From Bradyrhizobium sp. WBAH42 (GTDB lineage: Bacteria > Pseudomonadota > Alphaproteobacteria > Rhizobiales > Xanthobacteraceae), in the NCBI RefSeq assembly GCF_024585265.1, contig NZ_CP036533.1:6395001-6459000 (forward strand): 64,000 nt of DNA, written 5' to 3'. Below are positions 1 through 64,000 of this stretch, in pieces. The first letter of the stretch is position 1; every line of letters starts with the position of its first letter. A program made the position numbers and the translations under genes. The notes under the pieces are model-generated. The model made no database searches and was not told where the DNA came from. It was given only the letters and a program-made list of their open reading frames with translations.

Positions 1-266
1 GCGTTCTTGCGATCGTCGGTGCACTTGGAGCAGACCTCGTTCGGATCGTCGGTCGGCCGCGGGAAGGTCTTGGCGATCACGCCTTCGAACACGCCATTGC
101 GATCAATGAAGAGAAACCATCCGACCGTCTTGCCGTCTTCGACCTTCTGCCAGAGGCCCGCCGCCGTGGGCTCGGCGGTCTGCGCCGCGCACGGCCTCAC
201 CATCGCGAGTGACAATGCGAGCGCGAGGAAGGAGAGCAGCCGAGAGCTGGAAACGAGAGTCCGCAT
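1..266 (-). CDS. DUF2147-family secreted protein, N-terminal part (runs off left edge)
   Basis: Reading leftward from ATG 266 gives a typical signal peptide ([20 protein letters not shown], cleavage probably after the A-A-Q around residue 31). It is followed by [19 protein letters not shown] and a [10 protein letters not shown] motif. This matches the start of DUF2147 proteins, which are exported and of unknown function, usually about 150 residues; only about 88 are inside the window. The Shine-Dalgarno AAGGTGA lies just before the ATG and is itself part of a tandem repeat. The C-terminus is missing, so intactness cannot be judged. Confidence 0.8.
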
Positions 267-271
267 TATCA

Positions 272-385
272 TCACCTTGCTGAGCCAATCACCTTGCTGA
301 GCCAAGACTTCGTTGAGCCAAGACTTCGTTGGGCCAAGACCTTGCTAAGCCAACACTTTGCTAAGCCAAAAACCTGGCCAAGCCC
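272..385. repeat. Seven-copy 16-17 bp tandem repeat in gene leader
   Basis: Seven successive units, two of 17 bp and then five of 16 bp, follow the pattern CCTTGCTGAGCCAA (top strand) with drift between units. Units 1 and 2 are identical, units 3 and 4 share ACTTCGTTG, and units 5 and 6 share TGCTAAGCCAA. The copy nearest the DUF2147 gene supplies its ribosome binding site, so the array forms the 5' leader of that gene. Confidence 0.85.
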
Positions 386-472
386 ACGACCGAGATGGCC
401 GCAGACTACGGCGATTTCGCGAACGGTTCCAGCACCAGAAACATGGGGCATCGCCGCCCCGGAACGCTTCCG

Positions 473-1510
<1,038 letters not shown>

Positions 1511-1683
1511 TTATCGGTCGTTATCGGTTGGACGGCGCCCGTTGGGCAGAGGTGACCCTGCCTGTCTAGCCAACGGGGATGGAACAGGGAAGGCATAAAA
1601 GCGGGTTCGCCCCGCAGCCGCGCCCACTTGCCGAGCCAGAATAACTGGGCTGTAACGAGCATGGATATGACGGAGATCAACCG

Positions 1684-2151
1684 GTGAACGCACCAGCCCG
1701 CCTCGACACGACCCCGCACCTCGAGGACTTTCCGTTTCGCCTCAGCGACAACGTCCGGTTCGGCGACTTGGACCCGAACCAGCACGTCAACAACGCGGTC
1801 TACGCCACTTATTTCGAGACCGGCCGTGTCACGCTGATGAAGCTTCCCGAATACGGGCTGACCCCGCCGGGCCTGGCCTGGATCATGGTGCGGCTCGACA
1901 TGCACTTTCGCGCCGAGCTGCACTGGCCGAGCACGATCGAGCTTGGCCTCGGCGTGGTCAAGCTCGGGCGAACGTCGGTGACATTCGAGCAGGTCGTGTT
2001 CTCGAACGGCACGTGCATTGCGTCGGCGACGTCGGTCGGCGTCCTGCTCGACGAGGCCACGCGGCGACCCGCGCCGCTGACCGCAGAGGTGATCGAGAAG
2101 CTCAGACCCTGGCACAAGCGCGGCATCGAGGTCGCGCCGCCGAGCATCTAG
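1684..2151 (+). CDS. Acyl-CoA thioesterase, hotdog fold (4HBT/YbgC type)
   Basis: A 155-residue single hotdog domain. The motif RFGDLDPNQHVNNAVYATYF (about residues 26-45) is the Asp/His-Val-Asn active-site signature of 4-hydroxybenzoyl-CoA thioesterase-like enzymes that hydrolyse acyl-CoA thioesters. The natural substrate cannot be read from sequence. The start is GTG at 1684, preceded by GGAG at 1672 with good spacing. It is divergent from the ferredoxin reductase gene and convergent with the ferredoxin gene, which ends 28 bp away. Confidence 0.88.
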   Translation: MNAPARLDTTPHLEDFPFRLSDNVRFGDLDPNQHVNNAVYATYFETGRVTLMKLPEYGLTPPGLAWIMVRLDMHFRAELHWPSTIELGLGVVKLGRTSVTFEQVVFSNGTCIASATSVGVLLDEATRRPAPLTAEVIEKLRPWHKRGIEVAPPSI

Positions 2152-2179
2152 TCTACTTGGTTAGCCTGCTTGGAGACGA

Positions 2180-2500
2180 TCAGGCCTGGCGCTCGGGCGT
2201 CGCCACGACGAGACCGTCGAGCTCGTCGGAGACCTTGATCTGGCAAGACAGGCGCGAATTCGGGCGCACGTCGAAACCGAAGTCGAGCATGTCCTCTTCC
2301 ATCGGCGTCGGGCTGCCGACCTTCTCGCGCCAGGCTTCGTCGACATAGACATGGCAGGTCGCGCAGGCGCAGGCGCCGCCGCATTCGGCCTCGATGCCGG
2401 GAATGCTGTTGCGGATCGCAGCTTCCATCACGGTTGCGCCGTTCTCGATTTCCACCGTGCGGGTTTCGCCCTTGTGGTCGACAAAGTGAATCTTGGCCAT
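2180..2500 (-). CDS. [2Fe-2S] ferredoxin, adrenodoxin-like
   Basis: A 106-residue vertebrate/bacterial-type [2Fe-2S] ferredoxin. The cluster ligands are Cys40, Cys46, Cys49 and Cys86 (C-x5-C-x2-C...C), the spacing used by adrenodoxin-like electron carriers. The extra Cys44 lies inside the loop. ATG 2500 was chosen because the conserved MAKIHFVD start begins there; the frame stays open upstream but gives no conserved residues. It probably serves a cytochrome P450 or oxygenase, or works with the nearby ferredoxin reductase; both are inferences. Confidence 0.93.
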
Positions 2501-2580
2501 GTGTGCTCGTGCTGCCGCGGTGCTTTGAATGAAGGAGGGTCCCGGCTGTCCTATAACGGGTCGATCAGCCCGGCGCCATA

Positions 2581-2645
2581 GCGTTTTGTTGCGAATTGAA
2601 TCCCGCTTTGCGGGAAGAAAACGCGTCAAAACAAGCGACTAGAGC
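2581..2645. repeat. Dispersed intergenic palindromic repeat, family A, copy 1
   Basis: It contains GCGTTTT, a small hairpin (CCCGCTTTGCGGG) and then GAAGAAAACGCGTCAAAACA ending in CTAGAGC. The same right half recurs at 20833-20896 with a different central hairpin. It lies between the ferredoxin and HPt genes. Confidence 0.75.
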
Positions 2646-2665
2646 CCGGCTGCGGCCGTATCGGC

Positions 2666-3040
2666 TCAACGCTTCAGCATCGCCGCGATGGCGGCGCGAG
2701 CCTCGGCCACCGCCTCTTTCAGCGCGGCCAAGGCATGGGGCCGGCCATGGCCGGTCCGGATCGCAGTCTCCAGGCTGGCTGCGGCATCGGCCACTGCAAA
2801 GGCGCCGATCCCGCGCGCCGAGCCCTTGAGCTTGTGCGCGAGCGCGCCGGTCTCGGCCGGCAACGCTGTCATCGCCGCGAGCAGACGGGCCGCCTGCTCC
2901 GCGAACATGGCCAGCACTTCCTGCTCCAGCTCGGCATCGCCGAGCGTCATCCGGGAGAGGTGATCGAGGTCGAGCGGGCTGTCGATCGGCGCAAGCGGGG
3001 GCGAGGGCATCCAGTCCATCCGTTGCAGTTCAGGCGTCAT
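2666..3040 (-). CDS. HPt (histidine phosphotransfer) domain protein
   Basis: A 124-residue protein that is essentially one HPt four-helix bundle. The phospho-accepting histidine is His69 in the motif AHKLKGSARGIGA. Such proteins shuttle phosphoryl groups between a hybrid kinase and a response regulator in the cytoplasm. No kinase or regulator is adjacent, so its partners are unknown. It is transcribed divergently from the giant coiled-coil gene across a 396-bp spacer holding CtrA-like sites. A start at Met8 or Met11 is also possible because the first residues are not conserved-looking. Confidence 0.85.
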   Translation of the reverse strand: MTPELQRMDWMPSPPLAPIDSPLDLDHLSRMTLGDAELEQEVLAMFAEQAARLLAAMTALPAETGALAHKLKGSARGIGAFAVADAAASLETAIRTGHGRPHALAALKEAVAEARAAIAAMLKR

Positions 3041-3436
3041 GGCGCAGGCCCCGGCATCGCGCGACGGCCGCCGGTCCGGCGGTCAGGTTCCCCTCACCCA
3101 AGCATGGAAATGGTTAACGAAATGTTTGGGGAAATTGACGCAGATCCGCCGGTTTATTGACGAAAAGTTGCCGCAATCCGCCGAGTTCAGTGGAGAATTG
3201 CATTGATTGCTAAGGCGTTACGGCCCGATCCTGTTAACGATGATTAAGAATGTCTTAATCGCGGGCATTTCATTCGCGACGCTCTGCCAATAGGATGTTG
3301 CAGAAATTGGCGGACAAGCCGTTCGGGTGGGGACGGCTCGGAGATCCGCGCAAGCGGCATGATCCGGTCTGTGGGCTTGCGCCGCGCGCAGGGCTCGCGG
3401 GGGGACGCGTACAAGTAACGAGGGCTCGGACTGAAC
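3041..3436. other. 396-bp divergent spacer between HPt and giant coiled-coil genes
   Basis: No gene is visible. The stretch is noticeably AT-richer than its surroundings and holds several TTAA elements (3113, 3234, 3244, 3255), so it is most likely the promoter region for both flanking genes. Confidence 0.6.
3234..3258. promoter_or_regulatory. Putative CtrA-binding site (TTAA-N7-TTAA)
   Basis: TTAA at 3244-3247 and TTAA at 3255-3258 are separated by exactly seven bases, the full-site consensus of the alphaproteobacterial cell-cycle regulator CtrA. A third TTAA(C) lies at 3234. The core is also an inverted repeat (GATTAAGA...TCTTAATC). It sits about 180 bp before the giant gene's ATG and about 200 bp before the HPt gene. 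Confidence 0.55.
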
Positions 3437-6400
3437 ATGGCGAACACTCCGAAAAAGGTCAAAGACCCTACAGAAGTTGCGCTTTCTGCGATTCAGGAAG
3501 CCCTGAACATCAGCGACACGGCGGCCGATACCAGCCGCAACGCCGCGATGCGCAACGAAACGGCACCCCCGGTGCCGCCAGCCGCGCCACCGGTGTTCGA
3601 CGATCCGAACTTCGAGCCGCGCCCCGCCGCCAACGAACGGTCGACCGTGTTCGACCCGGTCGAGGAGCCGCGCACCGCGCGCCGTCCCGCCAATGACGAC
3701 CGCGAGACCATCGGTCAGTTGCTCCAGGCGCTGCAGAAGGGCCGCCCTGCCCGCAACGTCTACACCTTCGCGACCATCTTCGCCGGCATCTGGCTCGCCG
3801 CTTGCGCCGCGCTGACCGTCGGCTTCCTGCCCTCGATCCAGGCCGCCATGGGCCAGAGCGGCGGCGTGCTCGTCATCGCCGGCCTCGTTGCGATGTTCTT
3901 CGCGCCGATCATGCTGTTCTACTTCCTCGCCAGCCTCGTCTGGCGCGGCCAGGAAATGCGCATGATCGCGCAGGCGATGGCGCAGGTCGCGATCCGCTTC
4001 TCCGAGCCGGAAGGCTCGGCCGCCGATTCCATGGTCACCGTCGGCCAGGCCATCCGCCGCGAGGTCGCGGCGATGGGCGACGGCATCGAGCGCGCGATTG
4101 CGCGCGCCGGCGAGCTCGAGACGCTGGTTGCCAACGAGGTCGCCGCGCTCGAACGCGCCTATTCCGACAACGAGGTCCGCATCCGTGCCCTGCTCCAGGA
4201 CATCGCGCATCAGCGCGACAATTTGGTCGGCCAGGCCGAGCAGGTTCGCAGCGCCATTTCCGGCGTGCAGATCGACCTGCGCCACGACATCGCGCTGATC
4301 TCGGACGCGATCGCCTCCCGCGTCGACGAGGTCGCTAAGTCGATCACCGGCGCGCTGGAAGAGCGCGGCGCCCACATCACCCAGGCGCTGAGCAACGCCG
4401 GCGACAACATGATCCTGGCGCTCGGCGAGCGCGGCGGCGACCTGCTCGACCGCCTCGAGGAAGCCAGCAACGAGACCACGCGCGCCGTGCTCGACGCCAG
4501 CGAGCGGCTGACCACCAGCCTCAACTTCAAGACCGGCCACGTCCACGACGAGTTCGTCGACCTCGCCGATCGCGTCCACGAGATGCTGAACGAGCGCATC
4601 GACCGCATCACCGGCGAGTTCGAGCAGCGTTCCGCCGCGATCGTCGACGGCATCTCCGAGCGCACCGAGCAGGTGCACGACAGCCTGAAGAACTCGTCGG
4701 ACTCGCTGCTGCTCGAGCTCGAGCTGCGTTCCAACGACATCTCCGCCAAGATCGATGATGCCGGCAACCGCCTCGCCGGCCAGATCATGACGAGCGGCGA
4801 CAAGGCCAGCGAAGCGCTCGACGCCACCGTCAACTCCCTGGTCGCCAAGGTCGTCAGCCAGACCGAGACCGCGCACGATTCACTGTCGCTGCAGATGAGC
4901 GCGTTCGACGAGCTGGTGAGGAACCAGGGCACCGAGCTGGTCGAGAAGTTCGCCCGCGACTCCGGCACGCTGGGCGCGCTGATCACCCGCCACATCTCCG
5001 AGTTCGACCGCACCGTGAAGACCTTCGGCGGCGAGATCGTCGAGCGCATGGGCCAGCGCACGCAGGACATCGCCGAGACGCTGAAGACCTATGTCGACAA
5101 TTTCGACACCCGCTTCACGTCGAACGGCGGCCAGATCACGGCGGTGCTCGACCAGCGCCTCGCGCAGTTCGAGACCACGATCGGCGAACGTGTCGGCAAT
5201 ATCGACGCCTCGCTGAACGGCAAGATCGCCAGCCTCGACGGCACCATCGAAGGCCACATCAGGACCTTCGACGAGCAGCTCGTCGGCCGCGTCGCCGCGC
5301 TCGAGCAGTCGTTCGACGGCCGCGCGAAGTCGATGACCGAAACCATCGACGGACGCATCAACACGCTGGCGACGTCGCTGACCGACGGTGCCGCGCAGGC
5401 CATCCAGTCGATCGACTCGCGCCTCACCCACCTCACGACCTCGCTGACCGGCGGCGCATCGCAGGCCATCGAAACGATCGATGCACGCCTCAATCACCTC
5501 ACGTCGTCGCTGACCGATGGTGCGTCGCAGACCATCCAGTCGATCGACTCGAGGCTGACGCACCTCACGACGACCCTCACCGGCGGCGCCACGCAGGCGC
5601 TCGAATCCATCGACGCCCGCCTCACCTACCTGACCACGTCGGTGACCAACGGCGCCTCGCAGGCCGTGCAGTCGATCGATACCCGCCTGACGCTGCTGAG
5701 CTCGACGCTCACGGACGGCACCGCGCAGGCGATCGAGGCCGTCGACCGCCGCATCACTGGCGTCGCCGAGATCATCGACGGCCGCAGCACGCATCTGACC
5801 GACACGGTCACGGCACGCTTCCAGGAGATCCAGCAGGCCATCGAGACCAAGGTCGGCACGGTCGCCAGCGACATCGACGTGCGCGTGGCGCAATTCGAGG
5901 ACCTGCTCGGCTCGCGCGTCGAGGCCGTCGCCGGCCGCATCGAAAGCAGCGGACGCCAGGCCAGCGAGGACATGATGTCCCGCGCCGAGATGATCTCGAC
6001 CGCGATCCGCTCGCATGTCGAGGACGCCGAGCGCTCGCTCACCAACCTCGTCGTCAACACCAGCGAGACAATCCAGACCGGCGCGCGCACCGCCCAGCAG
6101 TCGCTGCTGACGGTCTCCTCCGACGTCAACGCCCAGCTCAAGATGACCTCCGCCGAGGTCGAGCAGGCGCTGACCGCGGTCGGCACCGGTGCGGCGAACT
6201 CGATCCTGACCAGCGCGCGCGAAGCACAGTCGACGCTGGTCGCGGCCTCGGGCGAAGCCTCCACCCAGATCAAGGGGCTCGCGGCCGACGTCGAGCGCAC
6301 GCTGTCGGCGGCGGGCTCCGCCACCGCGGCCTCGATCCTGGCCGGCGCGCGCGAGGTGCAGACCACCCTCGTCACCGCGTCGTCGGATGCGGCCAACCAG

Positions 6401-9145
6401 GTCAAGACGCTCACCGCCGACGTTCAGCGCTCGCTGTCGATGGCCGGCACCGCCACCGCGGAGTCGATCACCGCCGGCGCCCGCGATGCGCAGAGCACGC
6501 TGATCGCGGCCTCGACCGAGACCGCCAACCAGATCAAGGCGCTGTCCTCGGACGTACAGCGTTCGCTGACGATGGCGGGCACCTCGACGGCCGAGACCAT
6601 CATGAGCGGCGCCCGCGAGGCCCAGAGCACGCTGGTGACGGCGTCCTCGGACGCGGCGAGCCAGGTCAAGTCGCTCGCGGCCGAAGTGCATCGCTCGCTC
6701 TCGCAGGTCGGCCAGTCCACCGCCGAGACGATCACCACCAGCGCCCGCGACGCCCAGAGCACCCTGCTCGCGGTCTCGGCCGAGCAGACCAGCCAGGTCC
6801 GTTCGCTCGCGGCCGAGATGCAGCGCGCGCTGGCGACCGCCGGCGGCGCCACCATCGAGGCGCTCACCAGCGGCGTTCGCGAGGCCCAGGGCACGCTGAT
6901 CTCCGCCTCGACCGACGCGGCGAGCCAGATCAAGTCGCTGACGACGGATATCGAGCGCACGCTGACCGCGGTCGGCGCCGACACCGCCTCGACCATCCTG
7001 AACAGCGCGCGTGAGGCCCAGATCTCGCTGACCTCGACCTCGGCCGACGCCGCGAGCCAGATCCGCACGATCTCGACCGAGATCGAGCGCACGCTGAGCG
7101 CGGCCACCGCCAACGCCACCAACGACATCCAGACCAGCGCGCTCAACGCCCAGAACGCGCTGATCTCCGCCTCCAACGAGGCGAGCTCGCGCGTCAAGTC
7201 GAGCTCGGCCGACGTCGAGCGTTCGGTGCTCGCCGCCAGCTCCAGCTTCGGCCAGGCCATGACCGGCAAGACCGACGAGATCGTCACCTATGTGCAGCAG
7301 CAGGCCGACCGTCTGTCGAACATGATCGACGCCAAGCGCGGCGCGCTGGTCGACGCGATCGGCACGAAGACGAGCCAGCTCACGCTCGACATCGACCGCG
7401 TCACCTCCGACGCGCTGAAGTCGATCGAGACGCGCGGCCAGGCCTTCTCGCAGACCATGATGGGCAACGGCTCGGAAGTCGCCCGCACCATCAACGCCGC
7501 GAGCGAGGTCGCCACCAGTGCGGTCAGCAAGTCGCTCAAGGATCTCGAGCAGTCGTCGCGTTCCGCGATCGACCAGTCGCGCCAGGTCTCGATTGCGGCC
7601 GTCACCGAGATGCAGGAGACCAGCAAGATCCTGCGCACCGACACGGTCGCCCTGTTCGAGCGCCTGCGCGAAGGCAACATCCTGCTTCAGGAGGTGCTGA
7701 CCGGTGCGCACGACAACCTCAACTCGCTCGAGCGGGCGCTGGTGACCCGCGTCGCCGACTTCGTCTCGGCGATGAACGACGTCACTTCGCGCAACGGCGC
7801 GGCGACGCAGAACCTGGAAGAGCAGCTCAACGTCTTCAACAGCAAGACCACGAAGGCGCTGCAGGATCTCGGCGAGCTGTCGACCCAGTTCGACAAGCAC
7901 GGCCAGGCGCTGGTCGAGGCCGCCCAGGTCGTAGAGCAGAGCAACAAGAACACCACCGCCTCGCTCGCCGAGCGCAAGCAGGCGCTGGAATCGCTCGTCA
8001 CCACGATCGACCTGCGCACGGCCGATCTCGACCAGCGGCTGTCGCGCTTCACCGGCCTGCTCGATGAATCGCTGGCGGCTGCCGAAGAGCGCGCCCGCGA
8101 CATCGCCCGCGTCGTCGCCGAGACCGCCGGCGCCGGCTCGGCTGCGATCACCCGCCAGTTCGAGGCGGTGCGCGCGGCATCCGAAGAGGAGCACCGGCAG
8201 ACCATCGAGGCCATGCACGACATCTACCGCCAGACCACCGATGAGGCGGATGCGATGTTCAAGCAGTCGACCGAGAAGTTCACCAACCTCGTCGCCAGCA
8301 TGAAGCAGATGGCTTTCGAGATGCACAACGAGCTCGAAGCCACCCGCAACGAGCTGCGCCGCGGCGTGCTCGAGATGCCGCAGGAGGCCGCCGAGAGCAC
8401 GGCGCAGATGCGCAAGGTGATCGTCGACCAGATCGAGGCGCTCGCCGAGCTCAACCGCATCGTGGCCCAGCACGGCCGCGGGCTCGACGTCACCACGGCG
8501 GGCCGCGCCAGCGTGCAGCGCCAGGAAGAGCCGGTGCTGGCCGCCGTCGGCAGCCGCGCGCCGGAGACCCGCATGCGCGACATCGGCAGCGCTTCGACGC
8601 TGCCGCCGCCGGACCTCGGCATGCCGGCCGCGCGCCGCACCGAAGCGCCGCCGGTCGCGCCCGGCAACAACGACCAGAACCGTGACGGCTGGCTGTCGGA
8701 CCTGCTCAACCGCACGGACGCCAACCAGGGCGCTCCGAACGGCCGTGAGGCTCCCCGTGGCCGTGCTGCTGCCCCTGCACCGCAGCCGCAGGCCCCGCAG
8801 GCGAGCAGCAATCCGCTGGAATCGCTGTCGCTCGACATCGGCCGGCTGATGGACCGCAACCTCGCCGCCGAGATGTGGGACCGCTACCAGCGCGGCGAGA
8901 ACAAGGCCTTCACCAAGCGCCTCTACACGCCCGCCGGCCAGAAGGCCTTCGACGAGGTCGCCCGCAAGTACCGCGCCGACCGCAACTTCAAGGGCACGGT
9001 CGACCGCTACGTAGCCGAGTTCGAGCGCCTGCTCGACGAAGTCGCCCGCGACGGCCGCGGCCCGCAGGAGCTGCGCAGCCACCTGATCTCGGAGACGGGC
9101 CTGGTGTACACGCTGCTAGCGCACGCGGCGGGCCGCCTGGGGTAA
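3437..9145 (+). CDS. Giant membrane-anchored apolipoprotein-like coiled-coil protein, Growth Pole Ring (GPR)-like
   Basis: This 1,902-residue protein has a Pro/Ala-rich cytoplasmic N-terminus (1-105) and two hydrophobic segments (about 108-131 and 143-168). Then come roughly 1,450 residues of Ala/Ser/Thr/Asp-rich amphipathic helix with 22-residue repeats (636-767) and nine 44-residue repeats (883-1278), a Pro-rich linker (about 1690-1790), and a compact C-terminal domain with AAEMWDRYQRGENKAF and TGLVYTLLAHAAG. The 22/44 periodicity is that of apolipoprotein-like helices. Size, twin N-terminal membrane segments and composition match the Agrobacterium/Sinorhizobium GPR-type proteins that organise the growing pole. 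ATG 3437 is the first in-frame start. A strong terminator follows. Orthology is inferred from architecture. Confidence 0.75.
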   Translation: MANTPKKVKDPTEVALSAIQEALNISDTAADTSRNAAMRNETAPPVPPAAPPVFDDPNFEPRPAANERSTVFDPVEEPRTARRPANDDRETIGQLLQALQKGRPARNVYTFATIFAGIWLAACAALTVGFLPSIQAAMGQSGGVLVIAGLVAMFFAPIMLFYFLASLVWRGQEMRMIAQAMAQVAIRFSEPEGSAADSMVTVGQAIRREVAAMGDGIERAIARAGELETLVANEVAALERAYSDNEVRIRALLQDIAHQRDNLVGQAEQVRSAISGVQIDLRHDIALISDAIASRVDEVAKSITGALEERGAHITQALSNAGDNMILALGERGGDLLDRLEEASNETTRAVLDASERLTTSLNFKTGHVHDEFVDLADRVHEMLNERIDRITGEFEQRSAAIVDGISERTEQVHDSLKNSSDSLLLELELRSNDISAKIDDAGNRLAGQIMTSGDKASEALDATVNSLVAKVVSQTETAHDSLSLQMSAFDELVRNQGTELVEKFARDSGTLGALITRHISEFDRTVKTFGGEIVERMGQRTQDIAETLKTYVDNFDTRFTSNGGQITAVLDQRLAQFETTIGERVGNIDASLNGKIASLDGTIEGHIRTFDEQLVGRVAALEQSFDGRAKSMTETIDGRINTLATSLTDGAAQAIQSIDSRLTHLTTSLTGGASQAIETIDARLNHLTSSLTDGASQTIQSIDSRLTHLTTTLTGGATQALESIDARLTYLTTSVTNGASQAVQSIDTRLTLLSSTLTDGTAQAIEAVDRRITGVAEIIDGRSTHLTDTVTARFQEIQQAIETKVGTVASDIDVRVAQFEDLLGSRVEAVAGRIESSGRQASEDMMSRAEMISTAIRSHVEDAERSLTNLVVNTSETIQTGARTAQQSLLTVSSDVNAQLKMTSAEVEQALTAVGTGAANSILTSAREAQSTLVAASGEASTQIKGLAADVERTLSAAGSATAASILAGAREVQTTLVTASSDAANQVKTLTADVQRSLSMAGTATAESITAGARDAQSTLIAASTETANQIKALSSDVQRSLTMAGTSTAETIMSGAREAQSTLVTASSDAASQVKSLAAEVHRSLSQVGQSTAETITTSARDAQSTLLAVSAEQTSQVRSLAAEMQRALATAGGATIEALTSGVREAQGTLISASTDAASQIKSLTTDIERTLTAVGADTASTILNSAREAQISLTSTSADAASQIRTISTEIERTLSAATANATNDIQTSALNAQNALISASNEASSRVKSSSADVERSVLAASSSFGQAMTGKTDEIVTYVQQQADRLSNMIDAKRGALVDAIGTKTSQLTLDIDRVTSDALKSIETRGQAFSQTMMGNGSEVARTINAASEVATSAVSKSLKDLEQSSRSAIDQSRQVSIAAVTEMQETSKILRTDTVALFERLREGNILLQEVLTGAHDNLNSLERALVTRVADFVSAMNDVTSRNGAATQNLEEQLNVFNSKTTKALQDLGELSTQFDKHGQALVEAAQVVEQSNKNTTASLAERKQALESLVTTIDLRTADLDQRLSRFTGLLDESLAAAEERARDIARVVAETAGAGSAAITRQFEAVRAASEEEHRQTIEAMHDIYRQTTDEADAMFKQSTEKFTNLVASMKQMAFEMHNELEATRNELRRGVLEMPQEAAESTAQMRKVIVDQIEALAELNRIVAQHGRGLDVTTAGRASVQRQEEPVLAAVGSRAPETRMRDIGSASTLPPPDLGMPAARRTEAPPVAPGNNDQNRDGWLSDLLNRTDANQGAPNGREAPRGRAAAPAPQPQAPQASSNPLESLSLDIGRLMDRNLAAEMWDRYQRGENKAFTKRLYTPAGQKAFDEVARKYRADRNFKGTVDRYVAEFERLLDEVARDGRGPQELRSHLISETGLVYTLLAHAAGRLG
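5342..5737 (+). repeat. Six 66-bp (22-codon) repeats inside the giant gene
   Basis: Units begin at 5342, 5408, 5474, 5540, 5606 and 5672. Each encodes a variant of (T/S)IDxRLxxLTxSLTxGAxQA(I/L)(Q/E). Exact 22-residue spacing without gaps suggests expansion by unit duplication and a continuous amphipathic helix. Confidence 0.9.
6083..7270 (+). repeat. Nine 132-bp (44-codon) repeats inside the giant gene
   Basis: Units start at 6083 and every 132 bp thereafter to 7139. Each encodes AREAQSTL...(S/A)xQ(I/V)K...(D/E)VxR(S/T)L followed by a Thr/Ala-rich stretch. 44 is twice 22, so the repeats stay in phase with the 22-residue helix periodicity. The ninth copy is the most diverged. Confidence 0.9.
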
Positions 9146-9172
9146 GCGGCCGATAGCAACGAACAGCGAAAG

Positions 9173-9202
9173 AAAACGGAGGCCTCTCGGCCTCCGTTTT
9201 TG
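9173..9202 (+). terminator. Rho-independent terminator of the giant gene
   Basis: A perfect 8-bp GC-rich stem (CGGAGGCC / GGCCTCCG) with a TCTC loop, followed by TTTTTG, 31 bp after the stop codon. Confidence 0.92.
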
Positions 9203-9225
9203 TTTGAGTGCGTCATCCGCGCTCT

Positions 9226-9364
9226 CGTGCCCCGGACGCAGCGCAGCGCTTCTTTAGCGGTGCGCTGCAGAGCCGGGGCCCACGCGGCATCGTACGGTGT
9301 GGCTTTCTGGGTCCCGGCTCTGCGCAGCAACGCCAAGAGCGTTGCAGCGCGTCCGGGACACGGG
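9226..9364. repeat. Long imperfect inverted repeat, dispersed family B
   Basis: The left arm (about 9226-9285, GTGCCCCGGACGCAGCGCAG...) and right arm (about 9308-9364, ending GCGTCCGGGACACG) are imperfect reverse complements. Together with the next element it fills most of the 363 bp between the giant gene and the MCE gene, where no gene is visible. Confidence 0.7.
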
Positions 9365-9374
9365 TCGCAAGCTC

Positions 9375-9458
9375 GTCATTGCGAGGAGCGAAGCGACGAA
9401 GCAATCCAGACTGCCGCCGCAGAGACAGTCTGGATTGCTTCGCTTCGCTCGCAATGAC
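9375..9458. repeat. Dispersed inverted repeat, family C, copy 1
   Basis: The ends are GTCATTGCGAGGAGCGAAGC and its reverse complement GCTTCGCTCGCAATGAC. The centre holds CAATCCAGACTG and CAGTCTGGATTG. A second copy lies at 16139-16215. Confidence 0.85.
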
Positions 9459-9508
9459 GGCGGAGAGAGCATGCGCCCTCTCTCATCTCGTGCGAACGCT
9501 CCCGCCAC

Positions 9509-10380
9509 CTACCGCCTGCCGCTCGCGGCGGGCGCCGGCTTGGGCGGCTCGGGCGGCGGGGCGGGTTGCGATGAATTGCTGGCGCCGAACAGGACGCGGG
9601 TCGGGTTGCGGTCGAAATTGTTCACGGCACGGCTGATGTCGCCGAGGGTGCGGCGGCCGTCGGCCATCAATGCGCCGGAGCGCTTGTCGAAATCGTCGGC
9701 CAGCTCGCGGATCGACTTCACCGCCTGGAACAGCTCGCCGCCGTCCTTGCCGCCGGCCAGCGTGTTGAGGCCGAGCATGAGGTTGTCGGCCTTGAGCATG
9801 ACGCCGTCGACCTTCGCCATCACGCCGTCGATCTTCTCGGAATTGCGCGCCAGCGAGTTGGTGAAGGTCTCGAGGTTCTTCAGCGAGTTCTTCACCGAGT
9901 CCTGATTGTCGGCGACGATCTTGTTGATGTTCTGCAGCGTGCGCGGATCGCCTCGGTGACGTCCTGCAGCTTGTTGGGGTCGGCGGTCAGCGTCGGGATG
10001 CCGTCCTGGTCGAGCGGCGGCGGGGCTGCAGCCTCTTCGCCGCCCTTGAGCGAGATCGCGGCGACACCAGTGAGGCCCTGGAATTCGAGGCCGACCAGCG
10101 TGTCCTTGCGGATCGGAGCGTTGTTTTCGATCATCGCGAGTGCGACAACCCGCCGCGGGTTGTCGAGCTTGACCGAGACCACCTCGCCCACCCTGATACC
10201 GTTGAAATTGACGCTGCCGCCGTTGCGCAGGCCCGCCGCGGGCCCCTCGAACACGACGCGCAGCGGGCTGCGCTGCTTGGTGGTGTGCAGCGACTGAAAC
10301 CACAGCACGAAGCCGATCGCGGCGGCGATCACCGCCAGCGTGAACGAGCCGATCAATATGTAATTCGCCCGCGTTTCCAT
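9509..10380 (-). pseudogene. mlaD: MlaD-like MCE-domain lipid transport protein, frameshifted
   Basis: From ATG 10380 the frame encodes an N-terminal membrane anchor (YILIGSFTLAVIAAAIGFVL), then an MCE domain (about residues 35-115: VVFEGPAAGL, GIRVGEVVSV, LVGLEFQGLTGVAAISLKGG). It then breaks near 9939-9947 and stops at 9892. The continuation (NINKIVADNQDSVKNSLKNL...) is intact in the -1 frame down to 9509. Adding one G after ATC CGC would restore EAIRGTLQNINKIV and a protein of about 290 residues, so a single base is missing, either a real mutation or a sequencing error. It is the third gene of an Mla-type operon; MCE proteins carry phospholipids across the periplasm. Confidence 0.85.
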
Positions 10381-10409
10381 CAGGTGCTCCGGCTACTCAA
10401 CCCAGCTAC

Positions 10410-11180
10410 TCAACCCATGACCGCGCGGGCGCGCTTGCCATGGAAATACTGCCTCAGCCAGGGATGCTGCGAGGCCTGCATGTCGGCGATCGACCCTGCC
10501 GCAATGATCTTACCGTTCCCTAAAACGGCGATGCGGTCACATGCGGTGTAAAGGCTGTCGAGGTCGTGGGTTACCATGAAAACGGTCAGCCCCAAAGTGC
10601 GCTGGAGGGTCCGGACCAGCTCGTCGAAGTCGCCGGCGCCGATCGGGTCGAGGCCGGAGGTCGGCTCGTCCAGGAAGACGAGGTCGGGATCGAGCGACAG
10701 CGCGCGCGCCAGGGCCACGCGCTTGATCATGCCGCCGGAGAGCTCCGACGGGAAACGCTCGGCGACCTCGGGCTTGAGGCCGACCATGGTGAGCTTGGCC
10801 ATGGTGATCTCGTCCATCAGCCGCTGCGAGACGCGCAAATATTCGCGCATCGGAAACTGGATGTTCTGCCGCACGGTCAGCGAGGAGAACAGCGCGCCCT
10901 GCTGGAACAGGACGCCCCAGCGCCGCTCGACGTTGCGCCGCTGCGACGTGCTCGAGGAATCCAGGTCGACGCCGAACACTTCGATGGAGCCTGCGACCTT
11001 CGGCACCAGGCCGATGATGGTGCGCGTCAGCACCGACTTGCCCGCGCCGGAGGGACCGACGAAGCCCAGGATCTCGCCGCGCTTGACGTCGAGGTTGAGC
11101 CCGTCGAGCACGCGCGTCGCGCCGAACTGCACGGTGATGTCGCGGACGCGGATGATCGGATCCTGTATCTCGCCTGCCAT
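10410..11180 (-). CDS. mlaF: Mla-type ABC transporter ATPase
   Basis: A 256-residue ABC ATPase with Walker A GPSGAGKS, Q-loop FQQGALF, signature LSGGMIKR, Walker B LVFLDEPTSGLDP and the switch histidine in MVTHDLDS. The signature variant LSGGM and the linked MlaE and MCE genes identify the phospholipid-transport (Mla) class. It would energise lipid movement between inner membrane and periplasmic MCE protein. ATG 11180 (MAGEIQDP) is used, two bases after the permease stop; the frame runs open far upstream but only as a shadow of the permease gene. The downstream partner is frameshifted. Confidence 0.93.
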   Translation of the reverse strand: MAGEIQDPIIRVRDITVQFGATRVLDGLNLDVKRGEILGFVGPSGAGKSVLTRTIIGLVPKVAGSIEVFGVDLDSSSTSQRRNVERRWGVLFQQGALFSSLTVRQNIQFPMREYLRVSQRLMDEITMAKLTMVGLKPEVAERFPSELSGGMIKRVALARALSLDPDLVFLDEPTSGLDPIGAGDFDELVRTLQRTLGLTVFMVTHDLDSLYTACDRIAVLGNGKIIAAGSIADMQASQHPWLRQYFHGKRARAVMG

Positions 11181-11182
11181 CG

Positions 11183-12316
11183 TCACATCCCGATCGAGGC
11201 GAAGAAGATGGCGAAGATGCCGTCCATGACGATGACGAAGAAGATGCCCTTCACCACCGACGCGGTGGTGTGCTGACCCAGCGATTCCGCGCTGCCCTGC
11301 ACGGCCAGCCCTTCGACGCAGGCGACGATGCCGATCACGGCCGCCATGACCGGCGCCTTGACGATGCCGACGATGAAATGATCGATCGAGATGGCGTCGC
11401 GCAGGCGCAACAGGAACGCCTCCGGCTGAACGCCGCCATAGAGCCAGGCCACCAGACCGCCGCCATAGAGCGCGGCCATGGCGCCGAGGAATGCCAGGAT
11501 CGGCAGCGCCAGCACCAGCGCCATCATGCGCGGCAGCACCAGGACCTCGATCGGATCGAACCCCATGGTGCGCAGCGCGTCGATCTCCTCGCGCATCTTC
11601 ATCGAGCCGAGCTCGGCGGTGTAGGCGCTCCCCGAACGGCCCGCGACCATGATCGCGACCAGCAGCACGCCGATCTCGCGCAGCACCAGGACGCCGAGCA
11701 TGTCGACGACGAAGATGTCGGCGCCGAAACGGCGAAAATGGAAGATACCTTGCTGCGCGATGATGCAGCCGATCAGGAAGGTGATCAGCACGATGATCGG
11801 CACCGCGCGCCAGCAGACCTGCTCCATGTGATGCACGGTCGAGGTCAGGCGGAACGAGCGCGGATGAATCAGGACGCGAAACCACGCCGCGAGCACGGCG
11901 CCGAGCATGTCGACGAGGCCCGCCACCGTGCCGGCGACGCCGGCCACGGCCCGGCCGATCTGCTCCAGCATGCCGGAGATGGTGATCGGGTTGCTGTCGA
12001 CCACGGCCGCCGCCCTGACCCGCCGCACCTCGTCCACGAGGCTGGAATAATTGGCGGACAGACCCGCAATCTGCGCCTCGACAGGTCCCTTGGTCAGGCT
12101 GCGGCGCAGCCGCTCGATCAGCCAGGCGCCGAACGTGTCGAGCTTGGCGATTTCGGAGACGTCGATGAAGATGCTTTGCGGAGTGCCTGCGAGCTTCTCG
12201 GCCTCAGTCACCATCCGCTCCAGGACCGGCGCAAAGCTTGCGGTCCAGGTCCCGGTGGCGCACAGCGCCAGCGCGTTGCCCCTGGCAATCCGTTCCAGCT
12301 TCGGATCGCCACTCAT
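11183..12316 (-). CDS. mlaE: MlaE-family permease with fused N-terminal STAS (MlaB-like) domain
   Basis: The 377 residues begin with a STAS-like domain (about 1-105: SIFIDVSEIAKLDTFGAWLIERL) followed by an MlaE permease (about 125-377) with five or so membrane segments. Its conserved motifs are VLREIGVLLVAIMVAGRSGS and ELGSMKMREEIDALRTMG. In Escherichia coli the STAS protein MlaB is separate; here it is fused, as is usual in alphaproteobacteria and chloroplast TGD-like systems. It is the first gene of the three-gene operon and sits in the inner membrane. Confidence 0.93.
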   Translation of the reverse strand: MSGDPKLERIARGNALALCATGTWTASFAPVLERMVTEAEKLAGTPQSIFIDVSEIAKLDTFGAWLIERLRRSLTKGPVEAQIAGLSANYSSLVDEVRRVRAAAVVDSNPITISGMLEQIGRAVAGVAGTVAGLVDMLGAVLAAWFRVLIHPRSFRLTSTVHHMEQVCWRAVPIIVLITFLIGCIIAQQGIFHFRRFGADIFVVDMLGVLVLREIGVLLVAIMVAGRSGSAYTAELGSMKMREEIDALRTMGFDPIEVLVLPRMMALVLALPILAFLGAMAALYGGGLVAWLYGGVQPEAFLLRLRDAISIDHFIVGIVKAPVMAAVIGIVACVEGLAVQGSAESLGQHTTASVVKGIFFVIVMDGIFAIFFASIGM

Positions 12317-12404
12317 GTCCGCTCCCGTGCCGGGGCGGAGAAAATCAGATGGTTGCGCACGCGCCCTTACCCAGAGAAGGTATCCCCAAGTGGTTAATGT
12401 TAGT

Positions 12405-12422
12405 TGCTAGAGGTAACTAGCA
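12405..12422. promoter_or_regulatory. Short palindrome in divergent mlaE/epimerase spacer
   Basis: TGCTAG-N6-CTAGCA, arms of six, in the 131-bp region from which the mla operon and the dipeptide epimerase gene are divergently transcribed. It could be an operator; no protein can be named. Confidence 0.3.
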
Positions 12423-12447
12423 GGTTCAGATTTCGCCAGAGTTCAAA

Positions 12448-13443
12448 ATGACTTCCATGAAATTTGCAGCTTTGGCGACGCGAATCGAGCGCTTCCCGAT
12501 CGCCGGCAGCTTTACCATCAGCCGGGGCGCCAAAACCGAGGCCGTCACCGTCGTGGCGGAGGTCAGCCGGGACGGCCTGACCGCCCGCGGCGAGTGCGTG
12601 CCCTATCCCCGCTATGGCGAGACGCCGGAGGCGACACTGGCCGCGATTGAGGCCATGCAGGAGGCCGTCGCGGGCGGGCTGACGCGAGAGGCCCTCCAGG
12701 CCGCAATGGCGCCCGGGGCGGCCCGCAACGCCCTGGATTGCGCCCTGATCGACCTCGAGGCCAAGGCGGCCGGCTTGCGCGCCTGGAACCTGCTCGACCG
12801 CCCGGCCCCGGGGGAGCGCACCACGGCCTACACGATCTCGTTAGGGACCCCCGAGGCCATGGCCGCGGCGACCGCCAAGGCGGCGCACCGGCCGCTGCTC
12901 AAGATCAAGCTCGGCGGCGACGGCGATCCGGAGCGCATCGCGGCCGTGCGCAAGGCCGCCCCCGAAGCCGAGCTGATCGTGGATGCCAACGAGGCCTGGA
13001 CCGAGGCCAATCTCGAACACAATCTCGCTGCCTGCGCCGTGGCCGGCGTTACCCTGGTGGAGCAGCCGCTGCCGGCAGGCAGAGACGAGGCGCTGGCGCG
13101 GATCAGGCGCCCGCTGGCGGTCTGCGCCGACGAGAGCGTGCACGACCGCTCTTCGCTCGCGCCCTTGCGCGACCGCTACGATGCCGTGAACATCAAGCTC
13201 GACAAGACCGGCGGCCTCACCGAGGCACTGGCCATGGCCGATGCCGCCCAGGCGCTCGGCTTCGAGATCATGATCGGCTGCATGGTCGCAACCTCGCTGT
13301 CGATGGCGCCGGCGATGCTGGTGACGCCGCAGGCGCGCTTCGTCGATCTCGACGGCCCACTGCTGCTCGCGCGCGACCGCGATCACGGCCTGCGTTACGA
13401 CGACAGCCTGGTCTATCCGCCGGACGCTTCGCTCTGGGGCTGA
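12448..13443 (+). CDS. Dipeptide epimerase (L-Ala-D/L-Glu epimerase type), enolase superfamily
   Basis: A 331-residue enolase-superfamily enzyme. It has LLKIKLGG (the catalytic Lys pair of the KxK motif), ELIVDANEAWT (metal ligand Asp), VEQPLP (Glu ligand) and CADESVHD (third ligand). A later Lys (NIKLDKTGG) is the second acid/base. This set defines muconate-lactonizing-enzyme-like dipeptide epimerases that convert the L-Ala-L-Glu/D-Glu pair during murein peptide recycling. The start could be Met1 or Met4. The 3' end overlaps the convergent MFS gene by 31 bp. Confidence 0.88.
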   Translation: MTSMKFAALATRIERFPIAGSFTISRGAKTEAVTVVAEVSRDGLTARGECVPYPRYGETPEATLAAIEAMQEAVAGGLTREALQAAMAPGAARNALDCALIDLEAKAAGLRAWNLLDRPAPGERTTAYTISLGTPEAMAAATAKAAHRPLLKIKLGGDGDPERIAAVRKAAPEAELIVDANEAWTEANLEHNLAACAVAGVTLVEQPLPAGRDEALARIRRPLAVCADESVHDRSSLAPLRDRYDAVNIKLDKTGGLTEALAMADAAQALGFEIMIGCMVATSLSMAPAMLVTPQARFVDLDGPLLLARDRDHGLRYDDSLVYPPDASLWG

Positions 13444-14609
13444 GCGGTGAGGCGATGCCGCGCCGACCAGATCAGGATCGCGCCGGCAGCGGCCATCGCG
13501 GCCATGACGTAGTAGACACCGTCGCCGATGCGGGCATAAATCGCGCCCGATGCGATCGACGTCGCCGCGCCCAGGAGCCCGTTGCAGGCGGCGTAATAGC
13601 CCTGCCCACGCGCGATCTGATGCGACGGCACGCGCTGCACCAGGAGGTTCATGGTGCCGAGGATGGTCATGCCGAAGCTGAAGCCGTGGCCGAGCTGGGC
13701 GATCGCGAGCAGCACGAGCGGCGGCTCGCTGGCGGTGATGATCCAGCGCAGCACGGCGATCAAGCCGCCGATCGCCATCAGCGTGGACGGATGTAGCGAG
13801 AAGCGCGGCGACAGCGCGAACACCACGATCTCGGCCATCACGCCCAGCGTCCACAGCACCGCGATGGTGAGCCCGCTGATGCCATGGAGCTGCCAGTTGA
13901 TGGCCGAGAAGGTGTAAAACGCGATGTGGCTGCTCTGGATCAGCGCGGCCGACGCGATCACGGCCCAGAAGCCGGCATCGCGCAACAGTGCCTTGCCGGC
14001 GTGCCGCTCCGACGTCCTGCGCCTGAGATCGTCGAGCGGCTGGAGCAGCAGGCTGGCGAGAACCGCAACGACGGCCCAGGCCACGATGACCCAGATCAGG
14101 TCGCGCGGAGCAATGACGTCGACGAGATAGCCGCAGGCGAGCGAGCCGGCGGCAAACGCCGCCGAGCCCCACAGCCGCAAGGGTCCGTAGTCGAGCCCGT
14201 AGCGGGCGACACCGCGCAGCGCATAGGCATCGGTCAGCGGCATCGTCGGCGTCCACATCATGCAGGTCAGCGCGTAGATCACGAACAGCGCCAGCGGCTG
14301 CTGCTGCAGGCCGACGACCGAAAATCCGATCGCCGTCGCCAGCGCCGACACCATGATGGCGGCGCGGATGGCATGCCGCTTTTCGGCAAAGGCCGTGACC
14401 TGCGGCAGCGTGGTGAAACGTGTGATCGCCGGCAGCGCGTTGATGATGCCGATCCAGGCCGCGTCGACGCCGATCGCCTTCAGCCAGACCGGGAAGAACG
14501 GCATATGCGTGCCCAGAACCGCAAAGAAGGCCGAATAGAACACGGCGAGGCTCACGGCGAATCGCCGCTTTGTCGCTGCCGCGATGGGGATTTGTGATTC
14601 GGACTGCAT
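13413..14609 (-). CDS. MFS transporter, 3-phenylpropionate/LacY-like (MFS_1-like) family
   Basis: A 398-residue transporter with about twelve membrane segments. The N-terminal SLAVFYSAFFAVLGTHMPFF and the SAAFAAGSLACGYLVD segment resemble HcaT-type (PPP family) permeases. The substrate is unknown; the convergently placed dipeptide epimerase could hint at murein peptide or sugar traffic, but this is weak. ATG 14609 (MQSESQIP) is chosen because the open frame upstream of it is not conserved-looking and overlaps the divergent gene. The stop lies inside the 3' end of the epimerase gene. Confidence 0.85.
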   Translation of the reverse strand: MQSESQIPIAAATKRRFAVSLAVFYSAFFAVLGTHMPFFPVWLKAIGVDAAWIGIINALPAITRFTTLPQVTAFAEKRHAIRAAIMVSALATAIGFSVVGLQQQPLALFVIYALTCMMWTPTMPLTDAYALRGVARYGLDYGPLRLWGSAAFAAGSLACGYLVDVIAPRDLIWVIVAWAVVAVLASLLLQPLDDLRRRTSERHAGKALLRDAGFWAVIASAALIQSSHIAFYTFSAINWQLHGISGLTIAVLWTLGVMAEIVVFALSPRFSLHPSTLMAIGGLIAVLRWIITASEPPLVLLAIAQLGHGFSFGMTILGTMNLLVQRVPSHQIARGQGYYAACNGLLGAATSIASGAIYARIGDGVYYVMAAMAAAGAILIWSARHRLTAQPQSEASGG

Positions 14610-14684
14610 CAAACCAATTGCGATTCGGTCGATATCGTGGTGATCGTTACAGTAACGCGCACTGATTTGCGCGACGAGATTGTC

Positions 14685-16115
14685 ATGGCCAACGAAGCAT
14701 TCGCCCTCTCGCCCATGTCTGCCCGCGCCGCGGAGCCGAACGAGCAGGATTACGAAGCGATCCGCGAAGCCTTCATGGAGACCGCGCGCGGCCGCTGGTT
14801 CCTCGGCGAATATGCCAAGCGCAACCGCAATGCCGACACAAGCATGGTGCTGGATGCGGTCGCTAGAATCGAGGAAACCCTTGCGGCACAGCGGCAACCG
14901 GTCGTCGAGGACCGCCTGCCCGAGGCGCTGGTCGAAATCCGCCGCGCCATCCGCGAGGCGGAGACGATCGCACTCGCCGCGTTCGATCCCGCCGCGATCG
15001 AGGCGAGCCTCGCACCGATCCCGCGCGGGGTGCGCATCATCAAGGAGATCTCCTGGCGCTGGCGCGAGATCGGCGCCGACGGGCGAATCTGCGACCTCAT
15101 TGATTCGCAGCTGGCCTCGATCGCGGCCGCCTGCGGGCAGATCTCGACCCTCGATCCCCGCGTCGAGCTCAAGGCCGCGTTCGATTTGTTGAAGGATCGG
15201 GTCGAGCAGCTCGACGGCGGCGCACCGCCGCAGGCGGCTCCGGCTCCGGCGCAGGAGGTGCCGTCATCCGCTGCGGAAGCCTCGCCCGTCGAGGCGGCGC
15301 CGGCGGCGATGGCCGGCGAAGCAGTGGCTTTTACGGAGACGCGCGAAGAGATCGCCGCAGCTCCGGAAGCCGAGGCGGCGGCTGTCGAAGCAACGGCCGT
15401 CGCTGAGACCTCCGTCATCGCCGAGCAGGCCATGGACGCGGCTGCTGCACAGGAGATCGCGGCCGACAGCCAGATACCTGCTGAAAGCGCGGTGCTCGAA
15501 AACGTCGCGCCTGATGATGCCGAACTCGAAGCCGTCGCGTTTGAAGAGCCGGCCGCTGAGCCCGAGGCATTGACGGAAGCAAGCGAGGAGTTCTCGCTCG
15601 ATGCCGCCGCCGAGGCCGAGGACGAAGCCATTCTCGAAGCCATCGCGCTGGAGATGGCCGCGCCCGATCCCGATTTCGACGAGATCATCGACGCGGTCGA
15701 GATGGCCGCCGCAACACCGGAGCCGGTGCCCTCGGATGTCGCAGCGCCCATTGCCGCCGCGCTTCCGGAGCCGATCGCAGCCGAGCCGGTCGTCGCAGCC
15801 GTCGCGGAAGAGCCCGCCGCGGACGCACCGATCGCGCTGGATTCGCTCGCGCGCCTCACCGATGCCATCGCGGAAGCCGCCGCCGAAGTGATGGAGCAGC
15901 AGGCGCCGGCCATGGCAGCGGCAGCATCGTTCGCCGCAGCACCGGCCGCAACGCTGCCGATGCCTTCGCCCCTGCCTGCGTCCATGCCCGAGGCCTCACT
16001 CGGCGCCACCATCCTCGCCAGCGGCATCCTGCAAAAGCCGCGTGCACCGGCCAATGACCCGCTCGCCCCCATCCGCCGCATGACCCAGGCCGAGAAGATC
16101 GCGTTCTTTTCGTAA
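14685..16115 (+). CDS. Conserved hypothetical protein with Ala/Glu-rich low-complexity middle
   Basis: 476 residues. An ordered, mostly helical N-terminal domain (about 15-185) contains RGRWFLGEYAKRNRNADT and IPRGVRIIKEISWRWREIG. A long acidic Ala/Glu/Pro-rich stretch follows (about 190-440), then a short conserved-looking tail ending PIRRMTQAEKIAFFS. No signal peptide or membrane segment is evident. The helical N-terminal region superficially recalls CheZ-type proteins, but no catalytic motif was identified, so no function is assigned. ATG 14685 was preferred to a GTG 48 bp upstream because MANEAFALSP is the more natural start. Confidence 0.7.
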   Translation: MANEAFALSPMSARAAEPNEQDYEAIREAFMETARGRWFLGEYAKRNRNADTSMVLDAVARIEETLAAQRQPVVEDRLPEALVEIRRAIREAETIALAAFDPAAIEASLAPIPRGVRIIKEISWRWREIGADGRICDLIDSQLASIAAACGQISTLDPRVELKAAFDLLKDRVEQLDGGAPPQAAPAPAQEVPSSAAEASPVEAAPAAMAGEAVAFTETREEIAAAPEAEAAAVEATAVAETSVIAEQAMDAAAAQEIAADSQIPAESAVLENVAPDDAELEAVAFEEPAAEPEALTEASEEFSLDAAAEAEDEAILEAIALEMAAPDPDFDEIIDAVEMAAATPEPVPSDVAAPIAAALPEPIAAEPVVAAVAEEPAADAPIALDSLARLTDAIAEAAAEVMEQQAPAMAAAASFAAAPAATLPMPSPLPASMPEASLGATILASGILQKPRAPANDPLAPIRRMTQAEKIAFFS

Positions 16116-16138
16116 GGGGCGCGCGCTCTCCCCACGCC

Positions 16139-16215
16139 GTCATTGCGAGCGCAGCGAAGCAATCCAGGCTGTCTCAGCGGAGGGATTCTGGATTGCTTCG
16201 CTGCTTCGCAATGAC
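16139..16215. repeat. Dispersed inverted repeat, family C, copy 2
   Basis: GTCATTGCGAGCGCAGCGAA at the left end and its near reverse complement at the right end, with CAATCCAG / CTGGATTG inside, like the copy at 9375-9458. It lies between two same-strand genes. Confidence 0.85.
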
Positions 16216-16239
16216 GACGCTCGATCTTGGACTCACGAC

Positions 16240-16593
16240 ATGTCCTCCACCGAAGACACCCTCACCCTCTGGCGCCCCGTTGGTCCGAAAGAGCTGGAGT
16301 TGATCCAGCAGTCCGGCATGCGCACGTTTCCGCCGCGCCTGCCTGACCAGCCGATCTTCTATCCGGTGCTGACCGAAGACTACGCCATTAAGATCGCGCG
16401 GGACTGGAATGTCCCGGCGAGCGGATCGGGCTTCGTGACCCGTTTCGAAGTCAAACGCAGTTTCATCGAACAATACGACGTGCAAGAAGCGGGCGGACGC
16501 TCACACCTGGAGTACTGGATTCCGGCCGAGGACCTCGGTGCGTTCAATGCCGCAATCGTCGGCTTGATCGAGGTCGTCCGTAGCTTTCCCTGA
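16240..16593 (+). CDS. Small conserved protein of the 'ADP-ribosylation/crystallin J1' annotated family
   Basis: A 117-residue soluble protein. The segments LWRPVGPKELELIQQSGMR, PPRLPDQPIFYPVL and HLEYWIPAEDL are the conserved core of a small, widespread bacterial family often labelled ADP-ribosylation/crystallin J1. That label does not amount to a demonstrated activity. It is intact and of normal length. It stands alone between a family C repeat and a convergent secreted protein gene, so context says nothing about its role. Confidence 0.7.
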   Translation: MSSTEDTLTLWRPVGPKELELIQQSGMRTFPPRLPDQPIFYPVLTEDYAIKIARDWNVPASGSGFVTRFEVKRSFIEQYDVQEAGGRSHLEYWIPAEDLGAFNAAIVGLIEVVRSFP

Positions 16594-16604
16594 CCGTCGC
16601 GCGA

Positions 16605-16964
16605 TCACCCGCAATTCCACACCGCCCCGATCGGCGTGCGCGTCCAGCACGGGCCAAAGCTGCCGCCATTGTAGCGACCGCCGCCAAAGCCGGGGCGGCC
16701 GAAATAGTGCCACTCGCCGTCCCAGCGATAATATTGCGGAACCGGATCGATGTACCAATGGCGACGTTCAGTCCGCGCGAGGCGCCGCATGGCGTCTTTC
16801 TGCTTGTAGAGCGGGATGCTGTTGCTGAGCGGCTGCCGATAGCCCGGCAGAAACCCATAGCCCTTCCAGACCGGCTTGGGACGCTTTTGCACGGGCTCGG
16901 CGGACGCGACAGCGGGCAGCAACGACAGGATGACAGCAACGAAGAGACACAGAAGGCGAGACAT
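16605..16964 (-). CDS. Small secreted hypothetical protein, Tyr/Trp/Arg-rich
   Basis: A 119-residue protein starting MSRLLCLFVAVILSLLPAVA, a clear Sec signal peptide with AxA cleavage near residue 22. The mature part is basic and aromatic (PVWKGYGFLPGYRQPL, YYRWDGEWHYFGRPGF) and ends with GPCWTRTPIGAVWNCG, whose two Cys may form a disulfide. ATG 16964 is used because the signal peptide begins there. It is convergent with the preceding gene, 11 bp away. I recognise no function; it is probably periplasmic or cell-surface. Confidence 0.7.
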   Translation of the reverse strand: MSRLLCLFVAVILSLLPAVASAEPVQKRPKPVWKGYGFLPGYRQPLSNSIPLYKQKDAMRRLARTERRHWYIDPVPQYYRWDGEWHYFGRPGFGGGRYNGGSFGPCWTRTPIGAVWNCG

Positions 16965-17095
16965 GGATCGACGATAGACGCTCGCCTGGCGGAAGACCAT
17001 TCAAATTCGAGTGCTGGCAGATGGTCGCGTGGGAGCATCGCACACGATGTCGCATCCGCTTCGATCACGCGGTGCGTCGATCGAACGCAGCCGCG

Positions 17096-17539
17096 CTAAC
17101 CGATCACGCCCTTGCGGATCAGGAAGCAGCCATAGCCCCTGCTGTCACCGACCTGCACGACGCCAAAGCCTGCCGCCGCCGCGCGATAAAAATCCGGACG
17201 GGAGAGCTTGCCGGGTGCAACGGCGCGGCCAACAGCGCGCTCGATCTCGGCGAGCACGGCGCGCTGCACCTCGGGCACGCGGTCGGGATCGTCGACCGGC
17301 ATCATCACACGCACCGGATCGGGATCGAAATCGTCGAGCGGATAGACCGACATGATGGCGCGGACGGCGACCTCCATCGTCATGCCCGGCAATTGGATCA
17401 AGCGTTGCGACGAGGTGCTCTGCGCGATGCGGGTGGCCGGGTGATTGGCATCGACGAAAACGAGGTCGTCGCCGTGGCCCATGGAGGCGAGCAGCCAGAG
17501 CAGGTCTGGCGTCAGGATCGGATCGATCGATTTCAGCAT
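17096..17539 (-). CDS. RbsD/FucU family sugar mutarotase
   Basis: 147 residues matching FucU/RbsD proteins, which interconvert sugar anomers (L-fucose or D-ribose). The N-terminal LLWLLASMGHGDDLVFVDAN carries the conserved Gly-His-Gly-Asp active-site segment, and the C-terminal DFYRAAAAGFGVVQVGDSRGYGCFLIRKGV completes the family signature. FucU is the closer subtype by length and end motif. No fucose or ribose genes are adjacent. It is divergent from the caspase-like gene across a spacer with two CRP-like palindromes. Confidence 0.85.
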   Translation of the reverse strand: MLKSIDPILTPDLLWLLASMGHGDDLVFVDANHPATRIAQSTSSQRLIQLPGMTMEVAVRAIMSVYPLDDFDPDPVRVMMPVDDPDRVPEVQRAVLAEIERAVGRAVAPGKLSRPDFYRAAAAGFGVVQVGDSRGYGCFLIRKGVIG

Positions 17540-17588
17540 GTGACGGCGGTTCCTCCCAATTGATCGCTAACCATAACAGGTTCCGAGC

Positions 17589-17629
17589 GTGATTCAGATC
17601 ACGGAGGCCGCCATGGTGACAGGGATCAC
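17589..17629. promoter_or_regulatory. Two tandem GTGA-N6-TCAC palindromes (CRP/FNR-superfamily-like)
   Basis: GTGATTCAGATCAC (17589-17602) and GTGACAGGGATCAC (17616-17629) lie 27 bp apart centre to centre. Both continue with GGA on the right. The symmetry matches the half-site spacing of CRP-type operators. They sit in the fucU-like/caspase divergent spacer. Confidence 0.5.
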
Positions 17630-17705
17630 GGACCGCAGGGCTCGAACGCGGCCAAGCTTGCGCGCAACCAATCTCGCATCGAGATGAGTGCCAAAGGAGC
17701 ACGCC

Positions 17706-19514
17706 ATGTTCCGCCTAAAGCCCTTTTTCATGACAGCGAGCCTGTTGGGAAGCCTGTTCGGCTTCGCCTGCGGGCCCGTTTCCGCGCAGGTCGCCCCGGT
17801 GCAGCCTGCCCCCACCGCGCTGCAAGGCCCGGAGCAGCGGGTGGCGCTGGTGATCGGCAATGCGAACTACAAGAACGCGCCGCAGCTTGCGAATCCCGAC
17901 GATGACGCCCAGTCGATGGCGCAGTTCCTGAACTCCGCCGGGTTCGAAGTGGTCGCAGCGACCGACCTGACCCAGAACGACATGCTCCGCGTCGTCCAGG
18001 ACTTTTCCGCCAAGGTCGCCTCGCGCGGTCCGAACACGGTGGCAATGGTCTATTACGCCGGTCACGGTGTGCAGCTCGCCGGCGAGAACTATCTCGTTCC
18101 GGTCGATGCCAAGGTCTCCAACCCCACCGAGCTCGTCAACAATTCGGTGCGCCTCGTCGACGTGATGTCGACGCTGGAGACGATCCCGAGCCGCATGCGC
18201 ATCGTCATCCTCGATGCCTGCCGCAACAACCCGTTCCCTGAAGTCAACGACGCCGGCCGCGGCTTGGCAATCGTCGATGCGCCGAACGGTTCGATCGTCG
18301 GCTACTCGACCGCGCCGGGCGCTGAGGCGCTCGACGGCACCAATGGTCACAGCCCCTACACGCAGGCGTTCCTGAACGTCGCGCGCGAGCCCAACGTGCC
18401 GATCGAGCAGCTGTTCAAGCGCGTGCGCCTGCAGGTCAACCAGACCACCAGCGGCGCGCAGATCCCCTGGGAGAGCTCGTCGCTGACGAGCGACTTTACG
18501 TTCTTCGGCGACACTGCGGTTGCCGCCAACCGCGCGCCGGTGAATACGCCGGTCGTGCAGATGGCCTCCAATTTGCCGAGCCGCTCGACGCGTCAGGCCT
18601 ATGACTACGTCGTGTCCGAGGGCCGTCCGGAATATTATCAGGAGTTCATCCAGATGTATCCGCACGACCCGCTGTGCGACCACATCCGCTGGCTGCTCAC
18701 GAACCTGCTGATCTCGCAGGCCTGGCACAAGGCGGTGCTCGCCAACTCCCCGCTTGCCTACAAGAGCTTCTATGACAGCTACGGCAACAGCCCCTATGCG
18801 CAGGTCGCGCTGAAGCTGCAGGCGCAGCCGAAGCAGATCCCCCTGATGCAGGCGACCAAGTTCCTGGCGCCGCAGAACTTTGCCCCGACCATCAAGATCG
18901 GCAATCTCGGCCAGCCCAAATACATGCCGCTGATGCAGCAGGGCAATGGCGTGCAGGTGAACGGCAATCTGCCGGTCGTGCAGAAGCCGGTCGACGGCAA
19001 CGTCGTCGGCAAGCTCGGCAATGGCGGCCAGATCGTCACCCTGCCTGCGGGCAACAACCAGCCGAACCCGCAGAACGGCACGCCGTCGCAGACCCCGAGC
19101 AAGATCGTCACGCTGCCTGCGCCGACCCACACGACCAACGGCAAGGTGGGCATCGGCAAGATCGTGACCCTGCCTGCGACCAACAATCCGCAGAACGTCG
19201 GCACGACCAACGGCTCTTCTGGCAAGACCGTGAGCGTGCCGGTGAATCCCGGCACGAAGATCGACGTGAAGCCGGTCAACGTTCAGACGCAGAACCAGCC
19301 GATCCGCGTCAACAACGGCAACACCGGCATCGTGAAGCCCAACACTATCCCCGTGAACAAGGTGCAGGTGCAGACCAACGTGCAGACCAACCGTCCGCAG
19401 CTCAACACGATGCCGAACCGCATGGTCAGCAGCAACAACAACTTCCGGCAGTCGATGAACCAGGCGCCGAGCATGAATAATGGCGGCAACCGTCGCGGCG
19501 GCTTCATGCACTGA
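17706..19514 (+). CDS. Secreted caspase-like (peptidase C14) protein with low-complexity tail
   Basis: 602 residues. A signal peptide (to about SAQ, residue 28) precedes a caspase-fold domain (about 45-265) with RVALVIGNANYKNAP, the catalytic His in MVYYAGHGVQLAG and the catalytic Cys in VILDACRNNPF. A helical middle domain follows (about 290-390), then an Asn/Gln/Pro/Thr-rich tail with repeated IVTLPA units. Such clan CD metacaspase/orthocaspase-like proteases usually cut after basic residues; here export suggests a periplasmic or surface role. ATG 17706 is chosen because AAAGGAG sits seven bases upstream; an in-frame GTG at 17688 lacks a ribosome site. Confidence 0.88.
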   Translation: MFRLKPFFMTASLLGSLFGFACGPVSAQVAPVQPAPTALQGPEQRVALVIGNANYKNAPQLANPDDDAQSMAQFLNSAGFEVVAATDLTQNDMLRVVQDFSAKVASRGPNTVAMVYYAGHGVQLAGENYLVPVDAKVSNPTELVNNSVRLVDVMSTLETIPSRMRIVILDACRNNPFPEVNDAGRGLAIVDAPNGSIVGYSTAPGAEALDGTNGHSPYTQAFLNVAREPNVPIEQLFKRVRLQVNQTTSGAQIPWESSSLTSDFTFFGDTAVAANRAPVNTPVVQMASNLPSRSTRQAYDYVVSEGRPEYYQEFIQMYPHDPLCDHIRWLLTNLLISQAWHKAVLANSPLAYKSFYDSYGNSPYAQVALKLQAQPKQIPLMQATKFLAPQNFAPTIKIGNLGQPKYMPLMQQGNGVQVNGNLPVVQKPVDGNVVGKLGNGGQIVTLPAGNNQPNPQNGTPSQTPSKIVTLPAPTHTTNGKVGIGKIVTLPATNNPQNVGTTNGSSGKTVSVPVNPGTKIDVKPVNVQTQNQPIRVNNGNTGIVKPNTIPVNKVQVQTNVQTNRPQLNTMPNRMVSSNNNFRQSMNQAPSMNNGGNRRGGFMH

Positions 19515-19534
19515 TTGCGCAGGAAGTCGGTCTG

Positions 19535-19654
19535 CTCCCTCCCCCGCTTGCGGGGGAGGGCTGGGGAGAGGGTCTCACCACAACGGGACAATCCCCAAGA
19601 GGAAGAAGCCCTCACCCGGCACTGCGTGCCGACCTCTCCCGCAAGCGGGAGAGG
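19535..19654. repeat. Dispersed ~120-bp repeat, family D, copy 1
   Basis: It starts CTCCCTCCCCCGCTTGCGGG and ends CTCTCCCGCAAGCGGGAGAG, with GGACAATCCCCAAGAGGA in the middle. Two further copies in the same orientation are at 22965-23078 and 36616-36734. Its ends can each fold into a hairpin. Confidence 0.9.
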
Positions 19655-19702
19655 TTGCACTGAGCAAGCGGAAAGTTCGATCCTCAAGATCGACAGAAAC
19701 AC

Positions 19703-19736
19703 AGAAGGGGCAGAGCGGCGACGCTCTGCCCCTTCT
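19703..19736. terminator. Strong hairpin between convergent genes
   Basis: A perfect 14-bp stem (AGAAGGGGCAGAGC / GCTCTGCCCCTTCT) with a six-base loop lies between the convergent caspase-like and threonine dehydratase genes. The T-rich tracts are short on both sides, so it may act in both directions. Confidence 0.65.
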
Positions 19737-19783
19737 TCATATTAGTTCCTCTAATTCCGGGATGCGCCGTGAGGAGGAGGCGA

Positions 19784-20767
19784 TCAGGCCACCAGCTCGG
19801 CGAACAGGTCCGCGTCGACATTGCCGCCTGACAGCACGATGACGACGTTCCTCCCCGTCACGTCCAGGCGTCCGGCGAGCAGCGCGGCAAGACCCACCGC
19901 GCCGCCGGGCTCCACCACGAGCTTCAGCTCGCGATAGGCGAAGGCGACGGCCGCGCCGACTTCGGCATCGGAAGCCGTGACGCCGCGCGCGAGCAGCTTG
20001 CTGTTGATCGCAAACGTCATCTCGCCCGGCATCAGCGCCATCAGCGCATCGCAGATGGTGCGGCCAGCCGGCGGATGCGGCTCGCGATGGCCGGCGGTCA
20101 GGGAGATGCCGTGGTCGTCGAAGGCCTCAGGCTCGGCGACCACGATCTCGGCTTGCGGATAGCGCGCCTTCACGGCCGTGGCAACGCCCGCGATCAGGCC
20201 GCCGCCGGAGGCCGGCGCCACCACGATGTCGGGGCTGAGGCCGAGCGTTGCCATGTCCTCGGCAATCTCGCGGCCGGCGGTGCCCTGCCCTGCGATCACG
20301 AAGGGATCGTCGTAGGGTTTGACCAGCGTCGCGTCACGCTTCTCGGCGATGCCGCGCGAGATCGCCTCGCGGTCGTCCTTGTCGCGGTCGTACAGCACGA
20401 CTTCGGCGCCGTAGGATTTGGTGCGCTCGCGCTTCGACAGCGGGGCATCCGCCGGCATCACGATGGTCGCCTGCATGTCGAGGATCTTTGCCGCCGCCGC
20501 CACGCCCTGCGCGTGGTTGCCGGAGGAGAACGCGACGACCCCGCCGGCGCGCTTGTCCTGCGGGATCGAGAACACCTTGTTGAAGGCACCGCGGAACTTG
20601 AACGAGCCGGTGCGCTGGAGCATCTCCGGTTTCAGAAACACCTTGGCACCGACGCGCTCGTTGAGCACGGGGAAGGACAACAGCGGGGTGCGGATGGCGT
20701 AAGGCGCGATCACGCGCGCCGCGGCGTCGATGTCGGCAGGGCCGACCGGAAGGAGCTGTTCGGTCAT
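19784..20767 (-). CDS. PLP-dependent threonine/serine dehydratase (threonine ammonia-lyase type)
   Basis: A 327-residue fold-type II PLP enzyme without a C-terminal ACT regulatory domain. The PLP lysine is Lys57 in TGSFKFRGA; FSSGNHAQGVA binds the substrate carboxylate, and ASGGGLIAG is the phosphate-binding loop. Lack of the regulatory domain and the length point to a catabolic threonine dehydratase or serine racemase-like enzyme rather than biosynthetic IlvA. Racemase activity cannot be excluded from sequence. It appears monocistronic, flanked by a terminator-like hairpin and a family A repeat. Confidence 0.85.
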   Translation of the reverse strand: MTEQLLPVGPADIDAAARVIAPYAIRTPLLSFPVLNERVGAKVFLKPEMLQRTGSFKFRGAFNKVFSIPQDKRAGGVVAFSSGNHAQGVAAAAKILDMQATIVMPADAPLSKRERTKSYGAEVVLYDRDKDDREAISRGIAEKRDATLVKPYDDPFVIAGQGTAGREIAEDMATLGLSPDIVVAPASGGGLIAGVATAVKARYPQAEIVVAEPEAFDDHGISLTAGHREPHPPAGRTICDALMALMPGEMTFAINSKLLARGVTASDAEVGAAVAFAYRELKLVVEPGGAVGLAALLAGRLDVTGRNVVIVLSGGNVDADLFAELVA

Positions 20768-20832
20768 GGCGGAATGTTATCGCGGCCGATCAGGCCCGGG
20801 CAAGACACCTCCGCGCGATGATTTCCCCCACA

Positions 20833-20896
20833 GCGTTTTAGGCGAAGTGGCTACCGGTTCGCGTGAAGAAAACGCGTCAAAACAAGAATCTAGAGC
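20833..20896. repeat. Dispersed intergenic palindromic repeat, family A, copy 2
   Basis: GCGTTTT on the left and GTGAAGAAAACGCGTCAAAA to CTAGAGC on the right match 2581-2645; the central part here is GGCTACCGGTTCGCG. It lies between the dehydratase and glycosyltransferase genes. Confidence 0.75.
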
Positions 20897-20924
20897 CATT
20901 TCGATCCATCGGATCGAGATCGCT

Positions 20925-21968
20925 CTAGGCCACGAACCGCGGCTGTTCCGCGCCGGCCCTGCCGGGCAATACCGCCCCGACCGCCAAAATGCTGTCGATG
21001 AAGACCCGCGCCGAGGCTTCCCAAGTGTACTTGGCGGCAAACGCGACGCAATCCTGCCGGGAGATGTCGAGCGCGGCGAAGCAGGCGCTGCGCAGATCGT
21101 GATCAAGCGCGCCGACCGGCGCATCGCCTATCACGTCGCGGGGTCCCTTCACCGGGAAAGCCGCGACCGGCAGACCACTCGCCAGCGCCTCCAGCAGCAC
21201 CAGGCCGAAGGTGTCGGTCTTGCTCGGGAACACGAACACGTCGGCGGCGGCATAGATATCGGCCAGTTCCTCGCCGTGCTTCTCGCCGAGGAAGATCGCA
21301 TCGGGATAGGCCTCTTCGAGCGCGGCGCGCGCCGGGCCGTCGCCGACAATCACCTTGGTGCCGGGCAGGTCGAGGTCGAGGAAGGCCTCGAGATTCTTCT
21401 CCACCGCGACGCGGCCGACCGACAGGAACACCGGCGCCGGCAGACAGAGATCGACTGCGCGGGGGTGGAACAGGCCGGTGTCGACACCGCGCGGCCACAG
21501 CACGACATTGTCGAAGCCGCGCTCGGTCAGTTCGCGGGCGAGCGCCGGCGTCGCCGCCATCACCGCGCGGCTGGGCGCATGGAAACGGCGCAGCGCCCGC
21601 CAGATCAGCGAGCCCGGGACCGGCACGCGGGCGCGGACATATTCGGGGAAACGGGTGTGGAAGCTGGTTGTGAACGGCAGCTTGCGCTGACGGCAATAGC
21701 GCCGGACCATCAAGCCGATCGGCCCTTCGGTCGCGATGTGGATGCTGTCGGGCCGCGCCTCCTCGATCAGCCTTGCGATCCGGGCCGGGCGCGGCATGGC
21801 GAGGCGCACGTCGCGATAGCTCGGCATGGCGAAGGTGCGGAACGATTGAGGCGTCAGGAACGTGAACTCGACGCCGAGCTCTTTGGCAGCGTCAGCGAGC
21901 TTGGTCAGCGTCCGAACCACACCGTTGACTTGCGGGTGCCAGGCGTCGGTCGCGACCAGGATGCGCAT
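20925..21968 (-). CDS. agt: GT4 glycosyltransferase, probable diacylglycerol glycosyltransferase (Agt-like)
   Basis: A 347-residue GT-B glycosyltransferase. The N-terminal acceptor domain begins MRILVATDAWHPQVNGVVRT, the pattern of lipid-glycosylating GT4 enzymes. The donor domain has LSVGRVAVEKNL and the E-x7-E motif within KTDTFGLVLLEALASGLPVA. Its ATG overlaps the stop of the upstream PlcP-like gene (ATGA), so the two are translated together. In phosphate-starved alphaproteobacteria such pairs turn phospholipid into diacylglycerol and then into glycolipid; that role here is inferred from the pairing and the Pho box. Confidence 0.78.
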   Translation of the reverse strand: MRILVATDAWHPQVNGVVRTLTKLADAAKELGVEFTFLTPQSFRTFAMPSYRDVRLAMPRPARIARLIEEARPDSIHIATEGPIGLMVRRYCRQRKLPFTTSFHTRFPEYVRARVPVPGSLIWRALRRFHAPSRAVMAATPALARELTERGFDNVVLWPRGVDTGLFHPRAVDLCLPAPVFLSVGRVAVEKNLEAFLDLDLPGTKVIVGDGPARAALEEAYPDAIFLGEKHGEELADIYAAADVFVFPSKTDTFGLVLLEALASGLPVAAFPVKGPRDVIGDAPVGALDHDLRSACFAALDISRQDCVAFAAKYTWEASARVFIDSILAVGAVLPGRAGAEQPRFVA

Positions 21969-22780
21969 CAGGCCGCCCTTGCCGCGACCTGTGGCACCTG
22001 CGCGGGCTTCTGCAACTGATCCGCCCAGGTGATGATCTCGAAATGGCCGTCGTCATGCTCGACCAGGGCGGTGCAGCTCTCCACCCAGTCGCCGCAATTC
22101 ATGTAGCGGATGCCGGCCTCGTCGCGGATCACGGCGTAGTGGATGTGGCCGCAGATCACGCCGTCGGCCTCGTGACGCCGTGCCTCGGCGGCGAGCGCCT
22201 GCTCGAACGCGCCGATATAGTTGACGGCGTTCTTGACCTTCTGCTTGGCCCATTGCGACAGCGACCAATAAGGCACGCCGAACAGGCGGCGAAAGAAGTT
22301 GACGAAGCGATTCATCTGGATCGCGAAGTCGTAGGCCTTGTCGCCGAGATGGGCGAGCCAGCGCGCGTTCTGCACCACGAGATCGAAGATGTCGCCGTGA
22401 ATGACGAGATAGCGCTTGCCGTCGACGCCGGTGTGAACCGTGTTCTCGACCACGTCGATGCCGCCGAAATGCGTGCCGTAATAGTTGCGCAGGAACTCGT
22501 CGTGATTGCCGGGAATGTAGATGACCTTGGCGCCCTTGCGCGCCTTGCGCAAAAGCTTCTGGACGAGGTCGTTATGCGATTGCGGCCAGTGCCAGCTCGA
22601 TTTCAGCGCCCAGCCGTCGACGATGTCGCCGACGAGATAGATCGTGTCGGCATCATGGTAGCGCAGGAAGTCGAGCAGAAGATCGGCTTGAGAACCGCGG
22701 GCTCCGAGATGGACGTCGGAGATGAACAACGTGCGAAAGCGCCGCTCCGGGCTCTCGTCACTCACATCGTAACTTCCCAT
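21968..22780 (-). CDS. plcP: PlcP-like phospholipase C of the metallophosphoesterase (LpxH-like) superfamily
   Basis: 270 residues with the full calcineurin-type metal set: LFISDVHLG (DxH), YLVGDIVDGW (GD), IPGNHDEF (GNHD), VIHGDIFD and CGHIHYA (GHxH). The fold resembles LpxH, but LpxH acts in lipid A synthesis, whereas PlcP releases the phospho-headgroup of membrane phospholipids to give diacylglycerol. The coupled Agt-like gene and the Pho box favour PlcP. The longest start (ATG 22780) is reported; GTG 22765, with GGGAAG seven bases ahead, may be the real start because the Pho box leaves almost no leader before 22780. Confidence 0.82.
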   Translation of the reverse strand: MGSYDVSDESPERRFRTLFISDVHLGARGSQADLLLDFLRYHDADTIYLVGDIVDGWALKSSWHWPQSHNDLVQKLLRKARKGAKVIYIPGNHDEFLRNYYGTHFGGIDVVENTVHTGVDGKRYLVIHGDIFDLVVQNARWLAHLGDKAYDFAIQMNRFVNFFRRLFGVPYWSLSQWAKQKVKNAVNYIGAFEQALAAEARRHEADGVICGHIHYAVIRDEAGIRYMNCGDWVESCTALVEHDDGHFEIITWADQLQKPAQVPQVAARAA

Positions 22781-22803
22781 GCGCCAGCCTGTAACAATGT
22801 CCC

Positions 22804-22821
22804 GTGACAGGGGGATGACCG
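22804..22821 (-). promoter_or_regulatory. Putative Pho box (PhoB site) upstream of plcP-agt
   Basis: Bottom strand CGGTCAT-CCCC-CTGTCAC: two seven-base direct repeats with the exact four-base spacing of the PHO-box consensus CTGTCAT-N4-CTGTCAT, 12 of 14 positions matching. It lies 23 bp before the first possible start codon of plcP. Confidence 0.65.
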
Positions 22822-22964
22822 ATTGAACCCTCGAGGCACCTTGAAATACGAATCACGCCTTGCCTCGCCCTCCCCGCGAATATCAGTCGCATGCGACAAT
22901 CAGGCGACATCGCGCCGCAGGGGGCTCTGGAGATCAGATCCCGGCCGGAAGCCAGGTAGGTGCG

Positions 22965-23078
22965 CTCCCTCCCCACTTGCGGGGAAGGGCTGGGGAGAGG
23001 GTGCTTCCGTAATGGGACAATCCCCAAGAGGAGAAAGGCCCTCGGCGCGACCTCTCCCGCAAGCGCAAGCGGGAGAGG
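22965..23078. repeat. Dispersed ~120-bp repeat, family D, copy 2
   Basis: Same start (CTCCCTCCCC...TTGCGGGGAA), middle (GGGACAATCCCCAAGAGGAG) and end (CCTCTCCCGCAAGCG) as the copies at 19535 and 36616, slightly shortened. It occupies the spacer between thiD and plcP. Confidence 0.88.
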
Positions 23079-23093
23079 CGAAGCAAGCCCGCC

Positions 23094-23894
23094 TCAGTAG
23101 AACTTGTGGAAATGATGGATCGGCCCGTGGCCGTGGCCGACGCTGAAGCGGTCGGCGGCGGCGATCGCGGCGCTGATCCATGCCTTGGCGTTGCGCACGG
23201 CGGCCTCGAGGTCCTCGCCCTTGGCCAGCCCCGCCGCGATGGCGGAGGACAGCGAGCAGCCGGTGCCGTGGGTGTTGCGGGTGGCCACGCGCGGCGCGGC
23301 GAGCGCGATCGTGGTCGCGGCAGTGACGAGATAGTCGGTGCTCTCGGCACCCTCTCCGTGCCCGCCCTTGATCAGGACGGCGCGGCAGCCCAGCGCCAGC
23401 AGGCGGCGTCCCTGGCTTTCGATCTCGGCCTCGCTCGCCGCCACCGGCTCATCGAGCAGGGCCGCGGCCTCCGGCAGGTTCGGCGTGATCACGGCAGCCA
23501 GCCGCATCAGCCTGGTGCGCAGGGCGTCGACGGCTTCAGCGGCGAGCAGGCGATCGCCGGAGGTCGCCACCATGACGGGATCGAGCACGACGTGCCGCGG
23601 TGCCCAGCGCGACAGCGCGGCCGCGATGGCGTCGATGCTGGCGGCCTGGGCCACCATGCCGATCTTCACCGCACCGATGTCGAGGTCGGAGAACACCGCG
23701 TCGATCTGCTCGGTGACGAACCCGGCCGGCACCGCGTGAATGCCGGTCACGCCGCGCGTGTTCTGCGCCGTTAGCGCCGTGATCACGGAGGCGCCGTAGA
23801 CGCCGAGCGCGGCAAAGGTCTTCAGGTCCGCCTGGATGCCGGCGCCGCCGCTCGAATCGGAACCGGCGATGGTGAGTGCGACCGGGGTCGTCAT
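23094..23894 (-). CDS. thiD: Hydroxymethylpyrimidine/phosphomethylpyrimidine kinase
   Basis: A 266-residue ribokinase-fold enzyme that phosphorylates HMP and then HMP-P during thiamine diphosphate synthesis. It shows [22 protein letters not shown] at the start (substrate loop), [12 protein letters not shown] and the anion-hole motif [21 protein letters not shown] 23894 (MTTPVALT) gives the usual family length. ATG 23906 is also possible, and the frame is open to 24035 without conserved sequence. No other thi gene is adjacent, and no TPP riboswitch was recognised upstream. Confidence 0.9.
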
Positions 23895-24207
23895 CGCGGG
23901 GGACATGTGCTTGAGGACGCCGCCATGGCCTGTCCTAGCGCGACCGCGGAACGCCAGCAAGCGCGCCGAATCGCCGCCGAGCGTGATTCGCGAATCAATT
24001 GCGCCTTGCGAATCAGTCGGACACGGCGCGGTCAAAGGCCCGCAATGATGCGGGCTTGAAAATGCAACGGCGCCGGACCCTTGGTATAGTTGTGTACCTT
24101 AACGTGCTTCGCCGGTCAGGCGAGACGTCAGGTGGTGGAACCGTCCGACGACCCGATCTTGCAGGTCGCCCGGCCCGCAAGCCATCTGAAAAGACTCTTG
24201 GGGTGGA

Positions 24208-26172
24208 ATGATGTGGGCCTTCTTCGAACGTCTCCTCGACTCGTCCATGCTGTCGCCGCACGGCATCTGCCTGTTGTGGGAGCCTGAGCTGATCTGGCTT
24301 CACGTCGTTTCCGACGCCTGCATTGCCGCCGCCTATTTCTCGATCCCGTTCGCCCTCGCCATCCTCGTCACCAAGCGGCGCGACCTCAAGTTCGGCTGGG
24401 TCTTCTGGGCGTTCGCGATCTTCATCATGGCCTGCGGCCTGACTCACGTGCTGTCGATCTACACGCTCTGGGTTCCGGTCTACGGCATCGAGGGCATGGT
24501 CAAGGCCGCCACCGCGGTCGCCTCGGTCTTCACCGCCGCCGCACTCTGGCCGTTGCTGCCGAAGATCCTGACAATCCCCTCGCCGTTCGAGCTGCGACAG
24601 GTCCAGGCCGCGCTCGAGGAGGAGGAAATCAAGAGCCGTGACGCCGCGCTGCTGCTGCAGCAGGTCCGCGATGCCCAGCGCGCGATGCGCGAGAGCGTGG
24701 CGCGCCTCACCGCGATCGTCGAGACCGCCGTCGACGGCGTCATCCTGTTCGATGCGCAGGACCGCATCCTGCTGTTCAATCCGGCCTGCGAGCGCTTGTT
24801 CGGCTACCGCGCCGACGAGGTGATGAACCGCAACGTCGGCATGCTGATGCCCGAGGCGGATGCGGCGCGGCATTTCGCGATAGGCGGCGAGGCCATCGGC
24901 CTGCGCAAGGACGGCACGACGTTTGCGATGGACCTCTCGGTCGGCCAGGCGCGGCAGGACGGCGAATTGATCTTCGTCGGCATCGTCCACGACCTCACCG
25001 GGCGCAAGCTGACCGAGCAGCAGCTCCAGCAGGCGCAGAAGATGGAGATGGTCGGCCAGCTCTCCGGCGGCATCGCGCACGACTTCAACAATCTGCTGAC
25101 CGTCATCATCGGCAATGCCGAGCACCTGAGCGAGCAGCTCAAGGCGAGGCCGGACCTCAAGCGCTTTGCCGAGGACATCTGCCAATCGGGCGAACAGGGC
25201 GCCGAGCTGACGCAGCGCCTGCTCGCCTTCAGCCGCCGCCAATTGCTGCGGCCTCAGACGATCGATTGCCGCAGCCTGCTCGATTCCATGTTCAAGCTGC
25301 TCAAGCGCACCTTGCGCGAAGACATCGAGATCAGGACGAGCTCCGGGCCCGGCACGGTCCTGGCCTTTGCCGACCGCGCCCAGCTCGAATCCGCCGTGCT
25401 GAATCTTGCGCTCAATGCGCAGGATGCCATGCCATCGGGAGGCCACCTCACGCTGGCCACTGAGCTGGTCACGATCGACGATGATCGCGCCCTTCACCCG
25501 GAGGTCGCGCCCGGCAGCTACGCCCTGATCTCGGTCACCGATGACGGCGAAGGCATGACGCCCGAGATCACCGCACGCGCTTTCGAGCCGTTCTTCACCA
25601 CCAAGGAGGTCGGCAAGGGTTCGGGCCTCGGCCTCAGCATGGTCTATGGCTTTGCCAAGCAATCGGGCGGCCATGTCTCGATCTACAGCGAGGCAGGTCT
25701 TGGAACCACGGTCCGGATCTACCTGCCGCGCGCGAACACCGGCGGGTCGCAGGCCGATCTTCCCGACGGCGAGGACACGGCGCCGCGAGGCTACGAGACG
25801 ATCCTGATCGTCGAGGACGATCCGTTCGTCCGCTCCTCCGTCATTCGCAGGGTGGAAGCGCTCGGATATCGCGTCGTTGCCGCGGTCAACGGCAAGGATG
25901 CCCTGCAGCAGCTGCAGGGCGATCCCGGCATCGACTTGCTGTTCACCGATATCGTGATGCCCGGCGGCATGAGCGGCTGGGACCTCGCCGATCAGGCGCG
26001 GCGGCTGCGTCCCGGCCTGCCGGTCCTGTTCACCTCGGGCTACGCGCTGGAGACCCTGGTCGCCCAGGGCCACGCGCGGCCGCAATCGATCGTGCTGACC
26101 AAGCCCTATCGCAAGGTCGAGCTCGCCCAGCGGCTCAGGGATGCATTGGCCGCAGCGGTGGTCCCATCCTAG
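24208..26172 (+). CDS. Hybrid histidine kinase with ETR1-like ethylene-binding domain
   Basis: 654 residues. Three N-terminal membrane helices (about 28-55, 63-85, 95-118) carry the plant ETR1 ethylene-receptor signature: Asp36, Tyr43 and Pro47 in VSDACIAAAYFSIP, then Cys76 and His80 in IMACGLTHVLSIYTLW, the copper(I) ligands in ETR1. A coiled segment, a PAS domain (about 160-275), a HisKA domain with His291 (GGIAHDFNNLL), a HATPase (N-box near 400, GEGM, GSGLGLSMV) and a receiver with Asp581 (FTDIVMP) and Lys632 follow. It is therefore a membrane sensor kinase with a built-in receiver. Ethylene as the ligand is inferred from family knowledge. No regulator gene is adjacent. Confidence 0.9.
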   Translation: MMWAFFERLLDSSMLSPHGICLLWEPELIWLHVVSDACIAAAYFSIPFALAILVTKRRDLKFGWVFWAFAIFIMACGLTHVLSIYTLWVPVYGIEGMVKAATAVASVFTAAALWPLLPKILTIPSPFELRQVQAALEEEEIKSRDAALLLQQVRDAQRAMRESVARLTAIVETAVDGVILFDAQDRILLFNPACERLFGYRADEVMNRNVGMLMPEADAARHFAIGGEAIGLRKDGTTFAMDLSVGQARQDGELIFVGIVHDLTGRKLTEQQLQQAQKMEMVGQLSGGIAHDFNNLLTVIIGNAEHLSEQLKARPDLKRFAEDICQSGEQGAELTQRLLAFSRRQLLRPQTIDCRSLLDSMFKLLKRTLREDIEIRTSSGPGTVLAFADRAQLESAVLNLALNAQDAMPSGGHLTLATELVTIDDDRALHPEVAPGSYALISVTDDGEGMTPEITARAFEPFFTTKEVGKGSGLGLSMVYGFAKQSGGHVSIYSEAGLGTTVRIYLPRANTGGSQADLPDGEDTAPRGYETILIVEDDPFVRSSVIRRVEALGYRVVAAVNGKDALQQLQGDPGIDLLFTDIVMPGGMSGWDLADQARRLRPGLPVLFTSGYALETLVAQGHARPQSIVLTKPYRKVELAQRLRDALAAAVVPS

Positions 26173-26268
26173 ACTTGCGAATGCGCCGCGCAGGAGCCGC
26201 AAGCTGGCTTGCTAAATCCGGCCGGTTTTGGCCTATTAGCCGCCAGATCCGCTTTCGGAGTGCCCGCG

Positions 26269-26514
26269 ATGGTTCCTTTCTTCGTCCAAATCAAATGCAA
26301 GCTCGGCCAGTCCTATACGGTGGCCAATGCGCTTGCCGAAGCCGAGATCGCCTCCGAGATCTATTCCACGGCCGGCCAATACGACCTCCTGGTGAAGTTC
26401 TACGTCGACAAGGATACCGACATCGGCCATTTCGTGAATGAGAAGGTGCAGGTGCTGCCGGGCATCCAGGACACCCTCACCATCATCACCTTCAAGGCGT
26501 TCGGCACCGGCTAG
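26269..26514 (+). CDS. Stand-alone RAM (Lrp/AsnC ligand-binding) domain protein
   Basis: An 81-residue protein consisting only of the RAM domain of Lrp/AsnC regulators (VPFFVQIKCKLGQSYTVANA, TAGQYDLLVKFYV), with no helix-turn-helix. Such proteins form rings and bind amino acids or act as partners of full Lrp proteins. ATG 26269 has GGAG eight bases upstream. It lies 96 bp after the kinase gene on the same strand and might be co-transcribed, though a functional link is not evident. Confidence 0.85.
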   Translation: MVPFFVQIKCKLGQSYTVANALAEAEIASEIYSTAGQYDLLVKFYVDKDTDIGHFVNEKVQVLPGIQDTLTIITFKAFGTG

Positions 26515-26552
26515 AGCATGCGCCTAACAACGGCCGAAGCGCGCCGGCAGCG

Positions 26553-27476
26553 CTAGCCGCCCTCCTTGCGTTTGGGCGGTGTCGGTCCCTGCACCGGCGG
26601 CAGCGACTTCAGATACGCGGCCATCGCGGCGCGGTCTTCCGCGGTCAGTTGCGCCAGATTCTTGATCACCGGCCGCATCGCACCCGAAGCGCTGTCGCCC
26701 TCGGGCATGTCGCCGGTCTCGAGAAAATCCGCGATATCCTTCTCGCTCCAGCTGCCGATGCCCTGCTGCGTGATGTTGGGCACCCAGCCCTCACCTTCCG
26801 GATTGGGCCCACCGGCAAAGCGCTGGCCGGCGATGATGCCGCCGAGCGCATTGCGCGGGCTGTGGCATTCGGCGCAATGGCCGAAACCGTTCACGAGATA
26901 GGCCCCGCGATTCCATTGCGGCGAGCGCGCGGCGTCCGCGACGAACGGCGCGGTGTCCATGAACAGCAGTTTCCAGATGCCGACATTGCGGCGAATGTTG
27001 AACGGAAACGGCAGCGCGTGGTCGCGCACTCTGCCGGACACCGGCGGCAGCGTCTTCAGGTAGGCAAAGAGGTCGCGAACGTCGTCGATGCTTGCCAGAT
27101 GATAGGACGTGTAGGGAAACGCGGGGAAATAGTGCGCGCCCGCGGGCGAGATGCCGCGCAACACGGCGTTGACGAAATCAGCCTCGCTCCAGCGGCCGAT
27201 TCCGTCGGCCGGATCGGGGGAAATGTTGGGCGCGTAGAACGTCCCGAACGGCGAGCCCAGCGCCAGCCCGCCGCCGAGCCGCAGGCGATCGGGCTGATTG
27301 GGGATGGCGTGACAGGACGAGCAGCCGCCGGCGTTGAACAGCTCCTGCCCGTTGGCAAGATCCGGGCTCCGTGTCGGCGCCGGCAAGGCCAGCGCGGCCG
27401 GGGCGGTCAACCACCAATAGAGGCCGAACGCCGCGGCGGCGGCGATCAGGGCGGCAAGAAGCATTCGTCGCAGCAT
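26553..27476 (-). CDS. Di-haem c-type cytochrome
   Basis: About 307 residues from ATG 27476, with an uncleaved or signal-anchor helix (MLLAALIAAAAAFGLYWWL) and two haem c sites: CSSCH in the first domain and CAECH in the second. It resembles membrane-bound cytochrome subunits that take electrons from periplasmic dehydrogenases. No dehydrogenase is adjacent; the CoxL-like gene is 3 kb away on the same strand but not linked. An in-frame ATG at 27515 would add 13 residues before the helix and has no better ribosome site. Confidence 0.85.
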   Translation of the reverse strand: MLRRMLLAALIAAAAAFGLYWWLTAPAALALPAPTRSPDLANGQELFNAGGCSSCHAIPNQPDRLRLGGGLALGSPFGTFYAPNISPDPADGIGRWSEADFVNAVLRGISPAGAHYFPAFPYTSYHLASIDDVRDLFAYLKTLPPVSGRVRDHALPFPFNIRRNVGIWKLLFMDTAPFVADAARSPQWNRGAYLVNGFGHCAECHSPRNALGGIIAGQRFAGGPNPEGEGWVPNITQQGIGSWSEKDIADFLETGDMPEGDSASGAMRPVIKNLAQLTAEDRAAMAAYLKSLPPVQGPTPPKRKEGG

Positions 27477-27624
27477 TCGATCATTCCATCGTGAGCGCGC
27501 GAACTTAAGGGTCATGCCGCGCCCGATCCAACCACGAATATTTTAGACGGTCCGGCTGTAATGCCGGAATAAACCGCATGACCAACTGTTTGAAGAGCAA
27601 TCAGGCCTGAACAGGGAGAGACCC

Positions 27625-28044
27625 ATGACCAAAGCCGTTTTTGCCACACTGGCACTCGGAGCTGCCGTTGCGTTCGCCGCCCCGGCCAGCGCGGAAAAAC
27701 TGAAGGCGACGCTGGACGGCAAATCCGAAGTCCCTGCCAACACCAGCAGCGCCACCGGAACGGCCGATCTGGACTACGACGCTGCCAGCAAGAAGCTGTC
27801 CTGGACCGTCACCTATTCCGGCCTCTCGGGCCCCGCCACCGCCGCGCATTTCCACGGGCCTGCCGAAGCCGGCAAGAACGCCGGCGTCGCCGTCGCGATC
27901 CCGAATGCCGCCTCGAGCCCGGTCAAGGGCGAAGCGACGCTCACCGAAGCGCAGGCCGCCGATCTGCTCGGCGGCAAGTACTACATCAACATCCACACCG
28001 CGGCGAACCCGGGCGGCGAGATCCGCGGTCAGGTGACGAAGTAA
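27625..28044 (+). CDS. Exported CHRD-domain protein
   Basis: 139 residues: a Sec signal peptide (MTKAVFATLALGAAVAFAAP, cleavage after ASA) and one CHRD domain, named after chordin, with GTADLDYD, AAHFHGPAEAG, YYINIHTAANPGGEIRGQV. CHRD proteins are small periplasmic or extracellular beta-rich proteins of uncertain function. A GGGAGAG ribosome site precedes the ATG and a good terminator follows the stop, so this is a single-gene unit. Confidence 0.9.
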   Translation: MTKAVFATLALGAAVAFAAPASAEKLKATLDGKSEVPANTSSATGTADLDYDAASKKLSWTVTYSGLSGPATAAHFHGPAEAGKNAGVAVAIPNAASSPVKGEATLTEAQAADLLGGKYYINIHTAANPGGEIRGQVTK

Positions 28045-28070
28045 AGCGAAAACGCAGGCTTCGTCGCGGA

Positions 28071-28105
28071 AAGGCCGGACGCAAGGAGGGAGCGTTCGGC
28101 CTTTT
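28071..28105 (+). terminator. Rho-independent terminator after CHRD gene
   Basis: The stem AAGGCCGGACGC / GCGTTCGGCCTT (one mismatch) is followed by TT and C, 27 bp after the stop codon. It also lies at the 3' end of the convergent trans-sulfuration gene. Confidence 0.8.
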
Positions 28106-28131
28106 CGATTCGGGGCGAGAACCTGCCTCGC

Positions 28132-29415
28132 TCAAGCCGCGTTCAGCGCCTGCGCGAGGTCGGCGATCAGGTCCGACGGGTTCTCGATGCCGATCGAGAG
28201 CCGGATCGTGGAATCGAGCACGCCGATTTTCCGGCGGATGTCGGCGGGAACGCCGGAATGGGTCATCGTCGCCGGCAGGCTTGCGAGCGATTCCGTGCCG
28301 CCGAGACTCACCGCCAGCTTGAGAATCTGCAGCGCGTTGAGGAATTTCACCGCCGCCTCCTTGCCGCCGACGATGTCGAACGAGAAGGTCGACCCCGCGC
28401 CGAGGCATTGCCGCGCGAACACACGCCCCGATGGCGAGGCCTCTTCGTGATGACCGAGGTAATGGACCTTGGCGACCTTCGGGTGGTCGCGCAAAAAGTC
28501 CGCCACCAGCCGCGCATTCGCATCGGCTTTCTCCATCCGCAGGCTGAGCGTCTCGAGCGAGCGGTTGATCATCCAGCAGGAATGCGGATCGAGCTGGGTG
28601 CCGATGGCGCCGCGCAGCGCCTTGATGCCCTTCATGATCGCTTTCGATCCGAGCGCGGCGCCCGCGATCAGGTCGGAATGGCCACCGACATACTTGGTCA
28701 GCGAATACAGCGACAGGTCCGCGCCGTGCTCGATGGGCCGCTGAAACACCGGCCCGAGCAGCGTGTTGTCGCAGGCGATGATCGGCGTGTGTCCCTGCGC
28801 CTTGCCGATGGCATCGGCGGTGCGGCGGATCATTGCGACGTCGACGAGGCCGTTGGTCGGATTGGCGGGCGTCTCGATCAGGATCATCGAAACCCGCCCC
28901 TTGCCCATGGCCTCCTCCGAGGCCTGCTTGACCGCCGTCTCGTCGATTCCGTCGGCAAAGCCGACGGCGCCGATCGACAGGCGCGCGAGCGTGTTCGTCA
29001 GCAAGGTCTCCGTCCCGCCATAGAGCGGCTGCGAGTGCAGGATGACATCGCCGGGGCGAACGAAGGCCAGGATCGTGGTTGCGATGGCCGCCATGCCGGA
29101 CGAGAACAGCGCGCAACTCTCGGTTCGCTCGTAGATCGCGAGCCTGTCCTCGACGATCTCGCTGTTGGGATGATTGAAGCGAGAATAGACCAGGCCCGCG
29201 CCCATGCCTTCCGGCGGCTCGCGCCGACCGGCGACGTAGTCGAAGAAGTCCTGCCCGTCCTCGGCGGTCTTGAACACGAAGGTGGAGGTCAGGAACACCG
29301 GCGGCTTAATGGCGCCCTCCGACAATTGCGGGTCATAGCCATAGGTCAGCATCAAGGTTTCCGGATGCAGCATATGATTGCCGATATGGGTCTTCGACGG
29401 GAACGGTTTTGCCAT
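28132..29415 (-). CDS. Cystathionine gamma-synthase family PLP enzyme
   Basis: A 427-residue Cys/Met-metabolism PLP enzyme. It has [45 protein letters not shown], and the PLP lysine in [12 protein letters not shown]. The family includes cystathionine gamma-synthase, O-acylhomoserine sulfhydrylase and methionine gamma-lyase; the long insert ([19 protein letters not shown]) marks the subgroup annotated simply as cystathionine gamma-synthase family. The exact reaction is not decidable here. It is convergent with the CHRD gene. Confidence 0.85.
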
Positions 29416-29603
29416 GGCCTGTCTCGCTGTTGACTATGGTGCTCGCCGCGCGCTGGAACTCCCTGATGTCCTGAGAGTGTCGGGAGGAGGATGCGTCGAC
29501 TCGTGTGAGCGCACGGCGCGTTGCCACAAAGATAGCTGCTCTGAGAGCAATCCGTCAGGCCTTGCGGACAGAATTACTGCCTCGCTGCGGCTCGCGGCTA
29601 CGC

Positions 29604-29630
29604 AAAAAGGCGGCTGCCTTCGCAACCGCC
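29604..29630 (-). terminator. Rho-independent terminator of cytochrome c' gene
   Basis: On the bottom strand a 9-bp stem (GGCGGTTGC / GCAGCCGCC, one G-U pair) with a GAAG tetraloop is followed by TTTTT, 27 bp after the cytochrome c' stop. Confidence 0.88.
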
Positions 29631-29656
29631 CCCTTCACTGCTTCCTCGTCGCCCCG

Positions 29657-30106
29657 TTATTTCAACTTCAACCGATAGGTTTCGTGACAATCATTGCAGC
29701 GGTCGTTGATCGCCGTGTAGGCCGCCTTCAGGCTCGCGACATTGGTGATCTTGCCTTTGACGTCGGCGATCGCCTTCTGCACCGGCGGGATCTTGGAATC
29801 GAAATCGGCCTTGTTCTGCCAGACCTTCGGCGAGGAGCCGTAGGACGCATTCACGACGTCCTGCTTGGGATTGACCTCGAAGGTCTTGGCGATCTTGGCG
29901 ACGTCCGCCTCCAGGTTGGCAATCGCCTCGTCGACGGTCTTCTGGTTGTAGGGAATGTCGCCCTTGGACATCTTCTGAATGACCGAGTACAGGCTCTTTG
30001 CCTGCGAGCGCATCAGATTGTCCTGCTGGACGGCAATCTCCTGTTGCGCCATGACGGCGCCCGCGCCCAGCACGAGGACGCCCGCGACAATCATCGTCCG
30101 TTTCAT
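29657..30106 (-). CDS. Cytochrome c' (class II c-type cytochrome)
   Basis: 149 residues: a signal peptide (MKRTMIVAGVLVLGAGAVMA) and a four-helix bundle with the haem attachment site CNDCH near the C-terminus, followed by ETYRLK. This placement and length are those of periplasmic cytochrome c', a high-spin haem protein linked to NO binding and protection. The gene has its own terminator. An ACCCAT-C-ATGGGT palindrome lies about 70 bp upstream. Confidence 0.93.
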   Translation of the reverse strand: MKRTMIVAGVLVLGAGAVMAQQEIAVQQDNLMRSQAKSLYSVIQKMSKGDIPYNQKTVDEAIANLEADVAKIAKTFEVNPKQDVVNASYGSSPKVWQNKADFDSKIPPVQKAIADVKGKITNVASLKAAYTAINDRCNDCHETYRLKLK

Positions 30107-30173
30107 TGGTTCGTTTCTCCGGCTCTCGAGACGTTCAGGGAATGAGACGTCACCGGCTTCTCGTGAACCCGGG

Positions 30174-30186
30174 ACCCATCATGGGT
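30174..30186. promoter_or_regulatory. Palindrome upstream of cytochrome c' gene
   Basis: ACCCAT-C-ATGGGT, a perfect six-base dyad in the 126-bp spacer between the CoxL-like gene end and the cytochrome c' start. It could be an operator; it does not match an FNR/FixK or NnrR site. Confidence 0.25.
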
Positions 30187-30232
30187 AGAACCCCGCGCGG
30201 CGCGTTTATTCCCGTGCGCGCGGAGAGCGGCT

Positions 30233-32542
30233 TCACAAGCTGTGGCGGCGGTGGTGCTCGTTGATGGCGATCCACACCCGCTCGGGCGTTGCCGGCATGT
30301 CGATGTGGTCGATCTTGTATTCGCGCCAGAGCGCGTCGACGATGGCATTGACGACGGCCGGACAGGAGCCAATCGCGCCGGCCTCGCCGGCCCCCTTCAC
30401 GCCCATGGGATTGGTCTTGCAGGGCACGTTGTGGGTTTCGAACACGAAGGCAGGCCCATCCGCCGCGCGCGGCAGCGCATAGTCCATGAAGGTCGCGGTG
30501 ATGAGCTGGCCGTCGGTCGGTCCATACACCACCTGCTCCATCAAGGCCTGGCCGATGCCCTGCATGGCGCCGCCATGCACCTGGCCGGCCAGGAGCAGCG
30601 GGTTGAGCGTCTTGCCGAAATCGTCGACGATCACGTAGTTGACGATTTTGATGATGCCGGTGGCTGGATCGATCTCGACCTCCGCGACATGGGTGCCGTT
30701 GGGATAGGTGCCGTCGGCGCTGGCAAAGGTCGCGCTGCCGTTCAGCTTCGACGGATCGACCCCGGGCCGCTTGGTGAGATCGGCGAACGAGATCGCACGA
30801 TCGGTGCCGGCAATGCGGATGATGCCATCGGTGATCTCTAAGTCGCCGGCGCTTGCTTCGAGCGCCTGCGCCGCGATCTCCTTCAGCTTTTGCCCGAGCT
30901 CGCGCGTGGCGCGCTCGACGCTGACGCCGCCTGACGGAATCGAAGCCGACCCGCCGGTGCCGAGGCCGGTCGCGATCTCGTCGGTATCGCCCTGGCGAAC
31001 ATGCACACGCTCGGGCACCAGGCCGAACTGCTCGGCGACGATCTGCGCGTAGGCAGTCTGATGGCCCTGCCCGCTCGATTGCGTGCCGATCAGCACGGTG
31101 ACGTCGCCATTGGCATCGAGCCGCACATTGGCGGTCTCCTCACCCATCACGCCGCAGATCTCGACATAGCTCGCAAGCCCAATGCCGCGGATCAGGCCGC
31201 CCTTCTTGGCGAGCTTGGCGCGCTTGGGAAATTCCTTCCACTCCGCGATCTCCATCGCGCGCTTCAGATGCGCGGCGAAGTCGCCGGAATCGTAGACCTT
31301 CCCGGTCGCGGTCTTGTAGGGCAGCGCCTTCGGCGGGATGAAATTCTTGCGGCGGATGGCATCCGGCGTCATGTCGAGCTTTCGCGCGCAGGCATCGACG
31401 AGGCGCTCGATGACATAGGCGGCTTCGGGCCGGCCCGCGCCACGATAGGCATCGACAGGCACGCTGTGGGTGAAGATGGTGCGCACCCGGCAATGGAAGG
31501 CCTGGATGTCGTAAAGGCCCGGCAGCATGCCCGCGCCGCCATGCGGGATGTAGGGCCCGAAGGTCGACAGATACGCGCCCATGTCGCCCATGAGGTCGCA
31601 ATCCATGGCGAGGAACTTGCCGTCTTCAGCCAGCGCCATCTTGGCGGTGGTGACGTTGTCGCGGCCCTGCGCATCGCCCATGAAATGCTCGGAGCGATCG
31701 GCTGCCCACTTCACCGCCTTCTTCAGCTTACGCGCAGCGACGGCCATCAAGGCGTATTCCCGGTACGGAAACAGCTTTGTGCCGAACCCGCCGCCGACGT
31801 CGGGACAGATCACCCGCATCTTGTCGGTGGGGATGTTGAGCACGTTCTGGCAGAGGATGTCGCGCAGGCGGTGGCTGCCCTGGCTGCCGACCGTCAGCGT
31901 CAGATGGTCGCGCTTGGAATCGTATTCGCACACCGCCGCGCGCGTCTCCAAGAAGCTTGCCACCACGCGCGGATTGACGATGGAGATCTCGGCGACGGCA
32001 TGCGCCTTGGCAAAGGCCGCGTCCACCGCCGCCTTGTCGCCGATCGAGACGTCGAACAGCACGTTGCCGGGCTTGTCGGGCCAGACCTGCGGTGCGCCCT
32101 TCTTCACGGCGTTGACGACGCCGGTCACGGCGGGCAGTGGCGACCATTTGACCTCGATCGCCTCGATCGCGTCGCGGGCCTGGTCGATGGTCTCGGCAAC
32201 CACGAAGGCGACGGCATCGCCGACATGTCGCACCTCGTCCTGGGCGAGGATCGGGTAAGGCGGGCCGGTGAACGGATCGGTCTCGAGATTGAACAGGCAG
32301 GGCAGATTGCCGAGATCCCCAACGTCATCAGCCGTCAGGATCAGCGCAACGCCCGGCAGGCCGCGGGCCCGGCTCGCATCGATGGTGTATTTGGCATGCG
32401 CATGCGGCGAGCGCAGCACCAGGCAGCGGAGCGCGGCCTGCGGCGCGTAATCATCGGTATAGCGGCCCTTGCCGCGGATGAGCGCGTCATCCTCCTTGCG
32501 CAGCACGCTTTGGCCAACGCCGAACTTGATGGGAGCCGCCAT
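30233..32542 (-). CDS. Xanthine dehydrogenase family molybdopterin-binding subunit (CoxL-like, form II)
   Basis: 769 residues, the large molybdenum subunit of the xanthine oxidase family. It has the N-terminal RGKGRYTDDY, DVGGGFGTK, the active-loop DAYRGAGRPEA (form II type, not the AYxCSFR loop of true CO dehydrogenase), GQGHQTAYAQI and the catalytic Glu in GVKGAGEAGAIG. The substrate is unknown (aldehyde, purine or CO-like). The FAD and iron-sulfur subunits normally encoded beside it are absent here, so the partners must come from elsewhere. Confidence 0.9.
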   Translation of the reverse strand: MAAPIKFGVGQSVLRKEDDALIRGKGRYTDDYAPQAALRCLVLRSPHAHAKYTIDASRARGLPGVALILTADDVGDLGNLPCLFNLETDPFTGPPYPILAQDEVRHVGDAVAFVVAETIDQARDAIEAIEVKWSPLPAVTGVVNAVKKGAPQVWPDKPGNVLFDVSIGDKAAVDAAFAKAHAVAEISIVNPRVVASFLETRAAVCEYDSKRDHLTLTVGSQGSHRLRDILCQNVLNIPTDKMRVICPDVGGGFGTKLFPYREYALMAVAARKLKKAVKWAADRSEHFMGDAQGRDNVTTAKMALAEDGKFLAMDCDLMGDMGAYLSTFGPYIPHGGAGMLPGLYDIQAFHCRVRTIFTHSVPVDAYRGAGRPEAAYVIERLVDACARKLDMTPDAIRRKNFIPPKALPYKTATGKVYDSGDFAAHLKRAMEIAEWKEFPKRAKLAKKGGLIRGIGLASYVEICGVMGEETANVRLDANGDVTVLIGTQSSGQGHQTAYAQIVAEQFGLVPERVHVRQGDTDEIATGLGTGGSASIPSGGVSVERATRELGQKLKEIAAQALEASAGDLEITDGIIRIAGTDRAISFADLTKRPGVDPSKLNGSATFASADGTYPNGTHVAEVEIDPATGIIKIVNYVIVDDFGKTLNPLLLAGQVHGGAMQGIGQALMEQVVYGPTDGQLITATFMDYALPRAADGPAFVFETHNVPCKTNPMGVKGAGEAGAIGSCPAVVNAIVDALWREYKIDHIDMPATPERVWIAINEHHRRHSL

Positions 32543-32601
32543 TTTATCTTCCCGTTCTCATGGTTGTTTTGTGGGCATATTGCCGTGGAAAAACTGGCGC
32601 G

Positions 32602-32901
32602 TCAAAGCCCGGCCATCCTGGCGGCGTCGTAGATCTCGATGGTCGTCGGCTCCGAGACGAGCGATTGCAGCGCACGGACAAAGTCGCGCGAGGCCGGAAC
32701 CGCAAAGTGCGCGAGCAGCGCAGCGCGATCGGCCCACTGCTCGACGAACACGAATTTGAGGGGGTTCTCGCAATCGACATGCACCGCATGCGAGATGCAG
32801 CCGGGCTCGGCGCGCGAGCGTTGGACGTGTTCGAGGCTTAGTCTCCGGACCTCGTCGATCGAGTCCTGCCTTGCGATTGCGCTGCCGGTCACCAGGATCA
32901 T
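32602..32901 (-). CDS. Antibiotic biosynthesis monooxygenase (ABM) family protein
   Basis: A 99-residue dimeric alpha+beta barrel protein of the ABM/quinol monooxygenase type: MILVTGSAIARQD, EPGCISHAVHVDCENPLKFVFVEQWADRAALLAHF. Members act as cofactor-free monooxygenases on quinols, or are YgiN-like. It lies 59 bp after the end-to-start boundary upstream of the CoxL-like gene on the same strand, so it may be the first gene of that transcript. Confidence 0.85.
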   Translation of the reverse strand: MILVTGSAIARQDSIDEVRRLSLEHVQRSRAEPGCISHAVHVDCENPLKFVFVEQWADRAALLAHFAVPASRDFVRALQSLVSEPTTIEIYDAARMAGL

Positions 32902-33017
32902 GTCGCCTCCCCGTCCGCTCAGTGGAGTGTCCCATGGACCCGGTCGGGGAGTCCAGCCGAGCGACGGGGATCACGGCAGACGCTTTCGGGTGACCGACGC
33001 CTGGAATTGGCGATCAC

Positions 33018-33416
33018 TCACATCCCGCCCCGGCTCATCAGATAGCTCGTACGATCTCTGAGCGTATCGATCGCCCGCCCAGCTGTGAGATGGTCGATCT
33101 CGGCGCGCGTCAGGCCGATGTCCATCAGCGCCCTGTCACTCAGGTCCCGCAAGCTGACCCGCGGATGCAGGAGCCACTCCCCAAACGCATGCCAATATCG
33201 ACTGGGCAGGTCCAGGAGGCTTTGCGCCGGCGCGGCTGCGGCTGCTTCCCTCCCCGACAAGGCATGGCCCGGCGGTGCAACGGACACGTTGAGGCGAGCC
33301 GCTGCCGCCAGGACCTCGTCCATGGCCTCCTTCGCCAGCGCAATGGATCGGTCGAGGCGAAGCACCGCGGCATCGTGCTCGGCCTCGGATGAGATCTTCG
33401 ACAGTTGTGGTGGCAT
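33018..33416 (-). CDS. DUF1127 domain protein
   Basis: 132 residues from ATG 33416, which has AGGAG eight bases upstream; the longer open frame to 33605 crosses a terminator and is not credible. The C-terminal RVSLRDLSDRALMDIGLTRAEIDHL is a DUF1127 motif. Short DUF1127 proteins act in RNA turnover and phosphate or carbon metabolism in Agrobacterium and Rhodobacter. Here the motif is carried on a longer, Ala-rich N-terminal extension, so the role may differ. Confidence 0.8.
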   Translation of the reverse strand: MPPQLSKISSEAEHDAAVLRLDRSIALAKEAMDEVLAAAARLNVSVAPPGHALSGREAAAAAPAQSLLDLPSRYWHAFGEWLLHPRVSLRDLSDRALMDIGLTRAEIDHLTAGRAIDTLRDRTSYLMSRGGM

Positions 33417-33453
33417 CGGACGCTCCTGCTGTGAGCCGGCAAGGAGCGTGGCC

Positions 33454-33487
33454 AAACAAAAGGCCCCGTCCGATGCCGGCGGGGCCT
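33454..33487 (-). terminator. Terminator between 25-codon ORF and DUF1127 gene
   Basis: On the bottom strand AGGCCCCG-N11-CGGGGCCT is followed by TTTGTTT. It separates the small ORF at 33512-33589 from the DUF1127 gene 38 bp further on. Confidence 0.85.
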
Positions 33488-33511
33488 GGTGGAAAAGATG
33501 TCGTCGAGATC

Positions 33512-33589
33512 CTAGCGCACGACTCCTCCCACCGCCCAGCCGAAGCGGGTGATGTGGTTGCAGGAGACTTTGCGCGACGATTTGATCAT
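33512..33589 (-). CDS. Possible 25-residue small protein with own ribosome site and terminator
   Basis: ATG 33589 is preceded by GGTAGGAG with normal spacing and followed by 24 codons to TAG, then by the terminator at 33454-33487. The peptide begins MIKSSRKVSC and ends GWAVGGVVR; it is basic (Arg/Lys/His) with a single Cys. I do not recognise it. It could be a translated small protein, or a leader peptide attenuating the DUF1127 gene, though no run of regulatory codons is visible. Codon use cannot settle so short a frame. Confidence 0.45.
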   Translation of the reverse strand: MIKSSRKVSCNHITRFGWAVGGVVR

Positions 33590-34049
33590 GAGCGACTCCT
33601 ACCACGGCAATCGCGCAAAATCAAGAGATGCATGGAGATCGATTGCATCCTGAAGGCGAACCCCCACGCCGGCCAATTCGTCTTTCCAACTAATGCGACG
33701 AAGGAGGTTAGCCGCAACAGCGCATAAGGGACCAGCCCCGCGAAGAGCGCTTGAGGCGCGCGATCGTTCAGAGCGGCGACTGACCGAAAGGCGATAGGAT
33801 GACCCGTGATATGCGATATGCACGTCCGCTCATTATGTAGGTAACTCTGTCCTATAGCTGACGTTAGGCGCCGCGCATAACGGCGGGCACGATAGCTCGT
33901 TGCCCTCAATTCGCTGCTTCCGCGACGCATGGTGAGCTAACGCGCTTCCGAGCATTTCGGCGGCTTGCCACTTTCTGGAGGGCTTGTCGCACGGCTCCCG
34001 TTCGGCCACACTCGTCGCATTTCAAGTAATTGTTTGGAAGGGTGACCTC
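33590..34049. other. 460-bp stretch without a convincing gene
   Basis: Base composition is less GC-rich than the surroundings. Short frames on both strands lack family features, and the longest (33906-34256, minus) shows only an isolated CDECG. A 31-codon plus-strand frame (33631-33726) begins MEIDCILKANPHAG but has no clear ribosome site. Confidence 0.5.
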
Positions 34050-34199
34050 ATGCCCGAAGCATTGGAAAGCCTTTTGTGGTGTGCCGCGCTTGCGACGTGG
34101 CTGATGCTCTTCTCCAGGATCCTGGGTGAACACCTCAAGCCCGTCTCGAAACACCTCGGCCATCTGATCGCGGTTGCTTTCAGACTCAGGACGAAGTGA
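34050..34199 (+). CDS. Possible 49-residue small membrane protein
   Basis: ATG 34050 follows GGAAGGG. The product, beginning MPEALESLLWCAALATWLML, has one hydrophobic segment (about residues 8-23) and a basic tail (HLIAVAFRLRTK). No family is recognised. It lies in an atypical, gene-poor stretch and could be spurious. Confidence 0.35.
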   Translation: MPEALESLLWCAALATWLMLFSRILGEHLKPVSKHLGHLIAVAFRLRTK

Positions 34200-34343
34200 C
34201 GCAAAACGGCCTCGGCGCGGCTTGGCAGCTGTCAAACTGGCAGAACTGCTCGTCACGTTGTTGCTGGCGTGAAGCGAACGGACCAGGCGCGCGCATCCTG
34301 CGGCCGCAATGTTTCGTGACTCAGCGGGTACGGTGACGCTGCT

Positions 34344-34446
34344 AGAGCATGATCCGGAAAAGTGTGCAGCGGTTTTCCGAGAAGACCATGCTCAAACAAT
34401 AACCTAAAGCGCGATGACGATTCTTCCTAATCGCATCGCGCTTTAG
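34344..34446. repeat. Dispersed palindromic element, family E (two hairpins)
   Basis: The first hairpin runs GAGCATGATCCGGAAAAGTG to GAAGACCATGCTC. The second is TAAAGCGCGATGACGATTC... closing with GCATCGCGCTTTA. The DoxX gene stop codon lies inside the second hairpin. Partial relatives occur at 51722-51763 (GCATGATCCGCCAAAGTGTA) and near 36567 (TAGAGCATG). Confidence 0.8.
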
Positions 34447-34895
34447 CGTCCCACCCTCCGGTCGAGGGAGAACCGGCCTCCTCCGGTGACCAGGATCAAC
34501 AGAGCGCCTCCCATGATGGAGATGTTCTTCAAGAAGTGATTGTACTGGCCAATCTGTTGCGGACCAGCGGGATACTCCCAGTAACGATGTCCAATTGCAG
34601 TGGCCGCCAATACGAACAGAAACGTCAAAATTGCGCAGTAGCGCGTGCCGATGCCGAGTATCAAGCCAACCGATATCACGATTTCCAGCACGACGTTGAT
34701 CGCCGTGAGCAGCTGGGGCACCGGGAGGTTCAGCGACCGAAAATAACTCACCGAGCCACTGAAGTTGGTGAGTGCTCCATAGGCGCTTCCAACGAAGACC
34801 CATGCAAGCAGGACACGGCCGATGAGGATGAGCAGGTCGGCGTTGCTGGTGGCGAACTCGTCGATCCGCGTGGACCAGGGTGAGCGGAATGGCAT
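34443..34895 (-). CDS. DoxX family membrane protein
   Basis: 150 residues from ATG 34895 with four predicted membrane helices (LLILIGRVLLAWVFVGSAYG, LLTAINVVLEIVISVGLILG, AILTFLFVLAATAIG, ISIMGGALLILVTGG). The family relates to the small subunit of thiosulfate:quinone oxidoreductase (DoxD), but most DoxX proteins are uncharacterised membrane proteins. It stands alone. A longer start (34949) is less likely because the extra residues are not conserved-looking. Confidence 0.85.
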   Translation of the reverse strand: MPFRSPWSTRIDEFATSNADLLILIGRVLLAWVFVGSAYGALTNFSGSVSYFRSLNLPVPQLLTAINVVLEIVISVGLILGIGTRYCAILTFLFVLAATAIGHRYWEYPAGPQQIGQYNHFLKNISIMGGALLILVTGGGRFSLDRRVGR

Positions 34896-35026
34896 GGTAG
34901 TTGCCTCGTCTCCTGAGCAGGGCACCCGAATATCGGAAAATCGTATCACGATCGGCCGACCTTATGAAGGATTCCGGTCGCCGGTCCGTGTGAGGCAGCG
35001 GTAAATGGATAAATCTGGATGCGATC

Positions 35027-36556
35027 CTAGCCGCGCACCAGCGAGACCAGCCAGCTGCCGCCGAACAGCACGAGGATTGCGAGCGCGTAGACGATCGTGC
35101 CGCCGACGGCCAGCACGGCCAGCGTCGCTTCGTCCCGGAAGGCGTGCACCGAGGCAAGAGCGGCCGGGCTGAAGCGCGCAATCAGCCAGAACGCCGCGGC
35201 GAGGATCAATCCGATCAGCAGGAATTTGGCGAGCGACAACAGCCAGGCGCGGTCCAGCACGAGGAAGCCGCGCCGAACAGCGAAGAAGAGCACCAGCAGG
35301 AGATTGGTCCAGACGCCGATGGCGGTGGCGAGCGCAAGGCCGATCTGCGCGAGCGATCCCATCAACGCGACCTTGAGCGCGACGTTGACGGCGATGCCGG
35401 TCAGCGACGCCCGCACCGGCGTCGCGGTGTCCTTGCGGGCATAGAAGGTCGCAACCGCACTGCGGATCAATACGAAGGGGATGAGGCCGATGGCATAGGC
35501 CGCGAGCGTGGCGCCGGCGGCGGCGGCATCGGCCTTGGAGAACGCGCCGCGGGCGAACAGCGCGCGCATGATCGCGTCGGGCACGGTGAGAAACGCTGCG
35601 ACGAACGGCACCGAGAACAGCAGCGTGAAATCGAAGGCGCGGCGCTGTGCCTTCAGCGCGCCGTCGTGGTCGTTCGCCGTGATCCGTCGCGACATCTCCG
35701 GCAGCAGCACCGTGCCGATAGCGATGCCGATGACGCCGATCGGCAGCTGGTTGAGCCGGTCGGCGTAATAGAGCGCCGACAGCGCGCCGGCCGGCAGGAA
35801 GGTCGCGATGATGGTGTCGGCGAACAGCGCGACCTGCGTGCCCATCGAGCCCAGCGTCGCAGGTCCCAACGCCCTAAAGAATCCGCGAACGTCCTCGTCG
35901 AGCTTGAGCGGCGCAAAGCGCGGCAGGCCGCCATGGCGGGCGAGATCGCCGGCGAGCAGGAAATATTGCAGGAAGCCGGAGATCAGCACGCCCCAGGCGG
36001 CGGCATGGCCCGCGGTCGGAAACCAGACGGCAACCGCCAACGTCATCATCATCGCGACGTTGAGAAAGATCGAGGCGGCCGCGGCGCTGGCGAAGCGCTG
36101 CATCACGTTGAGCATGCCGCCATAGAGCGTCACCAGCGTGATCAGCAGGAGATAAGGAAAAGTGATCCGGGTCAGCTCGATCGCGAGCTTGCGCTGCTCG
36201 GCATCCTCGGAAAAGCCCGGCGCCAAAATGCTCATGGCCTGCGGCATGAACAGCCAGGCGAGGATCAGCAGCACCACCTGCGAGGCCAGGAGCAGCGTGA
36301 AGATGCGGTCGGCGAACAGCTTTGCCGCCGCTTCGCCCTTCTCGCCATGGACATGGGCATAGGCCGGCACCCAGGCGGCGTTGAAGGCGCCCTCGGCGAA
36401 GATCGCGCGGAAATGGTTGGGCAGCCGCAGCGCCACGAAAAAGGCGTCGGCCACCGGGCCGGCGCCGAGGATCGCCGCGAGCATGATGTCGCGGGCAAAC
36501 CCCGTCAGCCGCGACAGCAGCGTGTAACCACCGACCGTGAAGATGCGTCCGAGCAT
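35027..36556 (-). CDS. murJ: Lipid II flippase MurJ
   Basis: 509 residues, an MVF/MOP-family protein with about 14 membrane helices. The N-terminal GGYTLLSRLTGFARDIMLA, ADAFFVALRLPNHFRAIFAEGAFNAAWVPAYA and ALSALYYADRLNQLPIGVIGIAIGTVLLP are MurJ signatures. MurJ flips the undecaprenyl-linked peptidoglycan precursor across the inner membrane. ATG 36556 starts directly at the conserved region. It follows the DegT gene on the same strand, separated by a family D repeat. Confidence 0.95.
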   Translation of the reverse strand: MLGRIFTVGGYTLLSRLTGFARDIMLAAILGAGPVADAFFVALRLPNHFRAIFAEGAFNAAWVPAYAHVHGEKGEAAAKLFADRIFTLLLASQVVLLILAWLFMPQAMSILAPGFSEDAEQRKLAIELTRITFPYLLLITLVTLYGGMLNVMQRFASAAAASIFLNVAMMMTLAVAVWFPTAGHAAAWGVLISGFLQYFLLAGDLARHGGLPRFAPLKLDEDVRGFFRALGPATLGSMGTQVALFADTIIATFLPAGALSALYYADRLNQLPIGVIGIAIGTVLLPEMSRRITANDHDGALKAQRRAFDFTLLFSVPFVAAFLTVPDAIMRALFARGAFSKADAAAAGATLAAYAIGLIPFVLIRSAVATFYARKDTATPVRASLTGIAVNVALKVALMGSLAQIGLALATAIGVWTNLLLVLFFAVRRGFLVLDRAWLLSLAKFLLIGLILAAAFWLIARFSPAALASVHAFRDEATLAVLAVGGTIVYALAILVLFGGSWLVSLVRG

Positions 36557-36615
36557 GCGGACTCTTCTAGAGCATGTCAGGAATAGGTCTAGGTGCAAAC
36601 CGCGGCGGAAGTCAG

Positions 36616-36734
36616 CTCCCTCCCCCGCTTGCGGGGGAGGGTTGGGGAGAGGGTGTCTCCGCAAGCGAGAGCCCCCAAGAGGAAAGAGCCCTCACCCGGC
36701 GCTACGCGCCGACCTCTCCCGCAAGCGGGAGAGG
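36616..36734. repeat. Dispersed ~120-bp repeat, family D, copy 3
   Basis: CTCCCTCCCCCGCTTGCGGG at the start, CCCTCACCCGGCGCTACGCG inside and CTCTCCCGCAAGCGGGAGAG at the end, very close to the copy at 19535-19654. It lies between the DegT and murJ genes. Confidence 0.9.
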
Positions 36735-36745
36735 TGAAAACAAGA

Positions 36746-37939
36746 TCAACTCGCCAGAGCGCCCTGCACGGCGGCGATGATTCGCTCCTGGTCGGCTTCG
36801 GTCAAATAGGCATGCATCGGCAGGCTGATGACGTCCTGCGACAGGCTCTCGCAACCCGGCAGGCCGCCCTCGGCGACCGGATATTGCTTGTAGGCGGTCT
36901 GCTGATGCATCGACTTGCCGTAATAGATCGCGGTCGGCACGCCCTGGGCCTTCAGCGCGGCGGCAAAGCCGTCGCGGTCGGTCCCCTTGGGCAGACGGAT
37001 GGTGTACTGCGCCCAGACCGAGGTGTTGCCGGGCGCAAGGCGCGGCACGGTGACGACATTGGACAGGCCGCGCGCATAGCGCTCGGCGACCTTGTTGCGG
37101 GCGGCGATCTCGTCGTCAAAGATCTTCAGCTTCTCGATCAGGACCGCGGCCTGCATGGTGTCGAGCCGGCCGGTGAGGCCGAGACGGACATTGTCGTATT
37201 TGTCGACGCCCTGCCCGTGCACGCGGATGCTGCGCAAGGTGGCAGCGAGCTCGTCGTCATCGGTGAAGATCGCGCCACCGTCGCCGAAGCAGCCGAGCGG
37301 CTTTGCCGGGAAGAAGCTGGTCGCAGTGGCGTGCCCGAGCGTTCCGAGCTTGCGGCCCTTGTAGCTTGCGCCAAAGCCTTGCGCGGCGTCGTCGAGCACG
37401 AACAGGCCTTCGGCCCTGGCGATCTCGGCGATGGCGTCGTGATCGGCGGGCTGGCCGAACAAATCGACCGGAATCACCGCGACCGGCTTGAGACCAGCCT
37501 TGCGGGCGGTGGCGATGCCCCGCTTGAGCGATTCAGGGCTCATGTTGAAGGTGGTCTCGTCGACGTCGACATAAACCGGCGTCGCGCCGGTCCGCGCCAC
37601 CGGCGAGGCCGTTGCGATGAAGGTGAAGGACGGACACAGCACGGCATCGCCGGGCCCGACATTCCTGGCCATCATCACCATCAGGATCGCATCGGTGCCG
37701 CTGGCGCAGCCGATCACATGCTTGGCGCCAGCGTAGGCCGCGAGCTGCTTCTCGAGCTCGAAGACTTCAGGGCCGTTGACGAACTGGCAATGGTCCATCA
37801 CGCGCTTGACGGCGGCATCGAGCGAGGCGCCGAGCCGGCGGCGCTGCGAGGCGACGTCGATGAAGGGAATGGGTTCGGAACGCAGATGCTGGTTCATGAC
37901 CTGATTTTTGGCGCCTTGTGACGTTTGAGCGGTCGACAT
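36746..37939 (-). CDS. DegT/DnrJ/EryC1/StrS family sugar aminotransferase
   Basis: A 397-residue PLP aminotransferase acting on keto-sugar nucleotides. It shows IPFIDVASQRRRLG, VIGCASGTDAILM, VDLFGQPADHDAI, VLDDAAQGFGA, and SFFPAKPLGCFGDGGAI, where the Lys of FFPAKPLG binds PLP. It most resembles 3-amino-sugar transaminases such as WbpE/WlbC. It starts nine bases after the stop of the Gfo/Idh oxidoreductase gene, and the two could act in sequence: oxidise a sugar nucleotide, then aminate it. ATG 37897 is an alternative start. Confidence 0.88.
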   Translation of the reverse strand: MSTAQTSQGAKNQVMNQHLRSEPIPFIDVASQRRRLGASLDAAVKRVMDHCQFVNGPEVFELEKQLAAYAGAKHVIGCASGTDAILMVMMARNVGPGDAVLCPSFTFIATASPVARTGATPVYVDVDETTFNMSPESLKRGIATARKAGLKPVAVIPVDLFGQPADHDAIAEIARAEGLFVLDDAAQGFGASYKGRKLGTLGHATATSFFPAKPLGCFGDGGAIFTDDDELAATLRSIRVHGQGVDKYDNVRLGLTGRLDTMQAAVLIEKLKIFDDEIAARNKVAERYARGLSNVVTVPRLAPGNTSVWAQYTIRLPKGTDRDGFAAALKAQGVPTAIYYGKSMHQQTAYKQYPVAEGGLPGCESLSQDVISLPMHAYLTEADQERIIAAVQGALAS

Positions 37940-37948
37940 GGAAAGGAA

Positions 37949-38953
37949 TCAGCCGGCGACGCGGCGCGGCGCCTTGCGCGCGGGTGACGTCGCCGCAGGA
38001 CGCGAGGGCGTCTCCAGACACTGCGTGGCGATCTCGAGGCTGGCGACGCCCTCGTCGCCCGTCACCGCCGGCGTCTCGCCGTTGCGCACCGCCTTGAGGA
38101 ACGCGATCAGCTCGGCGCGCAGCGGCTCGTCATGGCCGACCGGCAGATGCCGCATCGAGTAGCTGCCGTCGGGTTTGAAGCCGAAGCATTCGGTGACCTG
38201 GCGCGTCAGGAGATCACCCATCACGTATTTGCCGCGCGTCGCGACCGTGACGCTGCGCGCCTTGAACGGCGTCAGCCAGTTGGTGTTGATGTGGGCGAGC
38301 ACGCCGCTCTCGGTGCGGAACTGCAGCAGCGCGATGTCCTCGCGCTCGGCGACCGCGCTCGACAATTGCGGCTGCACCTCGACGATGTCGGATTCGGTGA
38401 ACCAGCGGATCAGATCGATGTCGTGCACGGCAAGGTCGATGACGACGCCGACATTGGACATGCGCGGCGGGAACGGGCCGACGCGGGTGATCGCGATGGA
38501 GAGAATGTCCTCGCCCGCGATCGCCTGCTTGACCGCAGCAACCGCCGGATTGAAGCGCTCGACATGGCCGACCATCAGCGTCACGCCGGCCTTCTGTGCG
38601 GCGGCGACGATCTCGCGGCCCTCTTCCACCGTGGATGCGATCGGCTTCTCGACGAGAACGTGGATGTTCTTGGCGATGCAGGCGAGCGCGATCTCGTGAT
38701 GCAGATGGGTCGGCGCCGCGATGGTAACGGCATCGACGCCTTCGGCGAACAGCTGGTCGAGCGTCTCGAAGCTTTCGCAATTGGCGAGTTCGGTTGCCCG
38801 CGCGCGATGCGCCGGCGAGGGATCGACGACGCCCACGAGGCTGACGCCGGGCAGGCCGCTGAGCACGCGCGCATGGTTGCTGCCCATCACGCCGGCACCG
38901 ATGACACCGACGCGCAAGCCGGCCGTTGCCGGTGCAGACCCTTTGGAACTCAT
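37949..38953 (-). CDS. Gfo/Idh/MocA family sugar-nucleotide oxidoreductase (WlbA-like)
   Basis: 334 residues: Rossmann domain with VGVIGAGVMGSNHARVL (NAD-binding) and the family motif VLVEKPIAST with catalytic Lys, then GHVERFNPAV and HDIDLIRWF of the substrate domain. The pairing with the DegT aminotransferase downstream suggests 3-keto-sugar nucleotide formation as in the WlbA/WlbC system. No acetyltransferase for the next step is next door. The C-terminal 15 residues are Pro/Arg-rich. Confidence 0.85.
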   Translation of the reverse strand: MSSKGSAPATAGLRVGVIGAGVMGSNHARVLSGLPGVSLVGVVDPSPAHRARATELANCESFETLDQLFAEGVDAVTIAAPTHLHHEIALACIAKNIHVLVEKPIASTVEEGREIVAAAQKAGVTLMVGHVERFNPAVAAVKQAIAGEDILSIAITRVGPFPPRMSNVGVVIDLAVHDIDLIRWFTESDIVEVQPQLSSAVAEREDIALLQFRTESGVLAHINTNWLTPFKARSVTVATRGKYVMGDLLTRQVTECFGFKPDGSYSMRHLPVGHDEPLRAELIAFLKAVRNGETPAVTGDEGVASLEIATQCLETPSRPAATSPARKAPRRVAG

Positions 38954-39134
38954 GTGAGCAAACCCCGATTCAACGCAAATCCCCGGGCCGCTTCTAGCAC
39001 GGGCGCCACATTTGTGGCGAATGCCGGCCTGACGGTCCGGACACGATTTGATTCAAAAAGTTACACGTTCCCCGGGCCTTAGGCCGAAAAAGATACCGCT
39101 TCTCGGCCCGGGTCGCGTGATTCGGAGTTGCTGG

Positions 39135-40547
39135 TTACGACCTTTGATAGTCGTCTTCAATCCGGATGATGTCGTCTTCCCCGAGATAAGAGCCGGTCTG
39201 GACCTCGATCAGCTCCAGCTGGATCTTGCCGGGATTCTCCATCCGATGGACGGCGCCCATCGGGATGTAGATCGACTCGTTCTCATGCACCGTCTTCACG
39301 GTCTCGTTGACGGTGACCTGGGCCGTGCCGCGGACCACGATCCAGTGCTCGGCACGATGGTGGTGCTTCTGCAGCGACAGCCGCCCGCCCGGCTTCACCA
39401 CGATGCGCTTGACCTGGTGGCGCTCGCCATTGTCGACCGACTGATAGCTGCCCCAGGGCCGGTGCACCTTGAGGTGCTCCTCGGTGACCTTCGGCGCGAC
39501 CGCCTTCAGCTTCGTCACCAGGCGCTTCAGCCCGTTGGCATCCTTCTGCCGCGAGACCAGCACCGCATCCGCGGTGGCGACCACGACGAGATCGTCGACG
39601 CCTTCGAGCGCGACCAGCGCGGAATCGGTGGTGACGTTGCAATTGCGGGAATCCTCGAACACGGCGGTGCCGTGCGCGGCATTGCCCAGCGCGTCCTTCT
39701 CGGACAATTCCCACACCGCGTGCCAGGAGCCGACGTCGGACCAGCCGCACGACACCGGCACGACGGCCGCGCGCGAGGTCTTCTCCATCACCGCATAGTC
39801 GATCGAGATCGCTTTCGCCGCGCCGAACGCCTCGGGCTCCAGCGTGACGAAGCCGAGATCGCGGCCGGCATTGTTGACCGCATTGGTGATCGCCTCGACG
39901 CTTGCCGCATCGACCCTGCGATATTCGTCGAGCAGCACGCTCGCCGGGAACATGAAGTTGCCGCTGTTCCAGAAATAGCCCGAATTGACGTAGTCGGAGG
40001 CCTTCACCGCATCCGGCTTCTCGACGAAGCGTGTAACCGCATGCACCTCGCCCGAGATCACCTCACCCGGATTGATGTAGCCGTATTCGGTCGCCGGCCG
40101 CTCCGGCTTGACGCCGAAGGTGACGATGCGCCCGGCATTTGCCGCGGTGAGGCCTTCGCGGCAGGCGGCGACGAAGGCGGCATTATTCTGCACAACGTGA
40201 TCGGCGGCGAGCGCGAGCACGATCGCCTCATTGACGCGGTTCTGCGCGAACACAGCGCCGGCGGCGATCGCAGGCCCGGAATCGCGCCGCATCGGCTCGA
40301 GGATCACGTCCGCATCGATGCCGATCTCGGCGAGCTGCTCCAGCACCATGAAGCGATAGGACGCGTTGGTGATGACGATCGGCCGGTCGAACAGCGAGGG
40401 ATCGGACACGCGCAGCAGCGTGTCCTGGAACGTCGAGCGCGTGCCGAACAGCGGCAGGAACTGCTTGGGCCGCACCTCGCGCGAAGCGGGCCACAGCCGC
40501 GTGCCGGCACCGCCGCACATGATCAGGGGGATTATGCGTTTGTCCAT
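39135..40547 (-). CDS. manC: Mannose-1-phosphate guanylyltransferase/mannose-6-phosphate isomerase, type II
   Basis: A 470-residue bifunctional enzyme making GDP-mannose. The N-terminal pyrophosphorylase signature is GGAGTRLWPASREVRPKQF. The zinc-dependent isomerase cupin is at the C-terminus (RPWGSYQSVDNG, QKHHHRAEHWIVVRGTA, NESIYIPMGAVHRMEN). GDP-mannose feeds the core mannosyltransferase-like enzyme at 53128 and O-antigen sugars. ATG 40547 (MDKRIIPL) lies seven bases after the stop of the upstream epimerase gene, indicating a two-gene operon. Confidence 0.94.
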   Translation of the reverse strand: MDKRIIPLIMCGGAGTRLWPASREVRPKQFLPLFGTRSTFQDTLLRVSDPSLFDRPIVITNASYRFMVLEQLAEIGIDADVILEPMRRDSGPAIAAGAVFAQNRVNEAIVLALAADHVVQNNAAFVAACREGLTAANAGRIVTFGVKPERPATEYGYINPGEVISGEVHAVTRFVEKPDAVKASDYVNSGYFWNSGNFMFPASVLLDEYRRVDAASVEAITNAVNNAGRDLGFVTLEPEAFGAAKAISIDYAVMEKTSRAAVVPVSCGWSDVGSWHAVWELSEKDALGNAAHGTAVFEDSRNCNVTTDSALVALEGVDDLVVVATADAVLVSRQKDANGLKRLVTKLKAVAPKVTEEHLKVHRPWGSYQSVDNGERHQVKRIVVKPGGRLSLQKHHHRAEHWIVVRGTAQVTVNETVKTVHENESIYIPMGAVHRMENPGKIQLELIEVQTGSYLGEDDIIRIEDDYQRS

Positions 40548-40554
40548 CGTGATC

Positions 40555-41544
40555 TCAAACCTTGAAATAGTCCCGATACCAGGTGACGAAATGATGAACC
40601 CCATGCTCGATCGGCGTTGACGGTGCAAAGCCGGTGTCGCGCATCAGATCCTCGACATCCGCGAACGTTTCCAGCACATCTCCCGGCTGCATCGGCAGCA
40701 ATTCTTTGATCGCCGTCCGGCCCAGCTCCCGCTCCAGAAGACCGACGACGTGCATCAGTTCCTCCGGATGATGATTGCCGACATTGTAGAGCTTAAACGG
40801 CGCATTTGCGGCAGCCGGATCGTCCGCGGGCACGAGATCGATCAGCTTGGACACGACGCGCGTCACATCGTCGATATAGGTGAAATCGCGGCGCATTTTG
40901 CCATGGTTGAAGATCCGGATCGGCTTGCCGGCCATGATGGCGCCCGCGAACAGAAACATGGCCATGTCGGGGCGGCCCCATGGCCCGTAGATGGTGAAGA
41001 AGCGCAGCCCGGTGACCGGCAGGCGATAGAGATGGCTGTAGGACTGCGCCATCACCTCGTTCGCCTTCTTGGTCGCGGCGTAGAAGCTGACGGGATGGTC
41101 GGTGCGGTCTGCAACCGCAAATGGCAGTTTTGTGTTGGCGCCGTAAACGGAGGATGACGAGGCGTAGACCAGATGACGGCAGCCATTGTTGCGGCAGCCC
41201 TCCAGCACGTTGAGAAAGCCGACGAGATTGGAATCGGCGTATGTCTGCGGCTGCTCGATCGAGTAGCGCACGCCGGCCTGCGCGGCGAGATGCACGACTT
41301 TGGCAAAACGATGTTGCGCAAACAGCGCCGCCATGGTCTCGCGGTCGGCGAGATCGGCCTCGACGAACGAGAAACGGGGCTCGTCCCTGAGCAGAGCAAG
41401 GCGCGCTTTCTTCAGCGCCGGATCGTAATAGCTGTTGAGATTGTCGAGTCCGACGACGGCGCGGCCTTCGCCCAGCAGTTGCCGGGCGACGTGGAAGCCG
41501 ATGAAGCCGGCGGCACCCGTGACCAAAATCGCCTGATCCGTCAT
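40555..41544 (-). CDS. NAD-dependent epimerase, UDP-glucuronate 4-epimerase-like
   Basis: A 329-residue extended SDR with ILVTGAAGFIGFHVARQLL, the catalytic SSSSVYG and FYAATKKANE (Tyr-x3-Lys), and the UDP-sugar loops GPWGRPDMA and FTYIDDVTR. The sequence is closest in style to rhizobial LpsL/Cap1J enzymes that convert UDP-glucuronate to UDP-galacturonate for the LPS core. It precedes manC on the same strand. Specificity is inferred from similarity. Confidence 0.85.
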   Translation of the reverse strand: MTDQAILVTGAAGFIGFHVARQLLGEGRAVVGLDNLNSYYDPALKKARLALLRDEPRFSFVEADLADRETMAALFAQHRFAKVVHLAAQAGVRYSIEQPQTYADSNLVGFLNVLEGCRNNGCRHLVYASSSSVYGANTKLPFAVADRTDHPVSFYAATKKANEVMAQSYSHLYRLPVTGLRFFTIYGPWGRPDMAMFLFAGAIMAGKPIRIFNHGKMRRDFTYIDDVTRVVSKLIDLVPADDPAAANAPFKLYNVGNHHPEELMHVVGLLERELGRTAIKELLPMQPGDVLETFADVEDLMRDTGFAPSTPIEHGVHHFVTWYRDYFKV

Positions 41545-41780
41545 CCTGTTCCCTGTGGATCCCTCGCCCGCACCTGTTTAGCCGTCACCTCGGCGGGGTC
41601 GCAATAGGCTCCCCGCTCCTTCGCGAGGTCTCGTCATGGCGTCCTTAACGACGCATCCTGAACGACGCGTCCTTACGACGGCTCTTGCAAGATCGGCGCC
41701 AAAACCATACCAAAGCGGCCGAATTCGGCGCCTCGCGTCGGGTTGCCTCAATCCTCGCAAACCCTGTTCATGCGGACGAG

Positions 41781-42740
41781 ATGCGCCGAATCCTGTTGTC
41801 GACGGCCAAAATCCTGATCTCCGTGGCGCTGCTCTATCTGGCGCTGCGCAAGGTCGACCTGTCCGAGCTGTTTTCCCGCTTCACCGTGACCAGCCTGTTC
41901 TGGATCGGTATGGCGATCGCGGTCACGTTCCTGCAGATCTTCGTCGGCGTGCTGCGCTGGCGCGAGATCAGCGCCGTCTGCGGCGCGCCGCTCGAACTCA
42001 GCCGCGCCATGCGCTACAACGTGATCGGCTCGTTCTTCAACCAGACCCTGCCGTCGGCGATCGGCGGCGATGCGGTCCGGCTGTGGCTGGTCGCACGCGC
42101 CGGCGCCGGCTGGCGCGCGGCGACCTACTCGATCTTCGTCGACCGCGCCATCGGCCTCATCGCGCTCGCGATCGTGATCGTCGCGAGCCTGCCCTGGAGC
42201 TACACCCTCATCACCGATCCGCACGGGCGCTCGGCGCTGCTGCTCATCGACCTCCTGGCGCTGGCCGCCGGCGTCGGCTTCCTGATCTTCGGCGCGCTGA
42301 AATGGCGCTGGCTGAAGACCTGGTGGGCAACGCACCACATTCACGCCTGCGCCGTGATCGCCAATCGCGTGATCTTCAGCCGCACCCGCGGCCCCCTCAT
42401 CGCGATCCTGTCGGTCCTCGTTCACGTGCTCGCCGTCGTCACCGCGTGGTGCGTCGTGCAGTCGATTGCGGCTCCGGTTCGTTTCAGCGACGTCTTTCTG
42501 CTCGTGCCGCCGGTGATGCTGATCACGATGATGCCGATCTCGATCGCCGGCTGGGGCGTGCGTGAAGCCACGATGAGCCTTGCGTTCGGCTTTGCGGGGC
42601 TTTCCGCCAACGAGGGCGTCAACGTCTCGCTGCTGTTCGGCGCCGTGTTCTTCATCGTCGGGGCAGTCGGCGGTCTGGTCTGGATCCTCAGCGCGGAGAA
42701 AGCCGCGCAAGGGTCGACCCCGATCGGAGTGCGGGAGTGA
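41781..42740 (+). CDS. Flippase-like/lysylphosphatidylglycerol synthase-type (UPF0104) membrane protein
   Basis: 319 residues with about eight membrane helices. RYNVIGSFFNQTLPSAIGGDAVR and PISIAGWGVREA are signatures of the UPF0104/AglD family, whose characterised relatives include the flippase half of MprF and archaeal lipid-sugar handling proteins. Its GTGA overlap with the WecA-like gene suggests a role in handling polyprenyl-linked sugars. ATG 41781 (MRRILLST) begins just before the first helix; the upstream open frame is not conserved-looking. Confidence 0.85.
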   Translation: MRRILLSTAKILISVALLYLALRKVDLSELFSRFTVTSLFWIGMAIAVTFLQIFVGVLRWREISAVCGAPLELSRAMRYNVIGSFFNQTLPSAIGGDAVRLWLVARAGAGWRAATYSIFVDRAIGLIALAIVIVASLPWSYTLITDPHGRSALLLIDLLALAAGVGFLIFGALKWRWLKTWWATHHIHACAVIANRVIFSRTRGPLIAILSVLVHVLAVVTAWCVVQSIAAPVRFSDVFLLVPPVMLITMMPISIAGWGVREATMSLAFGFAGLSANEGVNVSLLFGAVFFIVGAVGGLVWILSAEKAAQGSTPIGVRE

Positions 42741-43756
42741 GCGCGGCTGCCGATGCGCTCGCCGGCGCGGCCCTGCTGCTTGCCGTTGCCGCCGCCGCGC
42801 TGATCTCGGCGCTCGTCACCTGGACCAGCCGGCCCCTGCTGCAGCGCTACGCGCTGGCGCGACCGAATGCGCGGTCCTCGCATCGCATCCCGACCCCGCA
42901 GGGCGCGGGCATCGCGGTGATCGCCGCGACGCTGATCGTCGCCTCGCTGTGGGGGGTCTCGGCCAATGTCGCGATCCCGCCGGCGCTGGTCGCTGCGACA
43001 ATCGTGATCGCCCTGGTCGGCTTCGCCGACGACATCGTGTCGCTGCCCGTGCTGGTGCGGCTGGTGCTGCAGGCCGCCTGCGTCGGCGCGGTGGTGTTCA
43101 CCGCGCCCGACACCGCGCGCATCGTGCCGACGCTGCCGCTTGCGCTGGAGCGCGGCCTCGTCGTGCTTGCCGGCGTCTGGTTCGTGAACCTCGTCAACTT
43201 CATGGACGGGCTCGACCTGATGACGGTGGCGGAGGTCGTGCCGGTCACCGCCGCGCTGCTGCTGCTGGGAATGCTCGGGTATCTCTCATGGCCGGCCGTG
43301 CTGGTCGCCACCGCGCTATGCGGCGCCATGCTCGGCTTTGCGCCCTTCAACCGTCCGGTCGCAAAAGTCTTCCTGGGCGATGTCGGCAGCCTGCCGATCG
43401 GCCTGCTGCTCGGCTGGTGCCTTTTGGAGCTCGCGTTTCGGGGAGAGCCGGCCGCGGCGCTGCTGCTGCCCGCCTACTATCTTGCAGATTCCACCATCAC
43501 GCTGTTTCGGCGCATCATCCGGCGCGAGCCGTTCTGGTCGGCGCACCGCACTCACTTTTATCAGCGTGCAACCGACAACGGGTTCACGGTCAAGCGGGTC
43601 GTCGGCGAGGCATTCGCGCTCAATCTCGTGCTGGCCCTGCTCGCCGTCGCGACCGTTCGCACCGGCTCGACGGCGATCACGATCCTCGCCTTGCTTGCGG
43701 GCGCGGGTGCGGTCGCCCTCCTGCTCTGGCGCTTCTCCCGCCCTCAGGCGTCCTGA
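42737..43756 (+). CDS. Polyprenyl-phosphate HexNAc-1-phosphate transferase, WecA/WreU-like
   Basis: 339 residues, an MraY/WecA-family membrane enzyme with about ten helices. It has SHRIPTPQGAGIAV, ALVGFADD, VNLVNFMDGLD (catalytic Asp region), KVFLGDVGSLPIG and the His-rich HRTHFYQRA. It transfers a sugar phosphate to undecaprenyl phosphate to begin O-antigen assembly. The GTG start overlaps the previous stop (GTGA). With the 4,6-dehydratase and the reductase nearby it matches the rhizobial set that initiates O-antigen with QuiNAc; specificity is inferred. Confidence 0.88.
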   Translation: MSAAADALAGAALLLAVAAAALISALVTWTSRPLLQRYALARPNARSSHRIPTPQGAGIAVIAATLIVASLWGVSANVAIPPALVAATIVIALVGFADDIVSLPVLVRLVLQAACVGAVVFTAPDTARIVPTLPLALERGLVVLAGVWFVNLVNFMDGLDLMTVAEVVPVTAALLLLGMLGYLSWPAVLVATALCGAMLGFAPFNRPVAKVFLGDVGSLPIGLLLGWCLLELAFRGEPAAALLLPAYYLADSTITLFRRIIRREPFWSAHRTHFYQRATDNGFTVKRVVGEAFALNLVLALLAVATVRTGSTAITILALLAGAGAVALLLWRFSRPQAS

Positions 43757-44691
43757 GCCGCCAGCGCCTGCCGCAGCCCCTCGTCGAGCGAGACCTGCGG
43801 CTGCCAGCCGGTCGCGAGCGCCTTGGAGACGTCGAGCTCGAGCGAGCCGATCAGGCTGTCATGCGTATCCTGCCGGCCCATCACGCTGAGCAGCGTCGCG
43901 AGCAGTCTCGGCGGCATGCCGAACAGAACGGGGTTCTTGCCGGACGCAATGGCCAGGCGCCTGATGAATTCGGGCGTCGAGACCTGTTCCCGGTCGGCCA
44001 CCAGGAAGATCTCGAAATTGCTCGTGGGATCAGGATGGCTGAGCCGGCGCAGGATGAACGACGACAGGTTCTGCACGGCAAGGAAGGCGCGCTGGTTGCG
44101 GATCGCCGCAAAGGGCAGCGGCAGCCCCAGGCTCACCGCACGTGTCAGCAGCGCGAAATTGCCCTTGGCCCCGGCGCCATAGACCAGTGGCGGCCGGATC
44201 ACCGTGATCTTCATGTCGCTGTCGCGCGCCAGCGTCCTCAGGCCCGCCTCGGCCGCGGCCTTGGACATGCCGTAGAGGCCGCGCGGCGTCAGCACGTCGC
44301 TTTCGCTGAACGGCGCGCGGCCTTCATTGCTGCGGCCGTGCACGAGAACGGTGCTGATGAAGACGAATTGGCGCACGCCGGCCGCCGCCGCGCAGCGCGC
44401 CAAATGCAGCGTGCCGGCGATGTTGACGTTGCGGTAGAGCTGGACCGCGTGCTCCTCGTGCTTGTGGTGCACGCGCGCGGCAAGATGGATGACGGCGTCG
44501 ACGCCTTCGAGCGCCGCCCTCCAGTCGGTGTCGGGACCGATCGTCTCGATCACGACCTCGCCGTCGACGCCTGCCGGGGCGCGGACCGCACGGCGGACCG
44601 ACCATCCCGCGCCCTCGAGCGCCGGCACGAGATGACGGCCGACGAAGCCGCTCGCTCCCGTCACTAGCACGACCGGTCTACGTTCGCTCAT
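43744..44691 (-). CDS. SDR NAD-dependent sugar reductase/epimerase (WreQ/WbpV-like)
   Basis: A 315-residue extended SDR: LVTGASGFVGRHLVPAL, VIHLAARVHHKHEE, the catalytic YGMSKAAAE (Tyr-x3-Lys) and RPPLVYGAGAKGNF. The HKHEE-containing segment and RNQRAFLAVQNL are typical of 4-keto-sugar reductases such as WbpV/WreQ that make the QuiNAc unit after a 4,6-dehydratase. Its ATG overlaps the stop of the upstream GT4 gene (ATGA). Its 3' end overlaps the convergent WecA-like gene by 13 bp. Confidence 0.82.
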   Translation of the reverse strand: MSERRPVVLVTGASGFVGRHLVPALEGAGWSVRRAVRAPAGVDGEVVIETIGPDTDWRAALEGVDAVIHLAARVHHKHEEHAVQLYRNVNIAGTLHLARCAAAAGVRQFVFISTVLVHGRSNEGRAPFSESDVLTPRGLYGMSKAAAEAGLRTLARDSDMKITVIRPPLVYGAGAKGNFALLTRAVSLGLPLPFAAIRNQRAFLAVQNLSSFILRRLSHPDPTSNFEIFLVADREQVSTPEFIRRLAIASGKNPVLFGMPPRLLATLLSVMGRQDTHDSLIGSLELDVSKALATGWQPQVSLDEGLRQALAAQDA

Positions 44692-45920
44692 CGTTGCTCC
44701 GACAGGTCCGGGTTGCGCAACAATTCGTCGATCAGCGCGGCATAGGCGTTCATCGCGTTGGTCCTGTCGAACCGCGATGCTGCCTTCACCGCCCGCGCCG
44801 CGATGGCGCCGTCGTCGGAACGGAACGCGGCGCGGATCGCTTCGGCGAGCAGGTCGGCACGGCCCGGCGGCACCACCCAGCCGAGCCTGCTCTCCACCAC
44901 CGTCAACGCGGCCTCGGCCTCCGGCTCGGACACCAGCACCACGGGACGGCCGACCGCCAGCAGATTGTAGAACCGGCTCGGCACCGACACGCCCGCAACG
45001 TTCTTCCGGTACGGAATGATCCAGAGATCGGCGGAGGCCAGGAACGCTTCGAGCTCGGAATCCTCGACGCGCCCGACAAAGGAGACATTGGCGAGGTTCG
45101 CCGCCGCCTGCAACTGCTTCAGCCGCTCGAAACCGATGCCCCAGCCGGACAGCAGGAAGTGAATGTCCGCCTCGTCCTTCAGAAGCCGCGCCGCTTCGAA
45201 CACGATCTCGGGATCGTGGGTGAAACCGAGATTGCCCGACAGGCCGACGATGAAGCGCGCCGGAATTGCCTTGCGGAACGGATTGTCCGGCGTGACCGGC
45301 CGCGGCGCGGGCACGAGCGTGGCCCAGTTCGGGATGAAGCGGATCTTGTTCCGCCTCATCCCCGAATAGCTGAGCAGCGGCCGCTCGGCGTCGCGGCCGA
45401 TGGTGATGACGGCGTTGAGGGCACGGAACATCAGGCCGTTGGCGGCGCGCATCGTCCGCGTCACGACGGAGCGGGGCTTCAACAGGCCGGCCATCACCAA
45501 CACGTCGGGAAACAGGTCGTGCATGATCAGCGCCGAGCGCGCGCCCTTCACCCGTGCCGCCGCCGCCACCGCATAGGGCAGCATGAAAGGCGCGGTGACC
45601 GTGAGCACGACGTCCCCTCGCCTCAGCTCCCGCACCAACGCGAGGAACGTGCGCGCTGCGAACAACAGCTCGGAGGCGGCGCGCCGCACCAGTGCCGCCT
45701 TGCCCGCCATCCTGTTCCTGACCACGACGACGCGCGGCTTGCCCGGGCCGGTCTGCGCCGCCGGCGATGCGCCCGGCGAGCCCGAGAGCACGACGACCTC
45801 GTGCTCGGCGGCGAGACGGCAGGCGATCTCGGCCATGATCGCCGCCGTCGTGCTCGGGTCAGGCGGGTAGTGCTGGCTCGCGACGACGATCTTGCCAGCG
45901 ATCTTGTCTTGCGGCTGCAT
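44688..45920 (-). CDS. GT4 glycosyltransferase (WbuB-like)
   Basis: A 410-residue GT-B enzyme. The N-terminal IVVASQHYPPDPSTTAAIMA is characteristic of WbuB-type O-antigen glycosyltransferases, and GLSGNLGFTHDPEIVFEAA plus VPSRFYNLLAVGRPVV belong to the donor site. It probably adds an early O-antigen sugar on the cytoplasmic face of the membrane. ATG 45920 (MQPQDK) lies two bases after the CapD-like stop. It is part of a tightly packed six-gene minus-strand operon from hldD to the SDR. Confidence 0.85.
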   Translation of the reverse strand: MQPQDKIAGKIVVASQHYPPDPSTTAAIMAEIACRLAAEHEVVVLSGSPGASPAAQTGPGKPRVVVVRNRMAGKAALVRRAASELLFAARTFLALVRELRRGDVVLTVTAPFMLPYAVAAAARVKGARSALIMHDLFPDVLVMAGLLKPRSVVTRTMRAANGLMFRALNAVITIGRDAERPLLSYSGMRRNKIRFIPNWATLVPAPRPVTPDNPFRKAIPARFIVGLSGNLGFTHDPEIVFEAARLLKDEADIHFLLSGWGIGFERLKQLQAAANLANVSFVGRVEDSELEAFLASADLWIIPYRKNVAGVSVPSRFYNLLAVGRPVVLVSEPEAEAALTVVESRLGWVVPPGRADLLAEAIRAAFRSDDGAIAARAVKAASRFDRTNAMNAYAALIDELLRNPDLSEQR

Positions 45921-45922
45921 GG

Positions 45923-47836
45923 TCAGGCCGCGGTCGACCCGAATTCGGGGACGGCGTCCTTGAGAATGGTCCTGATGGTGGCGCGATCGTCGCGCGCGAT
46001 CGCCTGCTCCAGCGCCGCAATCCATTTGCGCAGCGTCTGCATCGGCGGTTCGTTCGGCTGCGCGGCCATGATTCCGGCGACGCCGATCTCGCGGGTCGGC
46101 TCCTCCGAAGCGAACAGGATCTCGTGCAGGCGTTCGCCCGGGCGCATGCCGGTGAACACGATCTCGATGTCGTAGCCGGGCTGCAGTCCCGACAGGCGGA
46201 TCATGCGCTCTGCGAGATCGACGATCTTCACCGGCTGGCCCATGTTGAGCACGTAGACGGAGACGTCGCCACGCTGCGTTCCGAGCGCATGCGTGGCCGC
46301 GGTGATCACGAGATCGCAGGCCTCGCGGATGGTCATGAAGTAGCGCACCATCTCGGGATGCGTGACGGTCACCGGGCCGCCGGCCTCGATCTGGGCCTTG
46401 AACTTCGGCACCACCGAGCCGTTCGAGGCCAGCACGTTGCCGAACCGCACCGAGATCAGCCGCATCGGCGGCCTGCCCCCGCGCGCACCGGCGGCGAGGT
46501 CGTGATCCAGCGCCTGGCAGTACATCTCCGCGAAGCGCTTGGTCAGGCCGAGCATCGACACCGGCTCGATCGCCTTGTCGGTCGAGATCATCACCATCGC
46601 CTCGGCGCCGGCCGCCACCGCGGCATCGGCAACGTTGATCGAGCCGAAGATGTTGGTCTTGACGCCTTCGCTCCAGTCGCGCTCGAGGATCGGAACGTGC
46701 TTGAGCGCCGCGGCGTGGAATACGATGTCCGGCTTGAACTCCGCCATCAAGCGCATGATGCGCTCGCGATCGCGAATGTCGGCAATCCGGGCTTCGATCG
46801 CGGCCGCCGTCCCGCGGGCGGCGAGCGCTTCGGTGATCGCGTAGAGCGCCGGCTCCGAGTTCTCCACGATCAGGAGCCGCGCGGCGCCGAAGGCCACGAC
46901 GCGCTCGCAGATCTCCGAGCCGATCGAGCCGCCGCCACCGGTGACGAGCACGGCCTTGCCCCTGATCAGGGCCTCGAGGCGTGCATAGTCGATCTTCTCG
47001 CTCGGCCGCAGCAGGAGGTCCTCGACCGCGACCGCCGTGAGCCGCGGCGTGTCGCCGCTCTCCAGCGAGGGCATCCGGTTGACGATGACGCCCAGCTTGC
47101 GCGCCCGCATCAGGATCGATTCCGGACGAGCTTCCGGCTCGAACGCCGACGGCGTCATGACGAGGCGCGCGATCGGCTTGTTGCGCTTGGCGAAATCGGC
47201 GATGACGTCCTCGACGTCGTCGATACCGCCCAGCACCGGCACGGTGCGGATGAACTGGCCGCGGTCGGAGCTCGACGGCGACAGCACGCCGACCGGCCAG
47301 ATCCGCTTGATCGCCCCGCTCTCGATTCCGCGCAGCAGCACCTCGGCATCCGCGGCGCGGCCGATCAGCAGGGTCGGCGCAGCATCATCGGTCCTCGCAT
47401 GGCGGCGCACGCGCGTATAGCGGAAGTAGCGGTAGGCCATGCGCAGCGCGCTGAGGAAGGATATCTCCAGGAACCAGTAGAGGACGATCGTCACCTTGCC
47501 GAGGAAAAAGGCGCCGCGGACATTGGGGGCGACGAAGATGTAGTCGAGCACGAGCAGGGCGACCGTCAGCACCGTCGCGACGCGGATGATGTTCAGCGCG
47601 TCAGGCAGCGAAATGAAGCGCCATTTCGTCGTGGTCAGGTTGAAGATGAAAAACACCACCACGCTGAAGGCGAGGAAGTAGGGCAGGATCTGGAACAGCA
47701 GCGGCAGGCGGTCGAAGAAGCCGTCGCCGCCCTCGAATCGAAGATAGAACGCGGCAAAAAGCGCCGCCGCGGTCGCGAGCAGGTCGTGGAGCGCGATCAG
47801 AAAATTGCGCAAGGTGAGATGCGAAAAACGCGTCAT
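45923..47836 (-). CDS. Membrane-anchored UDP-HexNAc 4,6-dehydratase (CapD/WbpM/WreV family)
   Basis: About 637 residues: four N-terminal membrane helices, a CoA-binding-like domain (about 140-260), then the SDR domain with VLVTGGGGSIGSEICERV, VFHAAALKHVPILE and STDKAIEPVSMLGLTKR, in which Met replaces the usual active-site Tyr as in all long WbpM-type dehydratases. The product would be UDP-4-keto-6-deoxy-GlcNAc, precursor of QuiNAc and related O-antigen sugars. ATG 47836 (MTRFSHL) begins shortly before the first helix; an in-frame ATG at 47890 would add 18 residues. Confidence 0.9.
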   Translation of the reverse strand: MTRFSHLTLRNFLIALHDLLATAAALFAAFYLRFEGGDGFFDRLPLLFQILPYFLAFSVVVFFIFNLTTTKWRFISLPDALNIIRVATVLTVALLVLDYIFVAPNVRGAFFLGKVTIVLYWFLEISFLSALRMAYRYFRYTRVRRHARTDDAAPTLLIGRAADAEVLLRGIESGAIKRIWPVGVLSPSSSDRGQFIRTVPVLGGIDDVEDVIADFAKRNKPIARLVMTPSAFEPEARPESILMRARKLGVIVNRMPSLESGDTPRLTAVAVEDLLLRPSEKIDYARLEALIRGKAVLVTGGGGSIGSEICERVVAFGAARLLIVENSEPALYAITEALAARGTAAAIEARIADIRDRERIMRLMAEFKPDIVFHAAALKHVPILERDWSEGVKTNIFGSINVADAAVAAGAEAMVMISTDKAIEPVSMLGLTKRFAEMYCQALDHDLAAGARGGRPPMRLISVRFGNVLASNGSVVPKFKAQIEAGGPVTVTHPEMVRYFMTIREACDLVITAATHALGTQRGDVSVYVLNMGQPVKIVDLAERMIRLSGLQPGYDIEIVFTGMRPGERLHEILFASEEPTREIGVAGIMAAQPNEPPMQTLRKWIAALEQAIARDDRATIRTILKDAVPEFGSTAA

Positions 47837-47920
47837 CCGCCGACCGATGAAGACCCAGTTAGATACAACCTGACCGCGCTGATAGCCCATCTGGACAAGA
47901 CTTGCCAGCCGCGCGGCCGC

Positions 47921-49207
47921 TCACGGACCGCCTTCGCCCATCTTCGCCTCGGCCTGTTGTGCCCGGATCACCATGCCGCCGGCCACGCCGACGCCGATGA
48001 CGTACATCCAGCCCTCGTGGAAGTCGAACAAATGCGAGTTGAACAGCGAGGTGAAGACGTTCTGCACCACGACCAGGAGCCCGATCCAGGTGGCAAGCCC
48101 GTCGCCCCGGAACAACAGGAGATGCAGGATCCAGATCGCGTAGAGGACTGCGACGCCGATCACGCCCCATTGCACGGCGACGTTCAGCGTCTGGTTGTGG
48201 GGGTTGCCGATCACTTCGGCGGACGCCTGGTACTGACCGGCGGGCGTCGCGACGCGCTCGAACAATCCGCGCGTGGAGCCGGTGCCGTGCCCTATGATCG
48301 GCGCCTCCGCGAAGAAGCCGAGCGACTTCCGCCAGAATTCGAGCCGCAGCCCGAGCGAGGTCGGCTCGCCTCTCTCGATGTAGCGGGTGTAGTCGTCGGA
48401 AAACCGCTCGGCGGTATGGCGCAAATACGGCGAGGCCTGCCAGGCGAGAATTGCGGCGACCAGCAAGGCGACAGAAATGAGCGCGATACTGCGCCATTTG
48501 AGATGAAGCAGTGCAAACACCCCGAACATGATCGGAACGGTGACGAGCGCGGTGCGTGACACCACCACAAACGTCATATTGATGAAGAAGCTTAGCGCCA
48601 GCGCCGTCAGCAGCCCGGCGAGCCAATAGCGCTTCTCGCGCAACAGCATCACGATCGGATAGGCAAGCGCGACGGCGCAGAGCGCGAATTCCTGGCTCTG
48701 GTCGATGTAGTTCTTGACGAAAATACCGCGCTCCAAGGGGTCGGTCTTGAGCGTGAGGTTCGGATAGAAGGCGACCAGCCAGGACATCACCGACAACAGC
48801 GCACAGGATACCAGGAAGGCGACGAACACCCACTTGCCCCGCGGCGAACGCTCGAAATGGTAGAGCAGGACCGGCAGCACGAGCAGCTTGACGGTCGGAC
48901 TGACCGCGTGGAGGCGGACGCCCCAGGCTGCGTCCGACCACAGCGTCCCCAGCAGCGCGAGAGCGAAGAGTGCGATCGGCGCGATGCAGATCGGGCGCTT
49001 CAGCGATTGCAGGAACGCGAGAACGTCGAGAAACGGCACCATGCAGAGCAGCATCAGCGCGTTGAAGATGCCGGCAAGCGACGTCGACCAGGGCAGCGAG
49101 GCCGCGGTCAGGATCGCAAACAGATCGACGGTCTCGCGCCAGGCAGCGGGGCTGCGAAGACGACGATGCAACATTTCGCTGGTCGATTCCCGTGCGAGCG
49201 CCGTCAA
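47921..49207 (-). CDS. O-antigen ligase/polymerase family membrane protein (Wzy_C)
   Basis: 428 residues with about twelve membrane helices and the large periplasmic loop of the Wzy_C family. The loop carries [26 protein letters not shown] and [16 protein letters not shown], including the conserved Arg and His residues. Members are either WaaL ligases, joining O-antigen to lipid A-core, or Wzy polymerases; placement next to core heptose genes favours ligase. The start appears to be TTG 49207, overlapping the hldE stop and preceded by GGGAGGGAG, a strong ribosome site; ATG 49174 is the alternative. Confidence 0.85.
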
Positions 49208-50688
49208 TTGCTCCCTCCCCGGGCGCGATGCACCAGCGCCGTCGTGCTGAAGCCTTGGAGGATGTCGACCAGCACGACCACCCCGCCCGCGGCCTCGACC
49301 ACCTCGTGGCCGACGACCTGCTCGCGGGTGTAGTCACCGCCCTTCACCAGCACGCCGGGCTTGATCCTGGTGATGAGGTCGATCGGCGTGTCTTCCGCGA
49401 AGATGACGACGAGATCGACGGCCTCAAGCGCTGCGAGCACCTCGGCACGCGCGCGCTCGTCCTGGACCGGACGATCGGCCCCCTTCAGCCGCCGCACCGA
49501 GGCGTCGCTGTTGAGTCCGACGATCAGGCGGTCGCAGGCGGCGCGCGCGGCGGTCAGCACCTTGACGTGACCGGGATGGAGGATGTCGAAACAGCCATTG
49601 GTGAAGCCGACGCGAAGGCCCTGCCTTTTCCATTCGGCGAGCTGCGCGTCGAGCGCGGCCGGATCGAGCACGATCTTCTCCTCGGCCGCGAGCGTCGCAT
49701 GCGGCAGGATCTTGCGTCGCAGCTCGGCCGCGCTGACGCTGGCGGTGCCCTGCTTGCCGACGGCGACGGCGGCGGCGGCATTGGCCATGCGCAGCGCCGT
49801 GTCCCAGTCCGCGCCGGCCGCGAGCGAGACCGCAAGCGCTGCGGCGACGGTGTCGCCGGCGCCGGAGACGTCGCGCACCTTCACCGGGACGGCCGGCACG
49901 TGAACCGCCCCGCCATTCCGCGGCACCAGCGTCATGCCGCGCTCGCCCTGCGTCACCAGGATCGCCTCGCAATCGGCGAGCCGCATCACGTCCTCGCTGG
50001 CCTCGACGATGGTCTGCACCGTTTCGGCGCGGCTGCGGGTCGCTTCCGAAAATTCCTTGCGGTTCGGCGTGAGCAGCGTGGCGCCGCGATAGATCGCCCA
50101 GTTCAGGCTCTTGGGATCGACGATCACGGGCTTGCCGAGCTTGCGGGCGGCATCGATGGTGTGGCGGATCACGCGCGCCGTCAGCACGCCCTTGGCGTAG
50201 TCGGACAGCAGCACGATGTCGGCGCGCGCGATCTGCGGCAGGATCGCGTCGATCAATTTGGTTTCGACGTCGTCGGACGCAGCCAGCGCCTGCTCCCAAT
50301 CCGCGCGCAGCATGTGCGTGGAAAAATGCTCGGAGACGAAACGGACTTTTCGCGTGGTCGGCCGCGAGGCGTCGCGCACCAGCACGCTTTCGATGCCGGC
50401 TTGATCATCGAGCGCGGCCGCGAGCCGCGCACCGGCATCGTCCTCGCCGATGAGGCCGACGAAGATGCAGCGCGCGCCGAGCGAAGCGACGTTGCGCGCG
50501 ACGTTGCCGGCGCCGCCGACGTGGATCTCGCTGCGCTGGGCGGCGATGACGGGCGCCGGCGCCTCCGGCGAGATCCGCGACACCTCGCCGTAGACGAACT
50601 CGTCCAGCATGATGTCGCCGATGCACAGCACCGTGCGGCCTGAGATGGCTTGCGCGAGGGCATCGAAATCGAGAATGGGCGTCGGCAT
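49204..50688 (-). CDS. hldE: Bifunctional heptose-7-phosphate kinase / heptose-1-phosphate adenylyltransferase
   Basis: A 494-residue fusion. The ribokinase-type domain (about 1-325) has [16 protein letters not shown] and [17 protein letters not shown]. The nucleotidyltransferase domain (about 350-494) has [18 protein letters not shown] (HxGH) and [14 protein letters not shown]. It makes ADP-D-glycero-heptose for the LPS inner core together with HldD, whose gene is 13 bp upstream in the same operon. Full length and both active sites are present. Confidence 0.96.
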
Positions 50689-50701
50689 GGTCTACAGGGC
50701 C

Positions 50702-51682
50702 TCAGCGAAAGCGGTCGGGCCGGTCGAGATAATCCCCGACATAGGCCTTCACCGCGTCCTCGAGCGTCGTGAAGCCGCCGTTATAGCCGGCGCGGAGCAG
50801 ACGATCGACCTCGCTCTGGGTGAAATACTGGTAGCTATCGCGGATCTGCTCGGGCATGTCGATGTATTCGATGTTGGGCCTGGCGCCGAGCGCGGCATAG
50901 GCAGCCAGCATGAGGTCCTTGAAGCTGCGCGCTTTGCCGGTGCCGACGTTGAACAGACCGGACACCGACGGCGTCGCCAGCAGCCACAGGACGACGCGCA
51001 CGACGTCGTCAACATAGATGAAATCGCGACGCTGATCGCCGTGCTCGATGCCCTCGCGATGCGACTTGAACAGCTGCACGACCCGACCAGCCCTCACGTC
51101 GTCGAAGCGTCGCGCCAGCACGCTCATCATCGAGCCCTTGTGATATTCGTTCGGGCCGAACACGTTGAAGAATTTCAGGCCGGCCCATTGCGGCGGGAGC
51201 CGGTCGCAGCGCGCCGCTCGTTCGGCAATTGCGAGATCGAACAGGTGCTTGCTCCAGCCGTAGAGATTCATCGGCCGCAATTTCTTCAGCGCCGGCAGCG
51301 AGGAATCGTCGTCGAAGCCGTCCGTGCCGTCGCCATAGGTCGCCGCCGAGGACGCGTAGATGAACGGCACCGCATTCATCGTGCACCAGTCCAGAAGGCG
51401 CATCGACAGGCGGAAATTGGTCTCGATGACGAGGTCGCCGTCGGTCGCTGTGGTTGCGGAAATCGCCCCGAGATGGATCACGGCCTCGAGCTTGCGGCCC
51501 TTCAGCCAGTCCATCAGCTCGGCGGGGGGAACGATATCCACAATCTGCCGCTTGGCGAGGTTGCGCCATTTGCCTTCGGTTCCGAGGAAATCGCAGACCA
51601 CGACGTCGCTGCGGCCGGCCTCGTTCAGCGCGGCCACGACATTCGATCCGATAAAACCGGCCCCGCCGGTCACCAGCAACAT
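50702..51682 (-). CDS. hldD: ADP-L-glycero-D-manno-heptose 6-epimerase
   Basis: A 326-residue extended SDR with MLLVTGGAGFIGSNVVAAL, IYASSAATYGDG, MNLYGWSKHLFD (Tyr-x3-Lys) and the HldD-specific FFNVFGPNEYHKGSMMSV and GIEHGDQRRDFIYVDD. It converts ADP-D,D-heptose to the L,D form used by heptosyltransferases such as the adjacent WaaF. It is the first gene of the minus-strand heptose/O-antigen operon and is divergent from waaF. Confidence 0.96.
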   Translation of the reverse strand: MLLVTGGAGFIGSNVVAALNEAGRSDVVVCDFLGTEGKWRNLAKRQIVDIVPPAELMDWLKGRKLEAVIHLGAISATTATDGDLVIETNFRLSMRLLDWCTMNAVPFIYASSAATYGDGTDGFDDDSSLPALKKLRPMNLYGWSKHLFDLAIAERAARCDRLPPQWAGLKFFNVFGPNEYHKGSMMSVLARRFDDVRAGRVVQLFKSHREGIEHGDQRRDFIYVDDVVRVVLWLLATPSVSGLFNVGTGKARSFKDLMLAAYAALGARPNIEYIDMPEQIRDSYQYFTQSEVDRLLRAGYNGGFTTLEDAVKAYVGDYLDRPDRFR

Positions 51683-51721
51683 TCCACCTACCTGCCCGAT
51701 TTAAGTGCCCGATCCTGCCGT

Positions 51722-51763
51722 AGCGCATGATCCGCCAAAGTGTAAGCGGTTTTGGGATTGCTC
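51722..51763. repeat. Partial family E repeat
   Basis: AGCGCATGATCCGCCAAAGT followed by GTAAGCGGTTTTGGGATTGC resembles the first hairpin of the element at 34344-34446 with several substitutions. It lies in the hldD/waaF divergent spacer. Confidence 0.6.
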
Positions 51764-51839
51764 TTCTGCCGGCTTTACCTCCCGGCCCGGAGCGGCTAAC
51801 CGAGCCGCCATATCGGCACGTCTTCGGTCCTAATAACCA

Positions 51840-52946
51840 ATGAACACTGATTCGCAACTTGGTGGTGATGCAGACCGGAGCGACACGCGCCCGATCCTGA
51901 TCGTTCCCTACATGTGGATCGGCGATTTCGTGCGGAATCACACCGTCGTGCGGGTCCTGAAGGAGCGCTGGCCGAACCGGCCGGTCGATCTGCTCACCAC
52001 GTCCCTGTGCGCCCCGCTGGTCGATTACATGCCCGGGGTACGCGCCGGCGTGGTCTGGGACATGCCCCGCAGCCGGCTCGCCGTCGCGCGCCAGTTCGGC
52101 CTGGCCAAGCTGCTTCGGGAACGGAACTACGGCACCGCCCTGGTGCTGCCCCGGACCTGGAAGGCGGCGATCGCGCCGGCGCTGGCCGGTATTCCCGAAC
52201 GGGTCGGTTTCGTCGGCGAGTTCCGGTTCGGCCTGCTGAACCGCTGGCGCTGGGGCGAGAAGAAGCTGCCTCGCTTCATCGACAAGAACGCCGCCCTCGC
52301 CCAGCCCGACGGCGCGCCCCTGCCGGCGGAATGGCCGGTGCCGCAACTGCGCGTTCCGGCCGAGGACATCGCCCGCTGGCGCGAAGCCAATGGCCTTGGC
52401 GCCGGCGCCGCGGTGGCGCTTGCCCCAGGCTCGGTCGGCGTTTCAAAGCGCTGGACCTATTATCCCGAAGCTGCCCGCCTGCTGGTCGAGCGCGGCCTCG
52501 AGGTCTGGGTGGTCGGCGGCCCCGCCGAAAAGGGGCTTGCCCAGGAGATCGTCGCCGCCGGCGGCCCGGGGACTGCTGGCGGCCCTGGGACCGCTCGCGG
52601 CCCGGGGGTGCGCGATCTCACCGGGACCGATCTGCGCAACGGCGTCCTCGCCATGGCCGCCGCCGGCGTTGCGATCTCCAACGATTCCGGCCTGATGCAC
52701 ATCGCAGCCGCCCTCGGCACGCCGACCATGGGCATCTTCGGTCCCACCAGCCCCTACCTCTGGGCCCCTCTGAACGGCCTCGCCGCGACACTGGTGCAGG
52801 ACAAGGAAGCGCTGTCCTGCCAGCCCTGCCAGAGCACGGTCTGCAAGGTGAACGACCACCGCTGCATGCGGAATATTGCAGCTAGCGAGGTGGTGGGAAT
52901 TGCGCAGCGGGTGCTGAAGGAGGTGGGGGCAAGGGTGACCAGCTGA
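51840..52946 (+). CDS. waaF: LPS heptosyltransferase (WaaF/RfaF, GT9)
   Basis: A 368-residue GT9 enzyme: PILIVPYMWIGDFV at the start, RTWKAAIAPALAGIPERVGF, APGSVGVSKRW, the conserved NDSGLMHIAAALGTPTMGIFGPTSP, and a Cys-rich end (CQPCQSTVCKVNDHRCM). It transfers heptose to the LPS inner core. An 18-bp unit repeated three times (52560-52613) inserts GGPGTA-like residues in a surface loop between the two halves of the donor domain; the reading frame is kept. Confidence 0.92.
   Translation: MNTDSQLGGDADRSDTRPILIVPYMWIGDFVRNHTVVRVLKERWPNRPVDLLTTSLCAPLVDYMPGVRAGVVWDMPRSRLAVARQFGLAKLLRERNYGTALVLPRTWKAAIAPALAGIPERVGFVGEFRFGLLNRWRWGEKKLPRFIDKNAALAQPDGAPLPAEWPVPQLRVPAEDIARWREANGLGAGAAVALAPGSVGVSKRWTYYPEAARLLVERGLEVWVVGGPAEKGLAQEIVAAGGPGTAGGPGTARGPGVRDLTGTDLRNGVLAMAAAGVAISNDSGLMHIAAALGTPTMGIFGPTSPYLWAPLNGLAATLVQDKEALSCQPCQSTVCKVNDHRCMRNIAASEVVGIAQRVLKEVGARVTS
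52560..52613 (+). repeat. Three 18-bp tandem repeats inside waaF
   Basis: Units GGCGGCCCGGGGACTGCT (52560), GGCGGCCCTGGGACCGCT (52578) and CGCGGCCCGGGGGTGCGC (52596) encode GGPGTA, GGPGTA and RGPGVR. Being a multiple of three, the array does not break the frame and can vary in copy number. Confidence 0.85.
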
Positions 52947-53127
52947 GCCGATCAGGGCTCGCGGCAATGATGACATCCTGCCACTGTTTTGCCCGACGAG
53001 TCAAAATGCGATTCGAAAAATCCGCAATAGATTGAGCCCTCTCGCCAAGCCATTGATTTTGCTGACCCCGCCTACTGTGCATGGGGTTGTTTTCGCAGTT
53101 TTTGTGTCGCAGCATCAGGAGCTGTGC

Positions 53128-54165
53128 TCAGAGCAGCGGCCGATAGATCTCGCCGATGCGCGCCGCCTCGGCATCGAGGCTGAAGAGTTCGAGCACCCGC
53201 GCCCGCCCACGCTCGCCCATCGCGGTCGCCGCGGCCACATCGCGCATCAGCGGCTCGAGCGCCGCAGCAAGCGCGTCGGCATCACCAGTCGGGATCAGCA
53301 CGCCGCTGACGCCGTCCTCTACCACAAGCTCGGCCGCGCCGGCGCGTGCGGCGACCAACGCGCTGCCCGCCGCCATCGCCTCGATCAGCGTCAGCCCAAA
53401 GCCTTCGTTGCGTGAGGTGAAGGCGTAGATCGTCAGCCGCTGGTACCAGCGCTGCACCGCTTCGATCGGCAGCTCGCCGGTGATGACGATGCGCGATTGC
53501 AGGCCGGCTGCCTCGATGCGCTTCTTCAGGTCGTTGGCGAAGGGCGTCTGCTCGGCCGTGACCTGGCCGACGATGACAGCGATGAAATCGGGATAGCGCG
53601 GCAGCAGGCGGCACATCGCATCGACGAACAAATCGGTGCCCTTCTGCGCGCGCACGCGGCCGAAGCAGCCGATGGCGTAGCGGCCCGGCAGCGCGGCTTC
53701 GGCAAAGGCGGCGGTGCGATCGGCCGGCGGCGCATAGACATCGGTGTCGACGCCGTGCGGAATCACCGTCGCCTTCACCTTCAGGAACGAGGCCGAGAGA
53801 TCCGATGTTGCGATGATCGCGTCCATGCGCCGGATCAGCCAGCGCGTGATCCAGCTGTGATGCCGCTGCGCTGCCGAGGTGAACACGAGCTTGAGCGGCC
53901 AGCCGAGCGCGCGCAAGCCAACGCCGGCGATCATCTCGTTGTTGCGGCGTGCGTGCCAGATCAGCGGTGCCTTGCGGCGCCAGAGCTGGAGGAAATCTCC
54001 AATGCTCAGGCGCGCGATCCCTTCCGGCGCGTCGGAGCCGAACCAGGCGGCGCGGTACAGCTTTGCCAGCCGCGGCGCCACCATCCGGTTGGTCGCGGTG
54101 ACGCCGGAATAGCGCCTGTGTAGATTTGGCACGATCACTTCGAGATCGCCCTGGGAATTCGCCAC
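53128..54165 (-). CDS. GT4 glycosyltransferase, LpcC-like LPS core mannosyltransferase
   Basis: A 345-residue GT-B enzyme with PNLHRRYSGVTATNR near the start, the IWHARRNNEMIAGVGLR motif of Rhizobium LpcC-type core mannosyltransferases, IGCFGRVRAQKGTDLFVDAM and the E-x7-E donor motif SRNEGFGLTLIEAMAAGSAL. LpcC adds mannose to Kdo in the LPS core using GDP-mannose, which the manC gene of this region would supply. The specificity is inferred from motif resemblance and context. Confidence 0.82.
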   Translation of the reverse strand: MANSQGDLEVIVPNLHRRYSGVTATNRMVAPRLAKLYRAAWFGSDAPEGIARLSIGDFLQLWRRKAPLIWHARRNNEMIAGVGLRALGWPLKLVFTSAAQRHHSWITRWLIRRMDAIIATSDLSASFLKVKATVIPHGVDTDVYAPPADRTAAFAEAALPGRYAIGCFGRVRAQKGTDLFVDAMCRLLPRYPDFIAVIVGQVTAEQTPFANDLKKRIEAAGLQSRIVITGELPIEAVQRWYQRLTIYAFTSRNEGFGLTLIEAMAAGSALVAARAGAAELVVEDGVSGVLIPTGDADALAAALEPLMRDVAAATAMGERGRARVLELFSLDAEAARIGEIYRPLL

Positions 54166-54291
54166 GTCATGCTCCGTTTCGCAAAGTCCCTATACGCAAC
54201 ATTAAGCATAGTGACCAGTTCAGGCGCGCCGATACCCCCTCTTCACCACGCAAGCGCTAGCTTGGCGCGTTGATCGAAGACGGGTGAGATC

Positions 54292-55305
54292 ATGACTGTG
54301 CTAGTCACCGGCGGCGCCGGCTATATCGGAAGTCACACGGTCCTGGCGCTGGCGGAGGCCGGCGAGGACGTCGTCGTGATCGACGATCTCTCCACTGGCT
54401 TCTCGGCCTATCTGCCAGAAGGCGTGCCGCTGTTCATCGGCGATGCCGGCGACGAGAACCTGCTCGAAGGCGTGATCGCCCAGCACGACATCGAGAGCAT
54501 CATCCATTTCGCCGGCTCCGTGGTCGTGCCGGATTCGATGCGCGATCCGCTCGGCTATTACCGCAACAACTTCACGACCGCGCGCAACCTGCTCAACGTC
54601 GCGGTCAAGCGCGGCATCGGCCGCTTCATCTTCTCCTCGACCGCTGCCGTCTACGGCAATCCGGACCAGGTGCCCGTGTCCGAGCACGCGCCGACGCGGC
54701 CGCTGTCGCCCTACGGCTCATCGAAGCTGATGACCGAGATCATGCTGCACGACGTCGCCGCCGCCTACGGCATGCAATACGTAACCCTGCGCTATTTCAA
54801 CGTCGCCGGCGCCGATCCGCAGGCGCGCATTGGCCTTGCCACCGTCGGCGCCACGCATCTGCTCAAGATCGCGGTGGAAGCCGCCACCGGCCAGCGCGCC
54901 AAGATCGACGTGTTCGGCACCGACTATCCGACCCCCGACGGCAGTTGCATCCGCGACTTCATCCACGTCACGGACCTGTCGCAGGCGCATCGCTCCGCGC
55001 TGGCCTATCTGCGCAATGGCGGCGCCTCGACCACGCTGAATTGCGGCTATGGCCGCGGCTATTCGGTGCTAGAGACCATCGATGCGGTGCGCCGGGTTTC
55101 AGGCCGCAGCTTCGCCGTGCAATACGCCCCGCGCCGGCCCGGCGACATCATGACCATGGTCGCCGACACCAGCCGCATCCGCAGCCTGCTCGACTGGCGG
55201 CCGCAATACGACGACCTCGAGACCATCGCAGCCCATGCGCTGGCCTGGGAGGACAAGCTGTTCCGCGAGCGCCACGGCGAGCTCCGCCACGCCGCCTCGG
55301 CCTAG
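54292..55305 (+). CDS. galE: UDP-glucose 4-epimerase
   Basis: A 337-residue extended SDR with VLVTGGAGYIGSHTVLAL, IHFAGSVVVPDS, FSSTAAVYGNP, SPYGSSKLMTE (Tyr-x3-Lys), RYFNVAGADP and GSCIRDFIHVTDLSQAH, all diagnostic of GalE (ExoB in rhizobia). It supplies UDP-galactose for LPS core and exopolysaccharide. It is divergent from the LpcC-like gene. Confidence 0.95.
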   Translation: MTVLVTGGAGYIGSHTVLALAEAGEDVVVIDDLSTGFSAYLPEGVPLFIGDAGDENLLEGVIAQHDIESIIHFAGSVVVPDSMRDPLGYYRNNFTTARNLLNVAVKRGIGRFIFSSTAAVYGNPDQVPVSEHAPTRPLSPYGSSKLMTEIMLHDVAAAYGMQYVTLRYFNVAGADPQARIGLATVGATHLLKIAVEAATGQRAKIDVFGTDYPTPDGSCIRDFIHVTDLSQAHRSALAYLRNGGASTTLNCGYGRGYSVLETIDAVRRVSGRSFAVQYAPRRPGDIMTMVADTSRIRSLLDWRPQYDDLETIAAHALAWEDKLFRERHGELRHAASA

Positions 55306-55423
55306 AATCATCCCAAGCGCAAGCCCTTAATTGGGCTTGAAAAACCCGGCTTGAGCGGGCACAGAGGCCCATCGATCCCTGACGCGCGGGCAGGCTTTGT
55401 CCTGCGCCGTCAATGGACACCGG

Positions 55424-57226
55424 ATGGCGCAGTTTCCAAAGAAAATCACCGACGATCCCTATGCGGCCATGGCCCTCGTGCGCCGGCTGATCACGGAACA
55501 GGGCATCGTCTACTGGCGGCGCTACCTCGTCGCCTTCGCTCTGATGGCCCTCGCCGCCGGTGCGACCGCTGCTGCGACCTACGTCCTCGGCCAGGTCATC
55601 AACCAGGCCTATGTCGACAAGAACATCCCGGGCATCGCGATGTTCTCAGGAATCACGGTCGCCCTGCTGTTCATCAAGGGCGTGGCGACCTACGGCCACA
55701 TGGTGATCCTGACCAAGATCAGCAACGCGATCCTCGCCACCAACCAGCGCCAACTGTTCGCCAAGCTGATGCGCGAAAACGTCGGCTTTTTCTCCGAGCG
55801 GCACTCGTCCGAGTTCCTGGCGCGGCTGACCGCCGGCGCCAAGTCGATCACGGACGTGCTGAACATGCTGGTCAACGCCATCGGGCGCGACCTCTTGATG
55901 CTGCTCGCCATGATCGGCGTGATGGTGTGGCAGGACCCGCTGATGTCGTTCATCGGCCTCGTCGCGGTGCCACCGGCGATGCTGGTGCTGCGCAAGCTGG
56001 TCAAGCGCATCAAGGGCCTCGCCTTCAACCAGTTCACCGGCACTGCCGACATCATGGAGACCATGCAGGAATCGCTGCAGGGCATCCGCACCGTCAAGGC
56101 GTTCACGCTCGAAGAGACCATGCAGAAGCGCATCGACGAGAACATCGCGGTCGTCGAGCGCAACGCCAACAAGATGGCCCGCGTCGCCAACCGCTCCAAC
56201 CCGCTGATGGAGATGCTGGGCGGCTTCGCGGTCGCCGGCTGCCTGATGTATGGCGGCTACGCCGTGGTCGCGCTCAACGCCACGCCCGGCGCGTTCTTCT
56301 CGTTCATGACCGCGTTCCTGATGGCGACCGAGCCGGCCAAGCGGCTCGCCCGCCTCAACATCGATCTCAACAGCCAGTTGGTCGGCGCCCGCATGCTGCT
56401 CGAGGTCGTCGACAGCCCCGCGAGCGAGCAGTCCGACGATGACAAGCCGGCGCTGAAGCTGACAGATGCCCGCATCGAGCTGCGCGACGTCAGCTTCTCC
56501 TATCGCTCGGGCGAGACCGTGCTCAACCGCATGAGCTTCGTCGCCGAGCCCGGCAAGGTGACTGCGCTGGTCGGCCCTTCCGGCGGCGGCAAGTCGACCG
56601 TGCTGGGGCTGCTCCTGCGCTTCTACGAGGTGACGCAAGGCGACATCGTGATCGACGGCCAGTCGATCTCGTCGGTCTCACGCAAATCGCTGCGCGCCCA
56701 GACCGCCTATGTCGGCCAGGACGTCTATCTGTTCCGCGACACGATCCGCAACAACATCGCCTTCGGCAAGCCGGGCGCCAGCGAGAACGAGATCGTCGAG
56801 GCGGCGAAGGCGGCCTGCGCGCATGACTTCATCATGGGCTTCCCGCTCGGCTACGACACGCCGGTCGGCGAGCACGGCACCCAGCTCTCGGGCGGACAGC
56901 GCCAGCGCATTGCGGTCGCGCGCGCGCTGCTCAAGAACGCGCCGATCATCCTCTTGGACGAAGCCACCGCCGCGCTCGATTCCGAATCCGAGCGGCAGGT
57001 ACAGGAGGCGATCGAGCATCTGTGCCAGAACCGCACCACCATCGTGATCGCGCACCGCCTGCACACCATCATGCACGCGGACAGCATTCTGGTCGTCGAA
57101 GGCGGCGAGATCGTCGAGCAGGGCCGGCATGATGAGCTGCTCCGCCGCGGCGGCCGTTACGCCTCGTTCTTCCGCCTGCAACATCACGACGCCGGCGCTC
57201 TGGCGCCGATCAGCGCAACCGCATAG
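55424..57226 (+). CDS. ABC exporter, MsbA-like (lipid A/multidrug type)
   Basis: A 600-residue half-transporter: six membrane helices (about 25-320) then an ATPase with VGPSGGGKST (Walker A), Q-loop YVGQDVYLF, signature LSGGQRQRIAVARA, Walker B IILLDEATAALD and switch His IVIAHRLHT. It is the only MsbA-like exporter in the LPS region, so lipid A-core flipping is likely but not proven, since such proteins also export drugs or other lipids. ATG 55424 (MAQFPKKI) is used; the frame opens nine codons earlier. Confidence 0.88.
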   Translation: MAQFPKKITDDPYAAMALVRRLITEQGIVYWRRYLVAFALMALAAGATAAATYVLGQVINQAYVDKNIPGIAMFSGITVALLFIKGVATYGHMVILTKISNAILATNQRQLFAKLMRENVGFFSERHSSEFLARLTAGAKSITDVLNMLVNAIGRDLLMLLAMIGVMVWQDPLMSFIGLVAVPPAMLVLRKLVKRIKGLAFNQFTGTADIMETMQESLQGIRTVKAFTLEETMQKRIDENIAVVERNANKMARVANRSNPLMEMLGGFAVAGCLMYGGYAVVALNATPGAFFSFMTAFLMATEPAKRLARLNIDLNSQLVGARMLLEVVDSPASEQSDDDKPALKLTDARIELRDVSFSYRSGETVLNRMSFVAEPGKVTALVGPSGGGKSTVLGLLLRFYEVTQGDIVIDGQSISSVSRKSLRAQTAYVGQDVYLFRDTIRNNIAFGKPGASENEIVEAAKAACAHDFIMGFPLGYDTPVGEHGTQLSGGQRQRIAVARALLKNAPIILLDEATAALDSESERQVQEAIEHLCQNRTTIVIAHRLHTIMHADSILVVEGGEIVEQGRHDELLRRGGRYASFFRLQHHDAGALAPISATA

Positions 57227-57262
57227 AGTTCGTTCCACCTCAAGACCAGCGAGACCGCACCT

Positions 57263-57964
57263 ATGAACGCCGCCTCCTACGTCATCCCGCTTCCGCCCCA
57301 GGCTTCGCTTCCCGTCGTCGGCGAAAGCGGCCGTTATCCGGTTCGCCGCATCTGGTGCGTCGGCCGCAACTATCTCGAGCACATCCGCGAGATGGGCAAT
57401 GACGAGCGCGCCCCGCCGTTCTTCTTCGCCAAGCACGCCGACATGCTGGTGCCCGACGGCGCCACCATTCCCTATCCGCCGCTGACCAAGGATCTGCATC
57501 ACGAGGTCGAGCTCATCGTCGCGATGAAGAGCGGTGGGCTGAACATTGCCGCCGACAAGGCGCTGGACCACGTCTACGGCTACGCCGTCGGCATCGACCT
57601 CACTCGCCGCGACCTCCAGATCGCCTCGCGCAAGAAGGAGCGCCCGTGGGAGATCGGCAAGTCGTTCGACCATTCGGCGCCCTGCTCCGCGCTGCAGCCG
57701 GCCTCGAAGATCGGCCATCCCGCCAAGGGCAAGATCTGGCTGACGGTCAACGGCAAAGAAGCGCAGAAGGGCGACCTCACCGAGCTGATCTGGAACGTGC
57801 CCGAGATCATCTGGCAGCTCTCCCAGCAGGTGAAGCTCGCCGCCGGCGACATCATCATGACCGGCACGCCCGCCGGCGTGTCGCAGCTGCAGCCCGGCGA
57901 CAAGCTCGAATGCGGTGTCGACGGCGTCGGCACGCTGAAGGTGAGCATCGGCCAGCCGGAGTAG
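57263..57964 (+). CDS. Fumarylacetoacetate hydrolase (FAH) family protein
   Basis: A 233-residue single-domain FAH-fold hydrolase: IWCVGRNYLEHIREMG, FFFAKHADMLVPDG, KDLHHEVELIVAM (metal-binding Glu pair), YAVGIDLTRRDLQ and IIMTGTPAGVSQL. The length and motifs are close to fumarylpyruvate/acylpyruvate hydrolases, which split C-C bonds of 2,4-diketo acids. It lies 36 bp after the MsbA-like gene, probably read through by the same transcript, though no functional tie is evident. Confidence 0.9.
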   Translation: MNAASYVIPLPPQASLPVVGESGRYPVRRIWCVGRNYLEHIREMGNDERAPPFFFAKHADMLVPDGATIPYPPLTKDLHHEVELIVAMKSGGLNIAADKALDHVYGYAVGIDLTRRDLQIASRKKERPWEIGKSFDHSAPCSALQPASKIGHPAKGKIWLTVNGKEAQKGDLTELIWNVPEIIWQLSQQVKLAAGDIIMTGTPAGVSQLQPGDKLECGVDGVGTLKVSIGQPE

Positions 57965-57977
57965 GGCCTCGATATTG

Positions 57978-58086
57978 TAGGGTGGATTAGCGAAAGCGTA
58001 ATCCACCACTACAGACGCACGACAACAAAGAACGTCAATTGTTGCTCGCGCCTATTGGTGGATTACGCTTCGCTAATCCACCCTAC
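57978..58086. repeat. Long inverted repeat, dispersed family F
   Basis: Left arm GTAGGGTGGATTAGCGAAAG continuing to CGTAATCCACCA; right arm TGGTGGATTACGCTTCGCTA continuing to ATCCACCCTAC. The arms are almost perfect reverse complements of about 30 bp around a 45-bp middle, between the convergent FAH and SnoaL-like genes. Confidence 0.9.
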
Positions 58087-58091
58087 GGGAG

Positions 58092-58550
58092 CTACCAGGC
58101 CTTCACCGGCCGATTGGCATGGCTTACCTGCGGTACACCGCGATTGAGCGACATGTGCGAATGCACGCACAGCCAGCCATCGCCATTTTTCGAAAACACC
58201 ATCGTCGCGCGGCCGGGGCGCGCAAACGTGCTGCCATCGGGATGATAGCCCGTGCTCGTCCACGGCGCGATCACGGTTGCCATCATGCCGTCCGGTGATA
58301 CCAGAACGGACGTCTGATCGAGGACGAAGCGGAAGTCGGTCGTCTTCGGCCAGACGTTGTCCCATTGCGTCTTGACCCATTGATCGAGGCCGGGGATGAC
58401 GTCGTTATGGGTACCGAAGGCGAGCACGTCGGGATGGAAGAGCGGCCGCGCCGAGGCGTAGTCGACCTCGCGGACATAGCCCGCGAAGGTCTCCAGCCAC
58501 TCGCAGAAGACCTGCGTGATCTCTGCGTTCGCGGTCGGCAAGCAACTCAT
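58092..58550 (-). CDS. SnoaL-like/NTF2-fold protein
   Basis: 152 residues with the cone-shaped NTF2-like fold pattern: an N-terminal helix pair (CEWLETFAGYVREVDYASAR), then LFHPDVLAFGTH, TWTS-like beta strands (VIAPWTSTGYH, GRATMVFSKNGDGWLCVHSHMSLNR). Similar proteins are small-molecule isomerases or of unknown function. It lies 13 bp after lpxO on the same strand, so the two are probably co-transcribed. Confidence 0.82.
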   Translation of the reverse strand: MSCLPTANAEITQVFCEWLETFAGYVREVDYASARPLFHPDVLAFGTHNDVIPGLDQWVKTQWDNVWPKTTDFRFVLDQTSVLVSPDGMMATVIAPWTSTGYHPDGSTFARPGRATMVFSKNGDGWLCVHSHMSLNRGVPQVSHANRPVKAW

Positions 58551-58563
58551 CGCGACGCGCCGA

Positions 58564-59493
58564 TCACCTGATCGCCGACATCACGATGAGGCCGAGGATC
58601 AGCGCCGTCAGCGAGTATTTCAGCGTGTAGTAGACGTTGCGGTTCCACTCCTTCACCTTGCGGCTGGCGAGGTGGATCTCGTAGAGCTTGCCGAACACCT
58701 TGTTGAGCACGCCGACATTCTCACCGTCGACGTTCTGGGTCGCCGACGCCTTGACGATGTGATGGCTGACCCAGCGGTTGATCGCGGTCATGAAGCCGTA
58801 CTTCATCGGGCGCTCGACGTCGCAGAACAGGATGATGCGGTTGACGTCGGTCGCATTCTCGGCGCTGTGGATGAAGGTCTCGTCGAACATGAAGGCTTCG
58901 CCGTCGCGCCAGACGCATTCGACACCGTCGACGAGGATCCGGCACTTGTTCGAGTTCGGCGTGACCAGGCCGAGGTGATAGCGCAGCGAGCCCGCGAAGG
59001 GATCACGATGCGCCCCTAACTTGCCGCCTGGCGGCAGCATCGCGAACATGGCGCCATGCACGCTCGGGATCGATTTGAGCAGCTCCACCGTCTTCGGGCA
59101 CAGCGTGTTGGCCGACGGCAGGAAGTCGTCGTACCATTTCAGGTAAAATCGCTTCCAGCCGCTCTTGAAGAACGAGTAGAAGCCCCAATCGTTGTTCTTC
59201 GCCGCCGCGCGGATGAAGCCTTCGTCGAACAGGCGCACGGCCTCGTCGCGGATGGTCTCCCAGTTATCGCTGAGGGGTTTGAGCTCCGGAAACTGATCGA
59301 CCGAGATCACCGGCCTGTTCGGCACTGCCGAGCCGGCGTACATCAGCACGTTGTACGGCGCGAGATAGGTCGAGTGGTCGCCGAGCTGGCGCGCGAAGCG
59401 CAGCCGCTGCTTGCCGCGGAAGTGAACGTAAATCGTCGAGGCGGCAAGCACATACAAAATGACGAGCTGCGGCGCAAAAAGCTGTTTCAGCAT
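58564..59493 (-). CDS. lpxO: Lipid A hydroxylase LpxO-like (Asp/Asn beta-hydroxylase fold)
   Basis: 309 residues. An N-terminal membrane helix (QLVILYVLAASTIYV) and a C-terminal one (LTALILGLIVMSAI) bracket an Fe(II)/2-oxoglutarate dioxygenase domain. The iron ligands are His162 and Asp164 (LGAHRDPFAG) and His209 (ETFIHSAENATDVNR), with a 2-oxoglutarate-binding Arg nearby. LpxO adds a 2-hydroxyl to secondary fatty acyl chains of lipid A at the inner face of the membrane. ATG 59493 (MLKQLFAP) has GGGGAA upstream. Lipid A context strengthens the call. Confidence 0.88.
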   Translation of the reverse strand: MLKQLFAPQLVILYVLAASTIYVHFRGKQRLRFARQLGDHSTYLAPYNVLMYAGSAVPNRPVISVDQFPELKPLSDNWETIRDEAVRLFDEGFIRAAAKNNDWGFYSFFKSGWKRFYLKWYDDFLPSANTLCPKTVELLKSIPSVHGAMFAMLPPGGKLGAHRDPFAGSLRYHLGLVTPNSNKCRILVDGVECVWRDGEAFMFDETFIHSAENATDVNRIILFCDVERPMKYGFMTAINRWVSHHIVKASATQNVDGENVGVLNKVFGKLYEIHLASRKVKEWNRNVYYTLKYSLTALILGLIVMSAIR

Positions 59494-59634
59494 TTCCCCA
59501 ATCCCAAGTGATCCAGCCGGGGTGTCGTGTAGCCCGACCCCGCCTGAGCGGCAAGATATTCGCCGGTGGGTTGCAATCACGCCGGAGAGAGCAAGGGGAC
59601 GGAATTAGGGTCAAACTGGCCGAAACGAGCCGAA

Positions 59635-59790
59635 TCAGGCCCGCGACAGCGCCTGCAGGCCCTTGAAGGTCAGGCGCTTGGGGTCGGTGACGCCGGCGAG
59701 GTAGAGCCGGCGGATGAAGGCGATGACGGCGTCGCGGTCGCAATCGGTCAGCGCGACGACGGCGTCGACCGCTGTTCTCTGGGCTTCCAT
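59635..59790 (-). CDS. 51-residue conserved-looking hypothetical protein
   Basis: ATG 59790 is preceded by GAGGTGA with good spacing and a CtrA-like box 57 bp upstream. The product begins MEAQRTAVDAVVALTDCDRD and ends GLQALSRA. It is predicted to be two short helices joined at LAGVTDPKRL, with one Cys. Codon use is strongly GC-ending, like real genes here. It is too short to show up in long-frame scans. Function unknown. Confidence 0.65.
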   Translation of the reverse strand: MEAQRTAVDAVVALTDCDRDAVIAFIRRLYLAGVTDPKRLTFKGLQALSRA

Positions 59791-59846
59791 TGGGCTCACC
59801 TCGACCTTGCGAGTAACCCCGGCCGAGACAGGCTAGGACTCATCCG

Positions 59847-59861
59847 TTAAATCGGCGTTAA
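59847..59861. promoter_or_regulatory. Putative CtrA-binding site (TTAA-N7-TTAACC)
   Basis: TTAA (59847-59850) and TTAA (59858-59861) are separated by seven bases and followed by CC, matching the extended CtrA consensus. It is placed upstream of the 51-codon gene and after the end of the LysR gene. Confidence 0.55.
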
Positions 59862-59936
59862 CCGTTGTGGAAGCGTCGCCGATTCAGCCGCCCCGCCGTA
59901 TACGCAAAACAACGCATTGCGCAGGCGTGAAGCGGC

Positions 59937-60860
59937 TCAGCGCGCCTTGATGCTCTGCTTCAGCAGCGCGAACTGCTTCTTCAGCCGGGGCACGGCGAAG
60001 TCGGTGAAGGCGCGCACCTTGGGCACCGAAAGCCGGCCCTGCGGACAGATCAGATGCGCAGGCATCTCCGGATCCTTGTCGCCGGCAAGCAGGATCTCGA
60101 GCTCGCCGCGCGCGACCTGCTCGGCCACCTGGTACGAATACATCCGCGCCACGCCGCGCCCGGCCACAGTGGAGGCCACTGCCGCATAGGTGCTGTTGAC
60201 GACGAGCCGCGGGGTGAACTGCACGGTGCGCGGCGCCGACGAGCCCGCCTGCGGCGCAAAGGTCCAGGAATTCGGCAGGTGCGCCATCGCGACGATCTGG
60301 TGCTTGGCGAGATCACCCAGCTCAGTGATGCGCGGATGCTGTTTCAGGTAACGGGGAGCGGCCACCACAACGCGACTGATCCCGCCGACCCGCATCGCCA
60401 CCATCGCCGAGTCCGCCAGCGGACCGATGCGAAGCGCGATATCGACGCCTTCCTCGATCAGATTGACCGCACGGTCGAACAGCAGGAGTTTTGCCGACAC
60501 GGTCGGATAGGCGTCGAGAAACGCGTCGAGGATCGGCCGCAGCACCATCTCTCCCGAGACCACCGGAGCGGTGATCGTGAGCAGACCACGCGGTGCCGTG
60601 CGCGGTCCGGCCGCGATGTCCTCGGCTTCCTCCAGCTCGGTGAGCACGCGGCGGCAGACCGCGACATAGCGCTCGCCCTCCTCGCTCAGCTTGATCGAGC
60701 GTGTCGTTCGGTGCAGCAGCTCGGCGCCGACCCGCTCTTCCAGAAAGGCGATGGCACGGCTGACGGCTGCCGGCGAGCGGCCGAGCTTACGGCCCGCGGC
60801 AGCGAGGCTCCCCTCGTCCACCGCAAGGACGAACACCTTCATCGCGTCCAGACGATCCAT
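59937..60860 (-). CDS. LysR-family transcriptional regulator
   Basis: A 307-residue LysR protein with an N-terminal winged helix-turn-helix (MKVFVLAVDEGSLAAAGRKL, SPAAVSRAIAFLEERVGAEL) and a C-terminal effector-binding domain (about 90-300). It belongs by style to the CrgA/DsdC-like group often found divergent to oxidoreductases. It faces the SDR-tautomerase pair across a 213-bp spacer containing a T-N11-A dyad, and probably controls them. The inducer is unknown. Confidence 0.93.
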   Translation of the reverse strand: MDRLDAMKVFVLAVDEGSLAAAGRKLGRSPAAVSRAIAFLEERVGAELLHRTTRSIKLSEEGERYVAVCRRVLTELEEAEDIAAGPRTAPRGLLTITAPVVSGEMVLRPILDAFLDAYPTVSAKLLLFDRAVNLIEEGVDIALRIGPLADSAMVAMRVGGISRVVVAAPRYLKQHPRITELGDLAKHQIVAMAHLPNSWTFAPQAGSSAPRTVQFTPRLVVNSTYAAVASTVAGRGVARMYSYQVAEQVARGELEILLAGDKDPEMPAHLICPQGRLSVPKVRAFTDFAVPRLKKQFALLKQSIKAR

Positions 60861-60949
60861 GCGCTCGCCGCAGCCCCCTGAGATTTCGGCTGAAAGCTAG
60901 GCGTTTGCGTCGGCTGCGACAACCTCCGCAAGGATCGGTCCGGCATTCG

Positions 60950-60962
60950 TTCGCGCTGCGAA
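60950..60962. promoter_or_regulatory. Candidate LysR operator (T-N11-A dyad)
   Basis: TTCGC-GCT-GCGAA, a perfect five-base dyad with the T-N11-A form of LysR boxes, midway between the divergent LysR and SDR genes. Confidence 0.5.
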
Positions 60963-61073
60963 AGAGTGTCTGCCGGGCAGCGGATATTCGCAAGTAAGCC
61001 GCCGCAGCGTACCTCAACGCCCAAGCCAGCCCGCCGCTGGCGCAGGTTTTCAAGCCAAAAACAGGAGTCCGTC

Positions 61074-61784
61074 ATGGGTATCGAGCAGAAGGTCGCCATC
61101 ATCACCGGTGCATCGCAGGGTATCGGCGCCGCCCTGGTTCAGGGCTTTCGCGATCGCAACTACCGCGTCGTCGCAACGGCGCGCTCCGTCAAACCGTCGA
61201 GCGACGAAGACGTCCTCGCCATTGCCGGCGACATCGCCGACCGAGCCACCGCCGAGCGTGTGGTCTCGCAGGCCGTCGCCCGCTTCGGCCGCGTCGACAC
61301 GCTGGTCAATAATGCCGGCATCTTCGTCGCCAAGCCGTTCACGCAGTACACGGCCGAAGACTATGCGGCCGTGATGGGCACCAACGTCGCCGGCTTCTTC
61401 CACATCACCCAGCTCGCCATCGCCGAGATGGAGAAGCAAGGGTCCGGCCATGTCGTCCAGATCACGACCACACTGGTCGATCAGGCCAATTCGAACGTGC
61501 CCTCGGTGCTGGCCTCGCTGAGCAAGGGCGGGCTGAACGCCGCGACCAAGTCGCTCGCGATCGAATACGCCAGGCGTGGCATTCGCGTGAACGCGGTGTC
61601 GCCCGGGATCATCAAGTCGCCGATGCACGCCGTCGCGACGCATGCGCAGTACGGCGCGATGCATCCCGTGGGCCACATGGGCGAGATGTCCGACATCGTC
61701 GATGCCGTGCTCTATCTCGAGGGCGCTTCCTTCGTCACCGGCGAGATCCTGCATGTCGACGGCGGCCAGAGCGCCGGCCACTGA
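61074..61784 (+). CDS. Atypical short-chain dehydrogenase/reductase lacking the catalytic Tyr
   Basis: A 236-residue classical SDR: cofactor motif ITGASQGIGAALV, LVNNAGIF (NAG), and the end motif FVTGEILHVDGGQSAGH. At the active site, Lys151 is kept (SLSKGGLN) but the position four residues before it, normally Tyr, is Ala147. The usual Ser is replaced in the ITTTLVD segment. ATG 61074 has AGGAG six bases upstream. It is followed 16 bp later by a tautomerase gene. Catalysis by the standard mechanism is unlikely, so it may be a non-canonical enzyme or a binding protein. Confidence 0.88.
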   Translation: MGIEQKVAIITGASQGIGAALVQGFRDRNYRVVATARSVKPSSDEDVLAIAGDIADRATAERVVSQAVARFGRVDTLVNNAGIFVAKPFTQYTAEDYAAVMGTNVAGFFHITQLAIAEMEKQGSGHVVQITTTLVDQANSNVPSVLASLSKGGLNAATKSLAIEYARRGIRVNAVSPGIIKSPMHAVATHAQYGAMHPVGHMGEMSDIVDAVLYLEGASFVTGEILHVDGGQSAGH

Positions 61785-61800
61785 GAGGAGGAGAACGACA

Positions 61801-62037
61801 ATGCCCATCGTCACCATTCAAGTGACCCGCGAGGGAACGACGCCGGGAGCGGCGTCGGTTACCGTGGAGGAGAAGGCGGCGCTGATCAAGGGATCGAGCG
61901 AGCTGCTGCGCGACGTTCTCGGCAAGCCGCTCGAGGCCACCTTTGTCGTGATCGAGGAAGTTGACACCGACAATTGGGGCTGGGGCGGCCTGCCCGTTCA
62001 GGAATTCCGGCGCCGCCGCGCCAGCCAGACAGGATGA
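61801..62037 (+). CDS. 4-oxalocrotonate tautomerase family protein
   Basis: 78 residues beginning MPIVTIQVTREG: after Met removal Pro becomes the N-terminal catalytic base of the family. The middle VTVEEKAALIKGSSELLRDVLGK matches family members. It is somewhat longer than 62-residue 4-OT enzymes. The gene follows the SDR by 16 bp with GAGGAGGAG upstream, so the two are surely co-transcribed under the LysR regulator. The substrate is unknown. Confidence 0.9.
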   Translation: MPIVTIQVTREGTTPGAASVTVEEKAALIKGSSELLRDVLGKPLEATFVVIEEVDTDNWGWGGLPVQEFRRRRASQTG

Positions 62038-62066
62038 TCCGGGCGCCGTCCGCGCAAGAGGATGAC

Positions 62067-62120
62067 ATGACCAGTGCAGATACGAAGCGACACGTCGAGG
62101 CCCGCGGCATCACCTGGCAC
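62067..62120 (+). pseudogene. Apparent truncated gene start after the tautomerase
   Basis: ATG 62067, with GAGGATGAC upstream, begins MTSADTKRHVEARGITWHW in gene-like codon use. From about codon 19 the frame runs into the antisense of the phasin gene and loses coding character. It looks like the third gene of the SDR-tautomerase operon, cut off where the phasin/ParA block begins. The original product cannot be named. Confidence 0.45.
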
Positions 62121-62739
62121 TGGGCTTTGTCATGCTTTGAGCAAGCGACCTCAGCAACTCGGTTTGCCTCAGGACCAACTCACATTGCTTTCGCGCATGC
62201 GTGCCCGACAGCTCAACCAACTCCGCCAGCGTTTTTGCACGGCCTAGCTCCCGCGCATACTCCAAGGTCGCGCCCGCGTTGATCTTCATCAGTTCGAGCA
62301 CGACGGTGCGACACTCGGCTGCCGTTCCAATCGCGTCGATGAGATCGCTTTCCGCGACAACGGTTCCATTGGCCTCTGAACTCACACTGGCCAGCCGTGA
62401 CTTTGCGAGGTCGTTGGCGTAGTCGAGCGTAGCGCTCATGCCGTCCAAGGCGCGGGCTTGATACTCCTTGGCCATGTCCACGATGAGATCAGTGGTGGTC
62501 CTGCTCGGAGGTTCAGGTCTTGCAACGATGGCGCTGGCCGCTTCTTGTGCCGGAACAATCATCGGAGCAGGCGCTTCTTGCGCGATCCGCGGCGCTTCCT
62601 GGGGGAAGACGGCGACTGGGCCCGGCGGCATGGCCAAGCCCTCGTCGACCGCACGGCTCACTTCCGCCGCCAGTTCCAGCAGCGAGCGACGCCCGGTGCG
62701 TCCAACGTCAGCAGGCAGCTTTGAGCGCGCCTTTCCCAT
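62110..62739 (-). CDS. Phasin-like protein
   Basis: 209 residues from ATG 62739. A basic Ala/Pro-rich N-terminal part (1-90) precedes a helical phasin domain (about 95-205): EYQARALDGMSATLDYANDL, ECRTVVLELMKINAGATLEY and HARKQCELVLRQTELLRSLA. Phasins coat polyhydroxyalkanoate granules. Its start lies inside the 3' end of the ParA-like gene (32-nt overlap), implying translational coupling. No PHA synthase gene is in the window. Confidence 0.78.
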   Translation of the reverse strand: MGKARSKLPADVGRTGRRSLLELAAEVSRAVDEGLAMPPGPVAVFPQEAPRIAQEAPAPMIVPAQEAASAIVARPEPPSRTTTDLIVDMAKEYQARALDGMSATLDYANDLAKSRLASVSSEANGTVVAESDLIDAIGTAAECRTVVLELMKINAGATLEYARELGRAKTLAELVELSGTHARKQCELVLRQTELLRSLAQSMTKPSAR

Positions 62740-63370
62740 AATCGTCCGACTCCTCGGCCAAGTGCGCCGCGATCCAACCCCACAAACATACAATTTCGCC
62801 CGAAGCTTTGCCCGCAGGCGCGAACTCCGTCACGCCCAACCCTGCTCCGAGCGCATCCTGGTGATCGTTACGCTGCGCAATAAACGGGAGCGCAAGCATG
62901 CCGAGCGAGCTTAGCGATGTGGCAGCTTCGCTCAGCCGGCACCCCCGCGTCGGCGTCTGATTGAGGATGAAGGCAAATCGGCGGTTGAGCCTGCGAATGG
63001 CGATCAGTGTAGGGATTGCGGCTTCGATGTCGGCCGGGCTTGGGCGCGCCGGGATGAGACAGAGATCCGCGCAGGCGATGACGCGCAACGCCAGGCTGTT
63101 GGTCGTGGCAGCTGTGTCGATGATGGCAAGCCAGACGCCTTCGGCCTTCAGGCGCGTGATCAACGGATCGATCTCGGCAGGATCGGTAACGCGCTCGACG
63201 CGGGGATAGGGATGATCGCGGCGCTCTTTCCATTTCGAGATCGTACCTTGCGCGTCCGCCTCAATGAGAGCGACGCGCTCAGCGCACTGCGTTGCTGCCA
63301 CCGCCAGTCCAACGGACAGCGTACTCTTGCCGCTTCCGCCTTTTTGCGTGACCAGGGCAAGGACGTGCAT
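62708..63370 (-). CDS. ParA-like ATPase (orphan, cargo-positioning type)
   Basis: 220 residues with the deviant Walker A motif TQKGGSGKSTLSVGLA (Lys10 signature and Lys15), the switch VALIEADAQG and LAIIDTAATTNS. No parB or parS-like gene accompanies it. Short ParA proteins of this kind position chromosomes, plasmids or protein cargo on the nucleoid. The overlapping phasin gene suggests the cargo may be a PHA granule. ATG 63370 has AGGGGAG upstream. The C-terminus is slightly degenerate-looking but the frame is intact. Confidence 0.88.
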   Translation of the reverse strand: MHVLALVTQKGGSGKSTLSVGLAVAATQCAERVALIEADAQGTISKWKERRDHPYPRVERVTDPAEIDPLITRLKAEGVWLAIIDTAATTNSLALRVIACADLCLIPARPSPADIEAAIPTLIAIRRLNRRFAFILNQTPTRGCRLSEAATSLSSLGMLALPFIAQRNDHQDALGAGLGVTEFAPAGKASGEIVCLWGWIAAHLAEESDDYGKGALKAAC

Positions 63371-63509
63371 GTCCCGCGCTCCCCTTAAGACGGCAACGAC
63401 GCGGAACTCAGACGTTGTCGGAAATTTTCTTGCAGCGCAAAAATACTACCGCAAGTCGCGATTCGTCTCAAGCGAACGCGAGGCAATCCCGGCATCCTAC
63501 TTAGCAAGT

Positions 63510-64000
63510 TCAGGAATACTGCATCACGCCGTCGTCGATCCGGCCGAAGCGCAAGGAGACGATGTCGAGCGCGTAGTTCTGGTGGAGGCGCCACGGCCGC
63601 TTCGAGCCCTGCTTCGGCATTTTGGCGATCGAGCGCTGCACGTAGCCTGAGGTGAAATCGAGCGAAGGCTGCGCGGTGATGGTGGAATCGTCATTGTGCG
63701 GCATGCACTGGCGGAAATTGTGCCGGTCCATGTAGTTGATGAGGCGGCAGACATATTCGCAGGTGAGGTCGCATTTCAGCGTCCAGGACGCGTTGGTGTA
63801 GCCGAAGGCGGAGGCCATGTTCGGCACATCGGCATACATCATGCCCTTGTAGGTCAGCGTGTTGGCGAAATCGACGGAGCGGCCGTCGACGCTGACCTCG
63901 AGGCCGCCGACGACCTGGAGCACAAGCCCGGTCGCCGTCACGATGATGTCGGCGGCGAGTTCGCGGCCGTCCTTCAGGCGGATGCCCTCATGCGTGAAGG
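63510..64000 (-). CDS. Flavin-containing/Baeyer-Villiger-type monooxygenase, C-terminal part (runs off right edge)
   Basis: The frame is open from the window edge to the stop at 63510. It encodes IVTATGLVLQVVGG, the ATG motif typical of flavin monooxygenases, YKGMMYADVPNMASAFGYTNASWTLK and EYVCRLINYMDRHNF, the conserved C-terminal features of NAD(P)/FAD-dependent FMO-like enzymes. The FAD- and NADPH-binding N-terminal part is outside the window. The substrate is unknown. Confidence 0.85.
   Translation of the reverse strand, partial: FTHEGIRLKDGRELAADIIVTATGLVLQVVGGLEVSVDGRSVDFANTLTYKGMMYADVPNMASAFGYTNASWTLKCDLTCEYVCRLINYMDRHNFRQCMPHNDDSTITAQPSLDFTSGYVQRSIAKMPKQGSKRPWRLHQNYALDIVSLRFGRIDDGVMQYS

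Follow-up and report, generated by a model that had tools for sequence, protein, structure and literature searches.

A predicted ethylene receptor with a fused receiver at a fixed, optional site in Bradyrhizobium

In the plant partner, nodulation is under ethylene control, and to our knowledge accounts of ethylene in rhizobial biology have mostly taken the view of the plant or dealt with bacterial ACC deaminase. Plant ETR1 is composed of an ethylene-binding domain (EBD), a GAF domain and a hybrid kinase with a receiver. Besides the Asp, Cys and His of the site, the remaining four residues required in AtETR1 are reportedly Y32, I35, P36 and I62, as is said of Wang et al. 2006. The bacterial receptors compared here include AzoEtr1 of Azospirillum brasilense and SynEtr1, which we take to be slr1212. 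In the excerpted text of one report, seven residues are given as required for ethylene binding in AtETR1; Asp25, Cys65 and His69 are numbered there together with Lys91, the lysine linked to output, and the ETR1 His is placed in helix 2 (PMC11819568). According to the same excerpts, the fragment AzoEtr1(1-130) produced in yeast binds ethylene, little or no saturable binding was seen with disrupted cells, and neither D35A nor C75A restored biofilm formation, the use of two plasmids being a caveat (PMC11819568). That ethylene lowers kinase activity is there based on evidence called indirect for SynEtr1 and is called a prediction for AzoEtr1 itself, and the authors allow roles of AzoEtr1 beyond ethylene responses (PMC11819568).

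The window analyzed here is the whole stretch of 64,000 nucleotides from Bradyrhizobium sp. WBAH42, which spans 6395001-6459000 of the contig, and the features of the locus are listed in Table 1. The open reading frame 24208-26172 (+), whose product is hereafter called the window protein, starts with ATG, and the promoter and terminator scans gave 0 sites each. A reverse-strand ORF of 729 aa (24013-26202) was taken as a mirror frame of GC-rich coding DNA and set aside. An earlier note on this DNA had described an ETR1-like EBD ahead of PAS, HisKA, HATPase and receiver domains, and Pfam confirmed every domain above its cut-off. The HMM search with the EBD proposed in that note detected ETR1_N (PF25487) at residues 27-122 with E = 1.1e-37, its score of 128.7 bits exceeding the curated cut-off of 27, while the spans of PAS (166-221), HisKA (283-345), HATPase_c (389-509) and Response_reg (532-643) were all above their own cut-offs. 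In the profile search of the genome, the same EBD was detected on DNA with E = 2.1e-38 as the sole PF25487 match (one contig, 8,285,880 bases), and the same search of 14 control genomes gave zero matches; the EBD match is therefore far above chance. The coupling to a two-component kinase is present, with HisKA, HATPase_c and Response_reg above cut-off and His291 and Asp581 in place, and the motif check found kinase and receiver motifs in place.

Table 1. Features of the receptor locus, with positions in the window
Feature	Position	Strand	Basis
Hybrid histidine kinase with N-terminal ethylene-binding domain, 654 aa	24208..26172	+	ORF and Pfam domains
Likely ribosome-binding site GGGGTGG, purine-rich	24200..24206	+	Read from sequence, inferred
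Ethylene-binding domain (EBD), residues 27-122	24286..24573	+	PF25487 and AlphaFold helices
PAS domain, residues 161-273, FixL-like in sequence	24688..25026	+	TIGR00229, PF00989
HisKA dimerisation/phosphoacceptor domain, residues 283-345, His291 in GIAHDFNN	25054..25242	+	PF00512 and motif
HATPase_c catalytic domain, residues 389-509, N- and G-box motifs	25372..25734	+	PF02518 and motifs
Receiver domain, residues 532-643, phosphoacceptor Asp581, LTKPY with Lys632	25801..26136	+	PF00072 and motifs
thiD (phosphomethylpyrimidine kinase), divergent upstream neighbour marking the fixed site	23094..24035	-	PF08543
Stand-alone Lrp/AsnC ligand-binding domain gene, directly downstream	26269..26514	+	PF01037

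The residues Asp36, Tyr43, Pro47, Cys76 and His80, which had been read as the ethylene- and copper-binding residues, were each found exactly at these positions, and Ile46, Ile73 and Lys99 were added as further site residues. The seven-residue set in the EBD is complete (D36, Y43, I46, P47, I73, C76 and H80); Asp36, Tyr43, Ile46, Pro47, Ile73, Cys76 and His80 match the seven of AtETR1, and Lys99 matches its output lysine. For comparison with the closest system, the sequences of AzoEtr1 (525 aa) and of the 135 aa regulator whose gene overlaps that of the receptor were re-derived from A. brasilense Sp7, plasmid ABSP7_p1. Between the two EBDs the alignment has no gaps, with 52 of 96 residues identical and equal site residues, and Asp35, Cys75, His79 and Lys98 of AzoEtr1 correspond to Asp36, Cys76, His80 and Lys99 of the window protein, every site residue being offset by one. 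An AlphaFold model of the EBD, for which 42 sequences were used as input, contains three long helices at residues 26-56, 63-88 and 92-121 (mean pLDDT 85.4, pTM 0.65). The helix 26-56 carries Asp36, Tyr43, Ile46 and Pro47, and the helix 63-88 carries Cys76 and His80, four residues apart. The earlier expectation that the Cys/His pair should lie on facing helices was mis-stated, since the model has both on helix 63-88. No template for the EBD was found in the PDB by sequence at E up to 1, and Foldseek gave no fold match at E ≤ 0.001.

Selection on the domains was estimated with 13 of 16 orthologues (L046, L052 and L057 were dropped, the anchor string not being found). The whole-gene median dN/dS was 0.19, and the medians were 0.078 for the EBD, 0.263 for the PAS, 0.162 for the kinase and 0.299 for the receiver, with 0.160 and 0.373 for the two linkers. 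Among the domains, purifying selection was strongest on the EBD, and such conservation of the sensor speaks for a functional ligand site.

The predicted ethylene sensing is strongly supported by the complete set of site residues, by the alignment with AzoEtr1 and by the selection on the EBD. On such sequence grounds, the product of the gene is quite probably an ethylene receptor in the membrane, of the same kind as AzoEtr1 and SynEtr1. In this receptor, a dimer would hold Cu(I) through Cys76 and His80 and bind ethylene in the membrane. By transfer from AtETR1, ethylene binding would change, and most likely lower, the phosphorylation of His291. From His291 the phosphate would pass to Asp581 in the fused receiver and from there, through a phosphotransfer protein, to a regulator of surface attachment or metabolism. 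The ethylene would probably come from plant roots or soil microbes. Counting against the receptor explanation, no response regulator gene adjoins the window kinase, and the absence of the gene in many relatives indicates that it is dispensable.

PF25487 was detected in 137 of the 195 genus genomes (113 with a strong match and 24 with a weak match only, E > 1e-30), in 30 of the 149 family-draw genomes (7 of the 30 from the genus) and in 20 of the 289 class-draw genomes, own genome included. The ethylene-receptor gene is optional within the genus. Nineteen plasmid records with PF25487 were found, including 7 of Azospirillum and one of Rhizobium from a nodule, and for the best 120 of 1681 related proteins the named sources were all Bradyrhizobium except one labelled Frankia sp. 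RB7. The bradyrhizobial origin guessed in the earlier note was sound. For one 770 aa protein (P0030), an AsnC domain and no receiver were listed, perhaps due to a frame error.

Of 20 hybrid-type loci chosen by us, 16 resemble the window in having the kinase gene flanked by thiD on its upstream side and by the AsnC-like gene on its downstream side; in the other 4 the gene lies elsewhere. Among the 58 PF25487-negative genus genomes, 24 were examined (15 listed as negative, and 9 inferred from their absence among the 137 positives), and thiD and the AsnC-like gene adjoin without the kinase in all 24. In one of these, a 32-residue C-terminal kinase remnant with 75% identity lies between the two genes (L146 of G018, 1349-1444), which is a direct sign of kinase gene loss. 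In a phylogeny of thiD with 41 rows, of which 17 have the kinase and 24 lack it, presence changed 8 times, with at least 5 of the changes forced by well-supported branches. This tree is limited to a single gene and a chosen sample, and it cannot tell gain from loss. The 8 changes, compared with a shuffled mean of 13.2, indicate that presence is also clustered by descent. Given one common site, repeated loss of the kinase is the simplest reading, and a transfer of the whole thiD-kinase-AsnC region is possible.

The likely start of the AsnC-like gene is 26269, rather than the mechanical TTG at 26209. Its product (26269-26514) has no DNA-binding part, and the gene adjoins thiD with or without the kinase. 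Considered as a dedicated partner of the kinase, it was rejected: it stays where the kinase is gone and is thus probably not such a partner. Also near the receptor gene, 28132-29415 (-) encodes a cystathionine gamma-synthase family protein (NF005455), and the methionine-type chemistry of this product is a possible link to ethylene.

The vacated sites could suggest that the window gene is itself a relic or non-functional and kept by chance, as the kinase is missing in 24/24 of the sampled negative genomes, one with the remnant in L146, and the reading frame is interrupted in at least one relative (L026/L058). In the latter (G176), the hybrid-type frame ends after 211 residues and the rest matches further on, an apparent pseudogene or sequencing error. 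However, the window gene has a full frame, its median dN/dS is 0.19 overall and 0.08 in the EBD, and its catalytic motifs are in place, and we consider a relic highly improbable.

The binding site is conserved to different degrees among the matches. All seven site residues and Lys99 were kept in 60/60 rows from strong genus matches (L010-L069, in which six genes occur twice). In ten rows chosen by us among the weak matches listed (L070-L079), Tyr43Phe, Pro47Ala, Ile73Val or Ala and His80Arg were found, five also with Ile46Thr, while Asp36, Cys76 and Lys99 were retained in all ten. A named-genome scan, which was built from the Arg class and is no measure of the frequency of other classes, gave 32 loci; 30 of them, all titled Bradyrhizobium, have Arg for His and 27 of the 30 keep Cys, and the remaining two are one Nostoc locus with an intact site and one not alignable. 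The members of the His80Arg class, which also has Phe for Tyr43 and Ala for Pro47, are L070-L079, L125, L126, L157-L184, L186 and L187; L077 has the EBD, HisKA, HATPase and receiver and no PAS. In the EBD tree, which has long branches and no set root, four Arg rows form one clade (100/100) within a supported 20-row set that is otherwise intact. If the root lies outside this set, the His-to-Arg change arose once from an intact ancestor. Judged from its residues, the Arg class has probably lost the ethylene/copper binding of ETR1 type, and it may sense something other than ethylene.

Among the class- and family-draw loci, all seven residues were present in 26 of 51 aligned rows (51 of 52 loci, L098 being left out; five rows are from the genus and some are partial). 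Another genus form has an intact EBD, HisKA and receiver and no ATPase domain by Pfam in 3/3 scanned proteins (L032, L068 and L069), and such a receptor could not phosphorylate itself. L036 is likely the same form, judged by length and ends only; these proteins have about 355-385 aa.

Such variants bear on a different reading of the EBD, namely a copper- or redox-responsive membrane sensor, or a domain binding another small gas or olefin, with ethylene not the physiological ligand. The EBD persists on a hybrid kinase after loss of the His ligand in 10/10 of the chosen weak-match rows, and 30 of the 32 named loci have Arg for His, 27 of these with Cys; this persistence within the genus indicates that the scaffold remains usable when the ethylene site is incomplete. 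The AzoEtr1 authors, in the excerpted text, also leave room for non-ethylene roles (PMC11819568). The window protein, however, retains the whole site and has the EBD as its most constrained domain, and we regard a ligand other than ethylene as improbable here, the ethylene receptor being preferred.

The plant-associated lifestyle assumed in the earlier note is plausible, as NodC (746.7 bits, cut-off 550) and ACC deaminase (589.8 bits, cut-off 392) were both detected in the own genome. Together with the general knowledge of ethylene control of nodulation on the plant side, these two genes would agree with a symbiosis determinant that reads host ethylene to control nodulation. Co-occurrence was analyzed in 195 genus genomes, with counts not corrected for descent. 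NodC was present in 39/63 genomes with the hybrid-type gene and 66/132 without (Fisher p = 0.13), the hybrid-type set being defined by open-frame length (650 or more) and not by alignment; this figure leans towards NodC, not significantly. The corresponding numbers were 64/113 and 41/82 for any strong PF25487 match (p = 0.39), and 76/137 and 29/58 for any match (p = 0.53). The nodulation link by co-occurrence was therefore rejected, and as presence does not track NodC, the link is unproven. Moreover, the receptor gene adjoins thiD at 6.42 Mb, far from nodC at 7.72 Mb. A role as symbiosis determinant thus appears unlikely, and a general function in the life on roots or in soil agrees better with the data than one specific to nodulation. 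From the proposal of ETR1-like sensing of plant ethylene for nodulation, the predicted sensing stood, by the residue set, the AzoEtr1 alignment and the selection, and the nodulation part was not supported.

Tentatively, the Bradyrhizobium repertoire could have diversified into an intact hybrid receptor whose fixed site has been vacated repeatedly, intact paralogues including the ATPase-less form, and a His-to-Arg class, probably of single origin, re-purposed to a non-ethylene signal. Through the intact receptor, bradyrhizobia would then adjust their life on the root surface to ethylene from the host, without dependence on nod genes. The intact receptor occurs in NodC-positive and NodC-negative bradyrhizobia, and with it one could ask by simple genetics whether the bacteria themselves respond to ethylene. 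As the gene is naturally present or absent at one site and the His-to-Arg class can serve as an inherent negative control, this question is directly testable, and a PF25487 match alone does not mean ethylene binding.

In the comparison with known kinases, the nearest PDB sequence of the kinase part was 5idj (E = 8.1e-54), named only histidine kinase, followed by CckA (5idm); CckA is a PDB neighbour of the kinase core, yet the score of the CckA equivalog model was far below cut-off. Likewise, FixL is the nearest PDB sequence of the PAS, yet the FixL equivalog model scored far below cut-off. In the alignment, the PAS is 15 residues shorter opposite the FixL haem-pocket stretch dsyisryrttsdphi; the haem-ligating histidine of FixL is presumably His200. 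With this stretch missing, a haem of FixL type is unlikely, and the haem-FixL reading of the PAS was discarded.

AzoEtr1 resembles the window protein in having a PAS followed by a histidine kinase and an alphaproteobacterial host, and over the whole aligned length, EBD included, 174/521 residues are identical (33%). AzoEtr1 is plasmid-encoded and works with AzoRR-etr1, a 135 aa response regulator whose own gene overlaps that of the receptor, whereas the window protein has a fused receiver; no separate response regulator overlaps its gene as in the AzoEtr1 system, the next gene being AsnC-like. The cyanobacterial SynEtr1 and GeiEtr1/2, as described in the excerpted text, also carry an N-terminal EBD on a histidine kinase, and GeiEtr2 ends in a receiver like the window protein; they differ from it by a cyanobacteriochrome in SynEtr1 and by GAF domains in GeiEtr1/2, whereas the window protein has the PAS only (PMC6682694). 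Compared with plant ETR1, the window protein has a PAS instead of the GAF domain (no GAF domain by Pfam at E ≤ 0.001) and a bacterial CckA-like kinase core. It shares with plant ETR1 the EBD residues and their order and the hybrid kinase with receiver, and a receiver fused to an ethylene receptor is not new in itself, as GeiEtr2 and plant ETR1 both have one.
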